From the NCBI GenBank assembly GCA_017853885.1, contig JAFMIR010000004.1, positions 62,001-126,000 on the forward strand: DNA of 64,000 bases, read 5' to 3'. Shown here in pieces: positions 1-64,000 of the stretch (position 1 is its first letter; each line of letters begins with the position of its first letter). Source of the DNA: Prosthecobacter sp. (GTDB taxonomy: Bacteria > Verrucomicrobiota > Verrucomicrobiia > Verrucomicrobiales > Verrucomicrobiaceae). The notes under the pieces were generated by a model that was given only the letters and a program-made list of their open reading frames with translations, had not been told where the DNA came from and did not search any database. Made by a program: the position numbers and the translations under genes.

Positions 1-1500
1 CGCGCCCTTCAGCGTGAAGCACAGCCGCACCGCCTTTCCAGCGAGCGAGCTGACATCGGCGCCGCCTTTCCACACTACGGTGCGTTCGAGCGCATCGCCG
101 AAATGCTCTTCGCAGTCGCTCAATGTGAAGCCGGGGATCGGCTTGCCTTTTGCGTCCTGGATTTCGGCCTTCACGCCACCGGCGGCGGAGGTGGCGAAGT
201 TCATCGTGAGGGCTTTGCCGGTGAAGATGATCGGCTTGGTGAAGAGCTCGCCGCCGCTCATCGGGGCATGAATGGAGACGAAGCCATCGAGGCGCAACGT
301 GTAGCGGCGCAGTTCGCTGCTCTTGCCGGTCCAGTAGCTCTCGGTGGCGTAAAGGCTGAGTTCGTTCGGAGCACCTTCTATGGATGATTGTGTTTCCACC
401 GGATGCCACGCGATGTATTGATGACCGTAGTTCCAAGTACCCGGCCGCTCGATGCCAGGCGGCAGGAAGGCCTCGTTCCAGCGCTTGAATGTCACGCCAT
501 CGCGACTGGCCATGAAGAGACCTTCGGTGACGACCATGCCGTAGCGATCGCTGGCCTTCGAACGCCATTCACGGTGCTCGCGTTCTGGCAGCGCTCGCAT
601 GCTCTCGGACCAGCCACGCTCGATGTAGCGCGTGGGAAAGCCGAGCAGCAGATGCGGGGCACGCGCATACGGCTTCACCTGGTTCGTGTAGAGCGCCTCG
701 CCGGGTGAATCGACATAGCGGAGGTCTTGCTGGTTTTCCCAATGGATGAAGTCTTTCGACGTGGCCGTGCGGATGGCGCGGAGGCCGGAGGGCTTCCAGT
801 TCTTCTCGTCGGTGGTGCCTTCCGTGAAGTAACGCCAGTAAGCGCGATACAAACCGGCCTGCGCATCCCAAAACGCAAGGTTTTGCGAATCAAACGCCCC
901 ATCCGTAATCACCGGCACATCCGCCATCGGCGACCAACGAAGGCCATCGGGCGATTGCAGTGCGAGGAGGCCCTTTGGCGAGTTGGAGCGCACGATGGCC
1001 TTGTATCGCGCCTCGGGCGGCGCGGCCGGGTTTTCATCTTTGAAGACCGCCGGATGCCCGCCATCGGGATTCACCTTCCCCATCTTGCCATGCGGGATAA
1101 CGATGTTGTTCGCTTTCGAGCCTTTGAACTCGTGCAGGCCCAGCTCCGGCTTCCGCCAATGGATGCCGTCATCGCTTTCCGCGTAGCAGGTGAAGAGCGG
1201 ATGCTCGCCCGTGTTCACCTTCCCCGGCGCGGTGACGGTGAGCTGCCACGACTTGTAATACATGCGATACTTGTCGCCGTCCTTGAAGACACTGTGATAA
1301 CCGCTGCCGCTGCCCTCCCATGGCAAATCATGCATGATGGCAATCTGCTGCGGCTGCGGGTGATGCAGGCGTTGCTCGGCCTTGCCGGTGAGCTTTTCGA
1401 TCAGGAAGTCATCCACGAACAATTCGCGACGCGAGCCGATGGCGATGGGATCGGCGGCGAAGGTGCTGGTGGCGGCAAAAAGAAACAGGAGAGGCCTCAT
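1..1500 (-). CDS. Exported glycosidase-like (five-bladed propeller type) protein, 3' end cut by window
   Basis: An open frame of 500 codons runs from an ATG at 1500 to the window edge with no stop, so the C-terminus is missing. The N-terminus (MRPLLFLFAATSTFAADP) is a signal peptide with a clear Ala-X-Ala site, so the product is exported. The mature part begins with SRRELFVDDFLIEK and has repeated aromatic blocks such as YRMYYKSW, YRAYWRYF and TSKDFIHWE, spaced like blades of GH32/GH43-type propellers, followed by a beta-rich region. I infer a carbohydrate-active or sugar-binding role; no catalytic acids could be assigned with confidence. Its leader contains a hairpin. It is transcribed leftward and does not share an operon with the ArsR gene to its right. 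Confidence 0.6.
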   Translation of the reverse strand, partial: MRPLLFLFAATSTFAADPIAIGSRRELFVDDFLIEKLTGKAEQRLHHPQPQQIAIMHDLPWEGSGSGYHSVFKDGDKYRMYYKSWQLTVTAPGKVNTGEHPLFTCYAESDDGIHWRKPELGLHEFKGSKANNIVIPHGKMGKVNPDGGHPAVFKDENPAAPPEARYKAIVRSNSPKGLLALQSPDGLRWSPMADVPVITDGAFDSQNLAFWDAQAGLYRAYWRYFTEGTTDEKNWKPSGLRAIRTATSKDFIHWENQQDLRYVDSPGEALYTNQVKPYARAPHLLLGFPTRYIERGWSESMRALPEREHREWRSKASDRYGMVVTEGLFMASRDGVTFKRWNEAFLPPGIERPGTWNYGHQYIAWHPVETQSSIEGAPNELSLYATESYWTGKSSELRRYTLRLDGFVSIHAPMSGGELFTKPIIFTGKALTMNFATSAAGGVKAEIQDAKGKPIPGFTLSDCEEHFGDALERTVVWKGGADVSSLAGKAVRLCFTLKGA

Positions 1501-1772
1501 GTTAACCATACGCTAGGTTTGAAGGAGGTTTATTAGTAGGTCCTTGGTTACGCCAAGAAACCTCGCTGCGGTCCGTGAGGCCAAAACTACCGATTCTAAA
1601 AAAGCATCCAACATGGCAACATGATGGGATTCCTAATATCTTTATAAGGTTGGCGGGGCGGCACTTGGCAAATGGTGGAGGCCGATCCCGATCTCGACCT
1701 CTCAAATCTGAATCATGCACGCATTGAAATGCCAAGCGCCTCTCAGTAGAGGTCAGGCCAGTAACAACTCGA
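1501..1772. other. Intergenic leader with nested hairpin
   Basis: This gap between the exported protein (starts 1500, minus) and the end of the ArsR gene holds no convincing gene; a minus frame through it gives low-complexity, Arg/Ser-rich sequence. A nested inverted repeat lies at 1525-1564: outer arms GAGGTTT (1525-1531) and AAACCTC (1558-1564), inner arms CTTGG (1543-1547) and CCAAG (1553-1557), with an 11-nt bulge on one side. It would fold in the 5' leader of the exported-protein mRNA. A second small hairpin (CCTCT/AGAGG) lies near 1740. Confidence 0.4.
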
Positions 1773-2129
1773 TCAGCCCAACGCTCGACCTCGTTCCGCA
1801 TGTTCGGCTTTGAGCTTCGCGCACATGATCTCGCAGAGCTGATAGATGACGGGGTCGGCGATGGAGCACATTGTGGCAAGCCCTTCACGTCTTGTGGCGA
1901 TCATACCTGCGTTTTTCAGAATCGCCAGGTGCTTGGAAACGTTGGCCTGACCGGTGCCAGCAGCCTTTACGAGCTGACTCACGTTCTGTTCACCATGCAT
2001 AAGCGCACTCAGCAACCGAAGACGCACTGGCTCGGAAAGGGCGCGGAATTGTTGCGCAATGAGATCCAAGGCAACGGCAGACAGAAGGCTGGAGGATGCT
2101 GAACGCTTTGCTTGGTTTTTTTGGGGCAT
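1773..2129 (-). CDS. ArsR/SmtB-family transcriptional repressor
   Basis: This is a small winged-helix DNA-binding repressor of about 118 residues. The start MPQKNQAKR at 2129 is chosen because the open frame upstream runs through the operator/promoter region. The fold is visible as QFRALSEPVRLRLLSALM, then the recognition-helix segment GQANVSKHLAILKNAGM and the wing (IATRREG). The C-terminal helix has two cysteines (QLCEIMC), but the N-terminal cysteine that pairs with it in BigR/SqrR-type persulfide sensors is not seen, so the sensing chemistry is uncertain. It is divergent from a rhodanese/CoA-disulfide-reductase operon, with a perfect inverted repeat between them. Autoregulation and repression of that operon are therefore the likely roles. 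Confidence 0.85.
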   Translation of the reverse strand: MPQKNQAKRSASSSLLSAVALDLIAQQFRALSEPVRLRLLSALMHGEQNVSQLVKAAGTGQANVSKHLAILKNAGMIATRREGLATMCSIADPVIYQLCEIMCAKLKAEHAERGRALG

Positions 2130-2144
2130 ATGGATAGAGATGTT

Positions 2145-2174
2145 TTGACTTATATCGTTATATGGCGATATAGC
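2145..2174 (+). promoter_or_regulatory. Promoter with embedded ArsR operator
   Basis: A -35-like TTGACT (2145-2150) and a -10-like TATAGC (2169-2174) are separated by 18 bp. A perfect 7-bp inverted repeat, TATATCG (2151-2157) and CGATATA (2166-2172) with an 8-bp spacer, fills the space between them. Binding there would block RNA polymerase. The site lies between the divergent ArsR gene and the rhodanese gene, and the opposite strand also carries a -10-like TATAAC, so one operator could control both directions. Confidence 0.6.
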
Positions 2175-2217
2175 ATAATAAAATTTCCAGTTTATTTGAA
2201 ACCAAACTCGAAGACCC

Positions 2218-2775
2218 ATGAAAACTCATACCTGCATCCCCCCACACGAATTGGCTCATGCACTCAACACCTGCAGCTGCCAACTCATCGACGTGCGCGA
2301 GCCTGTCGAGCATGCTGAGTCTCATGTAATTGATGCGAAACTCATGCCACTTGGCCAAATTGAAGCCCGCTACGGTGAACTCGACAAATCGAAGCCCGTC
2401 GTGGTCATGTGCCAGGCCGGCAAACGTGGCGCAGCCGCCGCGGAAAAATTGCATGCCCTCGGCTTCAGCGACGTGCGTAACTTGGAAGGTGGCATCCTTG
2501 CCTGGAAAGCCGCCGGCCTGCCCTGCTCCGGCGACAAGCGCGGCGGCATCCCGCTCATGCGGCAGGTGCAGATCACCATCGGCGTTTGCGTGCTCGTCGG
2601 CTCGCTGTTGGCGGTTTATGTGGATCCCTGCTGGGTCTATTTGCCGATGTTTTTCGGCGCGGGGCTCATTTTTGCCGGTGTGACCGGCTTTTGCGGCTTG
2701 GCACTCATCCTGGCAAAAATGCCCTGGAACCGCGTCGAAGGCGAAAACTGCTCCAAAACCTCCTGCGGCGCCTGA
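2218..2775 (+). CDS. Rhodanese domain fused to DUF2892 membrane domain (YgaP-like)
   Basis: The 185-residue protein has an N-terminal rhodanese domain (about 8-105; LIDVREPVEH near 23-33) with the active-site loop CQAGKRG, whose Cys65 would carry the persulfide. Residues 112-170 form two hydrophobic helices followed by a Cys-containing tail (ENCSKTSCGA), matching the DUF2892 domain of YgaP. The protein would be a membrane-anchored sulfurtransferase with its rhodanese domain on the cytoplasmic face. It is the first gene of a two-gene unit: 4 bp separate its stop from the next start. The divergent ArsR regulator and shared operator suggest induction by sulfide, polysulfide or a related thiol stress. 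Confidence 0.88.
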   Translation: MKTHTCIPPHELAHALNTCSCQLIDVREPVEHAESHVIDAKLMPLGQIEARYGELDKSKPVVVMCQAGKRGAAAAEKLHALGFSDVRNLEGGILAWKAAGLPCSGDKRGGIPLMRQVQITIGVCVLVGSLLAVYVDPCWVYLPMFFGAGLIFAGVTGFCGLALILAKMPWNRVEGENCSKTSCGA

Positions 2776-2779
2776 TACG

Positions 2780-4411
2780 ATGAAAAAGCCGCTCAAAACC
2801 ATCATTGTCGGCGGTGTGGCTGGCGGTGCCTCATGTGCCGCGCGCCTGCGCCGTCTCAACGAGCACGCCAGCATCACCGTGTATGACCGCGGCCCATTTG
2901 TGAGCTTTGCGAACTGCGGGCTGCCCTATCACGTGGGCGGTGTGATCCCGAACGAAGCCAGCCTGCTGCTCGCCTCCCCGCAGTTGTTTCACGACCGCTT
3001 CCGCATCGACGTGCGCGTGCATCACGAAGTCGTCTCCATCCAACGGGAGGCAAAAACCGTCACCGTGCGCAATTTGCTCACCGGCACGGAGTTTGAGGAT
3101 GCCTACGACGTGCTCGTGCTCTCGCCGGGAGCGGCCCCGCTGAAGCCTGAGTTGCCTGGGCTCGATCTGCCGGGTGTTTTCACGGTGCGTACCATTCCTG
3201 ACACGCGGGAGATTCGCGGGTGGATCGACAAAACAAACGCGAAACATGCCGTGGTGGCCGGCGGTGGTTTCATCGGCCTCGAAATGGCGGAAAATCTACG
3301 CCATCTCGGTCTGGAGGTCATTCTGGTGCAAAGCGGACCGCAGGTGATGATGCCGATGGACAAAGAGATGGTCGCGCCGCTCCACGCACACCTCGAGCAG
3401 CATGGCGTCCAGCTCCGTCTGAACACAGCGCTCACCGGTGTGGCTCAGTCGGGTGGCAAACTCAGGGTCAATGATGCTATCGAAACGGATCTCGTGATCC
3501 TCGGTCTCGGTGTGCGGCCGGAAACGTCTCTCGCCAAGGCCGCCGGCCTTCGAATAGGCCAGCGTGGCGGCATCGCCGTCGATGCCCACCTGCGCACGAG
3601 TGACCCGTCGATCCTCGCGATCGGCGACGCCGTCGAGGTCCGCGATGTCATCACCGGCACCAACATGCTGCTCGCGCTCGCCGGGCCTGCGAACCGCCAG
3701 GGCCGCATCGCCGCCGACGTCATCGCCGGTCGCGACAGCGCATTCCGCGGCGTGCAGGGCACCGCGATCTGCGGAGTCTTTGACCTCGCCGTCGCACAGA
3801 CCGGCGCGACCGAGAAATCGCTGCGCCGCGCGGGCATCACTGAATATGAAAAAGTCTATCTGCACCCGAAGCACCATGTCGGCTATTACCCGGGGGCACA
3901 GACGCTGCATCTGAAGCTGCTCTTTGCCAAACAAGATGGTCGCATCCTCGGCATGCAAGCCGTCGGCACCACGGATGTGGCGCGGAAGATCGATGTCGTG
4001 TCCGCTTTGATCCAGAAAGGCGGCACCGTCTTTGACCTAGAGGAGGCCGAATTGTGCTACGCACCGCAATTTGGCGCCGCGAAGGACGCACTGAACTATG
4101 CCGGCTTCATCGCCGCGAATCATTTGCGTGGCGACCTGCCGCTCGCGCACTGGGATGCGCTGCCCGAGGGCGCGTTCCTGCTCGACGTGCGCGACGAGGA
4201 CGAGTTCGCCGACAGCCATGCCGCTGGTGCGGTGAACATTCCGCTGCCGCAGTTACGCGACCGACTCACCGAATTGCCGAGGGGCAAAACGCTTCACGTC
4301 TATTGCGGTGTCGGCCAGCGCGCCTACTACGCCGTGCGGCTACTGACCCAACACGGCTTTGATGCACACGACATTAGCGGCGGCTGGACCACTGCGGAAA
4401 TGATGAAGTAA
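2780..4411 (+). CDS. CoA-disulfide reductase-like flavoprotein with C-terminal rhodanese
   Basis: The 543-residue protein starts with an FAD-binding IIVGGVAGGASCAAR motif. SFANCGLPYH carries the single redox cysteine (Cys46) typical of CoA-disulfide reductase and NADH-dependent persulfide reductase. A second nucleotide fold (VVAGGGFIGLEMAENL) and ILAIGDAVEV follow, then the dimerisation domain. Residues about 455-543 are a rhodanese domain with active-site CGVGQRA (Cys509). This architecture is known for CoADR-RHD/Npsr enzymes, which reduce CoA disulfide or CoA-persulfide, polysulfide or elemental sulfur with NAD(P)H. With the upstream membrane rhodanese it could pass sulfane sulfur to the flavoenzyme for reduction. 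Which direction matters in this organism is inference. Confidence 0.9.
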   Translation: MKKPLKTIIVGGVAGGASCAARLRRLNEHASITVYDRGPFVSFANCGLPYHVGGVIPNEASLLLASPQLFHDRFRIDVRVHHEVVSIQREAKTVTVRNLLTGTEFEDAYDVLVLSPGAAPLKPELPGLDLPGVFTVRTIPDTREIRGWIDKTNAKHAVVAGGGFIGLEMAENLRHLGLEVILVQSGPQVMMPMDKEMVAPLHAHLEQHGVQLRLNTALTGVAQSGGKLRVNDAIETDLVILGLGVRPETSLAKAAGLRIGQRGGIAVDAHLRTSDPSILAIGDAVEVRDVITGTNMLLALAGPANRQGRIAADVIAGRDSAFRGVQGTAICGVFDLAVAQTGATEKSLRRAGITEYEKVYLHPKHHVGYYPGAQTLHLKLLFAKQDGRILGMQAVGTTDVARKIDVVSALIQKGGTVFDLEEAELCYAPQFGAAKDALNYAGFIAANHLRGDLPLAHWDALPEGAFLLDVRDEDEFADSHAAGAVNIPLPQLRDRLTELPRGKTLHVYCGVGQRAYYAVRLLTQHGFDAHDISGGWTTAEMMK

Positions 4412-4436
4412 TCAATATGGTGCCGTTCTAGATGGG

Positions 4437-5873
4437 ATGCCTGCCCTTTCTCGCACCGAAGATCCCACGCCGCAAAGCCGCTGCCGTTTCGCGTTGAGGT
4501 GGTGCGACATCACGCCGCCTGCGGACATCTACCACCGCATGTGGGGCGCGGCGAAACATGAACGCGCCACCGGCGTGCATCGCCCGCTGCGGGCCACCGT
4601 GACTGTCTTTGCGCCAATGGAAGGCAGCGAGCGGCAGATCCTGCTCGCGCTCGATCATTGCGTGATGGGAGCCACCGAACATGCGAATCTCGTCGCGCAG
4701 GCTGCGGAGATCGGCGGTGTGACGAAGCAGGAGATTCTTGTCGTCTTCTCGCATACGCACGGCGCGGGCTTGATGGGCCTCGATCGGGCCAATCTGCCTG
4801 GCGGCGACCTCATTCCGCCGTATTTGCACTCACTCGGCGAAAAAGCGGGCGCTTTGATCCGCGATGCCATCGCGTCGATTCAGCCTGCGGGCATCGTGTA
4901 TGGCCGTGGGAAGTGCTCGCTGGCCACGCATCGCGATTTTTGGGACGGAAAGCAGTTCGTGTGCGGTCACAATCCAGGCGTGCCAGCCGACGACACCGTC
5001 ATCGTCGCCCGCGTGACCGATGACCATGGCAAAAGGCTCGCCAGCATCGTGAACTACGCCTGCCATCCCACCACGCTCGCGTGGGAAAACACGCTCATCA
5101 GCCCCGACTACATCGGCGCGATGCGCGAGCTCGTTGAACGAGACACCGGCGCTCCCTGTTTGTTCCTGCAAGGTGCCAGCGGCGAGCTCGGCCCGCGCGA
5201 AGGCTTTGTAGGCGATACCGCGGTGGCGGATCGAAACGGCCGCGAACTCGGTTATGCCGCGCTTTCAGCTCTCACCGCCCTTCCCGCTGCCGGGACGACT
5301 TTTGTCTATGCCGGTCCCGTCGTCTCGGGCGCCACGCTCGGCTCGTGGAAGCATCAAAGCATCGACCTCGCTGCAAAAGCCACATGGAGGCTCCAGCGCT
5401 GGCACGAGCCGCTGAAGTATCGCCCCGGCCAGCCCACGTCCGAACAGGTCCAAAACGACCTCGCCAACCTCCAACGCGACGAAGCCGCCGCCCGTGCTGC
5501 AGGCGATGAAACACGCGCCGCCGACTGCCGCGCGATGGCCGAACGCAAAAACCGTCTCCTCCATCGCCTTCACCAGCTTCCTCCCGGTGAAACCTATCCG
5601 ATCAAAGTCGTCCTCTGGCATCTCGGAGATGCCCTCTGGCTCGGCGTCCAAGGCGAAAGCTACAACCTCCTCCAAACCAAACTCCGCCGCCGCTTTCCCG
5701 ACAAAATCATCGTCGTCACCACCATCGCCGCCGACTGGGGTGCCTCGTATCTGCCACCGCGGGAACTTTACGATACTGGCATCTATCAGGAGAGCATTGC
5801 TTGTATAGCGGCGGGGAGTCTTGAACAACTCATTGAGGCGATTGCAAATCGCATTCAAACCATGAAGCAATAG
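4437..5873 (+). CDS. Neutral-ceramidase-fold protein, cytoplasmic, lacking the usual nucleophile
   Basis: The 478-residue product resembles the N-terminal catalytic domain of neutral/alkaline ceramidases. The zinc-ligand motifs are kept: SHTHGAG (His106, His108) and NYACHPT (His210). The nucleophile loop, NAGNLSPN-like in true ceramidases, reads GASGELGPR here, so Gly252 takes the place of the catalytic Ser. No signal peptide is visible, unlike secreted ceramidases, and the first residues are polar. It therefore probably hydrolyses another substrate or uses zinc-activated water directly. It starts 25 bp after the persulfide operon and ends 8 bp before the enolase gene, so it probably belongs with the sugar-acid genes downstream. 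True substrate unknown. Confidence 0.65.
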
Positions 5874-5881
5874 TCGAATCC

Positions 5882-7060
5882 ATGAAAATCACCGCCATCG
5901 AAACGCTCGTCTGCCACGCCCGCATGAGAAACTGGGTGTTCGTCAAAGTCGTGACCGACCAGCCAGGCCTCATCGGCTGGGGGGAAGCGACGCTGGAGTG
6001 GCACACGCGGAGCATCGTAGGAGCGATTGAAGATATGTCGCACCTTTTGATCGGCGAGGACCCGACGAGAGTAGAATACCTCTGGCAGATGATGTATCGG
6101 CAGCACTTCTGGCATGGGCACGGGATCGTGCGGGCCACTGCCATTGCGGGCATCGACCTCGCGCTGTGGGACATTGTGGGCAAGGTAGCGAACATGCCGC
6201 TCTCGAAGGTATTTGGTGGTCCAGTGCGGGATTGGGTGCGCACCTACTGCCATCTCGGCGGCGGAAAGATGGAGGATTTTTATCAAACGCCCGCCGATAA
6301 CGCGAAACGCTTTGCCGAGCTCGCTCAACGGGCCGTAGCGGATGGTTACACGGCCTTCAAAAGCATGGCGGTGCCGAGCACGATGCCGATTGAAGGCATG
6401 AAACCCGTCCGCGCCGCTGCGGCGGCTGTCGAAGCCATGCGCGACGCTGTGGGGCCGGACATTGAAATCATGGTCGATTGCCATGCACGGCCTTCACCAG
6501 CCATGGGGCTGAAGTTCGGCAAGGCGCTCGATGATTTCGGCCTCTACTTTTTCGAGGAGCCCTGCTGGCCGGAGGCGGTCGATGGCCTCGCGAAGATCAA
6601 CGCCGCCCTCACCACGCCCGTGGCCAGCGGCGAGCGCGTGACGAACCTGGAGGCCTTCAAAGACATGTTTGAGAAGCGAGCCGTCGAGATTTGCCAGCTC
6701 GACATCACCCACTGCGGCGGCCTTAGCGCCGCCAAACGCATCGCCGCGCTCGCCGAGGCTCATCGCATCGCTTTGGCACCGCACAATCCCCAGGGGCCCG
6801 TGAGCACCGCCGCTTCACTTGAGTTTGGTTTCAGCCAGCCAAGCTACATCATCTGCGAAACCGTGCACAACGATGTGCCTTGGCGCCAAGACGTGGTCGA
6901 GGAAGGCTTCATCGTCGAAAAGCAGGGCCGTATCGTCCGCCCGAACACGAAACCCGGCCTCGGCATCACCATCAACGAGGCCGAGGTGAAGAAGCATCCC
7001 TTCCAGCAGGAGATCGTCTTGCGGGAATTCAGTCCCGATGGTGCGGTGACAGATTGGTGA
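5882..7060 (+). CDS. Mandelate racemase/enolase-superfamily sugar-acid dehydratase (D-galactonate dehydratase-like)
   Basis: The 392-residue enzyme has the lid domain (about 1-115) and the beta/alpha-barrel of the enolase superfamily. Metal ligands are Asp199 (in MVDCHARP), Glu225 (FFEEPC) and Glu251 (ASGERV). His201 (DxH motif), Asp274 (LDITHCGG) and His301 (APHNPQGP) provide acid/base chemistry. This pattern matches DgoD-like galactonate dehydratases, which turn a sugar acid into a 2-keto-3-deoxy acid in the cytoplasm. The exact substrate cannot be fixed from sequence alone. It lies 8 bp after the ceramidase-fold gene and 4 bp before an MFS transporter, so the three probably form an uptake-and-breakdown unit. 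Confidence 0.85.
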
Positions 7061-7064
7061 TCTC

Positions 7065-8297
7065 ATGAAGCCCACAAGCACGCGCCTCATCGTTCTAGCC
7101 GGGCTTTGCTCGGCAGCGGCATTGGCGTATTTTGTGCGAAATGGTGTCGCCCCTGCCGAGAGTACGATCCGTGCGGATCTCGGACTCACGAAGGAGGATT
7201 CGGGTATGATGATAAGCGCATTCTTCTGGCCATACGCGCTCTGCCAGATCCCAGCGGCGATGTTGGCGCAAAGGCTCGGAGCGAGATGGGCGCTGGTGAT
7301 GTATGCGCTGATGTGGTCGCTGGCCACTGCTGGCTTTGCGCTGGGGCAGCTAGGATGGATGACCGCCTCGCGGGCCTTGATGGGTGTGGCTCAGGCGGGG
7401 CTTGTTCCGGTGGGTGTTGGCGTGATGGCTGGATGGTTTCCCAAGATGGCACAGGCTTCGGCAGCCGGAGCATTCAGCGGGTTCATGTCGGTAGGAAGCA
7501 TCGTGGCAGCACCGTTGACGGCGTGGTTTTTGATGAGTGGGGGCTGGCGATGGATGTTCATTCTCTATGCGGTGCCGGGCATCATTTGGGCCGGTTGGTT
7601 TGCGTGGTGGTATCGAAACCGTCCTGCGGAACACCCATCCGTGAATTTAGCAGAACTCGAATGGATCGAGAAAGGCAGCTCATCAGCTGCGCTGACGGCT
7701 CAGGCGATCCCGTGGAAGAAACTTTTGTTGAGCTTATCTCTTTGGCTCCTGTGTGCGCAGCAGTTTTTTCGCGCCGCAGGATATATTTTCTTTGCGAGCT
7801 GGTTTGCCACTTATTTACAGGAGGCACGCGGTATGACGCTGGTCAAGTCCGCCTGGCTCACGACACTGCCGCTGTTGGCGGATGTGGCAGGCGGTTTCTC
7901 CGGTGGACTCCTTTCTGATGCGTTGATGCGCAGGACAGGCAGCGCGTGTCTCTCTCGCCAAGGCATGGCCATGATCCTGCTTCTACTATGCGCAATGCTA
8001 ATCTTGGGTGCTTGGTTCGTGGCGCAACCGGTGCTGGCTGTGATGATCATTAGTGCAGGAATGTATTGTGCCGGCGCGGTGAATCCCTGCTACTCAGCCA
8101 CACTCATGACCTTCGGCGGACCTCACGCAGGCACCGTGAGCGCCGTCACAAACATGTGTGGCAACCTCGGAGCAGCCTGCTTTCCCATCATGGTGCCGTG
8201 GCTGATTGCCCACGCCGGCGGCTGGGATGCCGTGCTTGCCGGTTTTGGAGCCATTTACATGGTAGCGGCAATGCTTTGGTCGCGAGTGAGGATTTAG
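7065..8297 (+). CDS. MFS transporter (anion:cation symporter-like, sugar-acid uptake)
   Basis: The 410-residue protein has about 12 hydrophobic helices and the MFS loop signature after helix 2 (AQRLGARWALVMYAL). Helix 1 ends in a polar GVAPAESTIRADLGLTKEDSG segment like that of hexuronate and galactonate symporters (ExuT/DgoT group). It begins 4 bp after the dehydratase stop and is almost surely co-transcribed with it, so it probably imports the dehydratase substrate or a relative. Its TAG stop (8295-8297) is also the first bases of a 165-bp palindromic element, so the last codons may have been changed by that insertion. Confidence 0.85.
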   Translation: MKPTSTRLIVLAGLCSAAALAYFVRNGVAPAESTIRADLGLTKEDSGMMISAFFWPYALCQIPAAMLAQRLGARWALVMYALMWSLATAGFALGQLGWMTASRALMGVAQAGLVPVGVGVMAGWFPKMAQASAAGAFSGFMSVGSIVAAPLTAWFLMSGGWRWMFILYAVPGIIWAGWFAWWYRNRPAEHPSVNLAELEWIEKGSSSAALTAQAIPWKKLLLSLSLWLLCAQQFFRAAGYIFFASWFATYLQEARGMTLVKSAWLTTLPLLADVAGGFSGGLLSDALMRRTGSACLSRQGMAMILLLLCAMLILGAWFVAQPVLAVMIISAGMYCAGAVNPCYSATLMTFGGPHAGTVSAVTNMCGNLGAACFPIMVPWLIAHAGGWDAVLAGFGAIYMVAAMLWSRVRI

Positions 8298-8459
8298 ACC
8301 CTTTCTCAAAAAGGATGTCTGAAATGATCGGCGAGCACGGCGGCCTCAGTGGCAAGGAAGGCGAACAGGCTATTGGGACAATAGCTAACGAGCGAATGAC
8401 ATTGCCAATGAGCTTGGCCCGCGAACGAGAATCAGACAGACTTTGTGAGAAACGGTCTA
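8295..8459. mobile_element. 165-bp palindromic MITE-like element with 28-bp terminal inverted repeats
   Basis: Left end 8295-8322 begins TAGACCCTTTCTCA. Right end 8432-8459, read on the other strand, begins TAGACCGTTTCTCA; the two 28-bp ends match at 24 positions. The midpoint (8377) is exactly the loop of a perfect 7-bp hairpin, GCTATTG (8369-8375) GGA CAATAGC (8379-8385), and interior arms also pair (CTCAGTGGCAA against CTCATTGGCAA). The whole element is thus one long imperfect hairpin. TA stands at both ends, as expected for insertion at TA by an IS630/Tc1-type transposase; that family link is inference. It lies between convergent genes and contains no gene. A bidirectional terminator role is possible but would not explain such long conserved ends. 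Confidence 0.6.
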
Positions 8460-8494
8460 GAATCGTTATGCCATCACACCAAGCGAGAGGCACA

Positions 8495-8980
8495 TCAACA
8501 AGGCCGGGGTGACCCACTTTCCGTGTGATCTTGCGCCCAGCACCGTGTGCGGTGGTGGCGATAGATGAAGAGGAGTTTGAGATAGAGGCGCACAGCGGTT
8601 TCGGAGATCAGTTTACCCCACCAGGCGCGGCCAAAAGCATAGGTGATGCTGTCGTGCATGAGGCAACCGCCTTCGGCAAGCGGCTCGAAGCGGTGCTCGT
8701 GCACGAATTGCGCAAAGGGGCCTTCGAGCATCTCATCCACCAGCACAGTGGGAGGCTGCACGGTGTGCCAGCGACATTTCCAGCGCATGGGAATGAAACC
8801 CCAATCGCGACAGTGAAACTCGATCAGGTGGTCTTGCTGGGCGGGGCCGTCAGTTTGCAAGCTCACGAGCTTCAGCGTGGGCGGCATAACGTAGACGATG
8901 TTTCTAGGATCACTGTGAAACGCGAACATGATTTCCGCGCTGGCGGCAAGGCGAGTGCTGGCACGAAAGTTGGATGTCAT
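8495..8980 (-). CDS. SRPBCC/START-like ligand-binding domain protein
   Basis: The start MTSNFRASTRLAASAEIMF at 8980 is chosen; the frame stays open far upstream but there it overlaps the RarD-like gene and loses protein character. The 161-residue product is a single helix-grip domain: the N-terminal strand and helix (AEIMFAFHSDPRN), central strands (DHLIEFHCRDWG, RWKCRWHTVQPPTVLVDEML), then FVHEHRFEPLAEGGCLMHD and a long C-terminal helix. Relatives (CoxG and polyketide-cyclase-like groups) bind hydrophobic ligands; none can be named here. It starts 2 bp after the stop of the permease gene on the same strand, so the two are likely translated together. Confidence 0.75.
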   Translation of the reverse strand: MTSNFRASTRLAASAEIMFAFHSDPRNIVYVMPPTLKLVSLQTDGPAQQDHLIEFHCRDWGFIPMRWKCRWHTVQPPTVLVDEMLEGPFAQFVHEHRFEPLAEGGCLMHDSITYAFGRAWWGKLISETAVRLYLKLLFIYRHHRTRCWAQDHTESGSPRPC

Positions 8981-8982
8981 GA

Positions 8983-9882
8983 TCAGGCTTTTATCACGAT
9001 ACGCCGCGCATAGAGAAACAGATGGCCACAGAACAAGACTACGCCGATCCAGATCAGCCCAAAAGACATCAAAGAAGCCACATTGAGCGGTTCGCCATAC
9101 ACAAGCGAGCCTATGAGAAACTGACCGGTGGGCGCGAGGAATTGCAGCACGCCCAACAGCGCGAACGGCAACTCGCGAGCAGCTCGGGCAAAGCCAAGCA
9201 GAGGGACAGTGGTGATGACGCCGAGGCCTAGGATGAGCAGCACATCTAGCGTGGAAGCGGTCCCCCAGATCGCGGATCCCATGTGCTCGCTCCAAATGAG
9301 ATACAACAAAGCCACGGGGATGCCAACGATGGTCTCCATCGCAAGTCCAGGCAGCGACCCGAGCGAAGAGCGACGTCTGGCGAGGCCGTAGAGCGCAAAA
9401 CTGCCCGCTAGTAGCAGGCCGATCCATGGAAAGCGTCCAACGAACACGAGTTGCATCGCCACGCCTGCGGCTGCGGAGACAATGCTGATCTTTTGCAGGT
9501 TTGAAAGATTCTCGCCGAGCCAAAAGCTGCCGATCAACACGTTGAGGAGTGGATTGATGAAGTAGCCTAGGCTGCAATCGAGAATGTGCCCATGCTGTGC
9601 GGCCCAAACAAAGACACCCCAGTTGATTGCCAGCAGGAAGGCGGACCCAACATGGGTTTTGATCAGTTTAAGGCTGCGAAGCGATTGAAGAAAGCCAGCC
9701 CACTCGCCATGCAGTATGAGAAGCGGCAGCACCGTGGCCATGGTCCATACCACCCGCTGCGCCAGTGCCACATCGCTGCCTAAATGGCCAATCTGCCTCC
9801 AATACACCGGCAGCACACCCCATAGACTAAAAGCCATCACAGCACCCATAACAGCAATGCTGGATGGACGGGCAGAGGGCAT
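8983..9882 (-). CDS. rarD: EamA-family permease, RarD type
   Basis: The 299-residue protein has about ten hydrophobic helices in two EamA halves. It begins with the RarD-type segment FSLWGVLPVYWRQI, followed by ALAQRVVWTM and the motif SLGYFINPLLNVLIGSFWLGE in helices 3-4. The second half ends FGLIWIGVVLFC. RarD is named for chloramphenicol sensitivity, but the family generally moves small metabolites, so the substrate is unknown. The SRPBCC gene follows after 2 bp on the same strand and CstA lies 43 bp downstream of this gene's start on the left-transcribed side. Confidence 0.85.
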   Translation of the reverse strand: MPSARPSSIAVMGAVMAFSLWGVLPVYWRQIGHLGSDVALAQRVVWTMATVLPLLILHGEWAGFLQSLRSLKLIKTHVGSAFLLAINWGVFVWAAQHGHILDCSLGYFINPLLNVLIGSFWLGENLSNLQKISIVSAAAGVAMQLVFVGRFPWIGLLLAGSFALYGLARRRSSLGSLPGLAMETIVGIPVALLYLIWSEHMGSAIWGTASTLDVLLILGLGVITTVPLLGFARAARELPFALLGVLQFLAPTGQFLIGSLVYGEPLNVASLMSFGLIWIGVVLFCGHLFLYARRIVIKA

Positions 9883-9925
9883 GAGAGAAAAAGAGGGACG
9901 TTGGATCGCCCATCAAGGCAGTGCC

Positions 9926-11968
9926 TCAAGCCCCTTCTGGCAGCGCCACATACGGATCTTCGGCCAACACGGCTGTCTTTGAGCCGCTGAGAAGCTTGAT
10001 CCACTCCATGAGGCAACCCAGGAAAATGATGGCAACGGCAGAGAGAAAGAAACCCGTTACATACACATCAACCATGAAGTTGAACTTCTGCGCGGTCCAT
10101 TCGGCGATCTGCTTGTCGGTGCCGCCCGCGGCTATTTTGGCAGCAAAGTCGTTCGCAGCAGCCAAGAAGCCCATTTTGGGGTTCGAATCGAAGATCTTGA
10201 TCCATCCGGCACTGAAGGTGGCGGTCATCAAAAACGCGAGCGGAATAGCGGTGACGGCCATGTAGCGAGCTTTGCCCATTTTGATGAGAATCGTTGTGCC
10301 GAGGCAAAAGGCAATCACAGCGAGGAGTTGATTTGCAATGCCAAAGATGGGCCAGAGCGTGTTGATGCCACCAAGCGGATCGACAACGCCTTGATACAGG
10401 AACCAACCCCACGCTCCGACGAGCAGCGCACTGGCAAAAACATTCGCGGGCATGCTGCGCGTGTTGCCAAGCGGTTTCCAGATACCGCCGAGGAAGTCTT
10501 GCAGGATGAATCGCCCGACTCGGGTGCCCGCATCGATGGTTGTGAGGATGAACAGCGCCTCAAACATGATGGCAAAGTGATACCAAAAACTCATCCAGCT
10601 TTCGCCAAAGGCACGGGCGAACATGTGTGCCATCCCGACGGCAAAGGTCGGCGCACCACCGGCGCGGCCAAACATAGTCTTCTCACCGATGTCGGCGGCG
10701 AGCTGGCTCATTCCCTCGACTGTGACAGGAAATCCAGCGGTGGAAATGGTGGCCACGACTTGCTCCGGGGGCATGACCTTGTTGATGCCGGCGTTGATGG
10801 CAAAGTATTCGCCAGGTTGCAGCGCACACGCGGCGACAAGAGCCATCAGGGCGACGAGCATCTCCGTGACCATCGCGCCGTAGGCGATGCTGCGGATGTT
10901 GGATTCGTTATCGAGCAGCTTCGGTGTGGTGCCGGAGGAAATGAGCGCATGGAAGCCTGAGATGGCTCCACAGGCGATGGTGATAAAGACAAACGGGAAT
11001 AAGGTGCCCGCGAAGACGAGGCCGGTGCCATCGATGAACTTGGTGATCTTCGGCATGTGCAGCTCCGGAGCCACCCAGATGACCGCGACAGCCAGAACAG
11101 CGACGGTGCCGATCTTCATGAAGGTGCTGAGGTAGTCACGCGGTGCCAAGAGCATCCAGACCGGCAGCACGGAGGCGGCGAATCCGTAGATCATGATCGC
11201 CCAAGCCTGCCATTCGCCACCATGGTCAAAGTAGTGTTGAAGACCCCATTCGCCGAGCTTGCTGCCGGCCCACACGCTGGCCAGCAGGCCGATGATGCCA
11301 AACAGAGTCACGTTGCGCACGCTGACGCCCATTTTGGTGTGTGCGATACCCATGATGAGGGCAAGTGGGATGGTCATTGCGATGGTGAAAAGGCTCCAAG
11401 GGCTCTCCGCCATGGCTTTGACGACCACAAGACCCAACACAGCAAGCAGGATGGTCATAATGGCGAGAATGGACACCATCGCGACGACGCCGACAATAGG
11501 ATTCACCTCTTCACGAAGCATCTGGCCGACCGATTTGCCACCGCGGCGAATGGAAGCAAACATCACGATGGCGTCATGCACTCCGCCGCCGAGCGTGGCA
11601 CCGATCAAGATCCACAGCATGCCCGGCAGATAACCAAACTGCGCCGCGAGCACCGGTCCGACGAGGGGCCCCGGTCCCGCGATCGCCGCGAAGTGATGGC
11701 CGAAGACGACCCACTTATTCGTCGGCACGAAGTCCTTGCCATCCTGATGAGTCACCGCAGGCGGCGCACGATGTGCATCGAGCACGAGCACCTTGGTCAT
11801 GAGCCACTTGCTGTAAAAGCGATACGCCACGGCAAACGAACACAGACCAGCCACCACAAGCCACAGCGCGTTGATGGTCTCTCCTTTATGTAGCGCGGAG
11901 AAGGCAACCGCGCCGGATCCAAGAGCGGAAATGGTGATCCAGATGAGGATTTGCAGTGGTTTAGGCAT
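9926..11968 (-). CDS. cstA: Carbon starvation protein A, peptide/pyruvate permease
   Basis: MPKPLQILIWITI at 11968 is the likely start, 13 codons inside a longer open frame, because the family begins with a first helix at this point. The 680-residue protein has about 16 or more transmembrane helices. Conserved CstA blocks include FVPTNKWVVFGHHFAAIAG, GPGPLVGPVLAAQFGYLPG and GGGVHDAIVMF. It is an inner-membrane permease linked to peptide or pyruvate uptake under carbon limitation. The last gene unit to its left (rarD, SRPBCC) is on the same strand beyond 43 bp. To its right it is divergent from an HlyD-type adaptor across 116 bp, which must hold both promoters. Confidence 0.93.
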   Translation of the reverse strand: MPKPLQILIWITISALGSGAVAFSALHKGETINALWLVVAGLCSFAVAYRFYSKWLMTKVLVLDAHRAPPAVTHQDGKDFVPTNKWVVFGHHFAAIAGPGPLVGPVLAAQFGYLPGMLWILIGATLGGGVHDAIVMFASIRRGGKSVGQMLREEVNPIVGVVAMVSILAIMTILLAVLGLVVVKAMAESPWSLFTIAMTIPLALIMGIAHTKMGVSVRNVTLFGIIGLLASVWAGSKLGEWGLQHYFDHGGEWQAWAIMIYGFAASVLPVWMLLAPRDYLSTFMKIGTVAVLAVAVIWVAPELHMPKITKFIDGTGLVFAGTLFPFVFITIACGAISGFHALISSGTTPKLLDNESNIRSIAYGAMVTEMLVALMALVAACALQPGEYFAINAGINKVMPPEQVVATISTAGFPVTVEGMSQLAADIGEKTMFGRAGGAPTFAVGMAHMFARAFGESWMSFWYHFAIMFEALFILTTIDAGTRVGRFILQDFLGGIWKPLGNTRSMPANVFASALLVGAWGWFLYQGVVDPLGGINTLWPIFGIANQLLAVIAFCLGTTILIKMGKARYMAVTAIPLAFLMTATFSAGWIKIFDSNPKMGFLAAANDFAAKIAAGGTDKQIAEWTAQKFNFMVDVYVTGFFLSAVAIIFLGCLMEWIKLLSGSKTAVLAEDPYVALPEGA

Positions 11969-12084
11969 AGTAGACACGAGACTAGCGGGAGGCTGCCGAG
12001 GCATCAACCGCGAATCCGGCAGACGAAGCAGCGCGAAATGCCTGTGGCGGCATTGAAGATCGCTTCTAACCTACCCATGCCTTC

Positions 12085-13047
12085 ATGAACCTCGTCTCGC
12101 GCTTTCTCCGCTATTTGACTTTTGCCCTCTGCATCACTGGTGTGGTGATGATGACACAGGTGATGCAAACCATCCACGGCCAAGAGACTAAGATCCCGCC
12201 ACCGCCCGTGGCTCCGCCAGGGAAACATTCGCTGGACGACATCGGAGCGACGGGCATCTTAGAAGCCAAGGACGAAAATGTGGCCATCGGCGTGCCTCTT
12301 CCTGGTTTGGTCAAAAAGGTTCAAGTGAAGGTCAATCAGGTGGTTAAGGTGGGAGAACCTCTACTGCTACTGGATGACCGCGAACTCAGCGCGTCCCTTT
12401 TGAAGCAAAAAGCAGCGGTAGCGGTTGGCGAAGCGAATCTCATCGTGGCCCAGGCGCAACTGGTGAAGGTGCAGGACATGCTCAGCCGCCTTAAATCGGT
12501 GCCGGATCAGCGTGCGATCAGCCAGGATGACTTGCGCAACCGCTCAAATGACGTTGGGGTGGCCAAAGCCCAACAGCAGGCTGCGGAAGCACAGCTTGCC
12601 GCTGCAAGGGCTGATGTGCAGCAAACTGAGCTGCTCATTCAGCGCCTAACAGTGCTTGCCCCGCGTGACGGCACGATTTTGCAGGTGAACATCCGGGCAG
12701 GTGAGTACGCCTCACCTCAAAACAAACTCGCTGCCCTCGTGCTGGGTGACATTGCCACGCTGCATGTTCGAGCCGACGTGGACGAACAAAATGCCATTCA
12801 GGTGCAGGAAGGATCTGCGGCACAGATCTCACTGAAAGGTGATTCAACAAAGAAGTTCGAGGCTAAGTTTGTGCGAGTCGAACCCTATGTGATCCCAAAA
12901 GTTTCACTCACCGGTTCGAGCACTGAGCGAGTGGATACACGCGTTCTTCAGATCATTTACGAACTCGAGCGCGATGAAAAAAACAGTGCAGCAAAGTTCT
13001 ATGTGGGCATGCAGGTAGATGTGAGCATCCCGCGGCGGAAGCCTTGA
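12085..13047 (+). CDS. HlyD/RND-type membrane fusion protein (efflux adaptor)
   Basis: The 320-residue protein has an N-terminal hydrophobic segment (LTFALCITGVVMMTQVM) that anchors or exports it. The first lipoyl half (IGVPLPGLVKKVQVKVNQVV) is followed by a helical coiled coil (about 110-190), the second lipoyl half (LTVLAPRDGTILQVNIRAGE), and beta-barrel and proximal domains. It would bridge an inner-membrane pump to an outer-membrane duct. No permease, ATPase or outer-membrane factor lies beside it: the neighbours are cstA (divergent) and mogA (convergent, 9 bp apart). It is therefore an orphan adaptor whose partner is encoded elsewhere. Confidence 0.85.
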   Translation: MNLVSRFLRYLTFALCITGVVMMTQVMQTIHGQETKIPPPPVAPPGKHSLDDIGATGILEAKDENVAIGVPLPGLVKKVQVKVNQVVKVGEPLLLLDDRELSASLLKQKAAVAVGEANLIVAQAQLVKVQDMLSRLKSVPDQRAISQDDLRNRSNDVGVAKAQQQAAEAQLAAARADVQQTELLIQRLTVLAPRDGTILQVNIRAGEYASPQNKLAALVLGDIATLHVRADVDEQNAIQVQEGSAAQISLKGDSTKKFEAKFVRVEPYVIPKVSLTGSSTERVDTRVLQIIYELERDEKNSAAKFYVGMQVDVSIPRRKP

Positions 13048-13056
13048 ATCAGGCGC

Positions 13057-13533
13057 TCAACAACTCGTCGGCACCTTTTGGGCAAGCTTCACCGCATGCG
13101 GGATCGCTCCGAGCACGAAAGATAGGCAATCGACGGCTCCTTGTGGCTTGCCCGGCAGCGCGATCACCAGGGAACGATCCACCACAGCGGCAAGGCTGCG
13201 GCTGAGGATGGCGTTGGGCGTTAGTTCCAAGGACTTGATGCGCATGATCTCACCGAAGCCGGGAATTTCGACCCGCATGATGCCGCGGATCGCCTCGGGC
13301 GTGACGTCACGTTCGGCGATGCCGGTGCCGCCGGTGGTGAGAATGAGCCCGCAGCCTTGTGCAGAGAAGGAGCGGATGGCGTCCTGAATGCGTTGGAGTT
13401 CATCCGGCACGATAGCCTCCGCCTGAACCGTCCAGCCATGATCCTTTGATGCCATTCTCAACGCAGGTCCGCCGAGGTCTTCGTAAACGCCCTCCGAAGC
13501 GCGATCGGAGATGGTGATGATGCCGACAAGCAT
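13057..13533 (-). CDS. mogA: Molybdopterin adenylyltransferase (MogA/MoaB family)
   Basis: MLVGIITISDRASEGVYED at 13533 is the family-typical start; this start is 1 bp beyond the end of the prc coding region, while an upstream ATG would overlap prc. The 158-residue protein keeps the nucleotide- and molybdopterin-binding motifs: ILTTGGTGIAERDVTPEA and the C-terminal ALPGKPQGA loop. It activates molybdopterin with AMP before molybdenum insertion. It probably sits last in the prc transcript. No other molybdenum-cofactor gene is present in the window. MogA versus MoaB cannot be separated with certainty by eye. Confidence 0.87.
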   Translation of the reverse strand: MLVGIITISDRASEGVYEDLGGPALRMASKDHGWTVQAEAIVPDELQRIQDAIRSFSAQGCGLILTTGGTGIAERDVTPEAIRGIMRVEIPGFGEIMRIKSLELTPNAILSRSLAAVVDRSLVIALPGKPQGAVDCLSFVLGAIPHAVKLAQKVPTSC

Positions 13534-13534
13534 T

Positions 13535-15919
13535 TTACTGTGCCTGTGGCTTGGAGGCAGGAGCGGCAGGTTGCACAGCACCTTTGTCAGCCGTGGTGGG
13601 CTTGCGCTCGAGCTGTATGAGATCGCGAAGGATATGGGTGGTCTCCAATTTCACCGGCTCGATCCCATAAGGGAATTTGGAGCCGTCTGTGACATTTTCC
13701 TCATCCTCATCGTTCTTCTTAGCAGTGCGCATGCCGGTGCTGTCTTCCTTGGTGAAGGTGGATTCGAGAACGAGGTCGGGCTTATCCACATTGTCGAGGG
13801 TCAGGCGATAGACCTTGAAACCGTTACCCTTGAGACGCTCAGCGACCTCCTTGGTTCGTTTGGAACGGTCGTCATTGATCTTGTCACGACGCTGCTCGAC
13901 TTCGATGCGTTCCTTCTCACGTTCGGCAAGATTGAGCGTGACAGTGTTCCTGTCGATGCGCTCCTTGAGACGCTTGGAGTCGTCTTGAATGATCTGGAAC
14001 TCGGGATTGGAGGAGATGCGGCTCTTTACGCTCGCATTGAGCTCTTCGATGGGAAAAGCATCATTTCGCCAAGGGGCAAACTTGCGCGGTGGGATGGTGT
14101 CATAGGGAAGAGGATTCTTCGCAGCACCTTCGCCGATATCGAGAACATCGAGGCGGGATGGAAGATGAATATCCGGAACCACACCTTTGAGCTGAGTAGA
14201 GCCACCAGCAATTCGATAAAATTTCTGGATGGTGACCTTCAGCGAGCCGGCACGGCTCTTTTCACTGAAAAAGGGCATGTAACGCGCCACGTCGAGGATG
14301 GTCTGCACGGTTCCCTTGCCGAAGGTGGAGCTGTCACCCACGATGACCGCACGGCGGTAATCTTGGAGGGCAGCTGCAAGAATCTCGGAAGCAGAGGCGC
14401 TTGCTTTGTTCACAAGCACAATCATGGGGCCGTCATACACAGGCTTTTCAGCCTCGCTGTCCTTCCACGAGATACTGCCGCGCCAATCTTTGGCTTGAAC
14501 AACTGGGCCTGAGGGTACGAAGAGCCCGGTGAGTTTCACAGCTTCTTCAAGCGAACCACCACCATTGTCTCGAAGGTCAAAAACGAGGCCTTGGATGTTT
14601 TCCTTGATGAGACGTCGCAGTAGACGCTCCACATCGGCGCTTGCACTGACGGTGCCGCTTTCCATGTCACCGTAGAAATTGGACAGATTGATCCAGCCGA
14701 GTTTAAGCGGTGCACCCATCTCTGGCGGAGTCTGGAGCAGTTCGGCATTGGCCAGCTTTTCCTTCAGTGGGACCTCAGCTCGAACGATAGAGATGATTTT
14801 CACACCACTGGGATCATCAGCTGGATTGATCTTGAGACGAACCGTGCTGCCAAGCTCGCCACGAATCATGTTCACGACCTTCTGAAGCTTGAGATATTTC
14901 ACATCGACAAATTCGTCATCTCCTTGTGCTACGGCAATGATACGGTCATTGAGCTGGAGGGAGCCTTCTTTATCAGCAGGCCCGCCCACAACGATACCTT
15001 GGATCTCGGCGGCCTCATCCTTCATCCCAAGGAGGGCCCCAATTCCTACAAGCTTGTGTGTCATGTGCTGGTTGAAAGAGTCTCGCTCATCCGTGCTCAT
15101 GTACTCAGTGTGCGGATCATAGGCGGTGGCGAGCGCAGAAAGGAAAAAGTTTACCGTGTCCTCGTTGTCATTCTCATTGGTAATCTCAAGGAGCTTGTCG
15201 TAGTCCTTGATCACGCGTTCCTCGGGCGTCATATCCTTCTCGTCTTTCTCTTTTGAAGAGTTGGCGACATCTTTTTTCGGTTCGGGGATATTCTTAGACT
15301 CTTCCTTTTTTGCTTCGGCTGTGGCATCTTTAGAGTCAGTCTTTTTGGAGGCAGCTTTCTCCGCTTTTTTCTTCTCTTCACGGGCACGGGCGTCGTCAGA
15401 AACTCGCTCCTGCAGCAGGTTTTCTTCGATGATGTCGAGCCACATTGCGTCCGCAGCAGCTTTGTCCTTCGGCCATGGCATCTTGTCACGCTTTAGGTCG
15501 ATGGTGCGGGTGGAGGCGAAAGTGAACTTCTTGCTCTTGAGCGCAGCTTTCACAAAATCCACGCGTTCCTTCACGCGTTGCTTGTAGACATCATAGATCT
15601 CAATAGCGGGGCTGATGTTCCGCATGAGAATGTGGTCATCGAGCGTGGTGTCATACTTCTCGCGGAATCCGTCCACATCGGCCTGGGTAAAGTATTGATG
15701 CCGGAAGTCGAGCATGTCGAGGAAGTTGCCGAGCATGGTTTTCGACATCTCATCATCAAAATCGCTATGCGAGTAGTGATGATTCTGCAGCATGTAGGCC
15801 ACATGCATGGCCACTTGGCCAAAGTTCATGTCAACCGCATGAAGGGTGGGCGCGGCAGGGATGAGCAGCGCAAGGGCGGCTAATGCCGCAACGAAAAGGG
15901 ACGAGTGTTTCGCAATCAT
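13535..15919 (-). CDS. prc: Tail-specific (carboxy-terminal processing) protease, S41 family
   Basis: The start MIAKHSSLFVAALAALALL at 15919 gives a proper signal peptide; the longer frame upstream overlaps the divergent hydrolase gene. The 794-residue periplasmic protease has an N-terminal lid domain (about 35-170), a PDZ domain (about 285-370), and an S41 core (about 400-590) with NKASASASEIL (Ser nucleophile) and FGKGTVQT (Lys535). A long C-terminal DUF3340-like helical region follows. It degrades or trims periplasmic proteins from the C-terminus, as E. coli Prc does. An unusual Lys/Glu-rich insert of about 55 residues (about 175-230) separates the lid from the PDZ domain. mogA follows after 1 bp. 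Confidence 0.93.
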   Translation of the reverse strand: MIAKHSSLFVAALAALALLIPAAPTLHAVDMNFGQVAMHVAYMLQNHHYSHSDFDDEMSKTMLGNFLDMLDFRHQYFTQADVDGFREKYDTTLDDHILMRNISPAIEIYDVYKQRVKERVDFVKAALKSKKFTFASTRTIDLKRDKMPWPKDKAAADAMWLDIIEENLLQERVSDDARAREEKKKAEKAASKKTDSKDATAEAKKEESKNIPEPKKDVANSSKEKDEKDMTPEERVIKDYDKLLEITNENDNEDTVNFFLSALATAYDPHTEYMSTDERDSFNQHMTHKLVGIGALLGMKDEAAEIQGIVVGGPADKEGSLQLNDRIIAVAQGDDEFVDVKYLKLQKVVNMIRGELGSTVRLKINPADDPSGVKIISIVRAEVPLKEKLANAELLQTPPEMGAPLKLGWINLSNFYGDMESGTVSASADVERLLRRLIKENIQGLVFDLRDNGGGSLEEAVKLTGLFVPSGPVVQAKDWRGSISWKDSEAEKPVYDGPMIVLVNKASASASEILAAALQDYRRAVIVGDSSTFGKGTVQTILDVARYMPFFSEKSRAGSLKVTIQKFYRIAGGSTQLKGVVPDIHLPSRLDVLDIGEGAAKNPLPYDTIPPRKFAPWRNDAFPIEELNASVKSRISSNPEFQIIQDDSKRLKERIDRNTVTLNLAEREKERIEVEQRRDKINDDRSKRTKEVAERLKGNGFKVYRLTLDNVDKPDLVLESTFTKEDSTGMRTAKKNDEDEENVTDGSKFPYGIEPVKLETTHILRDLIQLERKPTTADKGAVQPAAPASKPQAQ

Positions 15920-16016
15920 ACTTCCATGGGGGTTAACGGGCAGCGGACTTGGTTTTACTCGGGATTTTGTCTTTTCCGTCTTGAATTGTCCACCGGTTTC
16001 CCGCATTTCGCGGGCC

Positions 16017-16640
16017 ATGGGAGATTTGAAAATTAAAACTTACACCGGCGGCATCGCCGCGACGAACGGCCATCTTTTGAGCTTGCCCGGCGGCACTTTG
16101 CTGGTGGATGCGCCTGAGGGCGTGGCGGAATGGCTGGAGGCGGCTGGGGTGAGGCTGGACACGCTGTTTTTGACCCACCAGCACTTTGATCATGTCTTAG
16201 ACGCTGCTAAAGTGCGTTCAAAACACGGTTGCCGTGTTTATTCTTGGGCTGCCCATTCGGAGCATTTAACCTTGGAGCGGCTTTTCGGGGCTGTGACGGG
16301 CAGCTCGATGGCGGTGACTCCTTTTGGGGTTGATGAAATCGTCGAGGGTAAAAGCTCAGTGGAAGCTTGTGGGGTAACTTGGAAGCTTCTTCATGTGCCC
16401 GGCCACTCGCCCGATAGCGTCTGCTTTGTTTGGGAAGCGGAAAACCTGCTTTTCGCTGGTGACGTGATCTTTCGCGGCAGTATCGGACGCACCGATTTTC
16501 CAGGTGGGTCGATGCACCAGCTGGTGGAGGGTATTCAAAAAAAACTGCTGACGCTGCCAGATGACACACTCGTGTATCCCGGCCATGGCCCCCCGACTAG
16601 CATCGGCGCGGAACGCTTTGAAAACGAATATCTGAGTTAG
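16017..16640 (+). CDS. Metallo-beta-lactamase-fold hydrolase (glyoxalase II-like)
   Basis: MGDLKIKTYTGGIAATNGHL at 16017 is chosen; the frame is open further upstream but that part is antisense to the prc leader. The 207-residue cytoplasmic protein carries the full binuclear zinc set: THQHFDH, HVPGHSPDS, FAGDVIF and YPGHGPP. The size and TLVYPGHGP ending resemble glyoxalase II-like hydrolases rather than RNases of this fold. Substrate is unknown; thioester hydrolysis is the usual activity of such proteins. It is divergent from prc with overlapping 5' regions and convergent with rlmN. Confidence 0.85.
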   Translation: MGDLKIKTYTGGIAATNGHLLSLPGGTLLVDAPEGVAEWLEAAGVRLDTLFLTHQHFDHVLDAAKVRSKHGCRVYSWAAHSEHLTLERLFGAVTGSSMAVTPFGVDEIVEGKSSVEACGVTWKLLHVPGHSPDSVCFVWEAENLLFAGDVIFRGSIGRTDFPGGSMHQLVEGIQKKLLTLPDDTLVYPGHGPPTSIGAERFENEYLS

Positions 16641-16669
16641 TGCCCGGCCAACGGATTGCATGACATGCC

Positions 16670-17806
16670 CTATTCATCAGCTGCATTTCCGCCACCAATC
16701 GTGATCCGCTTCTCCGGAATCGGAGATTCCATGATGCCGTCACTTGTTTCCTGTTTCAGCCTGAGCTGACCGCAGGCTGCTGCGATGTCATGTCCTTTCT
16801 CCCGCCGCAACGTGGCCATCACCCCGCCAGCGATTAATAGCGCCAAAAAAGCCTCCTGCCGCTGTTCGGACGGACGCTTCCACGGCAACCCCTCCACCGT
16901 GTTGTAGGGAATGAGGTTCACCTTCGCATTCACACTGCGTGCCCGCTTCGCAAGTAGACGAGCTTGCTCGATGCTGTCATTTACGTCTTCGATCAAGATG
17001 AACTCGAAGGTGAGAAATTGCTTTCGCTTCGCATTCCAAGCCTCCAGCGCCTCGAAAAGTTCCGCTAGTGGATATTTGCGATTTACCGGCATGATCTGAT
17101 CCCTCACCAAATCGCTCGCTCCGTGCAAAGAAATGGCTAGGCGAATTTGCAGCGGAAAATCCGCCAACTTGTGGATCTGAGGCGCCAATCCGCTGGTGCT
17201 GACTGTCATGTGACGTGCGCCAATACCAATGCCCCAGTCCGCATTCAGAATCTCGATAGCCCTCACAAGATTCGAAAAGTTCGCCAAAGGCTCACCCATG
17301 CCCATGAAAACCAGATTATCGACCCGCTCGCCCGTATACGCCTCCACCTGCACGATCTGCTCTACGATCTCCGCCGCCGTTAGGTTCCGTGTGAAACCCG
17401 CCAGCCCACTGGCACAGAACTTACAGTCATAAGCGCAGCCTACTTGGCTCGACACACACAGTGTCCGTCGATCCGACTTTCCTCCATAAAGCGCCGGATT
17501 CGCTGGGATAAGCACTGTTTCCACATAGCGACCATCGTGTAGTTTGAGCAAAAATTTCCGCGTCGTATCCACCGACCCGCTCACTGTGGCGATGCTCATC
17601 GTGCGCATCACCAACCGTTCCTTCAACTGCTCCCGCAGTGCCTTCGGGAGGTTTGTCATCTCCTCGATGTCCGCCACGCGCCGCGCGAATGTCCACTCCA
17701 TCACCTGCTTCGCACGGAAACCAGCCACTCCCATCTCTTGGATCAAAGCCTCCACTTCTCTCGACGTCATGCCAAGGAGGGATTGCGGTGCTTTCTTTTC
17801 CATCAT
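16670..17806 (-). CDS. rlmN: Dual-specificity 23S rRNA/tRNA adenine-C2 methyltransferase
   Basis: The 378-residue radical-SAM protein has the iron-sulfur cluster motif CAYDCKFC and the following GLAGFTRNL. FMGMGEPLANF, STSGLAP and ISLHGASD complete the RlmN core. The second methyl-carrying cysteine lies in AAACGQL near the C-terminus. RlmN methylates A2503 of 23S rRNA and A37 of some tRNAs, using one cysteine as methyl relay. Two adjacent ATG codons (17804-17806 and 17801-17803) could start it. It stands alone: the aldolase-like gene ends 51 bp upstream on the same strand. Confidence 0.95.
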   Translation of the reverse strand: MMEKKAPQSLLGMTSREVEALIQEMGVAGFRAKQVMEWTFARRVADIEEMTNLPKALREQLKERLVMRTMSIATVSGSVDTTRKFLLKLHDGRYVETVLIPANPALYGGKSDRRTLCVSSQVGCAYDCKFCASGLAGFTRNLTAAEIVEQIVQVEAYTGERVDNLVFMGMGEPLANFSNLVRAIEILNADWGIGIGARHMTVSTSGLAPQIHKLADFPLQIRLAISLHGASDLVRDQIMPVNRKYPLAELFEALEAWNAKRKQFLTFEFILIEDVNDSIEQARLLAKRARSVNAKVNLIPYNTVEGLPWKRPSEQRQEAFLALLIAGGVMATLRREKGHDIAAACGQLRLKQETSDGIMESPIPEKRITIGGGNAADE

Positions 17807-17857
17807 CTCACACTAATGGACGAAAATCGCCGATTGGGAATGCGAGAATTGACATGG

Positions 17858-18769
17858 TCACGACTCAGCAGCAGCGATCATACGATCAAATTGTCGCTCC
17901 ACTTCACGGGTGGTCTCCGCGTCGAGCTTGAAGCCCAGCGGGCCGCGCACCAATGTATTATGGAAGATACCCTGCCTTTTGAGCAAGTGCTTCTCCACGG
18001 CCAAAAAACCATCAAGGCTGGTCTGCATCGAAATCAGCGCCGAAAGCGGTCCATGAATGCGATCCGCCTTCTCCATATGACCGGCTTCGAGCGCCTTCCA
18101 AAGTGGAACAAGGCCGCGAATCAGATCTGCTCCCGGCATGGTGCCCACCACGCCACGCTTGAACGAATCAACCAGTGCCACCCCACCCGTTCCTTCAAAC
18201 ACGCGTGCACGGCCCTTCGTCGCATCACGCAGTTCGCTCAGCTTGGGCCCGATGGGGCTTGCCTCCGGTTTGTACTGCACACGCTCGGGCCCGAACTCTT
18301 CCAGTAATCTTGCTTGCATCGCTATTGGCATCGGCTTGCCGACATAACCGCTCGCATCCTGCACGATCACCGGGATACGAATCGCCTCAATGATGCGTGT
18401 GTAGTACGTCAGCAACTCGCTCTCGCCGACTCCAATGGAAACCGGAGGAATCGCCATCACTGCATCTGCGCCGACGTTTTCCGCATGCTTTGCATACCGC
18501 TCGGCCACTTTCGATGACTCAGCACCCACGCTGATCACCACGACCCCACACTCCTTACCAAAACGGCACGCAGCTTCCGCCAACTGCTCACGTTCACTAC
18601 TGTCCAGTCGCAACGTCTCTGAAACCATCGCCATCACGATTCCATTTGCCCCACTCTTGTAAAGCCAAGCAATTTCCCGCTCGAGCGTTTCGAGATCGAT
18701 TGTCTCATCATCAAGCCAAGGTGTTTGGAAAACCGGCAAAACGCCACGGAGTTGATGTTGGTTTGTCAT
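17858..18769 (-). CDS. Dihydrodipicolinate synthase-family lyase (not classical DapA)
   Basis: MTNQHQLRGVLPVFQTPWLD at 18769 is chosen as start, 10 bp after the SDR gene. The 303-residue barrel enzyme has the Schiff-base lysine in VQYKPEAS. In DapA and related lyases a tyrosine sits in a YNVP-like strand before this; here that place reads IVQDASGYVG, with no tyrosine, so lysine biosynthesis is unlikely. Family members without the classic motif act on 2-keto sugar acids or aromatic pyruvates. Its tight pairing with an SDR dehydrogenase suggests sugar-acid catabolism. The product is cytoplasmic. Confidence 0.8.
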   Translation of the reverse strand: MTNQHQLRGVLPVFQTPWLDDETIDLETLEREIAWLYKSGANGIVMAMVSETLRLDSSEREQLAEAACRFGKECGVVVISVGAESSKVAERYAKHAENVGADAVMAIPPVSIGVGESELLTYYTRIIEAIRIPVIVQDASGYVGKPMPIAMQARLLEEFGPERVQYKPEASPIGPKLSELRDATKGRARVFEGTGGVALVDSFKRGVVGTMPGADLIRGLVPLWKALEAGHMEKADRIHGPLSALISMQTSLDGFLAVEKHLLKRQGIFHNTLVRGPLGFKLDAETTREVERQFDRMIAAAES

Positions 18770-18779
18770 AATCCTTAAT

Positions 18780-19559
18780 TCACCAAAGCAGCTTCCCGCC
18801 ATCAAGCACCAATACACTTCCTGTCATGAAACTGGAGGCCTCGCTAGCTAGGTAGAGAGCCAGCGGACCGATTTCTCCCGGCCTACCCCAGCGGCCCATC
18901 GGAATGCTGGTAGCGACTTCCCCTTCGAACTCGGGCCTTTCGCCAATCCAGCGCCGGTTCGCATCTGTGAGGAAAGGGCCAGGAGCGATGGCATTAACGG
19001 TGATGCCATGCATGGCCCAGTCCGCTGCCACCGCCTTGGTAAACATGGCCAGCGCCGCTTTTGAGGTCTCGTAACTTCGACCGCGCATGACCTTGCCAGG
19101 CCAAAACGCATTGATCGAGGCAATGTTAATGATGCGCCCCCATTGTCTTGGGATCATCGCAGCACCAAGGCGCTTTGTCAGAATGAAGACTTGGGTCAAG
19201 TTCAAATCCATGATTCGATGCCAATCTTCGAGCGCCAGATCCTCCGTCGGCGTGTTGAGACGGCGACCACCGACGTTATTGACGAGGATGTCAATGGGCG
19301 GATGCTCCTTCAGCAAGACATCACACATTCTCTCTGCTTCCTCCGGCCTAGAAAGATCAGCTTGGACCGAGGTAACGTGCAAATCTTCGCTGCCAAGTTC
19401 CGTGCAGGCTTTTTGAAGGTTGTCCGCGTTGGAACCACTGATGATCACCTGCGCCCCAGCCTCACCCAGAGCACGCGCCATCTCCAATCCCAGCCCACGC
19501 GAACCGCCAGTGACGAGCGCGCGTTTTCCATCGAGTCGAAACTGGTCGAGAACAGGCAT
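18780..19559 (-). CDS. Short-chain dehydrogenase/reductase
   Basis: The 259-residue protein has all classical SDR marks: TGGSRGLG (coenzyme site), NNVGG, catalytic Ser in NIASINA, and Tyr-Lys in YETSK. It ends VLVLDGGKLLW, a form common in gluconate 5-dehydrogenase and 3-oxoacyl reductase relatives. It starts 60 bp after the rpoC terminator, so it has its own promoter, and it is followed 10 bp later by the aldolase-like gene. The pair is likely one operon acting on a sugar acid or polyol; the substrate is not determinable here. Confidence 0.87.
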   Translation of the reverse strand: MPVLDQFRLDGKRALVTGGSRGLGLEMARALGEAGAQVIISGSNADNLQKACTELGSEDLHVTSVQADLSRPEEAERMCDVLLKEHPPIDILVNNVGGRRLNTPTEDLALEDWHRIMDLNLTQVFILTKRLGAAMIPRQWGRIINIASINAFWPGKVMRGRSYETSKAALAMFTKAVAADWAMHGITVNAIAPGPFLTDANRRWIGERPEFEGEVATSIPMGRWGRPGEIGPLALYLASEASSFMTGSVLVLDGGKLLW

Positions 19560-19618
19560 GCGGAGGTATCGAAGAGAAGCCTTTGGTCTTTCAACACTCA
19601 GCGGAGAAACCTGAGTTT

Positions 19619-19660
19619 GGAAAAAACAAACCGCCTCCGTCCCTAGGGGTGCGGAGGCGG
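19619..19660 (-). terminator. Rho-independent terminator of the rpoBC operon
   Basis: Just after the rpoC stop, on the minus strand, arms CCGCCTCCG and CGGAGGCGG (plus positions 19652-19660 and 19631-19639) form a perfect 9-bp GC-rich stem. Its loop can pair further through CCC/GGG, and it is followed by TTTGTTTTTT (plus 19621-19630). It works for leftward transcription only; the other side has no T-run. Confidence 0.9.
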
Positions 19661-19682
19661 CATGGATGGGTATGAGAGCAGG

Positions 19683-23807
<4,125 letters not shown>

Positions 23808-23865
23808 GATGATGATGAGTTAGGAGGTTGCTGCTTGTCTTCTGTTTGGTGGGAAAAACGGCGGA

Positions 23866-26800
23866 TTAAAGACCCGCCGCCGTGGCGAAACGCTCGAGGC
23901 CTTCGAGCTCAGCGGCCTGTTCCTCGGCTCCGGCGCGTTTATGCACCTTCACATCGAGACCCAGGGACTGCATTTCCTTGATGAGCACGTTGAACGACTC
24001 CGGTGTGCCGGCCTGGAGGGCGTGGTCACCTTTGACGATCTGCTCGTAAATGCGTGTGCGGCCCTGCACGTCGTCCGATTTGACGGTGAGGAGCTCCTGC
24101 AGCGTGTAGGCGGCACCGTAGGCCTCAAGCGCCCAAACCTCCATTTCACCGAAGCGTTGTCCGCCATATTGCGCCTTACCACCCAGAGGTTGCTGTGTGA
24201 CCAACGAATAGGGGCCGACGGCACGGGCGTGGATCTTGTCGGCGACAAGGTGGCCAAGCTTCAGCATGTAGATATAACCGACCACGGTGTCCTGCGTGTA
24301 GGGCTCGCCAGTGCGGCCGTCGTATAGGCGGGATTTGCCGGTGAGGCCCATCCACTCGTAACCCGGCTGCTTCTTGGCTTCCTTGATGAAGTCCATGATC
24401 TTGGACTCGTGGATACCGTCGAAGACCGGCGTGGCAATCTTGAGGCCGAGGGCCTTGGCAGCAATGCCGAGGTGAGTTTCAAGCACCTGACCCACGTTCA
24501 TACGTGAAGGCACACCAAGCGGATTAAGGCAGATGTCCACCGGCACCCCGTTTTCCAGGAACGGCATGTCCTCTTCAGGCACAATCGTGGCGACGACACC
24601 CTTATTGCCATGACGACCGGCCATCTTGTCACCGACGGAGAGTTTGCGTTTGGCAGCAACGAATACGCGGACCTGCTTCACCACATTGGATTCAGCGGCG
24701 GTTTCGGTGCTTTCGATCTTATCAAGGTTGCGTTCACGCTCGGTATCCGCATCACTGAACTTCTGTTCGAAGGTCTGAATGGCATCAAAAATCTTGTTCC
24801 GCATCGGCGAGGCATCCATTTCGATGCTGTCATAGTTTTCTGCAACGCGCCGCAACATGGCTTTGGAAACTTTCTTACCCGATGCCACGATGATCTCTCC
24901 AGTCTGGCCGTTCACAATATCGTTGTCGAGCTTGTCGTCGCCGATGATTTCCTCCAAACGTTCGGTGAGCTGGTCCGAGAGCTCTTCCTTCTTCTGGCGG
25001 TAATCTTCTTCGATCTGCTTGATCTGGCGTTTGTACTCAGCGGGGCTGAGCTTTTCCTTGTCCGAATCCTGACCGCTGGTGCGGTTCGCAACGCGGACAT
25101 CCATGACAATGCCAGCGCAACCGGAGGGCACGCGGAGGGAAGTGTCCTTCACGTCGGCGGCTTTTTCACCGAAGATCGCACGTAGGAGGCGCTCTTCGGG
25201 GGCGAGTTCGGTCTCGGATTTTGGTGTGATCTTACCGACCAGGATATCACCAGGCTTCACCTCCGCCCCGATACGAACGACGCCCTGGGCGTCGAGATTT
25301 TTCAATGCTTCATCACCAACGTTTGGAATGTCTCGTGTGATTTCTTCCGGTCCGAGCTTCGTATCGCGAGCAATGACTTCGAAGTCCTCGATGTGGATGG
25401 AGGTATAAATGTCCTCCTTCACGATGCGGCGGCTGATGACGATAGCATCTTCGAAGTTATATCCGTTCCATGGCATGAACGCGACGAGCATGTTTTTGCC
25501 GAGGGCAAGTTCGCCGTTCTCGGTGCATGGACCATCGGCGATGACATCGCCCTTCTTGATCTTCTGACCGTTTTTCACAAGCGGTCGCTGGTTAATGCAG
25601 GTGCCTGCGTTGCTGCGACCGAATTTGCGAAGCGGATATACGAAAATTCCCTTCTCCTCGTCGGTCTGCACGGACTTAAGAGGATCTGCAAGAAATTTGT
25701 CATCCTTGCAGGGCAATTGGCCATCCTTCGTGACGACGATGACATCGGCGGTAGAGGCCGCAACGGTACCGTTCGCGTCCGCGACAATCACGGCGCGGGA
25801 ATCACGGGCTGCTTTCGCCTCCATACCGGTGCCAACGAAAGGAGCTTCTGCCTCAAGGAGTGGCACTCCCTGACGCTGCATGTTTGAGCCCATCAGAGCA
25901 CGGTTAGCGTCATCGTGCTCGAGAAACGGAATGAGCGCAGCAGCAACCGACACAAGTTGCTTCGGTGACACGTCCATTAGGGTAGCCTTTTCAGGCTCCA
26001 CTTCGATAAACTCACCACGATAACGCACAGTGATTTTCGGCCCCTTGAAGCGACCTTTTTCATCGATCGGGTTGTTTGCCTGCGCGATGTAGTGATTCTC
26101 TTCTTGGTCGGCGGTGAGGTAGTCGATCTTTTCGGCCACATGACCGTCTTTACAAGGACGATAGGGCGTTTCGATGAAGCCGAATTCGTTGATGCGAGCG
26201 TAAGCACCGAGGGAGTTGATCAGGCCGATGTTCGGTCCTTCCGGCGTCTCAATCGGGCAGATTCGGCCATAGTGGGAAGGATGCACGTCACGAACTTCGA
26301 AGCCAGCGCGGTCACGATTCAAACCACCTGGCCCTAGAGCGGAGAGGCGCCGCTTGTGAGTCAGTTCCGCAAGCGGATTGATCTGATCCATGAACTGCGA
26401 GAGCTGACTACGACCGAAGAAATCGCGCACAACGGCGGCAAGGGCCTTCGGATTGACGAGCTTGGACGGTGTCATTGTGTCCATCTGGACGTCAAAGAGG
26501 GTCATGCGCTCCTTGACCAGACGTTCGGTGCGGGAAAGACCCACGCGGCATTGGTTGGCGAGCAGTTCGCCCACGGCCCGGACTCGGCGGGAGCCGAGAT
26601 GGTCGATATCGTCGAGAAGACCTTCACCCCCACGCAGCTTGAACAGGTAACGCATGGCGGAAACAACATCTTCCGCGCCAAGGATGCGCATGTCACTGTC
26701 AACCTTGAGCGTGAGCTTCTGATTGATCTTGTAACGGCCAACGCGAGTGAGGTCGTAGCGCTTCGGGTCGAAGAACAAGCGCTTCACGAGGGCACGCGCG

Positions 26801-27735
26801 TTCGGCGTGGTGGGCGGATCACCCGGGCGCAGACGGCGGTAGATTTCTTTGAGGGCTTCATCTTCATCACGAGCGGTGTCTTTGCGCAAGGAGGTGATGA
26901 GGAGGTCTTCCGGAGAAGCGTTGACGACTTTGACGGACTTGTGGCCGAGCTGCTGGAGCTGGCGGATGACACCTTGAGTCAGTGGCTCATAAGCACGAGC
27001 GACGATGAGCTCGCCGTCGAGGATGTCCTTGAAGAGGATCTTGTTGGCAAGATCTTCCTCTGTAAGGCTGTCCTTGATCTTGAGATCTTGGATGTCGTAG
27101 AAAAGCTTGAGGATGTCTTCGTCGTTCGGAAACCCAATGACGCGCAGGAGCGTGGTGGCGAGGAATTTGCGACGGCGACGGCGGCGATCGAGATACACGT
27201 ATAGGAGGTCGTTCGTGTCGAACTGCACTTCTAGCCAAGTGCCACGGTCAGGAATGATGCGGAAACCATGCAGCCAACGGCCGTTGAGGTGCTGCGTCTG
27301 CTCAAAGCAGATACCGGGAGAGCGATGCAACTGGGAAACAACCACGCGCTCAGCACCATTGATGACAAATGTGCCGCGGACGGTCATAAGCGGAATCTCG
27401 CCCATATACACGCGTTCCTGCTTGGCACCCTGCTCATCCTTGAGCTCATAGGTCACATACAACGGAGCGGAATAAGTTTCCGCCTCACGGATGGCTTCAA
27501 GAGAAGTGAGTTTAGGCTCGCCGATTTCATACAAAACGAAATCCAGCGTCATCTTCTCGTCATAACTGGTAATCGGGAAAACCTCCTTGAAGACCGCCTG
27601 CAGGCCCACGTTTTTGCGCTTGGAGGGAAGGACGTTCTGCTGAAGGAACTCCTCATATGAACGGAGCTGAATCTCAATCAGATTCGGCGGTTCGGCGACT
27701 TCATGGATCTTGCCAAAGTTGGTGCGCTGGGACAT
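23866..27735 (-). CDS. rpoB: RNA polymerase beta subunit
   Basis: [19 protein letters not shown] at 27735 is the family-like start; upstream codons in the frame are Arg/Ser-rich leader and not conserved. The 1289-residue protein contains the rifampicin-pocket segment [18 protein letters not shown] followed by [11 protein letters not shown]. It also has the [10 protein letters not shown] block, [17 protein letters not shown]-like core and the C-terminal [19 protein letters not shown]. Residues that commonly mutate in rifampicin resistance (Ser, Asp, His, Ser) look wild type; one position usually Asn or Thr (MDQxNPL) is Ile. It follows rplL after a 404-bp gap. Confidence 0.98.
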
Positions 27736-28139
27736 GGGACGAGAGGGCAGGTTTGTGACGATGTGGGGTGGCAAAATGCGCTGTGCGCGGCGGAATTCAG
27801 ACGAGAAGGCTGAACTCGGCCGCACACGGCGGGAAGTTCGACCATTCACCGAAAAGCACAGTAGATACCGTGAGACCGGGGAAGGCGAAATGGGGCGCAG
27901 GACGGCTCAAATCGCACGATACCCCACCCGCGCGGCAGAAACCGAACTGAGAGAGATTTACGGAGAAAGAACCTAGCATGCTATGGATGGGAAATTTTCA
28001 GTCTAAAACCGATGGGGTCTTTATGATCACCCATGAAGGCTTTTGAGTCTTTGAGGGCCGCTCAGGGCCACGTGGCGGAGGTTTTGAACTACAGCCACGC
28101 GGCCAAAGAGCGTATGTCAGTTGAGGAACAGGACGGGAA
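27736..28139. other. 404-bp rplL-rpoB spacer with long hairpin
   Basis: There is no convincing gene here. A plus-strand open frame from 28033 runs into the antisense of rplL and has no independent support. On the transcribed (minus) strand a long inverted repeat stands close to the rplL end: GGCCACGTGGC (28066-28076) and GCCACGCGGCC (28094-28104), 11 bp with one mismatch and a 17-nt loop. There is no T-run, so a plain terminator is unlikely. In E. coli the same spacer holds an attenuator and an RNase III site that set the ribosomal-protein to polymerase ratio; a similar role here is inference. Confidence 0.45.
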
Positions 28140-28520
28140 TTATTTAATCTCAACCTTGGCGCCAGCGGCTTCCAGCTTCTTCTTCACTTCTTCCGCCTCT
28201 TCCTTCTTCACGCCTTCCTTCAGCTTGGCGCCGCCTTTTTCGACAAGGGCCTTAGCTTCGGCGAGGCCGAGTCCGGAGACGACATTGCGCACTTCCTTGA
28301 TGACGGCGATCTTATTGGAGCCTCCATCGACGAGAATCACGTCGAATTCGGTCTTTTCTTCAGCGGCGGGTGCAGCAGCACCACCACCGCCACCGCCAGC
28401 GGCAGCAACAGGAGCAGCAGCGCTTACGCCCCACTTCTCTTCGAGGGTTTTGACGAGTTCAGAGACTTCGAGGACGGTCAAGCCGCTCAGTTCTTCAACG
28501 ATTTTGTTCAGGTCAGCCAT
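28140..28520 (-). CDS. rplL: 50S ribosomal protein L7/L12
   Basis: The 126-residue acidic stalk protein has the dimerisation N-domain ([19 protein letters not shown]), an Ala/Gly-rich hinge with a run of glycines ([12 protein letters not shown]), and the globular C-domain ([19 protein letters not shown] ... [14 protein letters not shown]). It recruits translation factors to the ribosome. It follows rplJ by 148 bp, a rather long gap for this pair. That gap contains two short hairpins, one with arms GGGCA/TGCCC around an AAGCTT core and one CCGA/TCGG. Confidence 0.97.
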
Positions 28521-28668
28521 GTTGGTGTATCGGTATCGCCGTTCTCCGAAGCCTCGGATGATTTAAGGGCAAAAGCTTCTGCCCCGGCAAGGAACCATTG
28601 GGTGTTTATATGTTCAGGCCGTGTAACAGGCCATCAGGTCAAATTGGGTGGATAAAAAATGGAGTGAA

Positions 28669-29163
28669 TCAAGCGGCAGGAGTGCCGTCTTTCTCGGCCT
28701 TGGCCTTGAGTGCGCGGGCGAGGGATGAACCTGGGGCTTGGAGCACACCAAGAAGCATCGAATAGAGGGCTTCGCGTGAAGGCAGATCGGCGAGCGCTTT
28801 GATAGTGGCCACATCGAGGAGCTTGCCATCAAGCACACCCGCCTTCATGACCGGTTTCTCGAACTCAGCAGCGAAGTTTTTCATGATCTTCGCAGCGGCG
28901 AAGATCTCTTTTACTCCGGTGATGAAGGCACTCTGACCAGACAAGTGAGCGGAGAGTTCCTCTGGATAACCCGCTTTACCAGCCGCCTTCAGAACGAGAT
29001 TGTTTTTGAAGACGTGGATCTCGGCTCCCACAGCACTGAGACGCTTGCGCAGTTCAGCAAACTTGTCCACCTTCAGGCCAGCATAATCGACCACGAGCAT
29101 GAATGGCGAAGCATTCACACGGCGCAGGATGTCTTCGATGAGAAGTGTTTTTTCAGCTTTCAT
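28669..29163 (-). CDS. rplJ: 50S ribosomal protein L10
   Basis: The 164-residue protein shows the L10 N-domain (SPFMLVVDYAGLKVDKFAELRKRL) and EIHVFKNNLVLKAAG. Its C-terminal helix, which binds L12 dimers, ends LARALKAKAEKDGTPAA. It starts only 21 bp after the rplA stop, so the usual separate L10 leader region is not available upstream; autoregulation, if present, must act from another site, such as the gap before rplL. Confidence 0.96.
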   Translation of the reverse strand: MKAEKTLLIEDILRRVNASPFMLVVDYAGLKVDKFAELRKRLSAVGAEIHVFKNNLVLKAAGKAGYPEELSAHLSGQSAFITGVKEIFAAAKIMKNFAAEFEKPVMKAGVLDGKLLDVATIKALADLPSREALYSMLLGVLQAPGSSLARALKAKAEKDGTPAA

Positions 29164-29184
29164 GATTCAGTTCGGCGCAGGAGG

Positions 29185-29883
29185 TTAAAGTTTGATGTAC
29201 TTGGAGACGTCGATGCGCACAGCAGGGCTCATCGTGGATGCCAATGTGATAGTTTCAACATAGCGGCCACGGGCAGAAGCAGGCTTCGCACGGGAAACTG
29301 CCTCGATCAGGCTTCGGGCGTTATCAGCGAGCTGAGGGGTGTCAAAGCTGACCTTGCCGATGCCGGAGGCAATGTTGCCGTTTTTGTCGAGTTTGAAATC
29401 GGCGCGACCTGCCTTCACAGCCTTCACTGCGGCGGCAGTATCATCCGTAACGGTACCCGTGCGTGGATTCGGCATTAAGCCACGCGGACCCAACTGTTTG
29501 CCAAGCTTGCGGACTTCATTCATCGCGGCCGGTGTGGCAATCGCGACATCGAAGTCAAGAAAGCCCTCCTTCACCTTGGCGATTAGGTCTTCGTAGCCGA
29601 CGATCTCGGCGCCCGCAGCCTTAGCTGCTTCAGCTGCATTCCCTACAGCAAAGACAGCGACACGGACCGCCTTGCCTGAACCATGGGGCAACGGGCAGGT
29701 GCCGCGAACCATTTGGTCGGACTTTTTCGGATCGACGCCCATGCGGAAAGACAGGGTGACGGTCTGATTGAACTTTGTGCCGGGTAGCTTGCGGAGCAGG
29801 TCAGCGGCTTCCTCTAGCGAGAAAAGCTTTCCTGCCGGGATCATCTCGGCAGCTTTTTTGTAGCGTTTGCTTCGGGTTTGCAT
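29185..29883 (-). CDS. rplA: 50S ribosomal protein L1
   Basis: The 232-residue protein has the L1 signature blocks RSKRYKKAAEMIPAGKLFSL, KFNQTVTLSFRMGVDPKKSD and the central KLGKQLGPRGLMPNPRTGTV. It binds 23S rRNA at the L1 stalk and, in many bacteria, its own mRNA. It starts 65 bp after the rplK stop. Confidence 0.97.
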   Translation of the reverse strand: MQTRSKRYKKAAEMIPAGKLFSLEEAADLLRKLPGTKFNQTVTLSFRMGVDPKKSDQMVRGTCPLPHGSGKAVRVAVFAVGNAAEAAKAAGAEIVGYEDLIAKVKEGFLDFDVAIATPAAMNEVRKLGKQLGPRGLMPNPRTGTVTDDTAAAVKAVKAGRADFKLDKNGNIASGIGKVSFDTPQLADNARSLIEAVSRAKPASARGRYVETITLASTMSPAVRIDVSKYIKL

Positions 29884-29948
29884 GGTGTGGGTGCAGTGTT
29901 GGCGAACAGATGGGTTCTCCTGCGTTGGTTTTGGGGTGAAAAGGGAAA

Positions 29949-30374
29949 TTATTCAGCGATCTCGATACCCATCTGGCGAGCAGTGCCGGCCATGATGCGG
30001 GAGGCACGCTCAAGGTCCTGAGTATTCAAATCCGCGAGCTTGAGCTTGGTAGCCTCGAGAAGCTGGGTCTTGGTAATTTTGGCGACCTTCTTCTTGTTCG
30101 CTTCACCAGAACCGGAAGCGATGTTCGCCACTTTTTTGAGCAGGTTAGATGCCGGAGGCTGCTTAGTGATGAAAGTGAAGGACTTATCCTTGTAAACGGT
30201 AATAACAGTGGGAAGCACATCGCCACCTAACTTCTGTGTGGCGGCATTGAACTCCTTGCAGAAAGCCATGATGTTCACGCCAGCCTGGCCGAGCGCGGGA
30301 CCGATGGGTGGCGCAGGATTGGCAGCGCCGGCTTTGATCTGCAGTTTGATTTGTTTGACGATTTCTTTGGCCAT
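29949..30374 (-). CDS. rplK: 50S ribosomal protein L11
   Basis: The 141-residue protein has the family-typical N-domain ([38 protein letters not shown]) with the proline-rich helix-1 region, and the rRNA-binding C-domain ending [20 protein letters not shown]. It is 74 bp downstream of nusG in the transcription direction. The length equals the usual 140-144 residues. Confidence 0.97.
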
Positions 30375-30448
30375 GTCTGGGGATCTTTAGGTTAGGATTA
30401 TTGCAAGAGGTTTGGTTTAGGCGCAGAAGCGGGCGCTGGAGAAATTAG

Positions 30449-31027
30449 TTAAGAGGCATCTGCTTTTTCGACCTGCCAGTATTCGAGATCGACTGGCGTG
30501 GAGCGTCCGAAGATGTTCACGGAAACACGAAGCACACCGCGCTCGGGATCAATTTCCTCGACAATACCGATTTGACTTTCGAACGGACCATCAGCCACGC
30601 GGACGCTGTCGCCTGGGCTAAAGGCAATCTTTGGAACAGCCCCATCTTCTTTTTCGCGGGCCTGAGCGAGAATGCCATCGACGTCGCGCTGACGCATAGG
30701 CATAGGATTGTCTTTACCGCTGGCAAAATTGAGCACGCCATCGGTTTCCTTGATGAAATACCAAGAGCGGTCGATGAGACGATTTTTCTCATCGAGTAGA
30801 TGACAGTTCACGAAAACATAGCCTGGGTAGAACTTGCGGTTGTGTTCACTGCGCTTGCCTTTTTTTACTTCGGAGACGCGCTCCATGGGGACGAGGACTT
30901 GATAAACATAATCACCCATCTCCTCGGTCTGGATGCGACGTAGCATGTTCTCGCGGACCTTATTTTCAAGGCCTGATCGAACGTGGATTGCATACCACTG
31001 CTCTCTGGGTGGGGGAATGGTGGCCAT
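30449..31027 (-). CDS. nusG: Transcription termination/antitermination factor NusG
   Basis: The 192-residue protein has the NGN domain (WYAIHVRSGLENKVRENML, KFYPGYVFVNCHL) and a C-terminal KOW domain (FSPGDSVRVADGPFESQIG, VDLEYWQVEKA). It binds RNA polymerase and couples transcription to translation or Rho. It lies 60 bp after secE and 74 bp before rplK. Confidence 0.96.
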   Translation of the reverse strand: MATIPPPREQWYAIHVRSGLENKVRENMLRRIQTEEMGDYVYQVLVPMERVSEVKKGKRSEHNRKFYPGYVFVNCHLLDEKNRLIDRSWYFIKETDGVLNFASGKDNPMPMRQRDVDGILAQAREKEDGAVPKIAFSPGDSVRVADGPFESQIGIVEEIDPERGVLRVSVNIFGRSTPVDLEYWQVEKADAS

Positions 31028-31087
31028 GGCTGGAGGTGACGGGGCGGTTAAAAAAGAAAAGAATATCGACGAGTTCCGACGTGCATG

Positions 31088-31309
31088 TTATTTGCCGAAC
31101 AACTTCTGCGCGGCTTGGAAGGCTTCGCGGAAAGACACGTCAAAGACAGCGACAAAGGCTCCAAGCAGAATCATCGCGATGAACACCACCACAGTGGACT
31201 CGTTCAATTCACGATATTTGGTGAAACCCTTTTCTTTCGGGTCCCACGGCCAGGTGGCTTTTCTCAGTTCGAGGAAAACCTCACTGAGATATTTGCGGAC
31301 TTTGCTCAT
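31088..31309 (-). CDS. secE: Preprotein translocase subunit SecE
   Basis: The 73-residue protein has the amphipathic cytoplasmic helix (YLSEVFLELRKATWP) carrying the conserved KATWP motif, and a single C-terminal transmembrane helix (TVVVFIAMILLGAFVAVF). It is the short one-helix type of SecE found in most bacteria outside the gammaproteobacteria. The tRNA-Trp gene ends 49 bp upstream on the same strand, so tRNA and secE probably share a transcript that is then cut. Confidence 0.94.
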   Translation of the reverse strand: MSKVRKYLSEVFLELRKATWPWDPKEKGFTKYRELNESTVVVFIAMILLGAFVAVFDVSFREAFQAAQKLFGK

Positions 31310-31358
31310 GAAGCGTGACTTTTGAGGCGAATTTGCTTGTTTTCGGTGATGGTTTCGC

Positions 31359-31434
31359 TGGCAGGCCAGGAGGGACTCGAACCCCCAACCGACGGTTTTG
31401 GAGACCGCTACTCTACCAATTGAGCTACTGACCT
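31359..31434 (-). tRNA. trnW: tRNA-Trp (anticodon CCA)
   Basis: The 76-nt sequence on the minus strand folds as a full cloverleaf. The acceptor stem is AGGTCAG with CTGGCCT, the anticodon loop is CTCCAAA (CCA anticodon), the T-arm is GGGGGTTCGAGTCCC, discriminator G, and CCA is encoded. It lies after the tuf terminator and before secE, the classic position for this tRNA. Confidence 0.96.
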
Positions 31435-31508
31435 TTGCGAGCGAGGACGCTTCCCAACTAGGTTGGCGTGTATTGACAAATCTGCAAGCTCGCCTCCGCT
31501 TTCGCCGG

Positions 31509-31547
31509 AAGAAAAACCACCACCGGGCCTGTCGCCAGACCCGGCGG
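31509..31547 (-). terminator. Rho-independent terminator of tuf
   Basis: On the minus strand, 12-nt arms CCGCCGGGTCTG and CAGGCCCGGTGG pair (two G-U wobbles) around a GCGA tetraloop and are followed, after two bases, by a TTTTTCTT run. It lies 33 bp after the tuf stop and separates tRNA-Thr/tuf from the tRNA-Trp/secE/nusG unit. Confidence 0.87.
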
Positions 31548-31579
31548 GGGATTCAAGTAAACGAACTTGCGCAGAAGGC

Positions 31580-32764
31580 TTAGTCGAGAATGTCGGCCAC
31601 GCGGCCGGCACCCACGGTCTTACCGCCCTCACGAATGGCAAAGCGGATGGTCTTCTCCATGGCGATCGGGGTGATAAGCTCCACGGTGATGGAGACATTG
31701 TCACCAGGCATCACCATTTCGACACCTTCAGGAAGAGTCACGGAACCGGTCACATCCGTTGTGCGGAAGTAAAACTGCGGGCGATAGTTGTTGAAGAACG
31801 GCGTATGGCGCCCACCCTCATCCTTGGAGAGCACATACACTTCGGCCTTGAACTTTTTGTGCGGGGTGACAGAGCCCGGTTTGGCGATAACTTGGCCGCG
31901 CTCAATTTCATTCTTCTTGGTACCGCGAAGAAGCAGACCCACGTTGTCGCCGGCACGACCTTCGTCGAGCAGTTTGCGGAACATTTCGATGTCTGTGACC
32001 GTGGTTTTGGCAGTTGGACGAATACCGACGATCTCGACTTCGGACATCTTTTTGATGATGCCACGCTCGACACGACCCGTGCAGACGGTGCCACGACCTT
32101 CGATCGCGAACACGTCTTCCACGGGCATGAGGAAATCTTTATCGATCGGACGCTCGGGCAGCGGAATGTAGCTGTCCACAGCTTCCATGAGCTTGTGAAT
32201 ATTGGCTTCATGAGTGGCGTCGCCTTCGAGAGCCTTGAGGGCAGAGCCCTTCACGATCGGGATGTCGTCACCCGGGAAGTCATATTTAGAAAGAAGATCG
32301 CGAACCTCCATCTCGACAAGATCGAGAAGTTCGGCGTCGTCCACCATGTCAACCTTGTTCATGAACACGCAAAGGGCAGGAACACCAACCTGACGGGCGA
32401 GCAGGATGTGCTCACGGGTCTGGGGCATGGGGCCATCCGCAGCGGAAACCACAAGGATAGCTCCGTCCATCTGGGCGGCACCGGTGATCATGTTCTTCAC
32501 GTAGTCAGCATGGCCCGGGCAGTCCACGTGCGCATAGTGACGCTTGTCGGTTTCGTATTCGACATGTGCGGTGTTGATGGTGATGCCGCGTTCCTTTTCT
32601 TCAGGGGCCGCGTCGATCTGATCATAGGCGCGGGCCTGAGCGAAGCCTTTCTTGGAAAGGACGGTGGTGATAGCGGCGGTGAGGGTGGTTTTGCCGTGGT
32701 CAACGTGGCCGATGGTGCCGATGTTGACGTGCGGCTTGTTGCGTTGGAATGCTTCTTTGGCCAT
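31580..32764 (-). CDS. tuf: Translation elongation factor Tu
   Basis: [20 protein letters not shown] at 32764 is the standard start; the open frame upstream covers the tRNA-tuf spacer only. The 394-residue GTPase has GHVDHGKT (P-loop), DCPGHADY (G3), NKVDMVDD (G4) and GSALK (G5), followed by the two beta-barrel domains. It brings aminoacyl-tRNA to the ribosome. It is co-oriented with tRNA-Thr, 70 bp upstream, and ends at its own strong terminator. It is the only tuf copy in the window. Confidence 0.98.
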
Positions 32765-32834
32765 GAGGGTGGGTGAGGGGGTGCGCTTGTGTTCGTTTGA
32801 TGGTTGTCGAAGGCTCCCCACCAAAAGCTACCGC

Positions 32835-32909
32835 TGGAGCTGTTAGAGGGATTTGAACCCTCGACCTCGTCCTTACCAAGGACGTGCTCTACCACTGAGC
32901 TATAACAGC
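32835..32909 (-). tRNA. trnT: tRNA-Thr (anticodon GGT)
   Basis: The 75-nt cloverleaf on the minus strand has acceptor arms GCTGTTA and TAACAGC, anticodon loop TTGGTAA (GGT anticodon), T-arm GAGGGTTCAAATCCCTC, discriminator T, and an encoded CCA. It sits immediately before tuf, as in many bacteria, where it is co-transcribed with it. Confidence 0.95.
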
Positions 32910-32978
32910 TTGATCAAGCGGCGGCTTTCTGGAAGAAAACCTCCTCCTCTTTCGATAAGAAAACCGGGGCATGGTGAA

Positions 32979-32997
32979 CCTTGACTTGGCGTCAAGG
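32979..32997. repeat. Perfect 7-bp inverted repeat in tRNA-Thr/tuf leader
   Basis: CCTTGAC (32979-32985) and GTCAAGG (32991-32997) surround TTGGC. It lies in the leader between the proposed promoter and tRNA-Thr. It could be a protein-binding site or an RNA hairpin that helps 5' processing of the tRNA; no T-run follows on either strand. Confidence 0.5.
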
Positions 32998-33036
32998 GAC
33001 AATACACCCCGGCCTGCGAATCGAAAAAGTGGGCCG

Positions 33037-33064
33037 AGAGTAGGGGGGCCGCACCCGCTGTCAA
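33037..33064 (-). promoter_or_regulatory. Candidate sigma70-like promoter for tRNA-Thr/tuf
   Basis: On the minus strand a perfect TTGACA (33064-33059) is followed after 16 bp by TACTCT (33042-33037), with a GC-rich stretch (CGGCCC) where the start point would fall. Such GC-rich discriminators are usual at growth-rate-controlled stable RNA promoters. The -35 overlaps the stop codon of the upstream AraC gene. The -10 is weak, so the call is tentative. Confidence 0.4.
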
Positions 33065-33942
33065 AGCCTTTTTGTGCTTTTGAGACACTGCGTCCTGCTC
33101 CGGTCCCCGTGCCGATACTCACCCGGGGCCACACCCACCCAGCGATTGAATACACGGGAAAAGATCGCTGCATTTGCATAGCCCACGCTGGCAGCCACTA
33201 CCTCTAGTTTGTCATTTTCACGCTCCAGAAGCCGCCGCGCCAGCTCCATCCGCAGGCAGGTCAGATGCTGCATCGGGCTGCGACCCAGTTCCCGCATGCA
33301 CAAACGCCGCAAATGCTCTGGACTGCAGTGGCTGCGATAGGCCAGTTCGGCCAACGTCCAATCACGCTGCAGATCCTGCCCGACATCCGCCCAGAGCTTC
33401 GCCACACGAGGCTCCTTGCTGCGCCAAGGCTCAGCCATGCGGCGGATCGTTCCATGTAGCAACTCAAGCCAATGATGGAGCATTCGAGCTTCTTTTTCGC
33501 CCTCCCATTCGTCCCGCAGGCCACTGATGATACGCACGATTTCCTTTGCATTGGCACTTGGCATCACTGGAGAAGCTGCACCGACCATAGGTTTGACAAA
33601 GCTTGGCTCATCATACCGAATCCAAGCAAAGCACCACTTTTCGCGGCCTTTTGCTTCGAAAGCATTCAGCACACGCGGTGGAGCTAAGCAAACCATGCCG
33701 GGTTTTACACGCTGCCAGCGTCCATCAAGCAAAATCATGCCCTCGCCACTCAAGGATGCCAGCACGAAGCTACCCTCAGGACTCACCCGAACTCGACGGT
33801 AGGGTGACAAGGCCTCGTCCATGCCCAGCCTAGCGATCCGGTGCGTGCCCAGTTCCTTGCATTCACATGCCTCCACCACCCAGCGCCGTGATTTTGGTCC
33901 GTCTAGGGTCGTTTCGATCAAGTCGTGCGTTGCGGAAGCCAT
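33061..33942 (-). CDS. AraC-family transcriptional regulator
   Basis: The 293-residue protein has an N-terminal cupin-like sensing domain (about 1-160; GSFVLASLSGEGMILLDGRW). The C-terminal double helix-turn-helix (about 190-285) contains WTLAELAYRSHCSPEHLRRL and VVAASVGYANAAIFSRVFNR followed by WVGVAPGEYR. The ligand is unknown. The gene is on the minus strand upstream of tRNA-Thr/tuf and 89 bp downstream of the antiporter's end. It therefore stands alone, and no target site can be named in the window. Confidence 0.88.
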   Translation of the reverse strand: MASATHDLIETTLDGPKSRRWVVEACECKELGTHRIARLGMDEALSPYRRVRVSPEGSFVLASLSGEGMILLDGRWQRVKPGMVCLAPPRVLNAFEAKGREKWCFAWIRYDEPSFVKPMVGAASPVMPSANAKEIVRIISGLRDEWEGEKEARMLHHWLELLHGTIRRMAEPWRSKEPRVAKLWADVGQDLQRDWTLAELAYRSHCSPEHLRRLCMRELGRSPMQHLTCLRMELARRLLERENDKLEVVAASVGYANAAIFSRVFNRWVGVAPGEYRHGDRSRTQCLKSTKRL

Positions 33943-34031
33943 AAGGCCAATTTGCTGCCACTAGAGCAGATTGCCACGACGTTTTGGCACTCTAAGACGT
34001 TCTATCCGAGCCCTGAAGTCACTTGTCATAT

Positions 34032-35342
34032 TCAACTGCCAAACAGTACCCAGCCCACGAGGATCAAAATGGGCAGCAGGATGGGAATCGAAAATTTTAC
34101 AATGTAACTGATGAAGTCAGGAGTGTGCACCTTGGAACGTTCAGCGATGGCTTTCACCATGAAATTAGGCCCGTTGCCGATGTAGCTTCCAGCCCCGAAG
34201 AAAACTGCACCCAGAGAAATGGCGAGCAAATGAGGGCCATGCTGCTGAGAAAAGCTCAAAACGTTGGCAACGGTATCCACTGACATCCCCTGTTGCCCCA
34301 TGGCAGACGCAAGGAAGGCGAGATAGGTCGGCGCGTTGTCGAGGAAGGCGGAAAGGGAACCTGTCGCAAAGTAGTAACTCAACGGTGAAGAGACTCCTGC
34401 CAAACCGCCAATCTCCAGGATTTGCAATGCAGGGATCATGGTCAGAAAGATGCCGATGAAAAGGAACCCCACCTCTTTCACCGGGCCGAAGTTAAAATCA
34501 TTCGCCTCATGCACTTCAGGCCTAGTGGTGAAGTAGGATACCCCCGCGGCAACGACCATGAGGAGGGCGGGCAGCGAGAATACACCGGCCAAGACGACCT
34601 CCTGCAAATTTTTTGGCATCAGGACCGCGCCTAGAACCACCCCCAGCAAAAGGAGATTCTGCAAACCACGGAAGAACCACGTCTCATGAGCGGTCTCCAA
34701 CTCGCGCACCTCTTTGGGTGCACGGCGAAAGTTCCGCACGTCGAGGACAAAAAAGACTGCCAGAAGGAGAGCCATAGCCAGCGCCCAGCCCTTCCAACAA
34801 TGTTCGAGCGTCCAAAAAAAAGGCACGCCGCGCAGAAAGCCAAGAAAGAGCGGCGGATCCCCCACCGGCGTTAGGCTTCCACCCACGTTGCTGACCACAA
34901 AAATGAAGAAGACAATATGGAGCCCAGTGATCCGATACTTGTTCATCTTGATCCAAGGACGAATGAGCAGCATCGAGGCACCGGTGGTGCCAATCAGATT
35001 CGATAATATGGCTCCGATAAGCAGGAAAATCGTGTTGAATAGCGGTGTGGCTTCCCCTTTGACGCGAAGGTTGATGCCACCGGAGATCACGAAGAGCGAT
35101 CCCACCAGCGCCATAAAACTGACATATTCGTGCGCAGCATGATGCAAAGGATGCCAGTTACCCTCCACCAGCAGGTAATAGCTAGTCGTTAGCAAGCCGA
35201 GGCCAATGGCCACCTTCGGGTAATGGTGCTCCCAGAAATGCGCAGCGAAAAGCGGCATTAACGCAATGCAGAGCAGCAAAATGACGAAAGGAAACACCAT
35301 CCAAAAAGGTGGGGAAGCTGATACTGAGGCAAGAAGCGGCAT
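34032..35342 (-). CDS. nhaD: NhaD-type sodium:proton antiporter
   Basis: The 436-residue inner-membrane protein has about 11-12 hydrophobic helices of the ion-transporter (ArsB/NhaD) superfamily. NhaD-type blocks are SNLIGTTGASMLLIRPWI, VSNVGGSLTPVGDPPLFLGF and GSYIGNGPNFMVKAIAE. It exports sodium in exchange for protons. The near-perfect promoter upstream places transcription start within a base or two of the ATG at 35342, so either the mRNA is leaderless or translation begins at Met15 (35300). The gene is divergent from argH across 102 bp. Confidence 0.87.
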   Translation of the reverse strand: MPLLASVSASPPFWMVFPFVILLLCIALMPLFAAHFWEHHYPKVAIGLGLLTTSYYLLVEGNWHPLHHAAHEYVSFMALVGSLFVISGGINLRVKGEATPLFNTIFLLIGAILSNLIGTTGASMLLIRPWIKMNKYRITGLHIVFFIFVVSNVGGSLTPVGDPPLFLGFLRGVPFFWTLEHCWKGWALAMALLLAVFFVLDVRNFRRAPKEVRELETAHETWFFRGLQNLLLLGVVLGAVLMPKNLQEVVLAGVFSLPALLMVVAAGVSYFTTRPEVHEANDFNFGPVKEVGFLFIGIFLTMIPALQILEIGGLAGVSSPLSYYFATGSLSAFLDNAPTYLAFLASAMGQQGMSVDTVANVLSFSQQHGPHLLAISLGAVFFGAGSYIGNGPNFMVKAIAERSKVHTPDFISYIVKFSIPILLPILILVGWVLFGS

Positions 35343-35349
35343 GAAAATG

Positions 35350-35379
35350 ATTAGAGGCTGCTAAGAGGCATGGTGTCAA
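35350..35379 (-). promoter_or_regulatory. Sigma70-like promoter of the antiporter gene
   Basis: On the minus strand TTGACA (35379-35374) and TCTAAT (35355-35350) are 18 bp apart: six of six and five of six consensus matches. The -35 lies inside an inverted repeat, CATGG (35369-35373) and CCATG (35381-35385), which could be an operator. Confidence 0.6.
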
Positions 35380-35401
35380 GCCATGTGGGGCGGAGGTTGC
35401 G

Positions 35402-35419
35402 CCGGAGATGATTCTCCGG
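35402..35419. repeat. Perfect 7-bp inverted repeat upstream of argH
   Basis: CCGGAGA (35402-35408) and TCTCCGG (35413-35419) flank TGAT. It lies about 25 bp before the argH start in the divergent spacer. It may be an operator or a 5'-UTR hairpin; it has no T-run. Confidence 0.5.
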
Positions 35420-35444
35420 TAGCCTTACAGACTTATTTGATTTT

Positions 35445-36815
35445 ATGTGGAAAGGCCGCTTTGCCCAAGAAACCAGCGCTCTCGTGCAGCGCTATGGAGA
35501 GTCTGTATCGTTTGACTGGCGTCTTTACGCCCACGACATCGCCGGATCGATCGCTCATTCGAAGGGCCTGCTCAAAGCAGGCATCATCACGGCAGAAGAG
35601 CAATCGCGAATCGAAAGCGGCCTACTCACCATCCGTGCAGAGATCGAAAAAGGTGCCTTTGAGTTCCAGGAAGCCCTCGAGGATGTGCACATGAATATCG
35701 AGGCCGAACTGACGAAGCGCATCGGTTCTGCCGGGGCCAAACTTCACACCGCCCGCAGCCGGAATGACCAAATCGCCACGGATGTTCGGCTTTACTGCCG
35801 CTCCAGCATTGATGCCATCCTCATACTCACACGCGCCATGCAGGCCGCCCTTGTTGAGTGCGCTGAGCGTGGCAATGACGCCGTAATGCCTGGCTACACT
35901 CATCTCCAGCGGGGACAACCGGTGCTCTTTGCACATCACCTACTCGCTTATGTGGAGATGTTGGAGCGCGATTCCGCGCGTCTCACCGATTGCCGCCGGA
36001 GACTCAATGTCATGCCGCTGGGCTCCGGCGCCCTTGCTGGAAGCACCATTATAATTGATCGGGAGTTCGTGGCTCAACAGCTCGGATTTGACGGCGTGAC
36101 TCAAAATTCCATGGATGCCGTCAGTGACCGCGATTTCGTGGCGGAGCTGCTCTTTGTCATCTCAATGATCGGCGTGCATCTCTCCCGCCTCAGTGAGGAT
36201 ATCATTCTTTGGGCCAGCTCCGAGTTCGCATTTGTCACGTTGAGCGACGCACACACGACAGGCTCGTCCTTGATGCCACAGAAGAAGAACCCAGACGTGG
36301 CCGAGCTCACCCGCGGCAAGTCCGCACGCCTCATCGGCAATCTGATGGCTATGCTAACCCTCCTCAAAGGGCTGCCGATGACCTACAATCGCGACCTGCA
36401 GGAAGACAAGGAACCACTGTTTGATTCCATCGACACCCTCTCGCTTGCCCTAGAGGTCTTCACGGAAATGGTGAGCGGCATGGACGTGAATCGCTCGAGG
36501 ACCGAAGCCGCCGCTGCTGATCCGATGCTGCTCGCCACCGATATCGCGGACTACCTCGTCAATCACGGTGTGCCTTTCCGGCAGGCCCACGAAGTCATTG
36601 GCAAACTCGTCGCCTACTCCATCGCTGAAAAGAAGGATTTCGGAGACATGAGCCTCGCCGAATTTCAATCCTTCTCCACGGTATTCGAATCCGATGTGAA
36701 GGCTTGTTTGAACCTCAAGACCGCTCTCGAAGCCCGTAAAAGCATCGGGGCACCCTCACCGCAAAACGTGGCATCCCAACTTGCCCGTTGGCGACAGACT
36801 CTCACAGTTGCCTGA
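35445..36815 (+). CDS. argH: Argininosuccinate lyase
   Basis: The 456-residue enzyme has the fumarase-superfamily blocks HTARSRNDQIATDVRLY (101-117), MPGYTHLQRGQP with catalytic His153, and the signature loop GSSLMPQKKNPD (273-284) with Ser275. It splits argininosuccinate into arginine and fumarate as the last step of arginine synthesis. Length is normal. It is a single gene with no other arg genes near. The following cytochrome-type gene begins about 120 bp later. Confidence 0.96.
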   Translation: MWKGRFAQETSALVQRYGESVSFDWRLYAHDIAGSIAHSKGLLKAGIITAEEQSRIESGLLTIRAEIEKGAFEFQEALEDVHMNIEAELTKRIGSAGAKLHTARSRNDQIATDVRLYCRSSIDAILILTRAMQAALVECAERGNDAVMPGYTHLQRGQPVLFAHHLLAYVEMLERDSARLTDCRRRLNVMPLGSGALAGSTIIIDREFVAQQLGFDGVTQNSMDAVSDRDFVAELLFVISMIGVHLSRLSEDIILWASSEFAFVTLSDAHTTGSSLMPQKKNPDVAELTRGKSARLIGNLMAMLTLLKGLPMTYNRDLQEDKEPLFDSIDTLSLALEVFTEMVSGMDVNRSRTEAAAADPMLLATDIADYLVNHGVPFRQAHEVIGKLVAYSIAEKKDFGDMSLAEFQSFSTVFESDVKACLNLKTALEARKSIGAPSPQNVASQLARWRQTLTVA

Positions 36816-36937
36816 AACACGCTCAGCTCGCCTGCCGCAGCGCAAGACCATGGCAATGGTATCTATGGCGAGCAAAACCGGCTGAAAGAGGCTGGCCAGA
36901 AGCGTCTATTATGTCAAATAGCCAAACTTATCCCCCG

Positions 36938-39268
36938 ATGGCTACGACATTTCCCAAAAAACTGTTTCCATGGCTTGCGCTCTGGATGTTTGCCGAGTGT
37001 GTCTTTGCTGCGCCGGCAGAACACCCTGGAAAAACGTTGTATCAAAAACTCTGCGCCGAGTGCCACGGCAGCAAAGGCCAAGGCGTAGAAGGTGAGTACG
37101 ACGAACCGCTCAGCGGTGAAAAGTCCATTGAGGTGCTTGCTAGGCAAATTGACCGCACCATGCCGGAGGACGATCCAGACAAGACAACGGCCGCGGACTC
37201 CAAAAGGATTGCAGAATATATTTACGACGCTTTTTATTCGCCCGTTGCCCAAGCTCGAAACAATCCGCCACAGAAGGAACTCGCCCGACTGACCACCGAA
37301 CAGTTCCGCAACAGTATAAGCGACCTTCTGGGACACTTCCGCATGGGACCGGGTTTCGACCATCCCATCAGCAGTGAGCAGGGATTAAAAGCCTTCTACC
37401 GTGGGGTAGAGTTACCCAAACCGGGAGAAAAGCCCGTGGACACAACACCGAAGGACGGCATCAAAATGAAGCGGCCCAACAAGACCCTCGAGAAAGTCGA
37501 GTCGCTGATTTCCTTCCACTGGGGCGCAGACAGCCCGGATAAGACCTTGCTAGAAGCCGAACAATTTCAGAATCGTTTCGAAGGCAGCGTTGTGATCCGT
37601 GAGACGGGTATTTATGAGTTCGCCGTGAAGTCGGAGAACGGCTTCCGCCTCTATATCAACGACACGTCGGATGGCAACGCCTTGATCGACGGCTGGGTAA
37701 GCGCTGGCCCGCAGGTGAGGGAGGAGAAGAAGACGGTCTTTCTGATCGGCGGACGCGCTTATCGGCTGTTGCTGGAGCACTTCAAATTCAAAGAGCAGTC
37801 CGCCTCCATCGAACTCTGGTGGAAACCGCCACACGGCATCAAGGAACTCATTCCCACGCATGCCCTGCGCACGGACCGCCCGCGTGAGTTGACCTTGGTA
37901 AGCACCGAATTTCCCGCTGATGACAGCAGCGGTGGCTACCCGCGAGGCACCACGATCTCCAAAGGATGGGACCAAGCCGTCACGGATGCCGCCATCAACA
38001 CGGCCGAGCATGTCATTGCCAAGCTCGATGAGCTTGCTCAAATCAAGCTGGGCGCACCGGATCGCACTCAAAAGCTACGCAAGTTCGTAGAAACTTTCGT
38101 CGAGACCGCTTTCCGCCATCCACTAAGCCACGATATCAAGGAGTGGGTCATCGAATCGCAGTTCAAGACCGCAAAAACACCGGAGATGGCGGTCAAACGC
38201 ATCGTGATGCTTACGCTGAAATCACCGCAGTTCCTCTACCCGGACCTCAGCAAGAGCGAGACTACCGATGACTTCGACAACGCCGCCCGTCTTGCGCTCA
38301 CACTGTGGGATTCTCTTCCTGATAAAAAGCTCATGCAGGCCGCTGCAGCCGGAAAACTCAAAACACAGGATCAAATCCGCACTGAGGCCCAGCGCATGAT
38401 CTGCGATGCACGCACCAAGGCTAAGCTCCACGGCTTTTTCCATCACTGGCTGGAACTGGAGCGTGCCGAGGGCACCAGCAAGGACCCCAAAATTTTCCCG
38501 GACTTCACACCCGAACTCCTCGCCGACCTACGTGAGTCGCTATTCCAATTCATCGATCAGATCGTTTGGAGTGATAAATCCGACTACCGCGAGCTGCTCC
38601 AAGCTGATTACATTCTCATGAACGAACGCCTCGGTAAATTTTATGGCCATCCTGTCAACGGCGATGGTTACCAGCGTGTCGGCTTCGATCCAAAACAGCG
38701 TGCCGGTGTGGTCACACACCCGTATCTGCTAGCCTCGCTTGCCTATACCAAGCAGTCCTCACCAGTGCATCGAGGCGTTTTTTTGACACGGAACATCGTC
38801 GGAATGTCACTCAAGCCGCCCAAGAAGGCTGTTGTGTTCGAGGACAGCCACTTCAACTCCAAGCTCACGATGAGAGAAAAGATCACTGAACTAACGCGCA
38901 GCGGTGCGTGCATGAGCTGCCATAGCATGATCAACCCGCTGGGCTTTAGCTTGGAGAATTTTGACGCTGTCGGACGCTGGCGAACCAAGGACAACAACAA
39001 GCCTGTAAACACCGTCAGTGAATTCACCACGCACGAGGGCCAACTCGTACGCCTCACGGGGCCGCGTGACATCGTGAACTACGTCACCAGCAATCCCGCC
39101 GGCCAACGCGCGTTCATCCGTCATCTCTTCCATCACCTCGTCAAACAAGAGCCCACCGCCTACGACCCCACCACACTCGACAACCTCCAAAAAGCGTTCG
39201 CAGCCAACCACTGCCACATTCAAAAGCTCATGATCGACATCGCTATCGTGGCAGCAGGGATCAAATGA
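36938..39268 (+). CDS. Cytochrome-c/PA14/DUF1592-DUF1588-DUF1585 exported protein
   Basis: MATTFPKKLFPWLALWMFAE at 36938 gives a signal peptide ending near FAAPAE; ATG 36911 is an alternative and the frame even overlaps argH. The 776-residue protein has a heme site CAECH (39-43), a PA14-like domain (about 204-297; LYINDTSDGNALIDGW, IELWWKPPHG), then DUF1592 and DUF1588. A second heme motif CMSCH (from 658) lies in the line SMINPLGFSLENFDAVGRWR, and DUF1585 is at the C-terminus. This architecture is characteristic of Planctomycetes and Verrucomicrobia; its biochemical role is not established. Two hemes and a PA14 domain suggest a periplasmic or surface redox protein that binds a glycan. It is first in a three-gene run. 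Confidence 0.88.
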   Translation: MATTFPKKLFPWLALWMFAECVFAAPAEHPGKTLYQKLCAECHGSKGQGVEGEYDEPLSGEKSIEVLARQIDRTMPEDDPDKTTAADSKRIAEYIYDAFYSPVAQARNNPPQKELARLTTEQFRNSISDLLGHFRMGPGFDHPISSEQGLKAFYRGVELPKPGEKPVDTTPKDGIKMKRPNKTLEKVESLISFHWGADSPDKTLLEAEQFQNRFEGSVVIRETGIYEFAVKSENGFRLYINDTSDGNALIDGWVSAGPQVREEKKTVFLIGGRAYRLLLEHFKFKEQSASIELWWKPPHGIKELIPTHALRTDRPRELTLVSTEFPADDSSGGYPRGTTISKGWDQAVTDAAINTAEHVIAKLDELAQIKLGAPDRTQKLRKFVETFVETAFRHPLSHDIKEWVIESQFKTAKTPEMAVKRIVMLTLKSPQFLYPDLSKSETTDDFDNAARLALTLWDSLPDKKLMQAAAAGKLKTQDQIRTEAQRMICDARTKAKLHGFFHHWLELERAEGTSKDPKIFPDFTPELLADLRESLFQFIDQIVWSDKSDYRELLQADYILMNERLGKFYGHPVNGDGYQRVGFDPKQRAGVVTHPYLLASLAYTKQSSPVHRGVFLTRNIVGMSLKPPKKAVVFEDSHFNSKLTMREKITELTRSGACMSCHSMINPLGFSLENFDAVGRWRTKDNNKPVNTVSEFTTHEGQLVRLTGPRDIVNYVTSNPAGQRAFIRHLFHHLVKQEPTAYDPTTLDNLQKAFAANHCHIQKLMIDIAIVAAGIK

Positions 39269-39308
39269 CGCCAAACCGAGCTCAAATACGCATCGTAGCC
39301 TCCTGCAC

Positions 39309-40625
39309 ATGAAACACTTCCACCGCCGCCAATTCCTACGAGACCTCGGGATCTCCGCCGGAGCATTTCCTTTTCTATCCGGTCTACCGAGCATCACTGG
39401 CGCAGAAGCGCCACAGAAGCGACAGCGCCTCATTATCATGTTTTCGCCAAACGGCACGCTGCCAAACGAGTTCTGGCCGGACCAAGAGGGCAGTGAGTTT
39501 AGTTTCAAATCCATCTTGAAGTCGCTAGAGCCCTTCAAAAAGCAAATGCTCATTCTCCAAGGCATTGCCAACAAGGTGCGCGGCGATGGCGACAGCCACA
39601 TGCGCGGCATGAGTTGCCTACTCACCTGCGACGAGCTCATGAAGGGCAACATCATGGGAGGCGGTGGCAATCCTGCTGGATGGGCGAGCAGCATTTCCAT
39701 TGATCAGGAGATCAAGAACTTCCTGCAGAGCCGAAAGGAAACCAAGACACGTTTTGGATCGCTGGAATTCGGCGTGGCCGTTCCCGATCGTGCGGACCCT
39801 TGGACACGCATGAGTTATGCAGGGCCTAATCAGCCAGTGGCTCCCATTGATGATCCGCATCAAGTACTCAAGAAGGTCTATGGTAAGATGAAGGACAAGG
39901 AGAGCCTCGTGAGCATCCTCGATGACGTGCGCGAAGAGTTGAAACGCGTCTCATCCAAGCTCAGCGCCCGAGACAAGACACTGCTCGACCAGCACATGAC
40001 ACTCGTGCGCAGCCTTGAGCAGGATTTGGCCGATGCTGACAAAGTCGGCAAACTTACGCATCCTGTGCCCGCCGTCGATCCCAGCATTGAACTCGTGAAC
40101 GACAACACCCCTCAGATCAGCCGAATCCAAATAGATCTTCTCGTGAACTCACTCGCCAACGACATGGCCCGAGTGGCCACTCTGCAATACATGCGGAGCG
40201 TCGGCATGGCGCAGATGCGCTGGCTTGGCGTCGAGGAGGGCCATCATAGTCTCTCTCACGATCCTGACGACAAAAAGGACAGCTACGAGAAGCTCATGAA
40301 GATCAATATGTGGTTCGCAGGTGAATTCGCCCACCTCGCGAAGCGCCTCAGCGAGACTCCCGAGCCCACAGGTCATGGTTCCATGCTAGACAACACGCTC
40401 CTTGTTTGGACCAACGAGCTCGGCAAAGGAAACACACACACGCTCGACAACATTCCCTACGTCATGGTAGGCGGCGGATTCGGATTCAAGATGGGCCGTA
40501 GCCTCAAGTTCGACAAAGCAGCCCATAACCGCCTCTGGATGTCTGTCGCTCAAGCCATGGGCCACAATCTACAGACCTTCGGCAAGAAAGAACTCTGTGA
40601 TGGAGGAGCACTGGAGCTCGCATGA
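39309..40625 (+). CDS. DUF1552 protein with Tat-type signal
   Basis: The 438-residue protein starts with HRRQFLRDLGISAGAFPF, a twin-arginine-like export signal, so it is likely folded before export. The body matches the DUF1552 pattern: RLIIMFSPNGTLPNEFWP near the start, MSCLLTCDELM, and the end NELGKGNTHTLDNIPYVM with VGGGFGFKMGRSLKF. Several Asp/His-rich segments (EEGHHSLSHDPDDKKD) recall the alkaline-phosphatase/sulfatase-like fold of the related DUF1501 family, but no function is known. It lies 40 bp after the first cytochrome gene and 56 bp before the second, so it is part of one operon. Confidence 0.85.
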   Translation: MKHFHRRQFLRDLGISAGAFPFLSGLPSITGAEAPQKRQRLIIMFSPNGTLPNEFWPDQEGSEFSFKSILKSLEPFKKQMLILQGIANKVRGDGDSHMRGMSCLLTCDELMKGNIMGGGGNPAGWASSISIDQEIKNFLQSRKETKTRFGSLEFGVAVPDRADPWTRMSYAGPNQPVAPIDDPHQVLKKVYGKMKDKESLVSILDDVREELKRVSSKLSARDKTLLDQHMTLVRSLEQDLADADKVGKLTHPVPAVDPSIELVNDNTPQISRIQIDLLVNSLANDMARVATLQYMRSVGMAQMRWLGVEEGHHSLSHDPDDKKDSYEKLMKINMWFAGEFAHLAKRLSETPEPTGHGSMLDNTLLVWTNELGKGNTHTLDNIPYVMVGGGFGFKMGRSLKFDKAAHNRLWMSVAQAMGHNLQTFGKKELCDGGALELA

Positions 40626-40681
40626 ATGAACGGCAATGTGCCATTTGACGTTCACGGCTCTACCCACGCCTCTTTATAACC

Positions 40682-43378
40682 ATGAAAATACTGTTCGCAC
40701 TCCTTTTGCCAGCCATGGCTGCGTCGGCTGCGGCTCCACGTGGCGAGCAGGCCTATCAAAAGCGCGTTCTGCCGCTGCTGCAAAAGTTCTGCTACGACTG
40801 TCACAGCGATGGCGTGGAAAAAGGCAACTTCGTCATGGACGGGCACAAAGACTACACATCCCTGATCGCTGACAAGATGCAGTGGGATCATGTGCGCCAG
40901 CAAATCGCCACGCATGTCATGCCACCAGAAAAAAAAGACAAGCCCTCGCTTGCCGAGCGTGACGAACTGCTCGTCTGGATCGACGATACCGTTTTCTGGT
41001 TCGATCCAAGCAAGCCGGACCCGGGCCGAGGAGTTTGGCGCCGCCTCAACCGAACAGAATACAACAACACCATACGCGACCTGCTAATGGTGGACATTCG
41101 ACCGGCGAATGAATTTCCATTGGACGACACTGGCTACGGTTACGATAACATTGGTGATGTGCTGGCGCTCTCACCCTTGCTCATGGAGAAATACATGCGC
41201 GCCGCCAATTCCATCACGGAGAAGGCGCTCGACACCTCTGAGGCACAGCGAGTCGACTTGGAAATCGGCGCGAAGAACTTTTGGAACCAGAAAGGAAATT
41301 CGAGTGAGCATGAGGGTGTGCGCTGGTTCCATAACGAATCAGAAGCCGCCACCAAGTTCAACGCACCAGCCTCCGGTACCTACATTTTCAGGATCAAGGC
41401 CTCCGCCACGCAGGCTGGGACTGATGCAGCAAAAATCGCCTTTGGCATCGATGGCAAGGAGTCGGGTCAGTTTGACGTGACCGCGCGTTTTCGAGATGAG
41501 AAAGGCCCTTGGCAGACAATCACTCATGAGGTTCGACTGGGCGGCGGCGAACACCTATTGAGCGTGAAGTTCCTCAACGACTACTACGACGGCTCTAATC
41601 CTGATCCTGAAAAGCGCGACAGGAACTTGGCAGTGGGCAAAATCGACGTGGAAGGTCCTCTAGGACTGCTGCCACCGCGTGGCACACGTCTCGTGCAGTG
41701 GCTTCTGGAAGGTAAACCAGCTGGAAAGCCGGGAATCAAACTCAGTGGCGAGAATTTTGAAATCGGTGATGGTGCTGGTGGTCGCGATACCGGCGCCATC
41801 TACTTGGCCAGCAGCGGTTTTGTGAAGCGAGATGTCGAGATCGAAAAAGCGGGCAAGTATCGCCTCACGGTCAAAGCGGGTGCTCAGCAGGCTGGCAGCG
41901 AACCGGCGAAGTTCGATGTCCGTCTTGGCGGCAAAAACGCGGGGTCTTTCTCAGTCACTGCGAAGGATCAGGCGCCTCAATGGTTCAACGCCGAGGTAGA
42001 GTTGCCCGTGGGTCGACAAGAAATTCAGGTGTGGTTCTTAAATGATTTCTACGACGAGAAGACGCGCCAAGACCGGAACTTTTGGCTGCACGAGCTTGCC
42101 GTCACAGGCCCGATGAACGAATCTGGCGGCATTGCCGCTTCGGACATGCCGAAACTGATTCAAAAGCTTGGCACGCGTCTTTTCCGCCGCCCAATCAAAC
42201 CAGAGGAGCAGGCCAAATGGGTCGGCGTGGCCGAGTTGGCCCAGAAACAAGGCGCGAGCCCATTTGACGCGCTCGGTTTCGTGCTTCGCGGCATGCTGGT
42301 CTCACCTTCTTTTCTCTTCCGTGCTCCAACGCAGCTTATTGGCGGTGTGAAAGATGGCAGCGGTTTGATCGACGAACACTCGCTGGCCTCCCGCCTGTCG
42401 TATTTCATCTGGTCCGGTCCGCCGGACGATAAACTGCTTCAGCTAGCCGCGAAGGGCGAACTGCGCCAAAACCTCGGCACTGAGGTGAAGCGTATGCTGG
42501 CAGACTGGCGCGCCTACAGCCTGGCAGAGGACTTTGCCGGCCAGTGGCTGCAATTGCGTGACGTGGAGATCGCGGACGTGGACTTGCGTCAGTTTCCCGA
42601 GTTCAAAGACGGCATCGCATCGTCGATGAAGAGAGAGACCCAATTATTCTTCAACCACCTTCTCCGCGAGAATCGTCCTGTAATCGAGTTGCTCTCCGCC
42701 GATTACAGCTTTCTCAACGAGAAACTGGCACGCTATTACGACATTAAGGGCGTGAAGGGCGACAAACACCAAAAGGTGTCCCTGCAAGGCACGCCCCGAG
42801 GTGGCCTGCTTACGCATGGAAGTCTGTTGCTGGTGACATCAAACCCAACCCGCACCTCGCCGGTGAAGCGTGGCAAGTTCCTGCTGGAAAACATCCTCGG
42901 CACCCCGCCGCCACCGGCACCCGGCGGAGTAGCTCCGCTCGATGAGAAGAAGGCCCGTTTGGGCAATCTCACGCTGCGCCAGCAGTTTGCCGAACATCGC
43001 AGCCATGCCTCCTGCGCAGGTTGCCACGCCTTCCTCGACCCGCTCGGCTTCGCCTTTGAAAACTATGACGCCGTGGGCCGCTGGCGAACGGAGGAAAAGA
43101 AGCAGCCCATTGATGCCAGCGGTAGACTTGTGCGCGGCCAGGCCTTCAACAACCTCGCCGAACTGCGTGCCATCCTAGTCCGCGACATGGCTGGCCAGTT
43201 CACCAAAAATCTGGTAGAGAATCTCATGACCTATGCCCTTGGTCGCGGCCTCGAATTCAGCGACAAGCCAAATGTGCAAGCCGTGCTGAAGCAGTCCGAA
43301 GCCTCTGGGCATCGATTCCAAGACCTCATCGTGGCGATCTGTCAGAGCGTGCCCATGCAGCGAATGCGTGTGGATTGA
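40682..43378 (+). CDS. Cytochrome-c/DUF1587/twin CBM60-like/DUF1592-1588-1585 exported protein
   Basis: The 898-residue protein has a signal peptide (MKILFALLLPAMAASAAAP), a heme motif CYDCH (37-41), and a DUF1587-type segment (RRLNRTEYNNTIRDLLM). Two similar beta-domains follow at about 218-320 and 378-480, each ending in a calcium-site-like line (FLNDYYDGSNPDPEKRDRNL; FLNDFYDEKTRQDRNFWL), like CBM60-type xylan-binding modules. DUF1592 and DUF1588 come next, with a second heme motif CAGCH near residue 778 and a C-terminal DUF1585. It differs from the first triad member in having these modules instead of PA14. It closes the operon. Confidence 0.87.
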   Translation: MKILFALLLPAMAASAAAPRGEQAYQKRVLPLLQKFCYDCHSDGVEKGNFVMDGHKDYTSLIADKMQWDHVRQQIATHVMPPEKKDKPSLAERDELLVWIDDTVFWFDPSKPDPGRGVWRRLNRTEYNNTIRDLLMVDIRPANEFPLDDTGYGYDNIGDVLALSPLLMEKYMRAANSITEKALDTSEAQRVDLEIGAKNFWNQKGNSSEHEGVRWFHNESEAATKFNAPASGTYIFRIKASATQAGTDAAKIAFGIDGKESGQFDVTARFRDEKGPWQTITHEVRLGGGEHLLSVKFLNDYYDGSNPDPEKRDRNLAVGKIDVEGPLGLLPPRGTRLVQWLLEGKPAGKPGIKLSGENFEIGDGAGGRDTGAIYLASSGFVKRDVEIEKAGKYRLTVKAGAQQAGSEPAKFDVRLGGKNAGSFSVTAKDQAPQWFNAEVELPVGRQEIQVWFLNDFYDEKTRQDRNFWLHELAVTGPMNESGGIAASDMPKLIQKLGTRLFRRPIKPEEQAKWVGVAELAQKQGASPFDALGFVLRGMLVSPSFLFRAPTQLIGGVKDGSGLIDEHSLASRLSYFIWSGPPDDKLLQLAAKGELRQNLGTEVKRMLADWRAYSLAEDFAGQWLQLRDVEIADVDLRQFPEFKDGIASSMKRETQLFFNHLLRENRPVIELLSADYSFLNEKLARYYDIKGVKGDKHQKVSLQGTPRGGLLTHGSLLLVTSNPTRTSPVKRGKFLLENILGTPPPPAPGGVAPLDEKKARLGNLTLRQQFAEHRSHASCAGCHAFLDPLGFAFENYDAVGRWRTEEKKQPIDASGRLVRGQAFNNLAELRAILVRDMAGQFTKNLVENLMTYALGRGLEFSDKPNVQAVLKQSEASGHRFQDLIVAICQSVPMQRMRVD

Positions 43379-43441
43379 GGATAGTCCCTCACCTCCTTTG
43401 CCCTTGCCACACTGGCGGCTTTAAACCAGCATGTCTATCGC

Positions 43442-43849
43442 ATGCAACAAAAGTCCTTTCTCCAACGCAACTGGTATCTGTTCACACCACTCGTGATCAT
43501 CATTATCCCACTCATCATGGCAGTAAATTCGATGGTGAATTGGGGCTATGGCTTCTCTGAGTCCATGAACGCACTGGTTCACTTCGGTTCCTCGGACACA
43601 AGATACACCATCGGCTTCTCAGAATTGGGCTTTAAAACGCTACGGAAAGGCATGGACGGCCGCACGGTTTATAGTCTGATCAAGAACCCCTTCGAGCGTC
43701 AGGAAGATGACACTGTATGGCGCTACTCACTGCCGCAGAGCGGCGCCACCTACTACCACGAGAGGGCGGTGATCTTTGAAAGGGACAGCCAAGGCATCCC
43801 AAGGGTAAAGCAAGTGGTCAGCCGCTTCCACACCCCTAACATGAAGTGA
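43442..43849 (+). CDS. Small membrane-anchored protein of unknown function
   Basis: The 135-residue product has one N-terminal transmembrane helix (YLFTPLVIIIIPLIMAVNSM) followed by a mixed polar domain with several aromatic residues (WRYSLPQSGATYYHERAV). I do not recognise a family. Codon use and the steady open frame agree with neighbours. It precedes a LysM lipoprotein gene by 34 bp on the same strand and may belong to that cell-envelope group. Confidence 0.55.
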   Translation: MQQKSFLQRNWYLFTPLVIIIIPLIMAVNSMVNWGYGFSESMNALVHFGSSDTRYTIGFSELGFKTLRKGMDGRTVYSLIKNPFERQEDDTVWRYSLPQSGATYYHERAVIFERDSQGIPRVKQVVSRFHTPNMK

Positions 43850-43883
43850 TCTGCGTGCCACCCTTGTCTCCTCGACTTACCGC

Positions 43884-44372
43884 ATGAAACCTTCCCTGAA
43901 GACCTCGCTGATCACCACAAACCTGCTTGCAGCAGCTCTTCTTTCGTCTTGCTCCGGCCCGTCCATCCAAGGACTGCCCAAAAACCTGCCGGTGATCAAC
44001 CTGCATGGGAACAAGAACACGCCGCCTCACACGATGGCGAAAAATGAATATCCCTTTGACGAAGATGGCACCTACCGAAGCGAGTGGGTGGCGGCGGGCG
44101 GCGGGCGCAGCGCCGCCGAGTCGGACAACACTTCTTGGCGCACTTCACATGGTGGCGCACCCACTCCTGACAAGGACTACACGCCACCTAAAAAAAGAAA
44201 ATTCTCCACCAGCAAGTCGAAAATCAAGGGTGGCAGCTACACCATCAAGCAGGGAGATTCGCTCTCGGCCATTGCAAAACGCAATGGCACCACTGTAGCC
44301 AAGCTGAAAGCGGCAAATGGCTTGAAATCGGACCTCATCCGCGCTGGCAAAACGCTGAAGATACCGAGATGA
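43884..44372 (+). CDS. LysM-domain lipoprotein
   Basis: The 162-residue protein has a lipoprotein signal with lipobox LLSSC (Cys23), a low-complexity linker, and a C-terminal LysM domain (about 117-161; YTIKQGDSLSAIAKRNGTTV, KLKAANGLKSDLIRAGKTL). It would be lipid-anchored in the envelope and bind peptidoglycan. The amidase gene begins 1 bp after its stop, so the two are translationally coupled and likely work together at the cell wall. Confidence 0.85.
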   Translation: MKPSLKTSLITTNLLAAALLSSCSGPSIQGLPKNLPVINLHGNKNTPPHTMAKNEYPFDEDGTYRSEWVAAGGGRSAAESDNTSWRTSHGGAPTPDKDYTPPKKRKFSTSKSKIKGGSYTIKQGDSLSAIAKRNGTTVAKLKAANGLKSDLIRAGKTLKIPR

Positions 44373-44373
44373 T

Positions 44374-44997
44374 ATGAACACCGGCTTCCAGCGACTCGTC
44401 TCCGCTTTTTGGGTGCTGCTGGTGGTCTGGGGAGCTCCGCAAGTCCTACGAGCTCAACTTCGCTTCAATACCGTCGTCATCGATGCAGGGCATGGAGGCA
44501 AGGACCCAGGCACGATTTGGTATCATCGTGTCGAAAAACATCTCGCCCTCGACGTGGCAAAACGCGTCGAAACCGGCCTGCGGGCCAAAGGATTCAAAAC
44601 GGTGATGACTCGACGCCACGATACCTTCGTGGAACTTAGCCAACGGGCACGGCTTGCGAACAAGGTTCCCCATTCGATCTTCGTAAGCGTTCACTTTAAC
44701 GCAAACGCAAGGAGCCCGGGCAGCAAAGGCGCCGAGATGCACTACTTCGGACCCAAAGGCCTTTACCTCGGACAGCGACTAAACACGGCCTTCGATAAAC
44801 ATGTACAACTCGGCTGCACGAGGCTTGTGCCGCGTAAAAGGTTAGTTGTCCTGCGCGAGACAAAAGCACCTGCCGTGCTCGTTGAGTGCGGATACCTCAC
44901 CCACCGCACGAATTCATGGCTATGCTCCCTCACCAGTCATCGCCAGACCATCGCGAATGCCATTGTGGCTGGCATTCTAGCCTCACAAGCTCGATAG
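44374..44997 (+). CDS. N-acetylmuramoyl-L-alanine amidase (amidase_3)
   Basis: The 207-residue protein has a signal peptide ending near LRAQ and then an amidase_3 domain. The zinc and catalytic residues are His40 (VIDAGHGGKDPG), Glu54 (RVEKHLAL), His107 (SVHFNA) and Glu171 (VLVECGYL). It removes the stem peptide from peptidoglycan in the periplasm. It has no AMIN or extra wall-binding domain; the coupled LysM lipoprotein may supply targeting. Confidence 0.9.
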   Translation: MNTGFQRLVSAFWVLLVVWGAPQVLRAQLRFNTVVIDAGHGGKDPGTIWYHRVEKHLALDVAKRVETGLRAKGFKTVMTRRHDTFVELSQRARLANKVPHSIFVSVHFNANARSPGSKGAEMHYFGPKGLYLGQRLNTAFDKHVQLGCTRLVPRKRLVVLRETKAPAVLVECGYLTHRTNSWLCSLTSHRQTIANAIVAGILASQAR

Positions 44998-45095
44998 TCA
45001 CCGTCAGCTTTCACAGCTTTTGAAAATCGCGGCATGATGAGTTCCAGCCGCGCATTTGACTAAACCCCAGCTGTGGTGAAAGGAGAAGTAGATTC

Positions 45096-46106
45096 ATGAC
45101 CGCACCAGCCGTCAGTTCCAGCAATGCCGTCTTCCCCTTTAATCTCGTGCGGGCGGACCTCGAAAGTGTGGAGGCAGCAGTCCTCCAACAAGCACGTGCA
45201 TTTGATCCAGGTGTGGAAGGTTATGTGAGTTATGTCTGCAAAACTTCAGGCAAACGCATCCGTCCTGCGCTAGCCATACTCTCTGGTGGCGCAACTGGCG
45301 GCACGCATGAAGGACACACGCGGCTCTCGGTTATTCTGGAGCTCGTCCATATCGCTTCGCTCGTGCATGACGACATCATGGACGGTGCTGATATCCGCCG
45401 TGGCGTACCCACCGCTGTAGCCAAATGGGGCAGTAGTCTGAGTGTACTGCTCGGTGACAGCCTCTTCGCTTATGCGCTGGAGTTGGCGACCGAATTTGAT
45501 GACACCCAAGTCTGTCGAACCATTGCCAAAGCCTCCCGTGATGTTTGTTCCGGTGAGATTTTGCAGACCCAGCGCCGCTTCGACCTGAATCTCAGCGTGG
45601 TCGATTATCTGAAGATGATTGAAATGAAAACGGCTGCATTGTTTGCCGCCGCTAGCGAGCTCGGCGCGCGCCTCAACAATCAGCTGGAGTCGACTCAAAG
45701 CTCGCTGCACGATTACGGCCTCAAACTCGGCACTGCCTACCAGATCTACGACGACTGCCTTGACCTTGTGGGTGATGAAAAAACAGTCGGCAAGACACTG
45801 CGCACGGATCTCGCGAGAGGCAAACTCACCCTGCCAATCCTCTACCTCCTCGAAAGCGCCACCGAGGCACAGAAACAGAAGCTCAGCCGCATGCTTCTCA
45901 AGGGCGAGCCGATGGACACGAGTCTCCTTGCTGGCATTGCCGACTACGACGGCGCGGTAGAGCGTGCAGTAAAATTTGCTCAAGATATGCTCAAGAGTGC
46001 CCGAAACGATCTGACCGCCCTGCCTTCCACACCACACAAGCAAGCGCTGGAAGACATCGTAAGCTACCTTCACGGCCTCTTGGACGATTGCCGGGCAATT
46101 CGCTGA
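45096..46106 (+). CDS. Trans-polyprenyl diphosphate synthase
   Basis: The 336-residue enzyme has both aspartate-rich motifs: HDDIMDGADIRRG (first DDxxD) and YQIYDDCLDLVGDE (second DDxxD), plus GEILQTQRRFD. It lengthens allylic diphosphates with isopentenyl diphosphate, probably making the side chain of a quinone. Chain length cannot be given from the sequence. It is separated by about 60 bp from radC and has no quinone genes around it. Confidence 0.9.
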   Translation: MTAPAVSSSNAVFPFNLVRADLESVEAAVLQQARAFDPGVEGYVSYVCKTSGKRIRPALAILSGGATGGTHEGHTRLSVILELVHIASLVHDDIMDGADIRRGVPTAVAKWGSSLSVLLGDSLFAYALELATEFDDTQVCRTIAKASRDVCSGEILQTQRRFDLNLSVVDYLKMIEMKTAALFAAASELGARLNNQLESTQSSLHDYGLKLGTAYQIYDDCLDLVGDEKTVGKTLRTDLARGKLTLPILYLLESATEAQKQKLSRMLLKGEPMDTSLLAGIADYDGAVERAVKFAQDMLKSARNDLTALPSTPHKQALEDIVSYLHGLLDDCRAIR

Positions 46107-46168
46107 GCATCCTAGCTCTGACTTGTGGGATGGAATGAACCTGTCAAACTGGGCGGCAACTGTATCGT

Positions 46169-46867
46169 ATGTCTCGCCGCATTCATGACATCCCGGAGAG
46201 TGATCGCCCGCGTGAACGACTACTCCGTCTTGGACCGCAGGCTCTTTCCGATGCGGAGTTGCTGGCCCTTTTCATCAATACTGGTACCCAAGGTGAAAAT
46301 GCCCTTCAAATCGGTGAGCGCATGTTGCGCGAACACGGTTCCGTTCGAGCGCTTTCACGTCTTGAACCGGCAGCACTGACCGAAATCAAAGCACTCGGCC
46401 CTGCAAAGGCTGCCAAACTGGCCGCCGCCTTCGAGATTGGTCGCCGCGCCGCCCGAGAGACTTCGCAGCGGGACATCGTGCTCAATCATCCACGTGGCGT
46501 TTATGAGTTCATCGGACCTGAGCTGCAGGCGCTGAGCTACGAATCCGTGCGCCTCGTTCTGCTGACCACAAAACTGACGCTGCTGCGGGCTGAAGAAATC
46601 TTTCGCGGCAGCCTCAATGAATGCACGGCCTCACCGCGTGACATCCTCAAAAAAGCGCTCATCCACAACGCCCACGCTTTCATCCTCCTTCATAACCATC
46701 CCAGCGGTGATCCGACACCGAGCGATGCTGACCGCCGCCTCACCCGCCGCTTACGTGAGGCCTCCGAGACAATGGGCATTTTGCTTCAAGACCATCTCGT
46801 GATCGGCACGCCCTCCGAATCTCGCGAGCTGCCTTACTTCAGCTTCCGCGAGCACGGTTTGCTGTGA
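46169..46867 (+). CDS. radC: RadC-family JAB1/MPN protein
   Basis: The 232-residue protein has the N-terminal helix-hairpin-helix region (SRRIHDIPESDRPRERLLRL, LTEIKALGPAKAAKLAAAFE). The C-terminal JAB metalloprotease-like core has the metal motif HNHPSGDPTPSDAD. The name comes from a disproved DNA-repair role; the function is not known. Its last 29 bp overlap, tail to tail, the end of the lipoprotein gene on the other strand. Confidence 0.92.
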   Translation: MSRRIHDIPESDRPRERLLRLGPQALSDAELLALFINTGTQGENALQIGERMLREHGSVRALSRLEPAALTEIKALGPAKAAKLAAAFEIGRRAARETSQRDIVLNHPRGVYEFIGPELQALSYESVRLVLLTTKLTLLRAEEIFRGSLNECTASPRDILKKALIHNAHAFILLHNHPSGDPTPSDADRRLTRRLREASETMGILLQDHLVIGTPSESRELPYFSFREHGLL

Positions 46868-47642
46868 GTGATGTCATGCGCCACTCGTGCGCTTTGACCG
46901 TCAAAGGCCGCCGCACGGTTTCGAGGAAGTGACGAGGCCATTCGGTGCCATTTGGCCCCGGTTGAAAGTCGTCAAAGGTCACATCGACATCCGCGCCAAC
47001 AGTCGAAGCGAGGCCATTGAGCGTGAACTGCACGCGGCGCAGCCGCCGGTCACGCTGGCTGATCCAAGCGATGACCTGATCCTCTCCCGAGCGGCCAATA
47101 CCGGGATTCAAAACACCAAAAATCAGATCGCAGGGATCGCCATGAATCTCTTGCCGCTGCATGCAGGGCCAGAAACACCAGTTTTTGCCACGTGCAAGCA
47201 GGTAGTCCGCTCCAAAAACAAAGATCGTGTATGCATCCGCCACGAGTGCGGCGGCATCTTTCTCCGTCTCAGACGTCACACAATACTCGGTGAAGCTCAC
47301 CTCAATGCTCGTGGGCGTGCGACGCACCGTTTTGCTGCCGCGTGGCCCAGTGTGGATTTGCTCCACCCGCTTCAAACGCGGCTGATAGACCTCGCGGGAG
47401 CTTTTTCGAAACTCCGCGTTCACGAGCTCTGGCTGAAGTTTTTGCACGATGCGCGTCCACTCGCCTTCGAAGGCCACTTCGACGCGTTCGAGCCTTCGCC
47501 AGGGCCTCCCTGCCCTCGCGGCGCTTTGCTCCAAAAGCCGCACCGCATGCTCCGCGGAGCCTTGCACGGGCGAGCGGGGATCCGGCAGGCTGGTGCAGGA
47601 GGTGAAAGTGGCCGCGATGATAGCGAGCAGGAAGATTTTCAT
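46839..47642 (-). CDS. Uncharacterised lipoprotein
   Basis: MKIFLLAIIAATFTSCTSLP at 47642 gives a lipoprotein signal with Cys16; the longer frame adds 13 non-signal residues. The 267-residue product has an N-terminal helix (HAVRLLEQSAARAG) and a large beta-rich body (VAFEGEW, IEVSFTEYCV, DLIFGVLNPG, RVQFTLNGLAS, DVTFDDFQPGPNGTEWPRHF). I do not recognise the family with certainty; repeating strands of the type (vTF.dF....g) suggest an outer-membrane-associated beta fold. It is divergent from trmB. Confidence 0.65.
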   Translation of the reverse strand: MKIFLLAIIAATFTSCTSLPDPRSPVQGSAEHAVRLLEQSAARAGRPWRRLERVEVAFEGEWTRIVQKLQPELVNAEFRKSSREVYQPRLKRVEQIHTGPRGSKTVRRTPTSIEVSFTEYCVTSETEKDAAALVADAYTIFVFGADYLLARGKNWCFWPCMQRQEIHGDPCDLIFGVLNPGIGRSGEDQVIAWISQRDRRLRRVQFTLNGLASTVGADVDVTFDDFQPGPNGTEWPRHFLETVRRPLTVKAHEWRMTSLTANRARGS

Positions 47643-47679
47643 GGCTGCGGATACGCTCTCAAAAGGCTTTTGGAGGCAC

Positions 47680-48333
47680 ATGCCTCATCTTCGCTTCGCT
47701 TCCGCGGCAATTCGTGTATTCGATGCGGCCTGCATGCCGCCGCTTTTTGTCCCCGCCGATCATTTCCGCGAAGTCTCCCGCACCGAGATCTTCCCCGATG
47801 CCTCGCGTCCGCTGGAGATCGACCTCGGCTGCGGTGACGGCACCTTCCTCACCGGCATGGCCGCGCATCATCCGGAGCGTGATTTCATCGGCGTGGAGCG
47901 CATGCTGGGCCGCGTGAGCAAGACGGCTCGGAAAATCGCCATGCAAGGTCTCGCGAATGCCCGCATCATGCGCCTCGAAAGCGCCTACACCGTGGCCTGG
48001 CTGCTGCCTCGTGCGAGTGTGAGCCGCCTCCACCTGCTCTGCCCCGATCCGTGGCCGAAGAAAAAACACGCCGCACGCCGCCTCGTGAATCAGGCCGATT
48101 TTCTCGATGGTCTCACCCGCATCCTACAGCCCGATGGCGAGTTTTTGCTAAAGACGGATGACCAGCCTTATTTTGAAGATGCGCTGCTGAGCTTTGAAGG
48201 ACGCACGCAGCAGTTCACGCGACTCGACTGGCCGGAAGGTGCTTTCTTTTATCCCACGACCGACTTTGAAAAAAGCTGGCTCGAGGTCGGCCGAACCATC
48301 CATCGCGCCCGCTGGCGCTTGAACGCGGTCTAA
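47680..48333 (+). CDS. trmB: tRNA (guanine-N7)-methyltransferase
   Basis: The 217-residue reading from 47680 (MPHLRFASAAIRVF) is preferred; ATG 47641 or 47734 are possible. The SAM motif is EIDLGCGDGTFL, followed by DFIGVERMLGRV, and the TrmB-specific LHLLCPDPWPKKKHAARRLV segment is intact. It methylates G46 of tRNAs. The stop overlaps by 4 bp the stop of the CoA-transferase gene on the other strand. The start region is close to the divergent lipoprotein start, so their promoters overlap. Confidence 0.92.
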   Translation: MPHLRFASAAIRVFDAACMPPLFVPADHFREVSRTEIFPDASRPLEIDLGCGDGTFLTGMAAHHPERDFIGVERMLGRVSKTARKIAMQGLANARIMRLESAYTVAWLLPRASVSRLHLLCPDPWPKKKHAARRLVNQADFLDGLTRILQPDGEFLLKTDDQPYFEDALLSFEGRTQQFTRLDWPEGAFFYPTTDFEKSWLEVGRTIHRARWRLNAV

Positions 48334-49766
48334 CGCACTGGCACAAACTCCATTTGATCGAGCACATCACGCTGAACGTCGAAGCCAGCCATCACTTCGA
48401 CGAGTCGAAGGCCGTTCGGTGTGAGCTCGAAGACCGCTCGCTCGGTGATGTAAAGCACCTGCTGACCGCGGGCCAGGGCGGAGGGGCCGTGGAAGCAGAC
48501 GTGCGAGATGCGCTTCACGAATTTCGCATTCTCTTTTGCCCGGAAGGTGCAGCAAAAGACCAGTCGTCGGGCGCTGTGGGCGATGTTCACGAAGCCGCCG
48601 ACGCCCGCAAAGCGATCGCCGAAGCTGGCGACATTCACGCTGCCCTCAGGGTCGATTTCCACCGCGCCAAGGATGGCGATGTCGAGGCCGCCGCCGTCGT
48701 AAAAATCGAATTGAGCCGGTTGGTCGATGATAGCCTCTGGGAAGTGGCTGCATCCAAAACTGAGCCCGGAGGCTGGCACACCACCGATGGGGCCGCTCTC
48801 TACGGTGAGGGTGAATTCACTCAAGCGGCCTGTTTCCGCAGCGACCATCGCGACAGCCTCGGGAAGGCCGATGCCGAGGTTCACGATGTCGCCGGGAAGG
48901 ATCTCCTGCAACGCACGGGCTCCGATGCGCTTGCGGTCGGACTCCGGCATCACCGACAGTTCGAAGCCGATAGGATTGCTAACGACAAACTCCTCGTTGA
49001 AGGCCTCACCAAAGGTCTGATCATGCATTACTCCACCGCTAATAACCAAATGATCCACCAGGATGCCTGGCACACGAATGGACTTCGGATCGGGCAGCGC
49101 ATTCATCAGGCACTTCACCTGCGCAATCACAAGTCCTCCGTGGTTTTTTGCCGCTTGTGCGAGCGAGAGCACCTCGCCAATCAGGCCTTCGCCTTCCATG
49201 CTGAGGTTGCCGCGGGCATCGGCATAGGTCGCACGGATCAGCGCCACATGGATGGGTACTGGTTTGTAGCGTAGCCAGGTCTGCCCATCGAGCTCAATGC
49301 GCTCGACTAGCGGCTCGGTGGTTCGGGCATTGAGTCGACCGCCGCTGTGAACGGGGTCGATGAAAGTGTTCAATCCCACTTGGCTGATGAGTCCGGGGCG
49401 TTTCGCGGCAATTTCACGCGTGAGGATACTTAGCACGCCCTGCGGCAGGTTGTAGGCCTCGACTTCGTTGGCCAAGGCGAGGGCTCCCAGCTTCGGCGCG
49501 AGATTCCAATGGCCACCGATGATGCGTTTCAGCAGGCCGCGATGGGCGAGATGATTCAGCCCTCGCTCGCCGCGGTCGCCCTGACCAGCGCAATAGAAGA
49601 GCGTGAGATCTTGTGGCGTGCCGGTTTCTAAGAAGCGCCTTTCCAGCGCCGCCGTGAGCATTTCCGGGTGCCCGGCCCCCACAAAGCCTCCCACGGCCAC
49701 TGTCACCCCGGACGGAATGGCGGCGATGGCTTCATCAGCAGTGGAAAGGCGAGCCTGGGAACGCAT
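48330..49766 (-). CDS. Acyl-CoA:acetate/3-ketoacid CoA-transferase (propionate CoA-transferase-like)
   Basis: The 478-residue protein joins both family halves in one chain. The N-terminal half has PSGVTVAVGGFVGAGHPEML. The C-terminal half has the catalytic Glu in TVESGPIGG (about residue 320), GGGLDIAILGAVEID, and NVASFGDRFAGVGGFVNIAH. It moves CoA between short-chain acids such as acetate, propionate and lactate. The family usually has about 510-530 residues, so it is somewhat short, but no motif is missing. Divergent from cysH across 120 bp. Confidence 0.85.
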   Translation of the reverse strand: MRSQARLSTADEAIAAIPSGVTVAVGGFVGAGHPEMLTAALERRFLETGTPQDLTLFYCAGQGDRGERGLNHLAHRGLLKRIIGGHWNLAPKLGALALANEVEAYNLPQGVLSILTREIAAKRPGLISQVGLNTFIDPVHSGGRLNARTTEPLVERIELDGQTWLRYKPVPIHVALIRATYADARGNLSMEGEGLIGEVLSLAQAAKNHGGLVIAQVKCLMNALPDPKSIRVPGILVDHLVISGGVMHDQTFGEAFNEEFVVSNPIGFELSVMPESDRKRIGARALQEILPGDIVNLGIGLPEAVAMVAAETGRLSEFTLTVESGPIGGVPASGLSFGCSHFPEAIIDQPAQFDFYDGGGLDIAILGAVEIDPEGSVNVASFGDRFAGVGGFVNIAHSARRLVFCCTFRAKENAKFVKRISHVCFHGPSALARGQQVLYITERAVFELTPNGLRLVEVMAGFDVQRDVLDQMEFVPVR

Positions 49767-49886
49767 GTGCGGCCTATTTTCTAGTGGGCTGGGCCTCCGG
49801 CGGCAAGAGGTGAGCTCACCGTGATCTGAAAACCTTATTTCCTACTTTACACATCGAGAATTAGGTGAATAAATCGCGCCCCGCTC

Positions 49887-50543
49887 ATGAACCCTGATCA
49901 AATCGCTGCCCTCAATGATGAAGCCAGAGGCAAATTGCCATCGGAAATCATCGAAATCGCCCTCGCTCATGCCGATGGCCAGGCGGTCGTGACGACGAAT
50001 TTTCGGCCTTACGAGGCTGTAATCCTGCATTTGGTCACGCAGGCCGCACCCGACACACCGGTGCTGTGGATCGACCATGGCACGAACCTGCCAGAAACCT
50101 ATCGTTTCGCCGAAAAGTGCCGTGCTCAGCTCACGCTGAATTTGAAGCCCTACCTGCCGCTCATGACCGCCGCGCACTGGCTGGCACTGAATGGTGGCCA
50201 AGTGCCGATGCCTGACGAAGTGGAACGCGTGGAGTCCTTCAGCCGCATCATGAAGCTGGAACCCTTCGAACGCGGCATGAGCGAACTCGCACCGAGAGTG
50301 TGGATCACCGCGCTGCGTCGCGAACAGAATCCGCAGCGTGCCGCCACGCTGACTCCCTTCATGTTGGACGCAAAGTTCAACTGCCTCAAAGTGAACCCTA
50401 TCCTCGACTGGACCCCGGTCGAGATGGACGCCTACCTCCTCGAGCATGCGCTGCCGAATGAGCGCACTTACTACGATCCAGCTAAAGGCGATGAAAAACA
50501 CGAGTGCGGTCTGCACGCGAAGCTCGTCACCGACAAAGCGTAA
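49887..50543 (+). CDS. cysH: Phosphoadenylyl-sulfate (PAPS) reductase family
   Basis: The 218-residue enzyme has the PAPS-binding loop TTNFRPYEAVILHL, IDHGTNLPETYRF, the ALRREQNPQRA segment and the C-terminal catalytic cysteine in HECGLH. It lacks the CysCys...CysXXCys iron-sulfur ligands of APS-type reductases. It therefore looks PAPS-type, which needs PAPS, yet no cysC kinase is in the operon. A weak -35/-10 pair (TTTACA at 49846, ATAAAT at 49869, 17 bp apart) would start RNA a few bases before the ATG. It leads an operon with permease, cysD and cysN; gaps are 6, 6 and 53 bp. Confidence 0.88.
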   Translation: MNPDQIAALNDEARGKLPSEIIEIALAHADGQAVVTTNFRPYEAVILHLVTQAAPDTPVLWIDHGTNLPETYRFAEKCRAQLTLNLKPYLPLMTAAHWLALNGGQVPMPDEVERVESFSRIMKLEPFERGMSELAPRVWITALRREQNPQRAATLTPFMLDAKFNCLKVNPILDWTPVEMDAYLLEHALPNERTYYDPAKGDEKHECGLHAKLVTDKA

Positions 50544-50549
50544 GCCCAA

Positions 50550-51305
50550 ATGGATTTTCTCACTCCAGAGTTCGCTCTTTACGTTGCCGCCGGTTTCATC
50601 GCCCAGCTTATTGATGGAGCGCTCGGCATGGCCTACGGCGTCAGCGCCTCGTCGCTACTCATGGCATTCGGTGTGCCTCCGGCAGCCACAAGTGCCACGG
50701 TGCATGCCGCGGAGTGCTTCACAACCGGTGCCTCGGCCATCTCGCATCACGCCTTTGGTAATGTAGACCGCTTTTTGTTCCGTCGCCTGCTCATCCCAGC
50801 CGTTTTGGGTGCGATCATTGGTGCTTATGCCCTTTCCGCTTTCGATGGCGATGTATTGAAGCCGTATGTGAGCGGCTATCTTATCTTGATGGGCTTGGTC
50901 ATCATCGCGAAGGCCTTCTTCCGCGTGCCGCCTAAGAATGTGACCACCCATCTGACGCCGCTCGGGTTCTTCGGTGCCCTCGTCGATGCGATGGGCGGTG
51001 GCGGTTGGGGGCCGATTGTGGCCTCGAACCTCATCGTTCGCGGCAACAATGTGCGCATCACCGTGGGCAGTGTGAATGCCGTCGAGTTTTTCGTGACGCT
51101 CGCTGCGAGCATCACCTTCCTGCTCACCATCGGCCTTACCCATTGGACGATCATCCTAGGGCTCGCGCTTGGTGGAGTCATCGCAGCCCCCATCGGAGCC
51201 TGGGCCGCTAAGCACATCCCGCACAAACCTTTCATGATCCTTGTTGGTGTGCTTGTCACTGCCGTTAGCGCACGCAACCTCCTCAAAGCCTTCGCCATCA
51301 TTTGA
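50550..51305 (+). CDS. TauE/SafE-family anion permease
   Basis: The 251-residue inner-membrane protein has about 8 hydrophobic helices in two halves. The family motif QLIDGALGMAYGVSASSLLM is in helix 1, repeated as LVDAMGGGGWGPIVASNLIV. Six-bp gaps on both sides, between cysH and cysD, tie it to sulfur assimilation, where it could import sulfate or export sulfite. The direction of transport is not shown by sequence. Confidence 0.87.
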   Translation: MDFLTPEFALYVAAGFIAQLIDGALGMAYGVSASSLLMAFGVPPAATSATVHAAECFTTGASAISHHAFGNVDRFLFRRLLIPAVLGAIIGAYALSAFDGDVLKPYVSGYLILMGLVIIAKAFFRVPPKNVTTHLTPLGFFGALVDAMGGGGWGPIVASNLIVRGNNVRITVGSVNAVEFFVTLAASITFLLTIGLTHWTIILGLALGGVIAAPIGAWAAKHIPHKPFMILVGVLVTAVSARNLLKAFAII

Positions 51306-51311
51306 TTCGTC

Positions 51312-52238
51312 ATGCACGCCATTACGCACCTCCAGTTCCTCGAAAGCGAGGCCATCTATATCCTCCGCGAAACTGCTGCTCAGTTTGAAAAGCCCGCGCT
51401 TCTGTTCTCAGGCGGCAAAGACTCCATTGTGATGGCTTGGCTCGCGCGGAAGGCGTTCTACCCCTCGCGTTTGCCCTTCAAGCTCCTGCACGTCGATACC
51501 GGCCACAATTTTCCCGAGGCCATGACCTACCGCGATTGGTTCGTGCAGGAAATCGGCGCGGATCTCGTCGTCGGCAGCGTGCAAAAGTCCATCGACGATG
51601 GCCGCGTGCAGGAGGAGAAAGGCCACAACGCTTCGCGCAACAAGCTGCAAACCATCACACTGCTCGACACCATCGAAGAGCATCAATTCGACGCCTGCCT
51701 CGGTGGCGGCCGCCGCGATGAAGAGAAGGCCCGCGCCAAGGAGCGCTTCTTCTCCCACCGCAACGAATTCGGCCAATGGGACCCGAAGAACCAGCGCCCC
51801 GAGCTCTGGAACATCTTCAACGGCCGCAAACACTTCGGCGAGCACTTCCGCGTCTTCCCGCTCTCGAATTGGACCGAGATGGACATCTGGCAGTACATCC
51901 GTCAGGAAAACATCCCGCTGCCCAGCCTCTACTTCAGCCACAAACGCCAGATCATCGAACGGCACGGCCAACTCCTCGCCGTCGGACTGAATGACGAGCG
52001 AGGCAATCCGATCATCCCCTTGCTCGACGAGGAGAAACCCCGGGTGAAAGAGATGGTCATCCGCTTTCGGACCGTCGGCGACGCCTCCTGCACCGGCGCG
52101 GTCGAATCCACCGCCAGCACCATCGACGACATCGTCGCCGAAGTTGCCGCCGCCCGTCAGACCGAACGCGGCACCCGTGCCGACGACAAACGAAGCGAAA
52201 CAGCCATGGAGGACCGCAAGAAGGAAGGGTATTTCTGA
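51312..52238 (+). CDS. cysD: Sulfate adenylyltransferase subunit 2
   Basis: The 308-residue ATP-pyrophosphatase has LFSGGKDSIVMAWLARKAFY (PP-loop), LHVDTGHNFPEAMTYRD, the ARAKERFFSHR segment and the usual C-terminal RFRTVGDASCTGAVES. It activates sulfate to adenylyl-sulfate, driven by the GTPase CysN encoded next. Standard length. Fits the cysH-permease-cysD-cysN order. Confidence 0.96.
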   Translation: MHAITHLQFLESEAIYILRETAAQFEKPALLFSGGKDSIVMAWLARKAFYPSRLPFKLLHVDTGHNFPEAMTYRDWFVQEIGADLVVGSVQKSIDDGRVQEEKGHNASRNKLQTITLLDTIEEHQFDACLGGGRRDEEKARAKERFFSHRNEFGQWDPKNQRPELWNIFNGRKHFGEHFRVFPLSNWTEMDIWQYIRQENIPLPSLYFSHKRQIIERHGQLLAVGLNDERGNPIIPLLDEEKPRVKEMVIRFRTVGDASCTGAVESTASTIDDIVAEVAAARQTERGTRADDKRSETAMEDRKKEGYF

Positions 52239-52291
52239 TTCATCTCGAGAACTCACACCGCACGACCCACTCACACCCCTCTCCTAAGATC

Positions 52292-53632
52292 ATGGACGTT
52301 CTCGTCAATCCCACCGAATCCAGCCTCCTACGTTTCACCACAGCAGGCTCCGTCGATGACGGCAAAAGCACGCTCATCGGCCGCTTGCTATACGACTCGA
52401 AATCGATCTTCGAAGACCAACTTCTCGCTGTCGAAGAATCATCGAAGCGCCGCGGCGACTCACATGTAAATCTCGCATTGCTCACCGATGGCCTTCGCGC
52501 CGAACGCGAACAAGGCATCACCATTGATGTGGCGTATCGCTACTTCGCCACGCCAAAGCGCAAATTCATCATCGCCGACACGCCGGGGCACATTCAATAC
52601 ACGCGCAACATGGTCACCGGCGCTTCCACAGCCGATTTGGCGATCATTTTGATCGACGCCCGTCTCGGTGTGATCGAGCAGACGATGCGTCACACCTACC
52701 TCGCGAGCCTGCTACGCATCGGACACATCGTTCTCGCCGTGAACAAGATGGACCTCGTGAACTTCGACCAGGCCGTCTATGACAAGATCGTGGCCGACTA
52801 CATGAAGTTCGCCAGCGGCCTCGAAAACTTGCCCAACATCATGCCGATCCCGATGAGTGCCCTGAATGGCGACAACGTGGTCGAAAAATCCGGCGCCACG
52901 CCTTGGTACGCCGGCCCGTCCTTGCTCCAGCACCTCGAAACTGTGCAAGTTCACACCGAAACCGCCACTGATGCCGCGCGTTTCCCCGTGCAGTGGGTCA
53001 TTCGCCCCATCTCCGACCGCAACGATGCCAAACTCGGTAATCTACACGACTACCGCGGCTTCGCCGGTCGCATGGCCAGCGGCACCTTCCGCGTGGGCGA
53101 TGACGTGCTCGTCTATCCGTCCGAGATGAAGACGAAGATCACCGGCATCCACACCTTCGAAGGCCCCCAGACCGAGGCCATCCCGCAGCTCAGCTACAGC
53201 ATCACCGTCGCCGACGAGATCGATACCTCTCGTGGCGGCATGATCGTGAAAGCTAAAGAACCCGTGCAGACCGCACAAGAGCTCGATGCCATGATCTGCT
53301 GGTTCGCCGACAAAAAAACCCTCAAGCCACGCGGCCGCTTCCACCTGCGTCACACCACCAACGACGTTCGCGCCGTCGTCACCGAGGTGCATTACAAGGT
53401 GAACATCAGCACACTCGAAAAGAGCGCCGAGAACAAGGAATTCACCCTTAACGACATCGGCTGCGTCCGCATCCGCTGCGCCGCGCCCATCTTCTTCGAT
53501 TCCTACAACCAAAATCGCACGACCGGAAGCTTCGTGCTAGTCGACGAGCAAACCAACAACACAGTCGCTGCTGGCATGATCCTCAAGCCGCTCACCGATC
53601 TCGGCGACGAGGACGCTGAAATTGCGATCTAA
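52292..53632 (+). CDS. cysN: Sulfate adenylyltransferase subunit 1 (GTPase)
   Basis: The 446-residue GTPase has GSVDDGKSTLIGRLLYDSK (P-loop), DTPGHIQYTRNMVTGAS (G3) and NKMDLVNF (G4), followed by two beta-barrel domains. It is slightly shorter than the usual 470 or so and has no fused APS kinase. It raises APS formation by CysD through GTP hydrolysis. A hairpin 76 bp after its stop may end the operon. Confidence 0.95.
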   Translation: MDVLVNPTESSLLRFTTAGSVDDGKSTLIGRLLYDSKSIFEDQLLAVEESSKRRGDSHVNLALLTDGLRAEREQGITIDVAYRYFATPKRKFIIADTPGHIQYTRNMVTGASTADLAIILIDARLGVIEQTMRHTYLASLLRIGHIVLAVNKMDLVNFDQAVYDKIVADYMKFASGLENLPNIMPIPMSALNGDNVVEKSGATPWYAGPSLLQHLETVQVHTETATDAARFPVQWVIRPISDRNDAKLGNLHDYRGFAGRMASGTFRVGDDVLVYPSEMKTKITGIHTFEGPQTEAIPQLSYSITVADEIDTSRGGMIVKAKEPVQTAQELDAMICWFADKKTLKPRGRFHLRHTTNDVRAVVTEVHYKVNISTLEKSAENKEFTLNDIGCVRIRCAAPIFFDSYNQNRTTGSFVLVDEQTNNTVAAGMILKPLTDLGDEDAEIAI

Positions 53633-53708
53633 TCTGAGGACAAGCAGAGCATCAACTCATGATGCAGGATCATTCCAACACTTGGCTCTCAACGTGTGGG
53701 GGCGCATT

Positions 53709-53736
53709 GCGGCTGATATACCTCAGCCGCTACTTT
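53709..53736 (+). terminator. Candidate terminator of the cys operon
   Basis: GCGGCTGA (53709-53716) and TCAGCCGC (53723-53730) form a perfect 8-bp stem with loop TATACC. The trailing TACTTT is only a weak T-run. The site is between the convergent cysN and the uncharacterised gene at 53833. Confidence 0.5.
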
Positions 53737-53832
53737 AAAAAAACTCCTACGCATGGATAGCATATGTTTGAATGCATAGCCCAATGAACATCAATTCTGC
53801 GCGAGAGACAGGATGGTTTGCGCACTAGGAAG

Positions 53833-54810
53833 TCATGGGACCGGTTCACCACTGCCGGCGTAGCTCCATCCATCGACCTTACCTTGGAGCACACGCGCGC
53901 ATGCTTCCGTCTCCAATTTACCAAACTGAGTCAATGAGTCGTATTTCACTTTAACGATCCAATAATCCTTGCCTTCAACTTTTGAACGAACGGGTTCACC
54001 CCAATATTTGACATGTTCAGGCTTTATATCGGTAACTGCTCCGCTCTTCATGCTAGAGACTAGCAGTGGGTAAGTTCCATCGTCAGCCTTGGAAGGTGGT
54101 GGCCCCAAAACATCTGTCTTGATCTCAGTAGCTTGCAATGAGGGTGAGGCCTTCAGATCAGCCAAGGGTTCCTTGTTAGCGACCTCGGCTTTACGCTGAA
54201 TAACTTCATCATAAGCTGCAGTGAACACTTCCTTAAAATCGGTAGCATCCATTTCCACTTCTCCGCGCAGGGGCGAATTAGGGCTAGGAGCAACAACCAA
54301 TGCCATACCATCTTGTGCTACAACCTGCAGTTTTGCACGCTTTGGCATGCGCACCTTGGCTCGGCCACTTTGGGTTCTCATGACGATTTCAGAGTCACGG
54401 CAAAGTGATACATGTCTTGGCTGATTAAAAAAACCTTGAGGTATGGCGCTCCAGTTTTGTGTGACTTGTTCCGCACTAGGCACTGCTGGCGCGGAAGCGG
54501 CTTTCACTTGCGGCGCAGGCTGAGGGGGCGACACAGCTGGTGTGGGTTGCAAAGAATGAGCCTTTAAATGTGAGGAGACATCTGCCGTTTTCTTGGGCGC
54601 TAACTGGATTTGGGGCGCAGCAGGTTGGGTTTTGGTGAGTGCTACTCTAGCGGGCTCTTCAAGAGGCGTGGCGACAGTAGAACCTGCCACTTTTTGAGTT
54701 GGCCAATCAACGAAAGAAAATAAAATTCTGCCGCGCGGTGAGGCTAAAAGAAAGTCATTGAAAGCTATTAGTAAGATTAAGCTGAATACAGTCCAGAGGG
54801 TCGATTTCAT
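53833..54810 (-). CDS. Uncharacterised exported/anchored protein with Pro/Ala linker
   Basis: The 325-residue protein starts with a hydrophobic segment (LWTVFSLILLIAFNDFLLA) that is a signal peptide or anchor. About 90 residues rich in Pro, Ala, Lys and Gln follow. A compact part (SLCRDSEIVMRTQSGRAKVR, AKLQVVAQDGMALVV) resembles an SH3-like domain by pattern only. The C-terminal half ends KDYWIVKVKYDSLTQFGKLE and GWSYAGSGEPVP. I do not recognise the family. Its upstream neighbour on the same strand, 95 bp away, is another unknown membrane protein, so the pair may be one operon. Confidence 0.6.
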   Translation of the reverse strand: MKSTLWTVFSLILLIAFNDFLLASPRGRILFSFVDWPTQKVAGSTVATPLEEPARVALTKTQPAAPQIQLAPKKTADVSSHLKAHSLQPTPAVSPPQPAPQVKAASAPAVPSAEQVTQNWSAIPQGFFNQPRHVSLCRDSEIVMRTQSGRAKVRMPKRAKLQVVAQDGMALVVAPSPNSPLRGEVEMDATDFKEVFTAAYDEVIQRKAEVANKEPLADLKASPSLQATEIKTDVLGPPPSKADDGTYPLLVSSMKSGAVTDIKPEHVKYWGEPVRSKVEGKDYWIVKVKYDSLTQFGKLETEACARVLQGKVDGWSYAGSGEPVP

Positions 54811-54905
54811 GATTTAGGCTTGAGAGAAAAGAGGGGGTTGTGAAAAAACTGACACATGTCGAAAGGACAACGTGGCTCTGCGCTCATTTGAAGACGAACA
54901 CTAGG

Positions 54906-55901
54906 CTACCCATGATGATAGTAAGTCTTCATACAGCTGGGGCAGTAAGTATGGCTGAAAACCTTACCCTGTTGTAGCCGGATATTCAGACCAGCGAGAG
55001 GCATCCATTGATCAAAATCACACTCAACATGATGACAAATGGCACAAACATGAATGAGAGTTCGGTCCTTTGGAGGAGAGGCATGGTGCGACTCTGACTC
55101 AGAAGGAGATAACAATGCCGGCTGGATTGCTTCGATAGCTGAACACAGCAGCATCAAGAAATCCTCGATGCGAGCCAACGGCCCACCTATCACTTTTTGC
55201 CATACCACATTCAAGGTCGTTGCTTGAGGTTGCAAAATCAGCAACAGGTAAGGACCACGGCGCGTGAAGAATGGGACGGCCAGTGTGGGCACCTGATGAT
55301 CCGCCACTTGGAGGCTCATGTACCGTGCCTGATCGAATTCACCGACAACGTTTAACTGCGAAACAAGAGACAGACCCACGGATGGCGAGCAGTGCCAGCC
55401 CACTTGGAATTGCCATCCGGAAGCATCGGCTGAGAGCAATGCGAGAGGAAGCTCTTGGTGTTTGGTAGAAAATGCGTTCAGATGATTTACCAAGGACCTA
55501 AAGGAGAGAGCATCATCACAATAAAAGTGCTCGAGTGGCAGACTAGACTTGGGAGGCAAGCGGCGCTCATTATGAAGACGAAAAGCGCAGGCATTCTCGC
55601 TCCATGGCATGTCTTCGACGATAAAAATGCCATGATAAGCAATGTAGGCGAGACACAGAAGCATACCCCAGATCAATCCGGTGCAAAGCACCCATTGTAA
55701 GGTAGCGGATCCCTCTGCCATCCTGCGTTCAACCACATACATCAAAAGCAATAATAAGATGACAAACAGAAAGCTTGCGAACACCACGTGTTTCGTTGAA
55801 CCCCTTGGTATTTCTGTGTGATTTTTAAACGGACTGTCTATGACAGTCGGCTCTTCTTGAAGCGTAGGCGGTTGACGAAGGGCAAGAATGAAACGTTGCA
55901 T
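54906..55901 (-). CDS. Uncharacterised two-helix membrane protein with C-terminal zinc-ribbon-like motifs
   Basis: The 331-residue protein has a short cytoplasmic head, two transmembrane helices (about 39-57, VFASFLFVILLLLLMYVV; about 68-90, WVLCTGLIWGMLLCLAYIAY) and a soluble domain of about 190 residues. The C-terminal 45 residues carry two CxxC pairs (HVCAICHHVECD and TYCPSCMKTYYHHG), which could bind zinc or be redox active. No family is recognised. It is first of a putative two-gene unit with the 53833-54810 gene and its upstream spacer is 623 bp. Confidence 0.6.
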   Translation of the reverse strand: MQRFILALRQPPTLQEEPTVIDSPFKNHTEIPRGSTKHVVFASFLFVILLLLLMYVVERRMAEGSATLQWVLCTGLIWGMLLCLAYIAYHGIFIVEDMPWSENACAFRLHNERRLPPKSSLPLEHFYCDDALSFRSLVNHLNAFSTKHQELPLALLSADASGWQFQVGWHCSPSVGLSLVSQLNVVGEFDQARYMSLQVADHQVPTLAVPFFTRRGPYLLLILQPQATTLNVVWQKVIGGPLARIEDFLMLLCSAIEAIQPALLSPSESESHHASPPKDRTLIHVCAICHHVECDFDQWMPLAGLNIRLQQGKVFSHTYCPSCMKTYYHHG

Positions 55902-56524
55902 AGTTCAAACAATTGGCGGCTCGTGTGGACATTCATGTCATCGATCATGATCTCCACGGGCTAAGCAGGTCGACCGCATTTCGCGATTTGGGGATGGCTG
56001 TAAATATTGTTTTTAATCGGCCATAATCTCCGCGCAAAATGACGGACGTTTGGTCCACATAAATGCATTTCAAACATAGTGGCAAAGCGACTCATGCCTC
56101 GGTTAATGCCACGATTGGTGGTGATGCCGCTCACTTCTGCGCGATCAGGTTCAGATGGAAGCGCTTCATTACGAAAAACCAAATCACCAGCGTTCGCTAT
56201 GAGGGATGCAGAAATCCTTGAGCCTTGGGCGAAACAAATTTCCGACTTATTCAAACATTGCTGCGTATGAGCAGCGCCTGCATCAACGGTTCCATCTCGC
56301 GAAGATTCTGATGAGACCCGCCAAGCATCGCGAAATGGCAAATAGGATGAAATCGATGATATCAACGAATTCCCCGTGAACAAGAAGCGGACAATACTGC
56401 TGCTGACAGATCTAATGGAAGGAATGAGCATGATTTAACCAGATGCTCTCAGTCCTTGCATCGAGCCTAGCATGGAAGGAGGTTTTACGTCCCAGCTGTG
56501 AACTTTTGCGACGTTTAGCCTCGA
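55902..56524. other. 623-bp spacer without a convincing gene
   Basis: This stretch lies between two minus-strand genes. It looks AT-richer than most of the window by eye. One minus-strand frame (55961-56431) stays open for 156 codons, listed separately. I see no strong inverted repeats, tRNA or long promoter match. It could be a decayed gene or regulatory space for the two-gene unit to its left. Confidence 0.4.
55961..56431 (-). CDS. Doubtful open reading frame, possibly a gene remnant
   Basis: The 156-codon frame begins MLIPSIRSVSSSIVRFLF and reads through a Ser-rich N-terminus and a more protein-like middle (EALPSEPDRAEVSG, MSRFATMFEMHLCG). No domain or signal peptide is clear, and no close neighbour supports it. 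It is recorded because the spacer otherwise holds nothing and the frame is long; a decayed coding region is as likely as a live gene. Confidence 0.22.
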   Translation of the reverse strand: MLIPSIRSVSSSIVRFLFTGNSLISSISSYLPFRDAWRVSSESSRDGTVDAGAAHTQQCLNKSEICFAQGSRISASLIANAGDLVFRNEALPSEPDRAEVSGITTNRGINRGMSRFATMFEMHLCGPNVRHFARRLWPIKNNIYSHPQIAKCGRPA

Positions 56525-57697
56525 TCAGGTAGAACCAAGCGCACGACGACGCGAGACACGTCGATAGAGCCCCGGCGGCTGCCCTGTTGTCTTTTTAAAC
56601 ACAGTGCTAAAATGCTCCAGATGCTCGTAACCACATCGTTCAGCTATCTCCATCATACTGAAATCCGTGGTCTCGAGGAGACTTTTTGCGTGACGGCATT
56701 GCACGGTCCAGATCTCTTCTAACAGAGTGCGGCCAGTGATGGCCTTGAAACGGCGTTCGAGCACACGGCGAGAGACAGGTAACCTAGAGACAAGCTCTGC
56801 CACTCGCAGCCCGTAACACGCTTCATCCAAGATGAGTCGCAAGGCCGCAGCCACGTGATCATCCTCAACAGCAGTCACATCTGTGGAGCGCCGAAGCGCC
56901 ACTCCGCGGGCAGGAAGACGGTGAACCAGAGGCACAAGAGTAGGATCCCGACTCGTCATTATATGATGCAGATGGCGCGCCGCGCGAAAGCCAGCCTCTT
57001 CACCATCCACAACCACACTCGAAAGCCCGGGGACGACGAGTTCACTGATGGCCTCGTCATTATCCACACCCAAAACAGCCACCTCATCCGGCACTGGTAT
57101 GTGGCTCTGGCGGCAGGCATTGAGCACATGCACGGCCATCTCATCATCGCATGCCCACAAGGCCAGTGGTTTGGGCATGCTTTTCAACCAATTGGCAAGC
57201 GATTCACGAATGCGGTCTGCACGAACATCCACAAGTTCAAAGCCTATCTCTTGTAGTGAGCGGCCCTTGGCTGCTAAAAACGAGCGAAACTCCCTGCCAC
57301 GATCGATGGACCAATGGGCGCGATGCAACCCCACAAAGGCGTAATGCCTAAAACCTCGGCTCCAAAACAGTTCAACAGCCAAGCTCGCAGCAGAGGATGG
57401 GTCCTGAAGATAGCTTGGAAATACGGGATTTGCTAGTGATCCACTGACATTAACCACAGGAAGCCCAGTCTCGACGAGGATGTTTTGCACATCCAAGCTA
57501 TCCACCCGACCCAAAACCCCATTGCCATCTGCAGCCCATGCCCTCAAACAGGGGGTGAGTGCATCCAAGCTGCGGAGGCGGATCATGTGCAGAGACCAAG
57601 GCTCTGACAGGGAACGCTGGTGCCTGGCGACCCCCGCAAGCAGCTGTCGAGCATAACCACCTTGGTCAGTCATCAGTATTGCGACGTGGAAATTCAT
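56525..57697 (-). CDS. XylR-type regulator (sugar-binding domain plus AraC HTH)
   Basis: The 390-residue protein has an N-terminal LacI/periplasmic-binding-like sensor (about 1-270; VAILMTDQGGYARQLLAGVA, ALWACDDEMAVHVLNACRQ, VAVLGVDNDEAISEL) and a C-terminal AraC helix-turn-helix pair (about 285-385; GLRVAELVSRLPVSRRVLER, MEIAERCGYEHLEHFSTVF). It would sense a sugar and activate transcription. It is divergent from a sulfatase gene across 284 bp, so the sulfatase is the most likely target. The inducer is unknown. Confidence 0.9.
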   Translation of the reverse strand: MNFHVAILMTDQGGYARQLLAGVARHQRSLSEPWSLHMIRLRSLDALTPCLRAWAADGNGVLGRVDSLDVQNILVETGLPVVNVSGSLANPVFPSYLQDPSSAASLAVELFWSRGFRHYAFVGLHRAHWSIDRGREFRSFLAAKGRSLQEIGFELVDVRADRIRESLANWLKSMPKPLALWACDDEMAVHVLNACRQSHIPVPDEVAVLGVDNDEAISELVVPGLSSVVVDGEEAGFRAARHLHHIMTSRDPTLVPLVHRLPARGVALRRSTDVTAVEDDHVAAALRLILDEACYGLRVAELVSRLPVSRRVLERRFKAITGRTLLEEIWTVQCRHAKSLLETTDFSMMEIAERCGYEHLEHFSTVFKKTTGQPPGLYRRVSRRRALGST

Positions 57698-57859
57698 TGC
57701 CGGATTACGTCAAAGCACCGCCGCAATATCTCAAAGGACGGTCGTATGGGTTGGATTTAGATGATTTTCTCTTTCGAATTCATGACAAATCACGCTGCAA
57801 ACCGATGGAAGGATATTTGGCGGCAGAAACTTGAAAGAATGCGTCATGCCATAAATGCG

Positions 57860-57874
57860 AGCCTGAATGAGGCT
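57860..57874. repeat. Inverted repeat in XylR/sulfatase spacer
   Basis: AGCCT (57860-57864) and AGGCT (57870-57874) flank GAATG in the 284-bp divergent spacer. It is a candidate operator for the XylR-type protein, though AraC-type sites are usually direct repeats. The rest of the spacer shows no clear promoter. Confidence 0.35.
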
Positions 57875-57981
57875 ATAACCGAGGGCACGTCGAACCGTTC
57901 GGAAAACCACCCTGCGACATGAAACGCGGGCAGCACTGCCATGCACTTTTCCGGCGAAACGACCGTCAGATCTGATTCGTT

Positions 57982-59580
57982 ATGCCTGTCACCATGCGAC
58001 TTCTTTTACTTCTTTCTGCCCTTTCACTCCTCGTTCAAGCCCATTCGCTGCGTGCGGCTTCTCGACCGAACATCATTTTCATTCTCTGTGATGACCTTGG
58101 CTATGGCGATGTGCATTGCCTCAACCCGGAGGGAAAGATTGCCACACCGCATTTGGATCGGCTAGCGGCAGAAGGTATGATTTTCACGGACGCACATAGC
58201 GGATCGAGTGTGTGCACACCAACCCGCTACGGTTTGATGACCGGCCGCTACGCTTGGCGCACCAAGCTGCAAAGTGGTGTACTCGGCGGTCTCTCACCAC
58301 GTCTCATCGAACAGGGACGCCTCACCGTGCCGAGCTTTTTGAAGCAAAACGGATACCACACAGCCTGCGTGGGTAAATGGCACCTCGGCATGAATTGGGT
58401 GCGCACCGGCGAGGTGAGCGAGCTGAGCATCGAGAAACCCAACCAGGTGAAAAACGTCGACTATAGCCAACCCATCGCCAATGGCCCCACTAGCGTGGGT
58501 TTTGATTCGTATTTCGGCATCAGCGCCTCACTCGACATGGTTCCTTACTGTTTCATTGAAAATGACCGCGTGGTTGCACACCCCACCGAAACGACGAAAA
58601 TCCCGATGAACGACTCCAAAGGTGGCTTCAGCCGTGAAGGTCCGGGTAGTCCTGGCTTCCGCGGAGAGGATGTGCTGCCCAGCTTCACTCAGCGGGCGTT
58701 GAAGATCATCGAAGAAAAGGCCGCCGCTTCCAAGAACGGCAAGCCTTTCTTTCTCTACATGCCTTTGAATTCGCCGCATACACCCATTGTGCCAAACCCG
58801 AAATGGCGCGGCAAAAGCGGTCTGAGTCTTTATGCTGACTTCGTCATGGAGACGGATGACGCCATCGGCCAGATCATGACGGCTACGGAGCAGAATGGTA
58901 TCTCCAAAGATACTCTGATCATCGTCACAAGCGATAATGGCTGTTCCCCCAGCGCGGATTTTCCACTGCATCTCTCGAAGGGCCACAACCCCAGCCACAA
59001 CCTGCGCGGTCACAAGGCTGACATTTACGATGGTGGCCACCGCGTGCCTTTCATCGTGCGCTGGCCAGCAAAAGTCCAAGGCGGCCAAAAAACCTCGCAG
59101 CTCACCTGTCTCACCGATTTGATGGCCACCGCTGCCGATATTCTCGGGCAAAAGCTTCCCGACAACGCTGCGGAGGACAGCTTTAGCTTCCTGCCTTCCC
59201 TCCAAGGCCAAAAAAACGCTGCCGCACGTTCCAACATCATCCATCACAGCATCAACGGCTCCTTCGCCATTCGCGAAGTAAGCCTGAAACTCGAGCTCTG
59301 CGCCGACTCAGGCGGCTGGAGTGATCCACGTCCCGGTCATGCACCAAAAGGCAGTCCTGAGAGCCAGCTTTACGACCTCAGCATTGACATCGGCGAGCAA
59401 ACCAACCTGATCAGCTCAAAGCCAGAGGCCGCTGCCAAGCTTGAGGCGCTGCTGAATAAGCAGATCTCCGAAGGCCGCAGCACTCCAGGTGCCGCACAGA
59501 AAAACGCAGTCGATGTCGTGCTACGCAAAGCAGTTTCCTCGACTCTCAAAGGCGCAAAAGGCAAAAAAACCATTCCATAG
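57982..59580 (+). CDS. Exported sulfatase (Cys-type, formylglycine)
   Basis: The 532-residue protein has a signal peptide (LLLLLSALSLLVQAHS) and the alkaline-phosphatase-like core. Asp37-Asp38 are in IIFILCDDLGYGD, the modification motif is CTPTRYGLMTGR with Cys78 becoming formylglycine, then GKWHLG and IVTSDNGCSP. It removes sulfate esters from a sulfated sugar or polymer in the periplasm. Maturation needs a formylglycine-generating or anaerobic maturation enzyme, not found here. The divergent XylR regulator suggests sugar control. Start may also be Met5 (57994). Confidence 0.93.
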   Translation: MPVTMRLLLLLSALSLLVQAHSLRAASRPNIIFILCDDLGYGDVHCLNPEGKIATPHLDRLAAEGMIFTDAHSGSSVCTPTRYGLMTGRYAWRTKLQSGVLGGLSPRLIEQGRLTVPSFLKQNGYHTACVGKWHLGMNWVRTGEVSELSIEKPNQVKNVDYSQPIANGPTSVGFDSYFGISASLDMVPYCFIENDRVVAHPTETTKIPMNDSKGGFSREGPGSPGFRGEDVLPSFTQRALKIIEEKAAASKNGKPFFLYMPLNSPHTPIVPNPKWRGKSGLSLYADFVMETDDAIGQIMTATEQNGISKDTLIIVTSDNGCSPSADFPLHLSKGHNPSHNLRGHKADIYDGGHRVPFIVRWPAKVQGGQKTSQLTCLTDLMATAADILGQKLPDNAAEDSFSFLPSLQGQKNAAARSNIIHHSINGSFAIREVSLKLELCADSGGWSDPRPGHAPKGSPESQLYDLSIDIGEQTNLISSKPEAAAKLEALLNKQISEGRSTPGAAQKNAVDVVLRKAVSSTLKGAKGKKTIP

Positions 59581-59581
59581 G

Positions 59582-60157
59582 CTACGGACTGCCCGCATCT
59601 TGTGCCTGCTTTTGGCTTTCCAAGTTCAGCTTGGAAATCGGGTATGCCACTTCCTGACCATTCGCAGGCATGCGGAGAACCACATTGGAACCTTCAAGGC
59701 GCACAAAGCCGGCACGAATGGTTTTCCCCTCCAGATTTGTCCAGCTCATGATAGGCGGAAGGGCCTTCTTCGGTGTGCTCGGAGTGCTGGCGGAGGCCAC
59801 TGCAGGCTTTATCCCGGGCAGCAAAGCGCCTTCTTTGATCCAATCAGTCAGCTTGCGGATATCACCGCTAGAGAGTTGACCCTTCGGCGGCATGTGCTTC
59901 TCGTGGCTTGCATTCACAATGACCTCCAGAAAATGGCTGCCATCAGGATTGCCGGGCCGGATCTGAGCCACATCGTTGTCTGCGATGTCGAGCTTGAAGG
60001 TTTCCAATTCATCAAAGACAAAACCACCTTTGCGTTTACCCGTCTTCTCGCTGTGACACTCGTAGCAGTTCTTTTCGAGAATGGGCTGGATGTCTTTTTG
60101 AAAGTCGGCGGCTGATGCAGCAAGGACTGTGGCAAAGAAGAAGCAGGACATTTTCAT
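59582..60157 (-). CDS. Small cytochrome-c domain protein with SHD1 domain
   Basis: The 191-residue exported protein has a short signal peptide, a planctomycete-type cytochrome domain with heme motif CYECH (31-35) and a distal Met in HMPPKGQL, a linker, and a C-terminal SHD1-like domain (about 138-185; WTNLEGKTIRAGFVRLEGSN, VAYPISKLN). SHD1 in these bacteria is common in secreted proteins of unknown role. It is convergent with the sulfatase with 1 bp between stops and is followed by the coiled-coil/TPR gene's end. Confidence 0.85.
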   Translation of the reverse strand: MKMSCFFFATVLAASAADFQKDIQPILEKNCYECHSEKTGKRKGGFVFDELETFKLDIADNDVAQIRPGNPDGSHFLEVIVNASHEKHMPPKGQLSSGDIRKLTDWIKEGALLPGIKPAVASASTPSTPKKALPPIMSWTNLEGKTIRAGFVRLEGSNVVLRMPANGQEVAYPISKLNLESQKQAQDAGSP

Positions 60158-60195
60158 AAGCGCGTGCGGTTGGAACGAGGCTAAGGTGCCTTGAC

Positions 60196-62274
60196 TTAGT
60201 TCTGCGACACCTTTTTCCCACCTTCGAGCAGGCGCTCAAGGTTCTCATCCGATTTCACGCCCTTCTTCAGTGCCGCCGCGTATTCCTCGCGTGCCTTGTC
60301 CCACTGTGGGGGATCCCAAGTGGCGTAGAGCACGGCCAAGTTGAAATGCGCCTCGCCGTGTTCGGGATCAATGGCGAGTGTGGTTTTGAATTCGCGCTCG
60401 GCACGCTCCATGAGATTCAGTTTAGTAGAGATGATGCCGAGATAATGCCGTGCGCTGGCATTCTGCGGTATTTTAGCCAAGCTTTTCTCAAAGAAAGTCA
60501 TGCTATCCTTCCAGCGTTCCTGCTTGAAGTGAGTCACTCCCATCGCGTAAGTGGCGTTTGCATTGTCTGGATCATAAGCGAGCGCTTTTTGAAGAGCCGC
60601 CTCAGACTCGGCAAATTTGCCTGCGCGCTGCTGCGTCATGCCGAGCCCAATGAGCGCATCCGTGCTCCTCGGCTCAACGCGAAGCGCGTCTTCGTAGAAC
60701 TTCGCTGCGTTGATGAAATCTTTGGCCGTGTAGGCCTCTCCCGCACGAAGCAACAGGGAGGTCAATGACCCCGGCGAAAGTTTGCTGCCTGAAGGTGGCG
60801 TGGCACTGGCGGCAATGAGCGTCGCCTGCACACCATTTGCACCGATCAATTCCTTGGCTGCGGGGTCCTTGAAGAGCTTTTCCTCTTCGGGACTGAGAGT
60901 CATACGGGTATTTTTGAGCTCCTCGACCTGCTTGAGTAAATCGGTGGAAGCATTCTCCATTTTTGAGAGCTGGGAGATGATGAGCTCCTTGGCCTGCTGC
61001 TGGCGATTTTGCAGGCGAAGCTGGCGGATGATAATGTTCCGCAACATCTCGTTTTCCTGGGTGATGAGGGCATTCGGCTCGTTAGGGCTTGCATTGTTCG
61101 GCATCTCCTTCAGCTCCTTCAGTTGGCGGGTGAGATCCGCCACCTGCGTCTGATACTGGGCACTTTCCTGGCGCAATGTGGTGAGCTGGCCCTGGAGGGT
61201 GGTGATGTCACCACGGAGCTTGTTGATCTCCTGATCCTTGCGGGTGACATCCGCTTTGAGTGCCTCCACCTGCTTCTGTGCAACATCGAGCTCCTTCTGA
61301 AGGCGCACATTCTCAGCAATCAGCTTCTTCATATTGCCGCTAGCGGTCTTTTTCTTGAGCTCCTCCACCTCAGCTTGGGCCCCCAAGGCTTTCGCATTGG
61401 CAACATCACGCTCCTTGACCGCATTGTCTCTTTCCTTGATGAGCTTGTCGCGCTCAGATTCGAGCTTGCCTCTCTCCTGCTGAACAACGGCAAGACTTTC
61501 ATTCGAGGTCTTGAGTTTAGCGGAGGCATCCGCAGCAGCCTTTTCAGCGGCGGCGAGCTGGCGGGCATTCTTCGCCAGTTCGGCATCCACTGCAGCTTTT
61601 TGCTGCTTCAGTTCATGAAGTTGGCTAGAGGCGGCTCGGCCAGCCTCAACCTCTTTTTGCATGCCCACAATGGCTTGCTCGAGCACGCCAGCCTTACGCG
61701 CCAGCGTAGAATTCTCACCGGTAACGCGACTCACCTCACCGGCGGCCCAGTCATGCCACTCGCCCCATTTATTCAGATCCAATTCGAGCTGCTTTTTGTC
61801 CCGCTCTAGTTCGAGAATTCTCCCACGCATCTGACTCTCCCAACTACGCAAGAGTCCATCGAGGCTCGGGATATCACCAGAGGTCCGCTGAGAACCGGGG
61901 GATGAAGCCATAACTGGTGCAGGCTGCGGCACGGGTTGAGCCGTAACCTGAGGCTGCGAGGCCAAAGCATTCCTAGCCTGCATCGCCTCCAGCCGACCAA
62001 TGGCAGTCGCGATCGTGCGCTGACGGTTCATCCTCGTCTCCACCTCATAGGTGGGGAAGTTTTTTTCCAGCGTGGCGTAGAGTTCGCCAGCCTGCTTGTA
62101 CTTGGCTAAAGCCATTTCGAGGTCTCCCCCCTTTTCGAGACGGCCTGCCTCATTGTAGATGACGAAGCCACTAAAATGAAGATCCGAGGCGCCGCCGGTC
62201 GTTTGCGCATGAAGACGCAGGGCGGCAAGCTGTCCCGCAAAGGCCAGCAGCAGGGCGAAAAGCAGTCGTTTCAT
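60196..62274 (-). CDS. Exported coiled-coil and TPR-repeat protein
   Basis: MKRLLFALLLAFAGQLAALR at 62274 gives a signal peptide; upstream codons in the frame are Pro/Arg-rich and cover the hairpin. The 692-residue protein has an N-terminal TPR-like pair (EAGRLEKGGDLEMALAKYKQ), a Pro/Gln linker, and a long coiled coil (about 170-440) full of Lys/Glu/Gln heptads. At the C-terminus are four to five TPR units (about 525-670; AKDFINAAKFYEDALRVEPR, NATYAMGVTHFKQERWKDSM). The role is probably structural or in complex assembly in the periplasm; the partner is unknown. Confidence 0.85.
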   Translation of the reverse strand: MKRLLFALLLAFAGQLAALRLHAQTTGGASDLHFSGFVIYNEAGRLEKGGDLEMALAKYKQAGELYATLEKNFPTYEVETRMNRQRTIATAIGRLEAMQARNALASQPQVTAQPVPQPAPVMASSPGSQRTSGDIPSLDGLLRSWESQMRGRILELERDKKQLELDLNKWGEWHDWAAGEVSRVTGENSTLARKAGVLEQAIVGMQKEVEAGRAASSQLHELKQQKAAVDAELAKNARQLAAAEKAAADASAKLKTSNESLAVVQQERGKLESERDKLIKERDNAVKERDVANAKALGAQAEVEELKKKTASGNMKKLIAENVRLQKELDVAQKQVEALKADVTRKDQEINKLRGDITTLQGQLTTLRQESAQYQTQVADLTRQLKELKEMPNNASPNEPNALITQENEMLRNIIIRQLRLQNRQQQAKELIISQLSKMENASTDLLKQVEELKNTRMTLSPEEEKLFKDPAAKELIGANGVQATLIAASATPPSGSKLSPGSLTSLLLRAGEAYTAKDFINAAKFYEDALRVEPRSTDALIGLGMTQQRAGKFAESEAALQKALAYDPDNANATYAMGVTHFKQERWKDSMTFFEKSLAKIPQNASARHYLGIISTKLNLMERAEREFKTTLAIDPEHGEAHFNLAVLYATWDPPQWDKAREEYAAALKKGVKSDENLERLLEGGKKVSQN

Positions 62275-62344
62275 GAGGGGAAGGGGTTTTGATAGAACTG
62301 GAGGGGATGAGAGCATACCGCCTAGAGCAGGCTTTGGCAATGCT

Positions 62345-62372
62345 CTTGCAAGCCTAGGCCTTGGCTTGCAAG
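62345..62372. repeat. Perfect 10-bp inverted repeat upstream of the coiled-coil/TPR gene
   Basis: CTTGCAAGCC (62345-62354) and GGCTTGCAAG (62363-62372) are separated by TAGGCCTT, whose AGG/CCT can pair further. It lies about 70-100 bp before the ATG at 62274, in the 253-bp spacer after the methyltransferase gene. There is no T-run, so a protein-binding site or leader hairpin is more likely than a terminator. Confidence 0.6.
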
Positions 62373-62527
62373 CCATCTCGTGTTAACGGGCGACTACAAG
62401 CTCTCCCAGCGAAAAACTTATTCATGAGACGATGAAGTGAGCTTGGCCCGAAGGCTCCGACACGCGATCTTGATCACCCGCAAAGAGATGAAACATGAAA
62501 AGTTCCCGTGGCTGTGACCGCATGTCA

Positions 62528-63181
62528 TCATTGCCGCCGGCGAAGCACCGCTACCCATCGGTCCACCGATTTCCCAGGCGCATCCTTCAGCGCACGGCTG
62601 GCCTTGTTTCGCTTGTTGCTCACCACTTCCATCCCCAGCGCCTCCAGCGCTCGCAGCGCCAGTCGGTGCTCCACATCGAAGTAACTTGTGATCACCAGCA
62701 TGCCGTCCGGCCGCAGCTTGGCGATGCCTTGATCGAAGATTTTTTTCCACAACTCCTGACCATGCCAGAAGTTTTGATGGCGAACAAAAACCATGTTGAA
62801 GTCATCACCCAGTTGCTTGTGCTCGCTAATCTTCGTGGCGTCCTCGATCAAAAAATCCGCCGGAAGATGAGAGTGCGTTTCACGTGCTTGGCGGATCTCA
62901 CGAATGCGGATGTCCGCCCCAACCATTTCGACCGCGCCCCCCTGTGTGAGATCAGAACCTAACTGGATGAGCGTCTCCGCCTCGTCGCAACGCCCACAGG
63001 CCAAGTTTAAGATGCGCATGTCCTTCTGCCCCGCCGCCACATGCGGCGAGAGCGAATCCTGAAGGAGCGATTTGAGCTTCGCCATGTCCTCTTGGATCAT
63101 GTTCTGTGGCTGCGACAGTTCAGACGATGTGGTAGCGATCAAGCTCATGACTAGACCGGCTTTGGGTTTGCCATCATCCAT
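62528..63181 (-). CDS. SAM-dependent methyltransferase (class I)
   Basis: The 217-residue protein has the SAM-binding fold: ILNLACGRCDEAETLIQLG (motif I), MVGADIRIREI (acidic loop at strand 2), ADFLIEDATKI (motif II/III), and LRPDGMLVITSYFDVEHRLA. The N-terminal 50 residues are helical. The substrate is unknown; nothing in the motifs separates small-molecule from nucleic-acid methylation. It begins 92 bp after the trpB stop and ends before the coiled-coil/TPR gene, so all three are co-oriented. Confidence 0.75.
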   Translation of the reverse strand: MDDGKPKAGLVMSLIATTSSELSQPQNMIQEDMAKLKSLLQDSLSPHVAAGQKDMRILNLACGRCDEAETLIQLGSDLTQGGAVEMVGADIRIREIRQARETHSHLPADFLIEDATKISEHKQLGDDFNMVFVRHQNFWHGQELWKKIFDQGIAKLRPDGMLVITSYFDVEHRLALRALEALGMEVVSNKRNKASRALKDAPGKSVDRWVAVLRRRQ

Positions 63182-63273
63182 GAAACATGGCTTTGCCTCG
63201 CCATTTCGTCAGCCGAACAAACGGCTCTGTGCGCCAAAGCAGAGTTGAGCATCTGATGGTCGTGCATGCCAAA

Positions 63274-64000
63274 TCAGAACTTCAATTCTTCACCCAAGAT
63301 CATCCGCGCAGCCTGGGCCACATCTTTGTCACCTCGACCACTGAGGTTCACGAGGATGATTTGATCCTTCCGCATCTTTGGAGCGACTTTTTTGACTTCG
63401 GCGATGGCATGAGAACTTTCCAGAGCGGGTATGATACCTTCGATCTGGCTGAGTTCCTGGAAGGCGTCGAGTGCCTCCGAGTCAGTGGCGTAGTTGTAGG
63501 TCACGCGGCCTTGTTCATGCAGCCAAGCGTGCTCGGGGCCGATGGCGGCGTAGTCGAGACCGGCGCTGACGCTGTGCGTGAGCTCGATTTGACCATCGGG
63601 ATTGGCCAGGAGCCAAGTTTTGGTGCCTTGCAGCACGCCGAGGCGGCCGCCTTGGAACCGCGCGGCATGGCGTTCAGGGATGATGCCATCGCCACCGGCC
63701 TCGACGCCGGTCATGCGCACGCCTTCATCATTGAGGAAGGGATGGAAAAGGCCGATCGAATTGCTGCCGCCGCCCACGCAGGCGACGAGAAGATCCGGCA
63801 GGCGTTCTTCACGCTCCAAAATCTGCCGACGAGCCTCCACACCGATCACGCGATGAAAATCACGCACCATCATCGGGAAAGGATGCGAGCCGAGGGCGGA
63901 GCCGAGGATATAGTGCGTGGTGCGCACATTCGTGACCCAGTCACGCATGGCCTCGTTCACGGCTTCCTTGAGCGTCGCTTGTCCGGCTGTCACCGCAACG
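63274..64000 (-). CDS. trpB: Tryptophan synthase beta chain, N-terminus outside the window
   Basis: The last 241 codons are visible; the frame continues past the window edge. The part seen runs through [20 protein letters not shown], the PLP-phosphate loop [10 protein letters not shown], the ESSHAIAE segment and LSGRGDKD near the end, all TrpB-typical. The PLP lysine lies in the missing N-terminal part. TrpB joins indole and serine into tryptophan with TrpA. No other trp gene is in the window. Identity is firm, the start is not seen. Confidence 0.95.

Follow-up and report, generated by a model that had tools for sequence, protein, structure and literature searches.

The window, a stretch of 64,000 nucleotides from a Prosthecobacter sp. 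contig (JAFMIR010000004.1), carries an MFS transporter gene and a convergent downstream open reading frame (ORF), with a palindromic element lying between them (Table 1). The TAG stop codon of the MFS gene occupies positions 8295–8297 and consists of the left TA and the first G of the element. The ends of the element, TAGACCCTTTCTCAAAAAGGATGTCTGA (8295–8322) and TAGACCGTTTCTCACAAAGTCTGTCTGA (8432–8459, reverse-complemented), are identical at 24 of 28 positions, a match that no other 165-bp frame in the window attains: of 63,835 possible starts, only 8295 gives it. The layout is TA, 161 bp beginning with GACC and ending with GGTC, and TA; the 161 bp are the mobile unit proper and the flanking TAs are the target duplication. 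A hairpin with 7-bp arms (8369–8375 and 8379–8385) has its loop centred on 8377, which is the midpoint of the element. The structural claims of an earlier, sequence-only reading of this locus were thereby confirmed: the inverted repeats, the central hairpin loop, the TA at either end, the stop codon shared with the first three bases, and the lack of a gene, as the element is crossed only by mechanical overlapping ORFs.

Folding of the window element far exceeded that of shuffled controls, both as DNA (z −4.9) and as RNA (z −6.75), and an Rfam search of the element region returned no credible RNA family. Judged by its identity to the consensus of its subfamily (Table 1), the window copy is evidently old and appears to have decayed since it was inserted.

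Table 1. Coordinates of the window element, its neighbouring genes and a longer form found in a relative.
Feature	Position	Strand	Basis
MFS transporter gene, TAG stop rebuilt by the element; kept without the element in 14 relatives	7065..8297	+	ORF list, flank search
Left TA target-site duplication; doubles as bases 1–2 of the MFS stop TAG	8295..8296	.	Sequence; TA/TA in 88/114 members
MITE body of 161 bp (GACC...GGTC), a member of subfamily A with 84.5% identity to its consensus	8297..8457	+	Family comparison
Left terminal inverted repeat; outermost ~23 bp similar to the termini of the 1,125-bp IS630 element	8297..8322	+	End comparison
Central 7-bp hairpin GCTATTG-GGA-CAATAGC, middle of the fold-back	8369..8385	.	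Sequence, fold
Right terminal inverted repeat	8432..8457	-	End comparison
Right TA target-site duplication	8458..8459	.	Sequence
Convergent downstream ORF (mechanical extent; conserved coding part probably the 3′ half)	8495..9607	-	ORF list, flank search
Copies of the 277-bp form	L172 592-872; L173 559-839; L174 540-820		Genome G015

Distribution of the family and empty sites

Further copies and flanking TA duplications, both proposed as checks in the sequence-only reading, were found. Searches by BLAST and a covariance model detected at least 17 distinct copies in the genome from which the window derives, a 4.27-Mb metagenome-assembled genome (MAG) in 108 contigs that is 94% complete. Nine of ten copies compared are 79–89% identical to their subfamily consensus, which indicates that the copies in this genome are mostly old; the tenth (C93) is 98.2% identical. 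Within the genus, 25 of 48 genomes carry the family, with up to dozens of copies each. Matches in GTDB representatives comprised 85 stretches, nearly all from Verrucomicrobiaceae or unplaced Verrucomicrobia MAGs, the named carriers being Brevifollis gellanilyticus and a Prosthecobacter debontii MAG. When 288 genomes sampled from the phylum were searched for the end pattern, only the window's own genome matched. A single match in Ilumatobacteraceae (L114) was set aside, as the model found no full element there and the match is, by our estimate, within chance expectation for the pattern.

The 114 elements collected from this genome and its relatives are most often 163 or 165 bp long, and TA is present on both flanks in 88. 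Two large subfamilies, A (which includes the window copy) and B, can be told apart, along with small ones that differ in the interior; the ends are common to all. Two 165-bp elements (L178 420–584 and L186 543–707) combine the family ends with a quite different, GC-rich interior, which suggests that interiors change while ends stay. A 277-bp form with GACC...GGTC ends and a longer interior occurs in genome G015 in three TA-flanked copies, one with an altered left flank. At another locus (L180 265–345) two element ends are joined at one common TA, an arrangement consistent with insertion of one copy into the TA flank of another.

Evidence of mobility was obtained from comparisons among relatives. 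Genome G015, an assembly of 6 contigs that is about 94% complete, contains five identical copies at unrelated sites. For three copies of one MAG (L088, L098 and L142), two sister MAGs have collinear flanks without the element. The empty site corresponding to L142 (L246) is a single TA, gatctt[TA]agtttcc. The sister alleles of L088 and L098 retain no leftover element sequence and have AA, CA or GA as the target dinucleotide; small gaps are present in two of these alignments. Three insertions are common to orthologous sites between those same MAGs, as inheritance predicts.

The expectation of empty sites was therefore borne out for three copies in a relative, one of them as an exact single TA, and not for the window copy itself. 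Searches of relatives with the flanks of the window copy and of C93 found no orthologous empty site for either, because those genomes have a different arrangement of genes past the element. The MFS gene is followed by no element in the 14 relatives that have it; the downstream region differs there, so that this locus is not a strict empty site. In a further genome (G028, L198), compared with window positions 7068–8525, an enolase-family gene is joined directly to the sequence found beyond the element in the window, and the MFS gene and the element (about 1.46 kb) are absent.

A full-length IS630 element with the same ends

The matching transposase gene that had been proposed as a check is present in two relatives. 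A 1,125-bp element with the family ends and TA flanks (L092, 1271–2395) encodes an intact 344-amino-acid transposase that scores 203.8 bits against the NCBIfam IS630 model (cut-off 100) and also matches Pfam DDE_3. A second intact 1,125-bp copy (L187, genome G022) encodes a protein 80% identical to the first, the intact transposases being 344–345 amino acids long. The frame is interrupted by a frameshift in another copy (L103), and a copy in genome G010 (L171) is internally deleted. The family ends are absent from every other IS630 locus that was examined in the genus. As judged from a comparison of the ends, the interior of the MITE is no evident deletion derivative of the interior of the insertion sequence.

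No IS630 transposase was found in the window's own genome at 94% completeness, and no relative of the matching transposase passed the search threshold in either this genome or G015. G015 has recent identical MITE copies, yet its assembly holds no transposase with matching ends; these observations fit a helper that has been lost or that lies in unassembled sequence. Contig C4 of G015 (L279, L283) carries, in two copies, a different IS630 element that has two frames and one end reading TAGAGCATTTTAAATAAAAGC; it was rejected as the partner since its ends are unrelated.

The element is short, gene-less, multi-copy and uniform in length, with terminal inverted repeats, a TA duplication and ends that match an autonomous IS630 element, all of which are characteristic of MITEs; an autonomous partner in the same genome, which is usual and not strictly defining, was not found. 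On the grounds of matching ends, multiple copies, TA duplication, empty sites in relatives and a full-length IS630 element with the same ends, the window element is almost certainly a non-autonomous MITE of IS630/Tc1-mariner type, on whose ends the transposase of the 1,125-bp element would act in trans, and the earlier assignment to this class is supported. Circumstances that had been named as speaking against it (a single copy, conservation in the same place with no empty site, or no matching transposase ends) were not encountered.

We propose the following mechanism. The transposase of the 1,125-bp element, which some species of the genus carry, would recognise the ~23-bp MITE ends in trans, excise the MITE and reinsert it at a TA, preferably within YTAR, duplicating the TA. 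Biochemical work on ISY100, a member of the IS630 family, has demonstrated insertion at TA with duplication, a cut-and-paste pathway and rare AA sites (PMC2170065). For elements of the window type, cut and paste is suggested by the ends, duplications and empty sites, and the window copy was probably moved by the transposase of the 1,125-bp element. That copy would have entered the MFS gene at the TA of its stop codon, where the G at the end of the element restored TAG and the protein stayed as it was; the copy would then have decayed, with no transposase left in the genome as assembled.

Insertion sites and alternative readings

A preference for YTAR is apparent in the target sites, as 39 of 87 insertions lie in CTAA/TTAG context versus 6.9% of control TAs. 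Both ends of the element start with G after the TA, so that an element entering a TAA or TAG codon, whichever way round, restores TAG. The insertion at the MFS stop codon, noted in the sequence-only reading, is real, TAG having been rebuilt by the G of the element. Native stop codons hold 20 of 61 non-genic insertions versus 8.2 expected when target context is matched (P about 5e-5), an approximately 2.4-fold over-representation in a test that used simple ORF calls as genes and counted at least one orthologous site twice (L162/L166). Insertions within called ORFs numbered 26 of 87 versus 54.7 expected. Purifying selection probably explains the enrichment at stop codons. ORFs restored after virtual excision were set aside as evidence; many of the long ones look like chance open frames, as the DNA is GC-rich.

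Could the palindrome instead be an intergenic hairpin with a host function, a bidirectional terminator or a stabiliser of mRNA 3′ ends, that is kept for its RNA structure and is not mobile? The strong RNA fold, the location between convergent genes and the over-representation at stop codons would accord with such a role, as would a full-length fold-back with compensatory changes at 15 pairs versus 8.0 in shuffles. The full fold-back was missed by the RNAalifold consensus and was therefore counted on a hand-written structure, in which pairing was found in 90.1% of cells. Kinship of the copies and palindromic origin can contribute to paired changes, which thus do not prove selection on RNA. A scan for intrinsic terminators (a GC-rich stem followed by a T run) found none in 8150–8650; a terminator role is accordingly unproven, and the earlier suggestion of a bidirectional terminator between the convergent genes is unsupported. 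Presence and absence between sister species, precise TA-duplicating insertion, the insertions within called ORFs, the missing element at the MFS locus of 14 relatives and the ends common to a full-length insertion sequence also argue against a host-function palindrome, which we regard as very unlikely. Individual copies could still have been co-opted locally for a host function.

Still less probable, to the point of being negligible, is a palindrome of REP/BIME type that a RAYT (Y1) transposase moves. The element is palindromic, dispersed and often extragenic, and one verrucomicrobial genome is known to have REPs of the GTAG type (PMC3733652), but REP/BIME units are GTAG/CGTC-tagged hairpins of 20–40 bp, whereas the element measures 161–165 bp, has long terminal inverted repeats and a TA duplication, and matches an IS630 element at its ends.

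Related elements and significance

The IS630-type MITE described here has several counterparts. RUP of Streptococcus pneumoniae, a non-coding palindrome of ~107 bp in about 100 copies that is associated with IS630-Spn1, likewise has ends like those of a resident IS630 element, a TA target duplication and a strongly folded transcript (PMC2229807, PMC3049150); it belongs to an unrelated organism, whereas the present family is longer (161–165 bp) and few carrier genomes hold the matching insertion sequence. Correia/NEMIS elements of Neisseria share ~24-bp terminal inverted repeats, TA ends, sizes of 107/155 bp and base-paired transcripts (PMC2229807), but differ in lineage and sequence. ERIC/IRU of enterobacteria is a small, non-coding, TA-ended repeat of ~127 bp with much shorter terminal inverted repeats (7 bp), for which a review lists no autonomous partner (PMC2229807), whereas a partner has been identified here. 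ISY100 and other IS630/Tc1-mariner transposons resemble the family in TA targeting and duplication and in occasional AA sites (PMC2170065), and the partner insertion sequence has a DDE_3 transposase; those transposons are autonomous, unlike the window element, which has the ends only.

No earlier description of such a MITE family in the Verrucomicrobiaceae lineage was found in the open-access papers searched. The family is new, belongs to a well-known, ordinary kind of element and is soundly demonstrated; through it the Verrucomicrobiaceae gain a MITE family that has clear boundaries and an IS630 element as its matched partner. How long such families spread after transposase loss becomes testable through identical recent copies in a genome that has no matching transposase. 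Perhaps, although we hold this at somewhat less than even chances, TAA and TAG stop codons are a silent safe harbour, a favoured niche for survival, in which the family persists and where the MITE gives genes new 3′ ends and 3′-UTR hairpins. The over-representation at stop codons makes it testable whether an end sequence sets a safe insertion niche.
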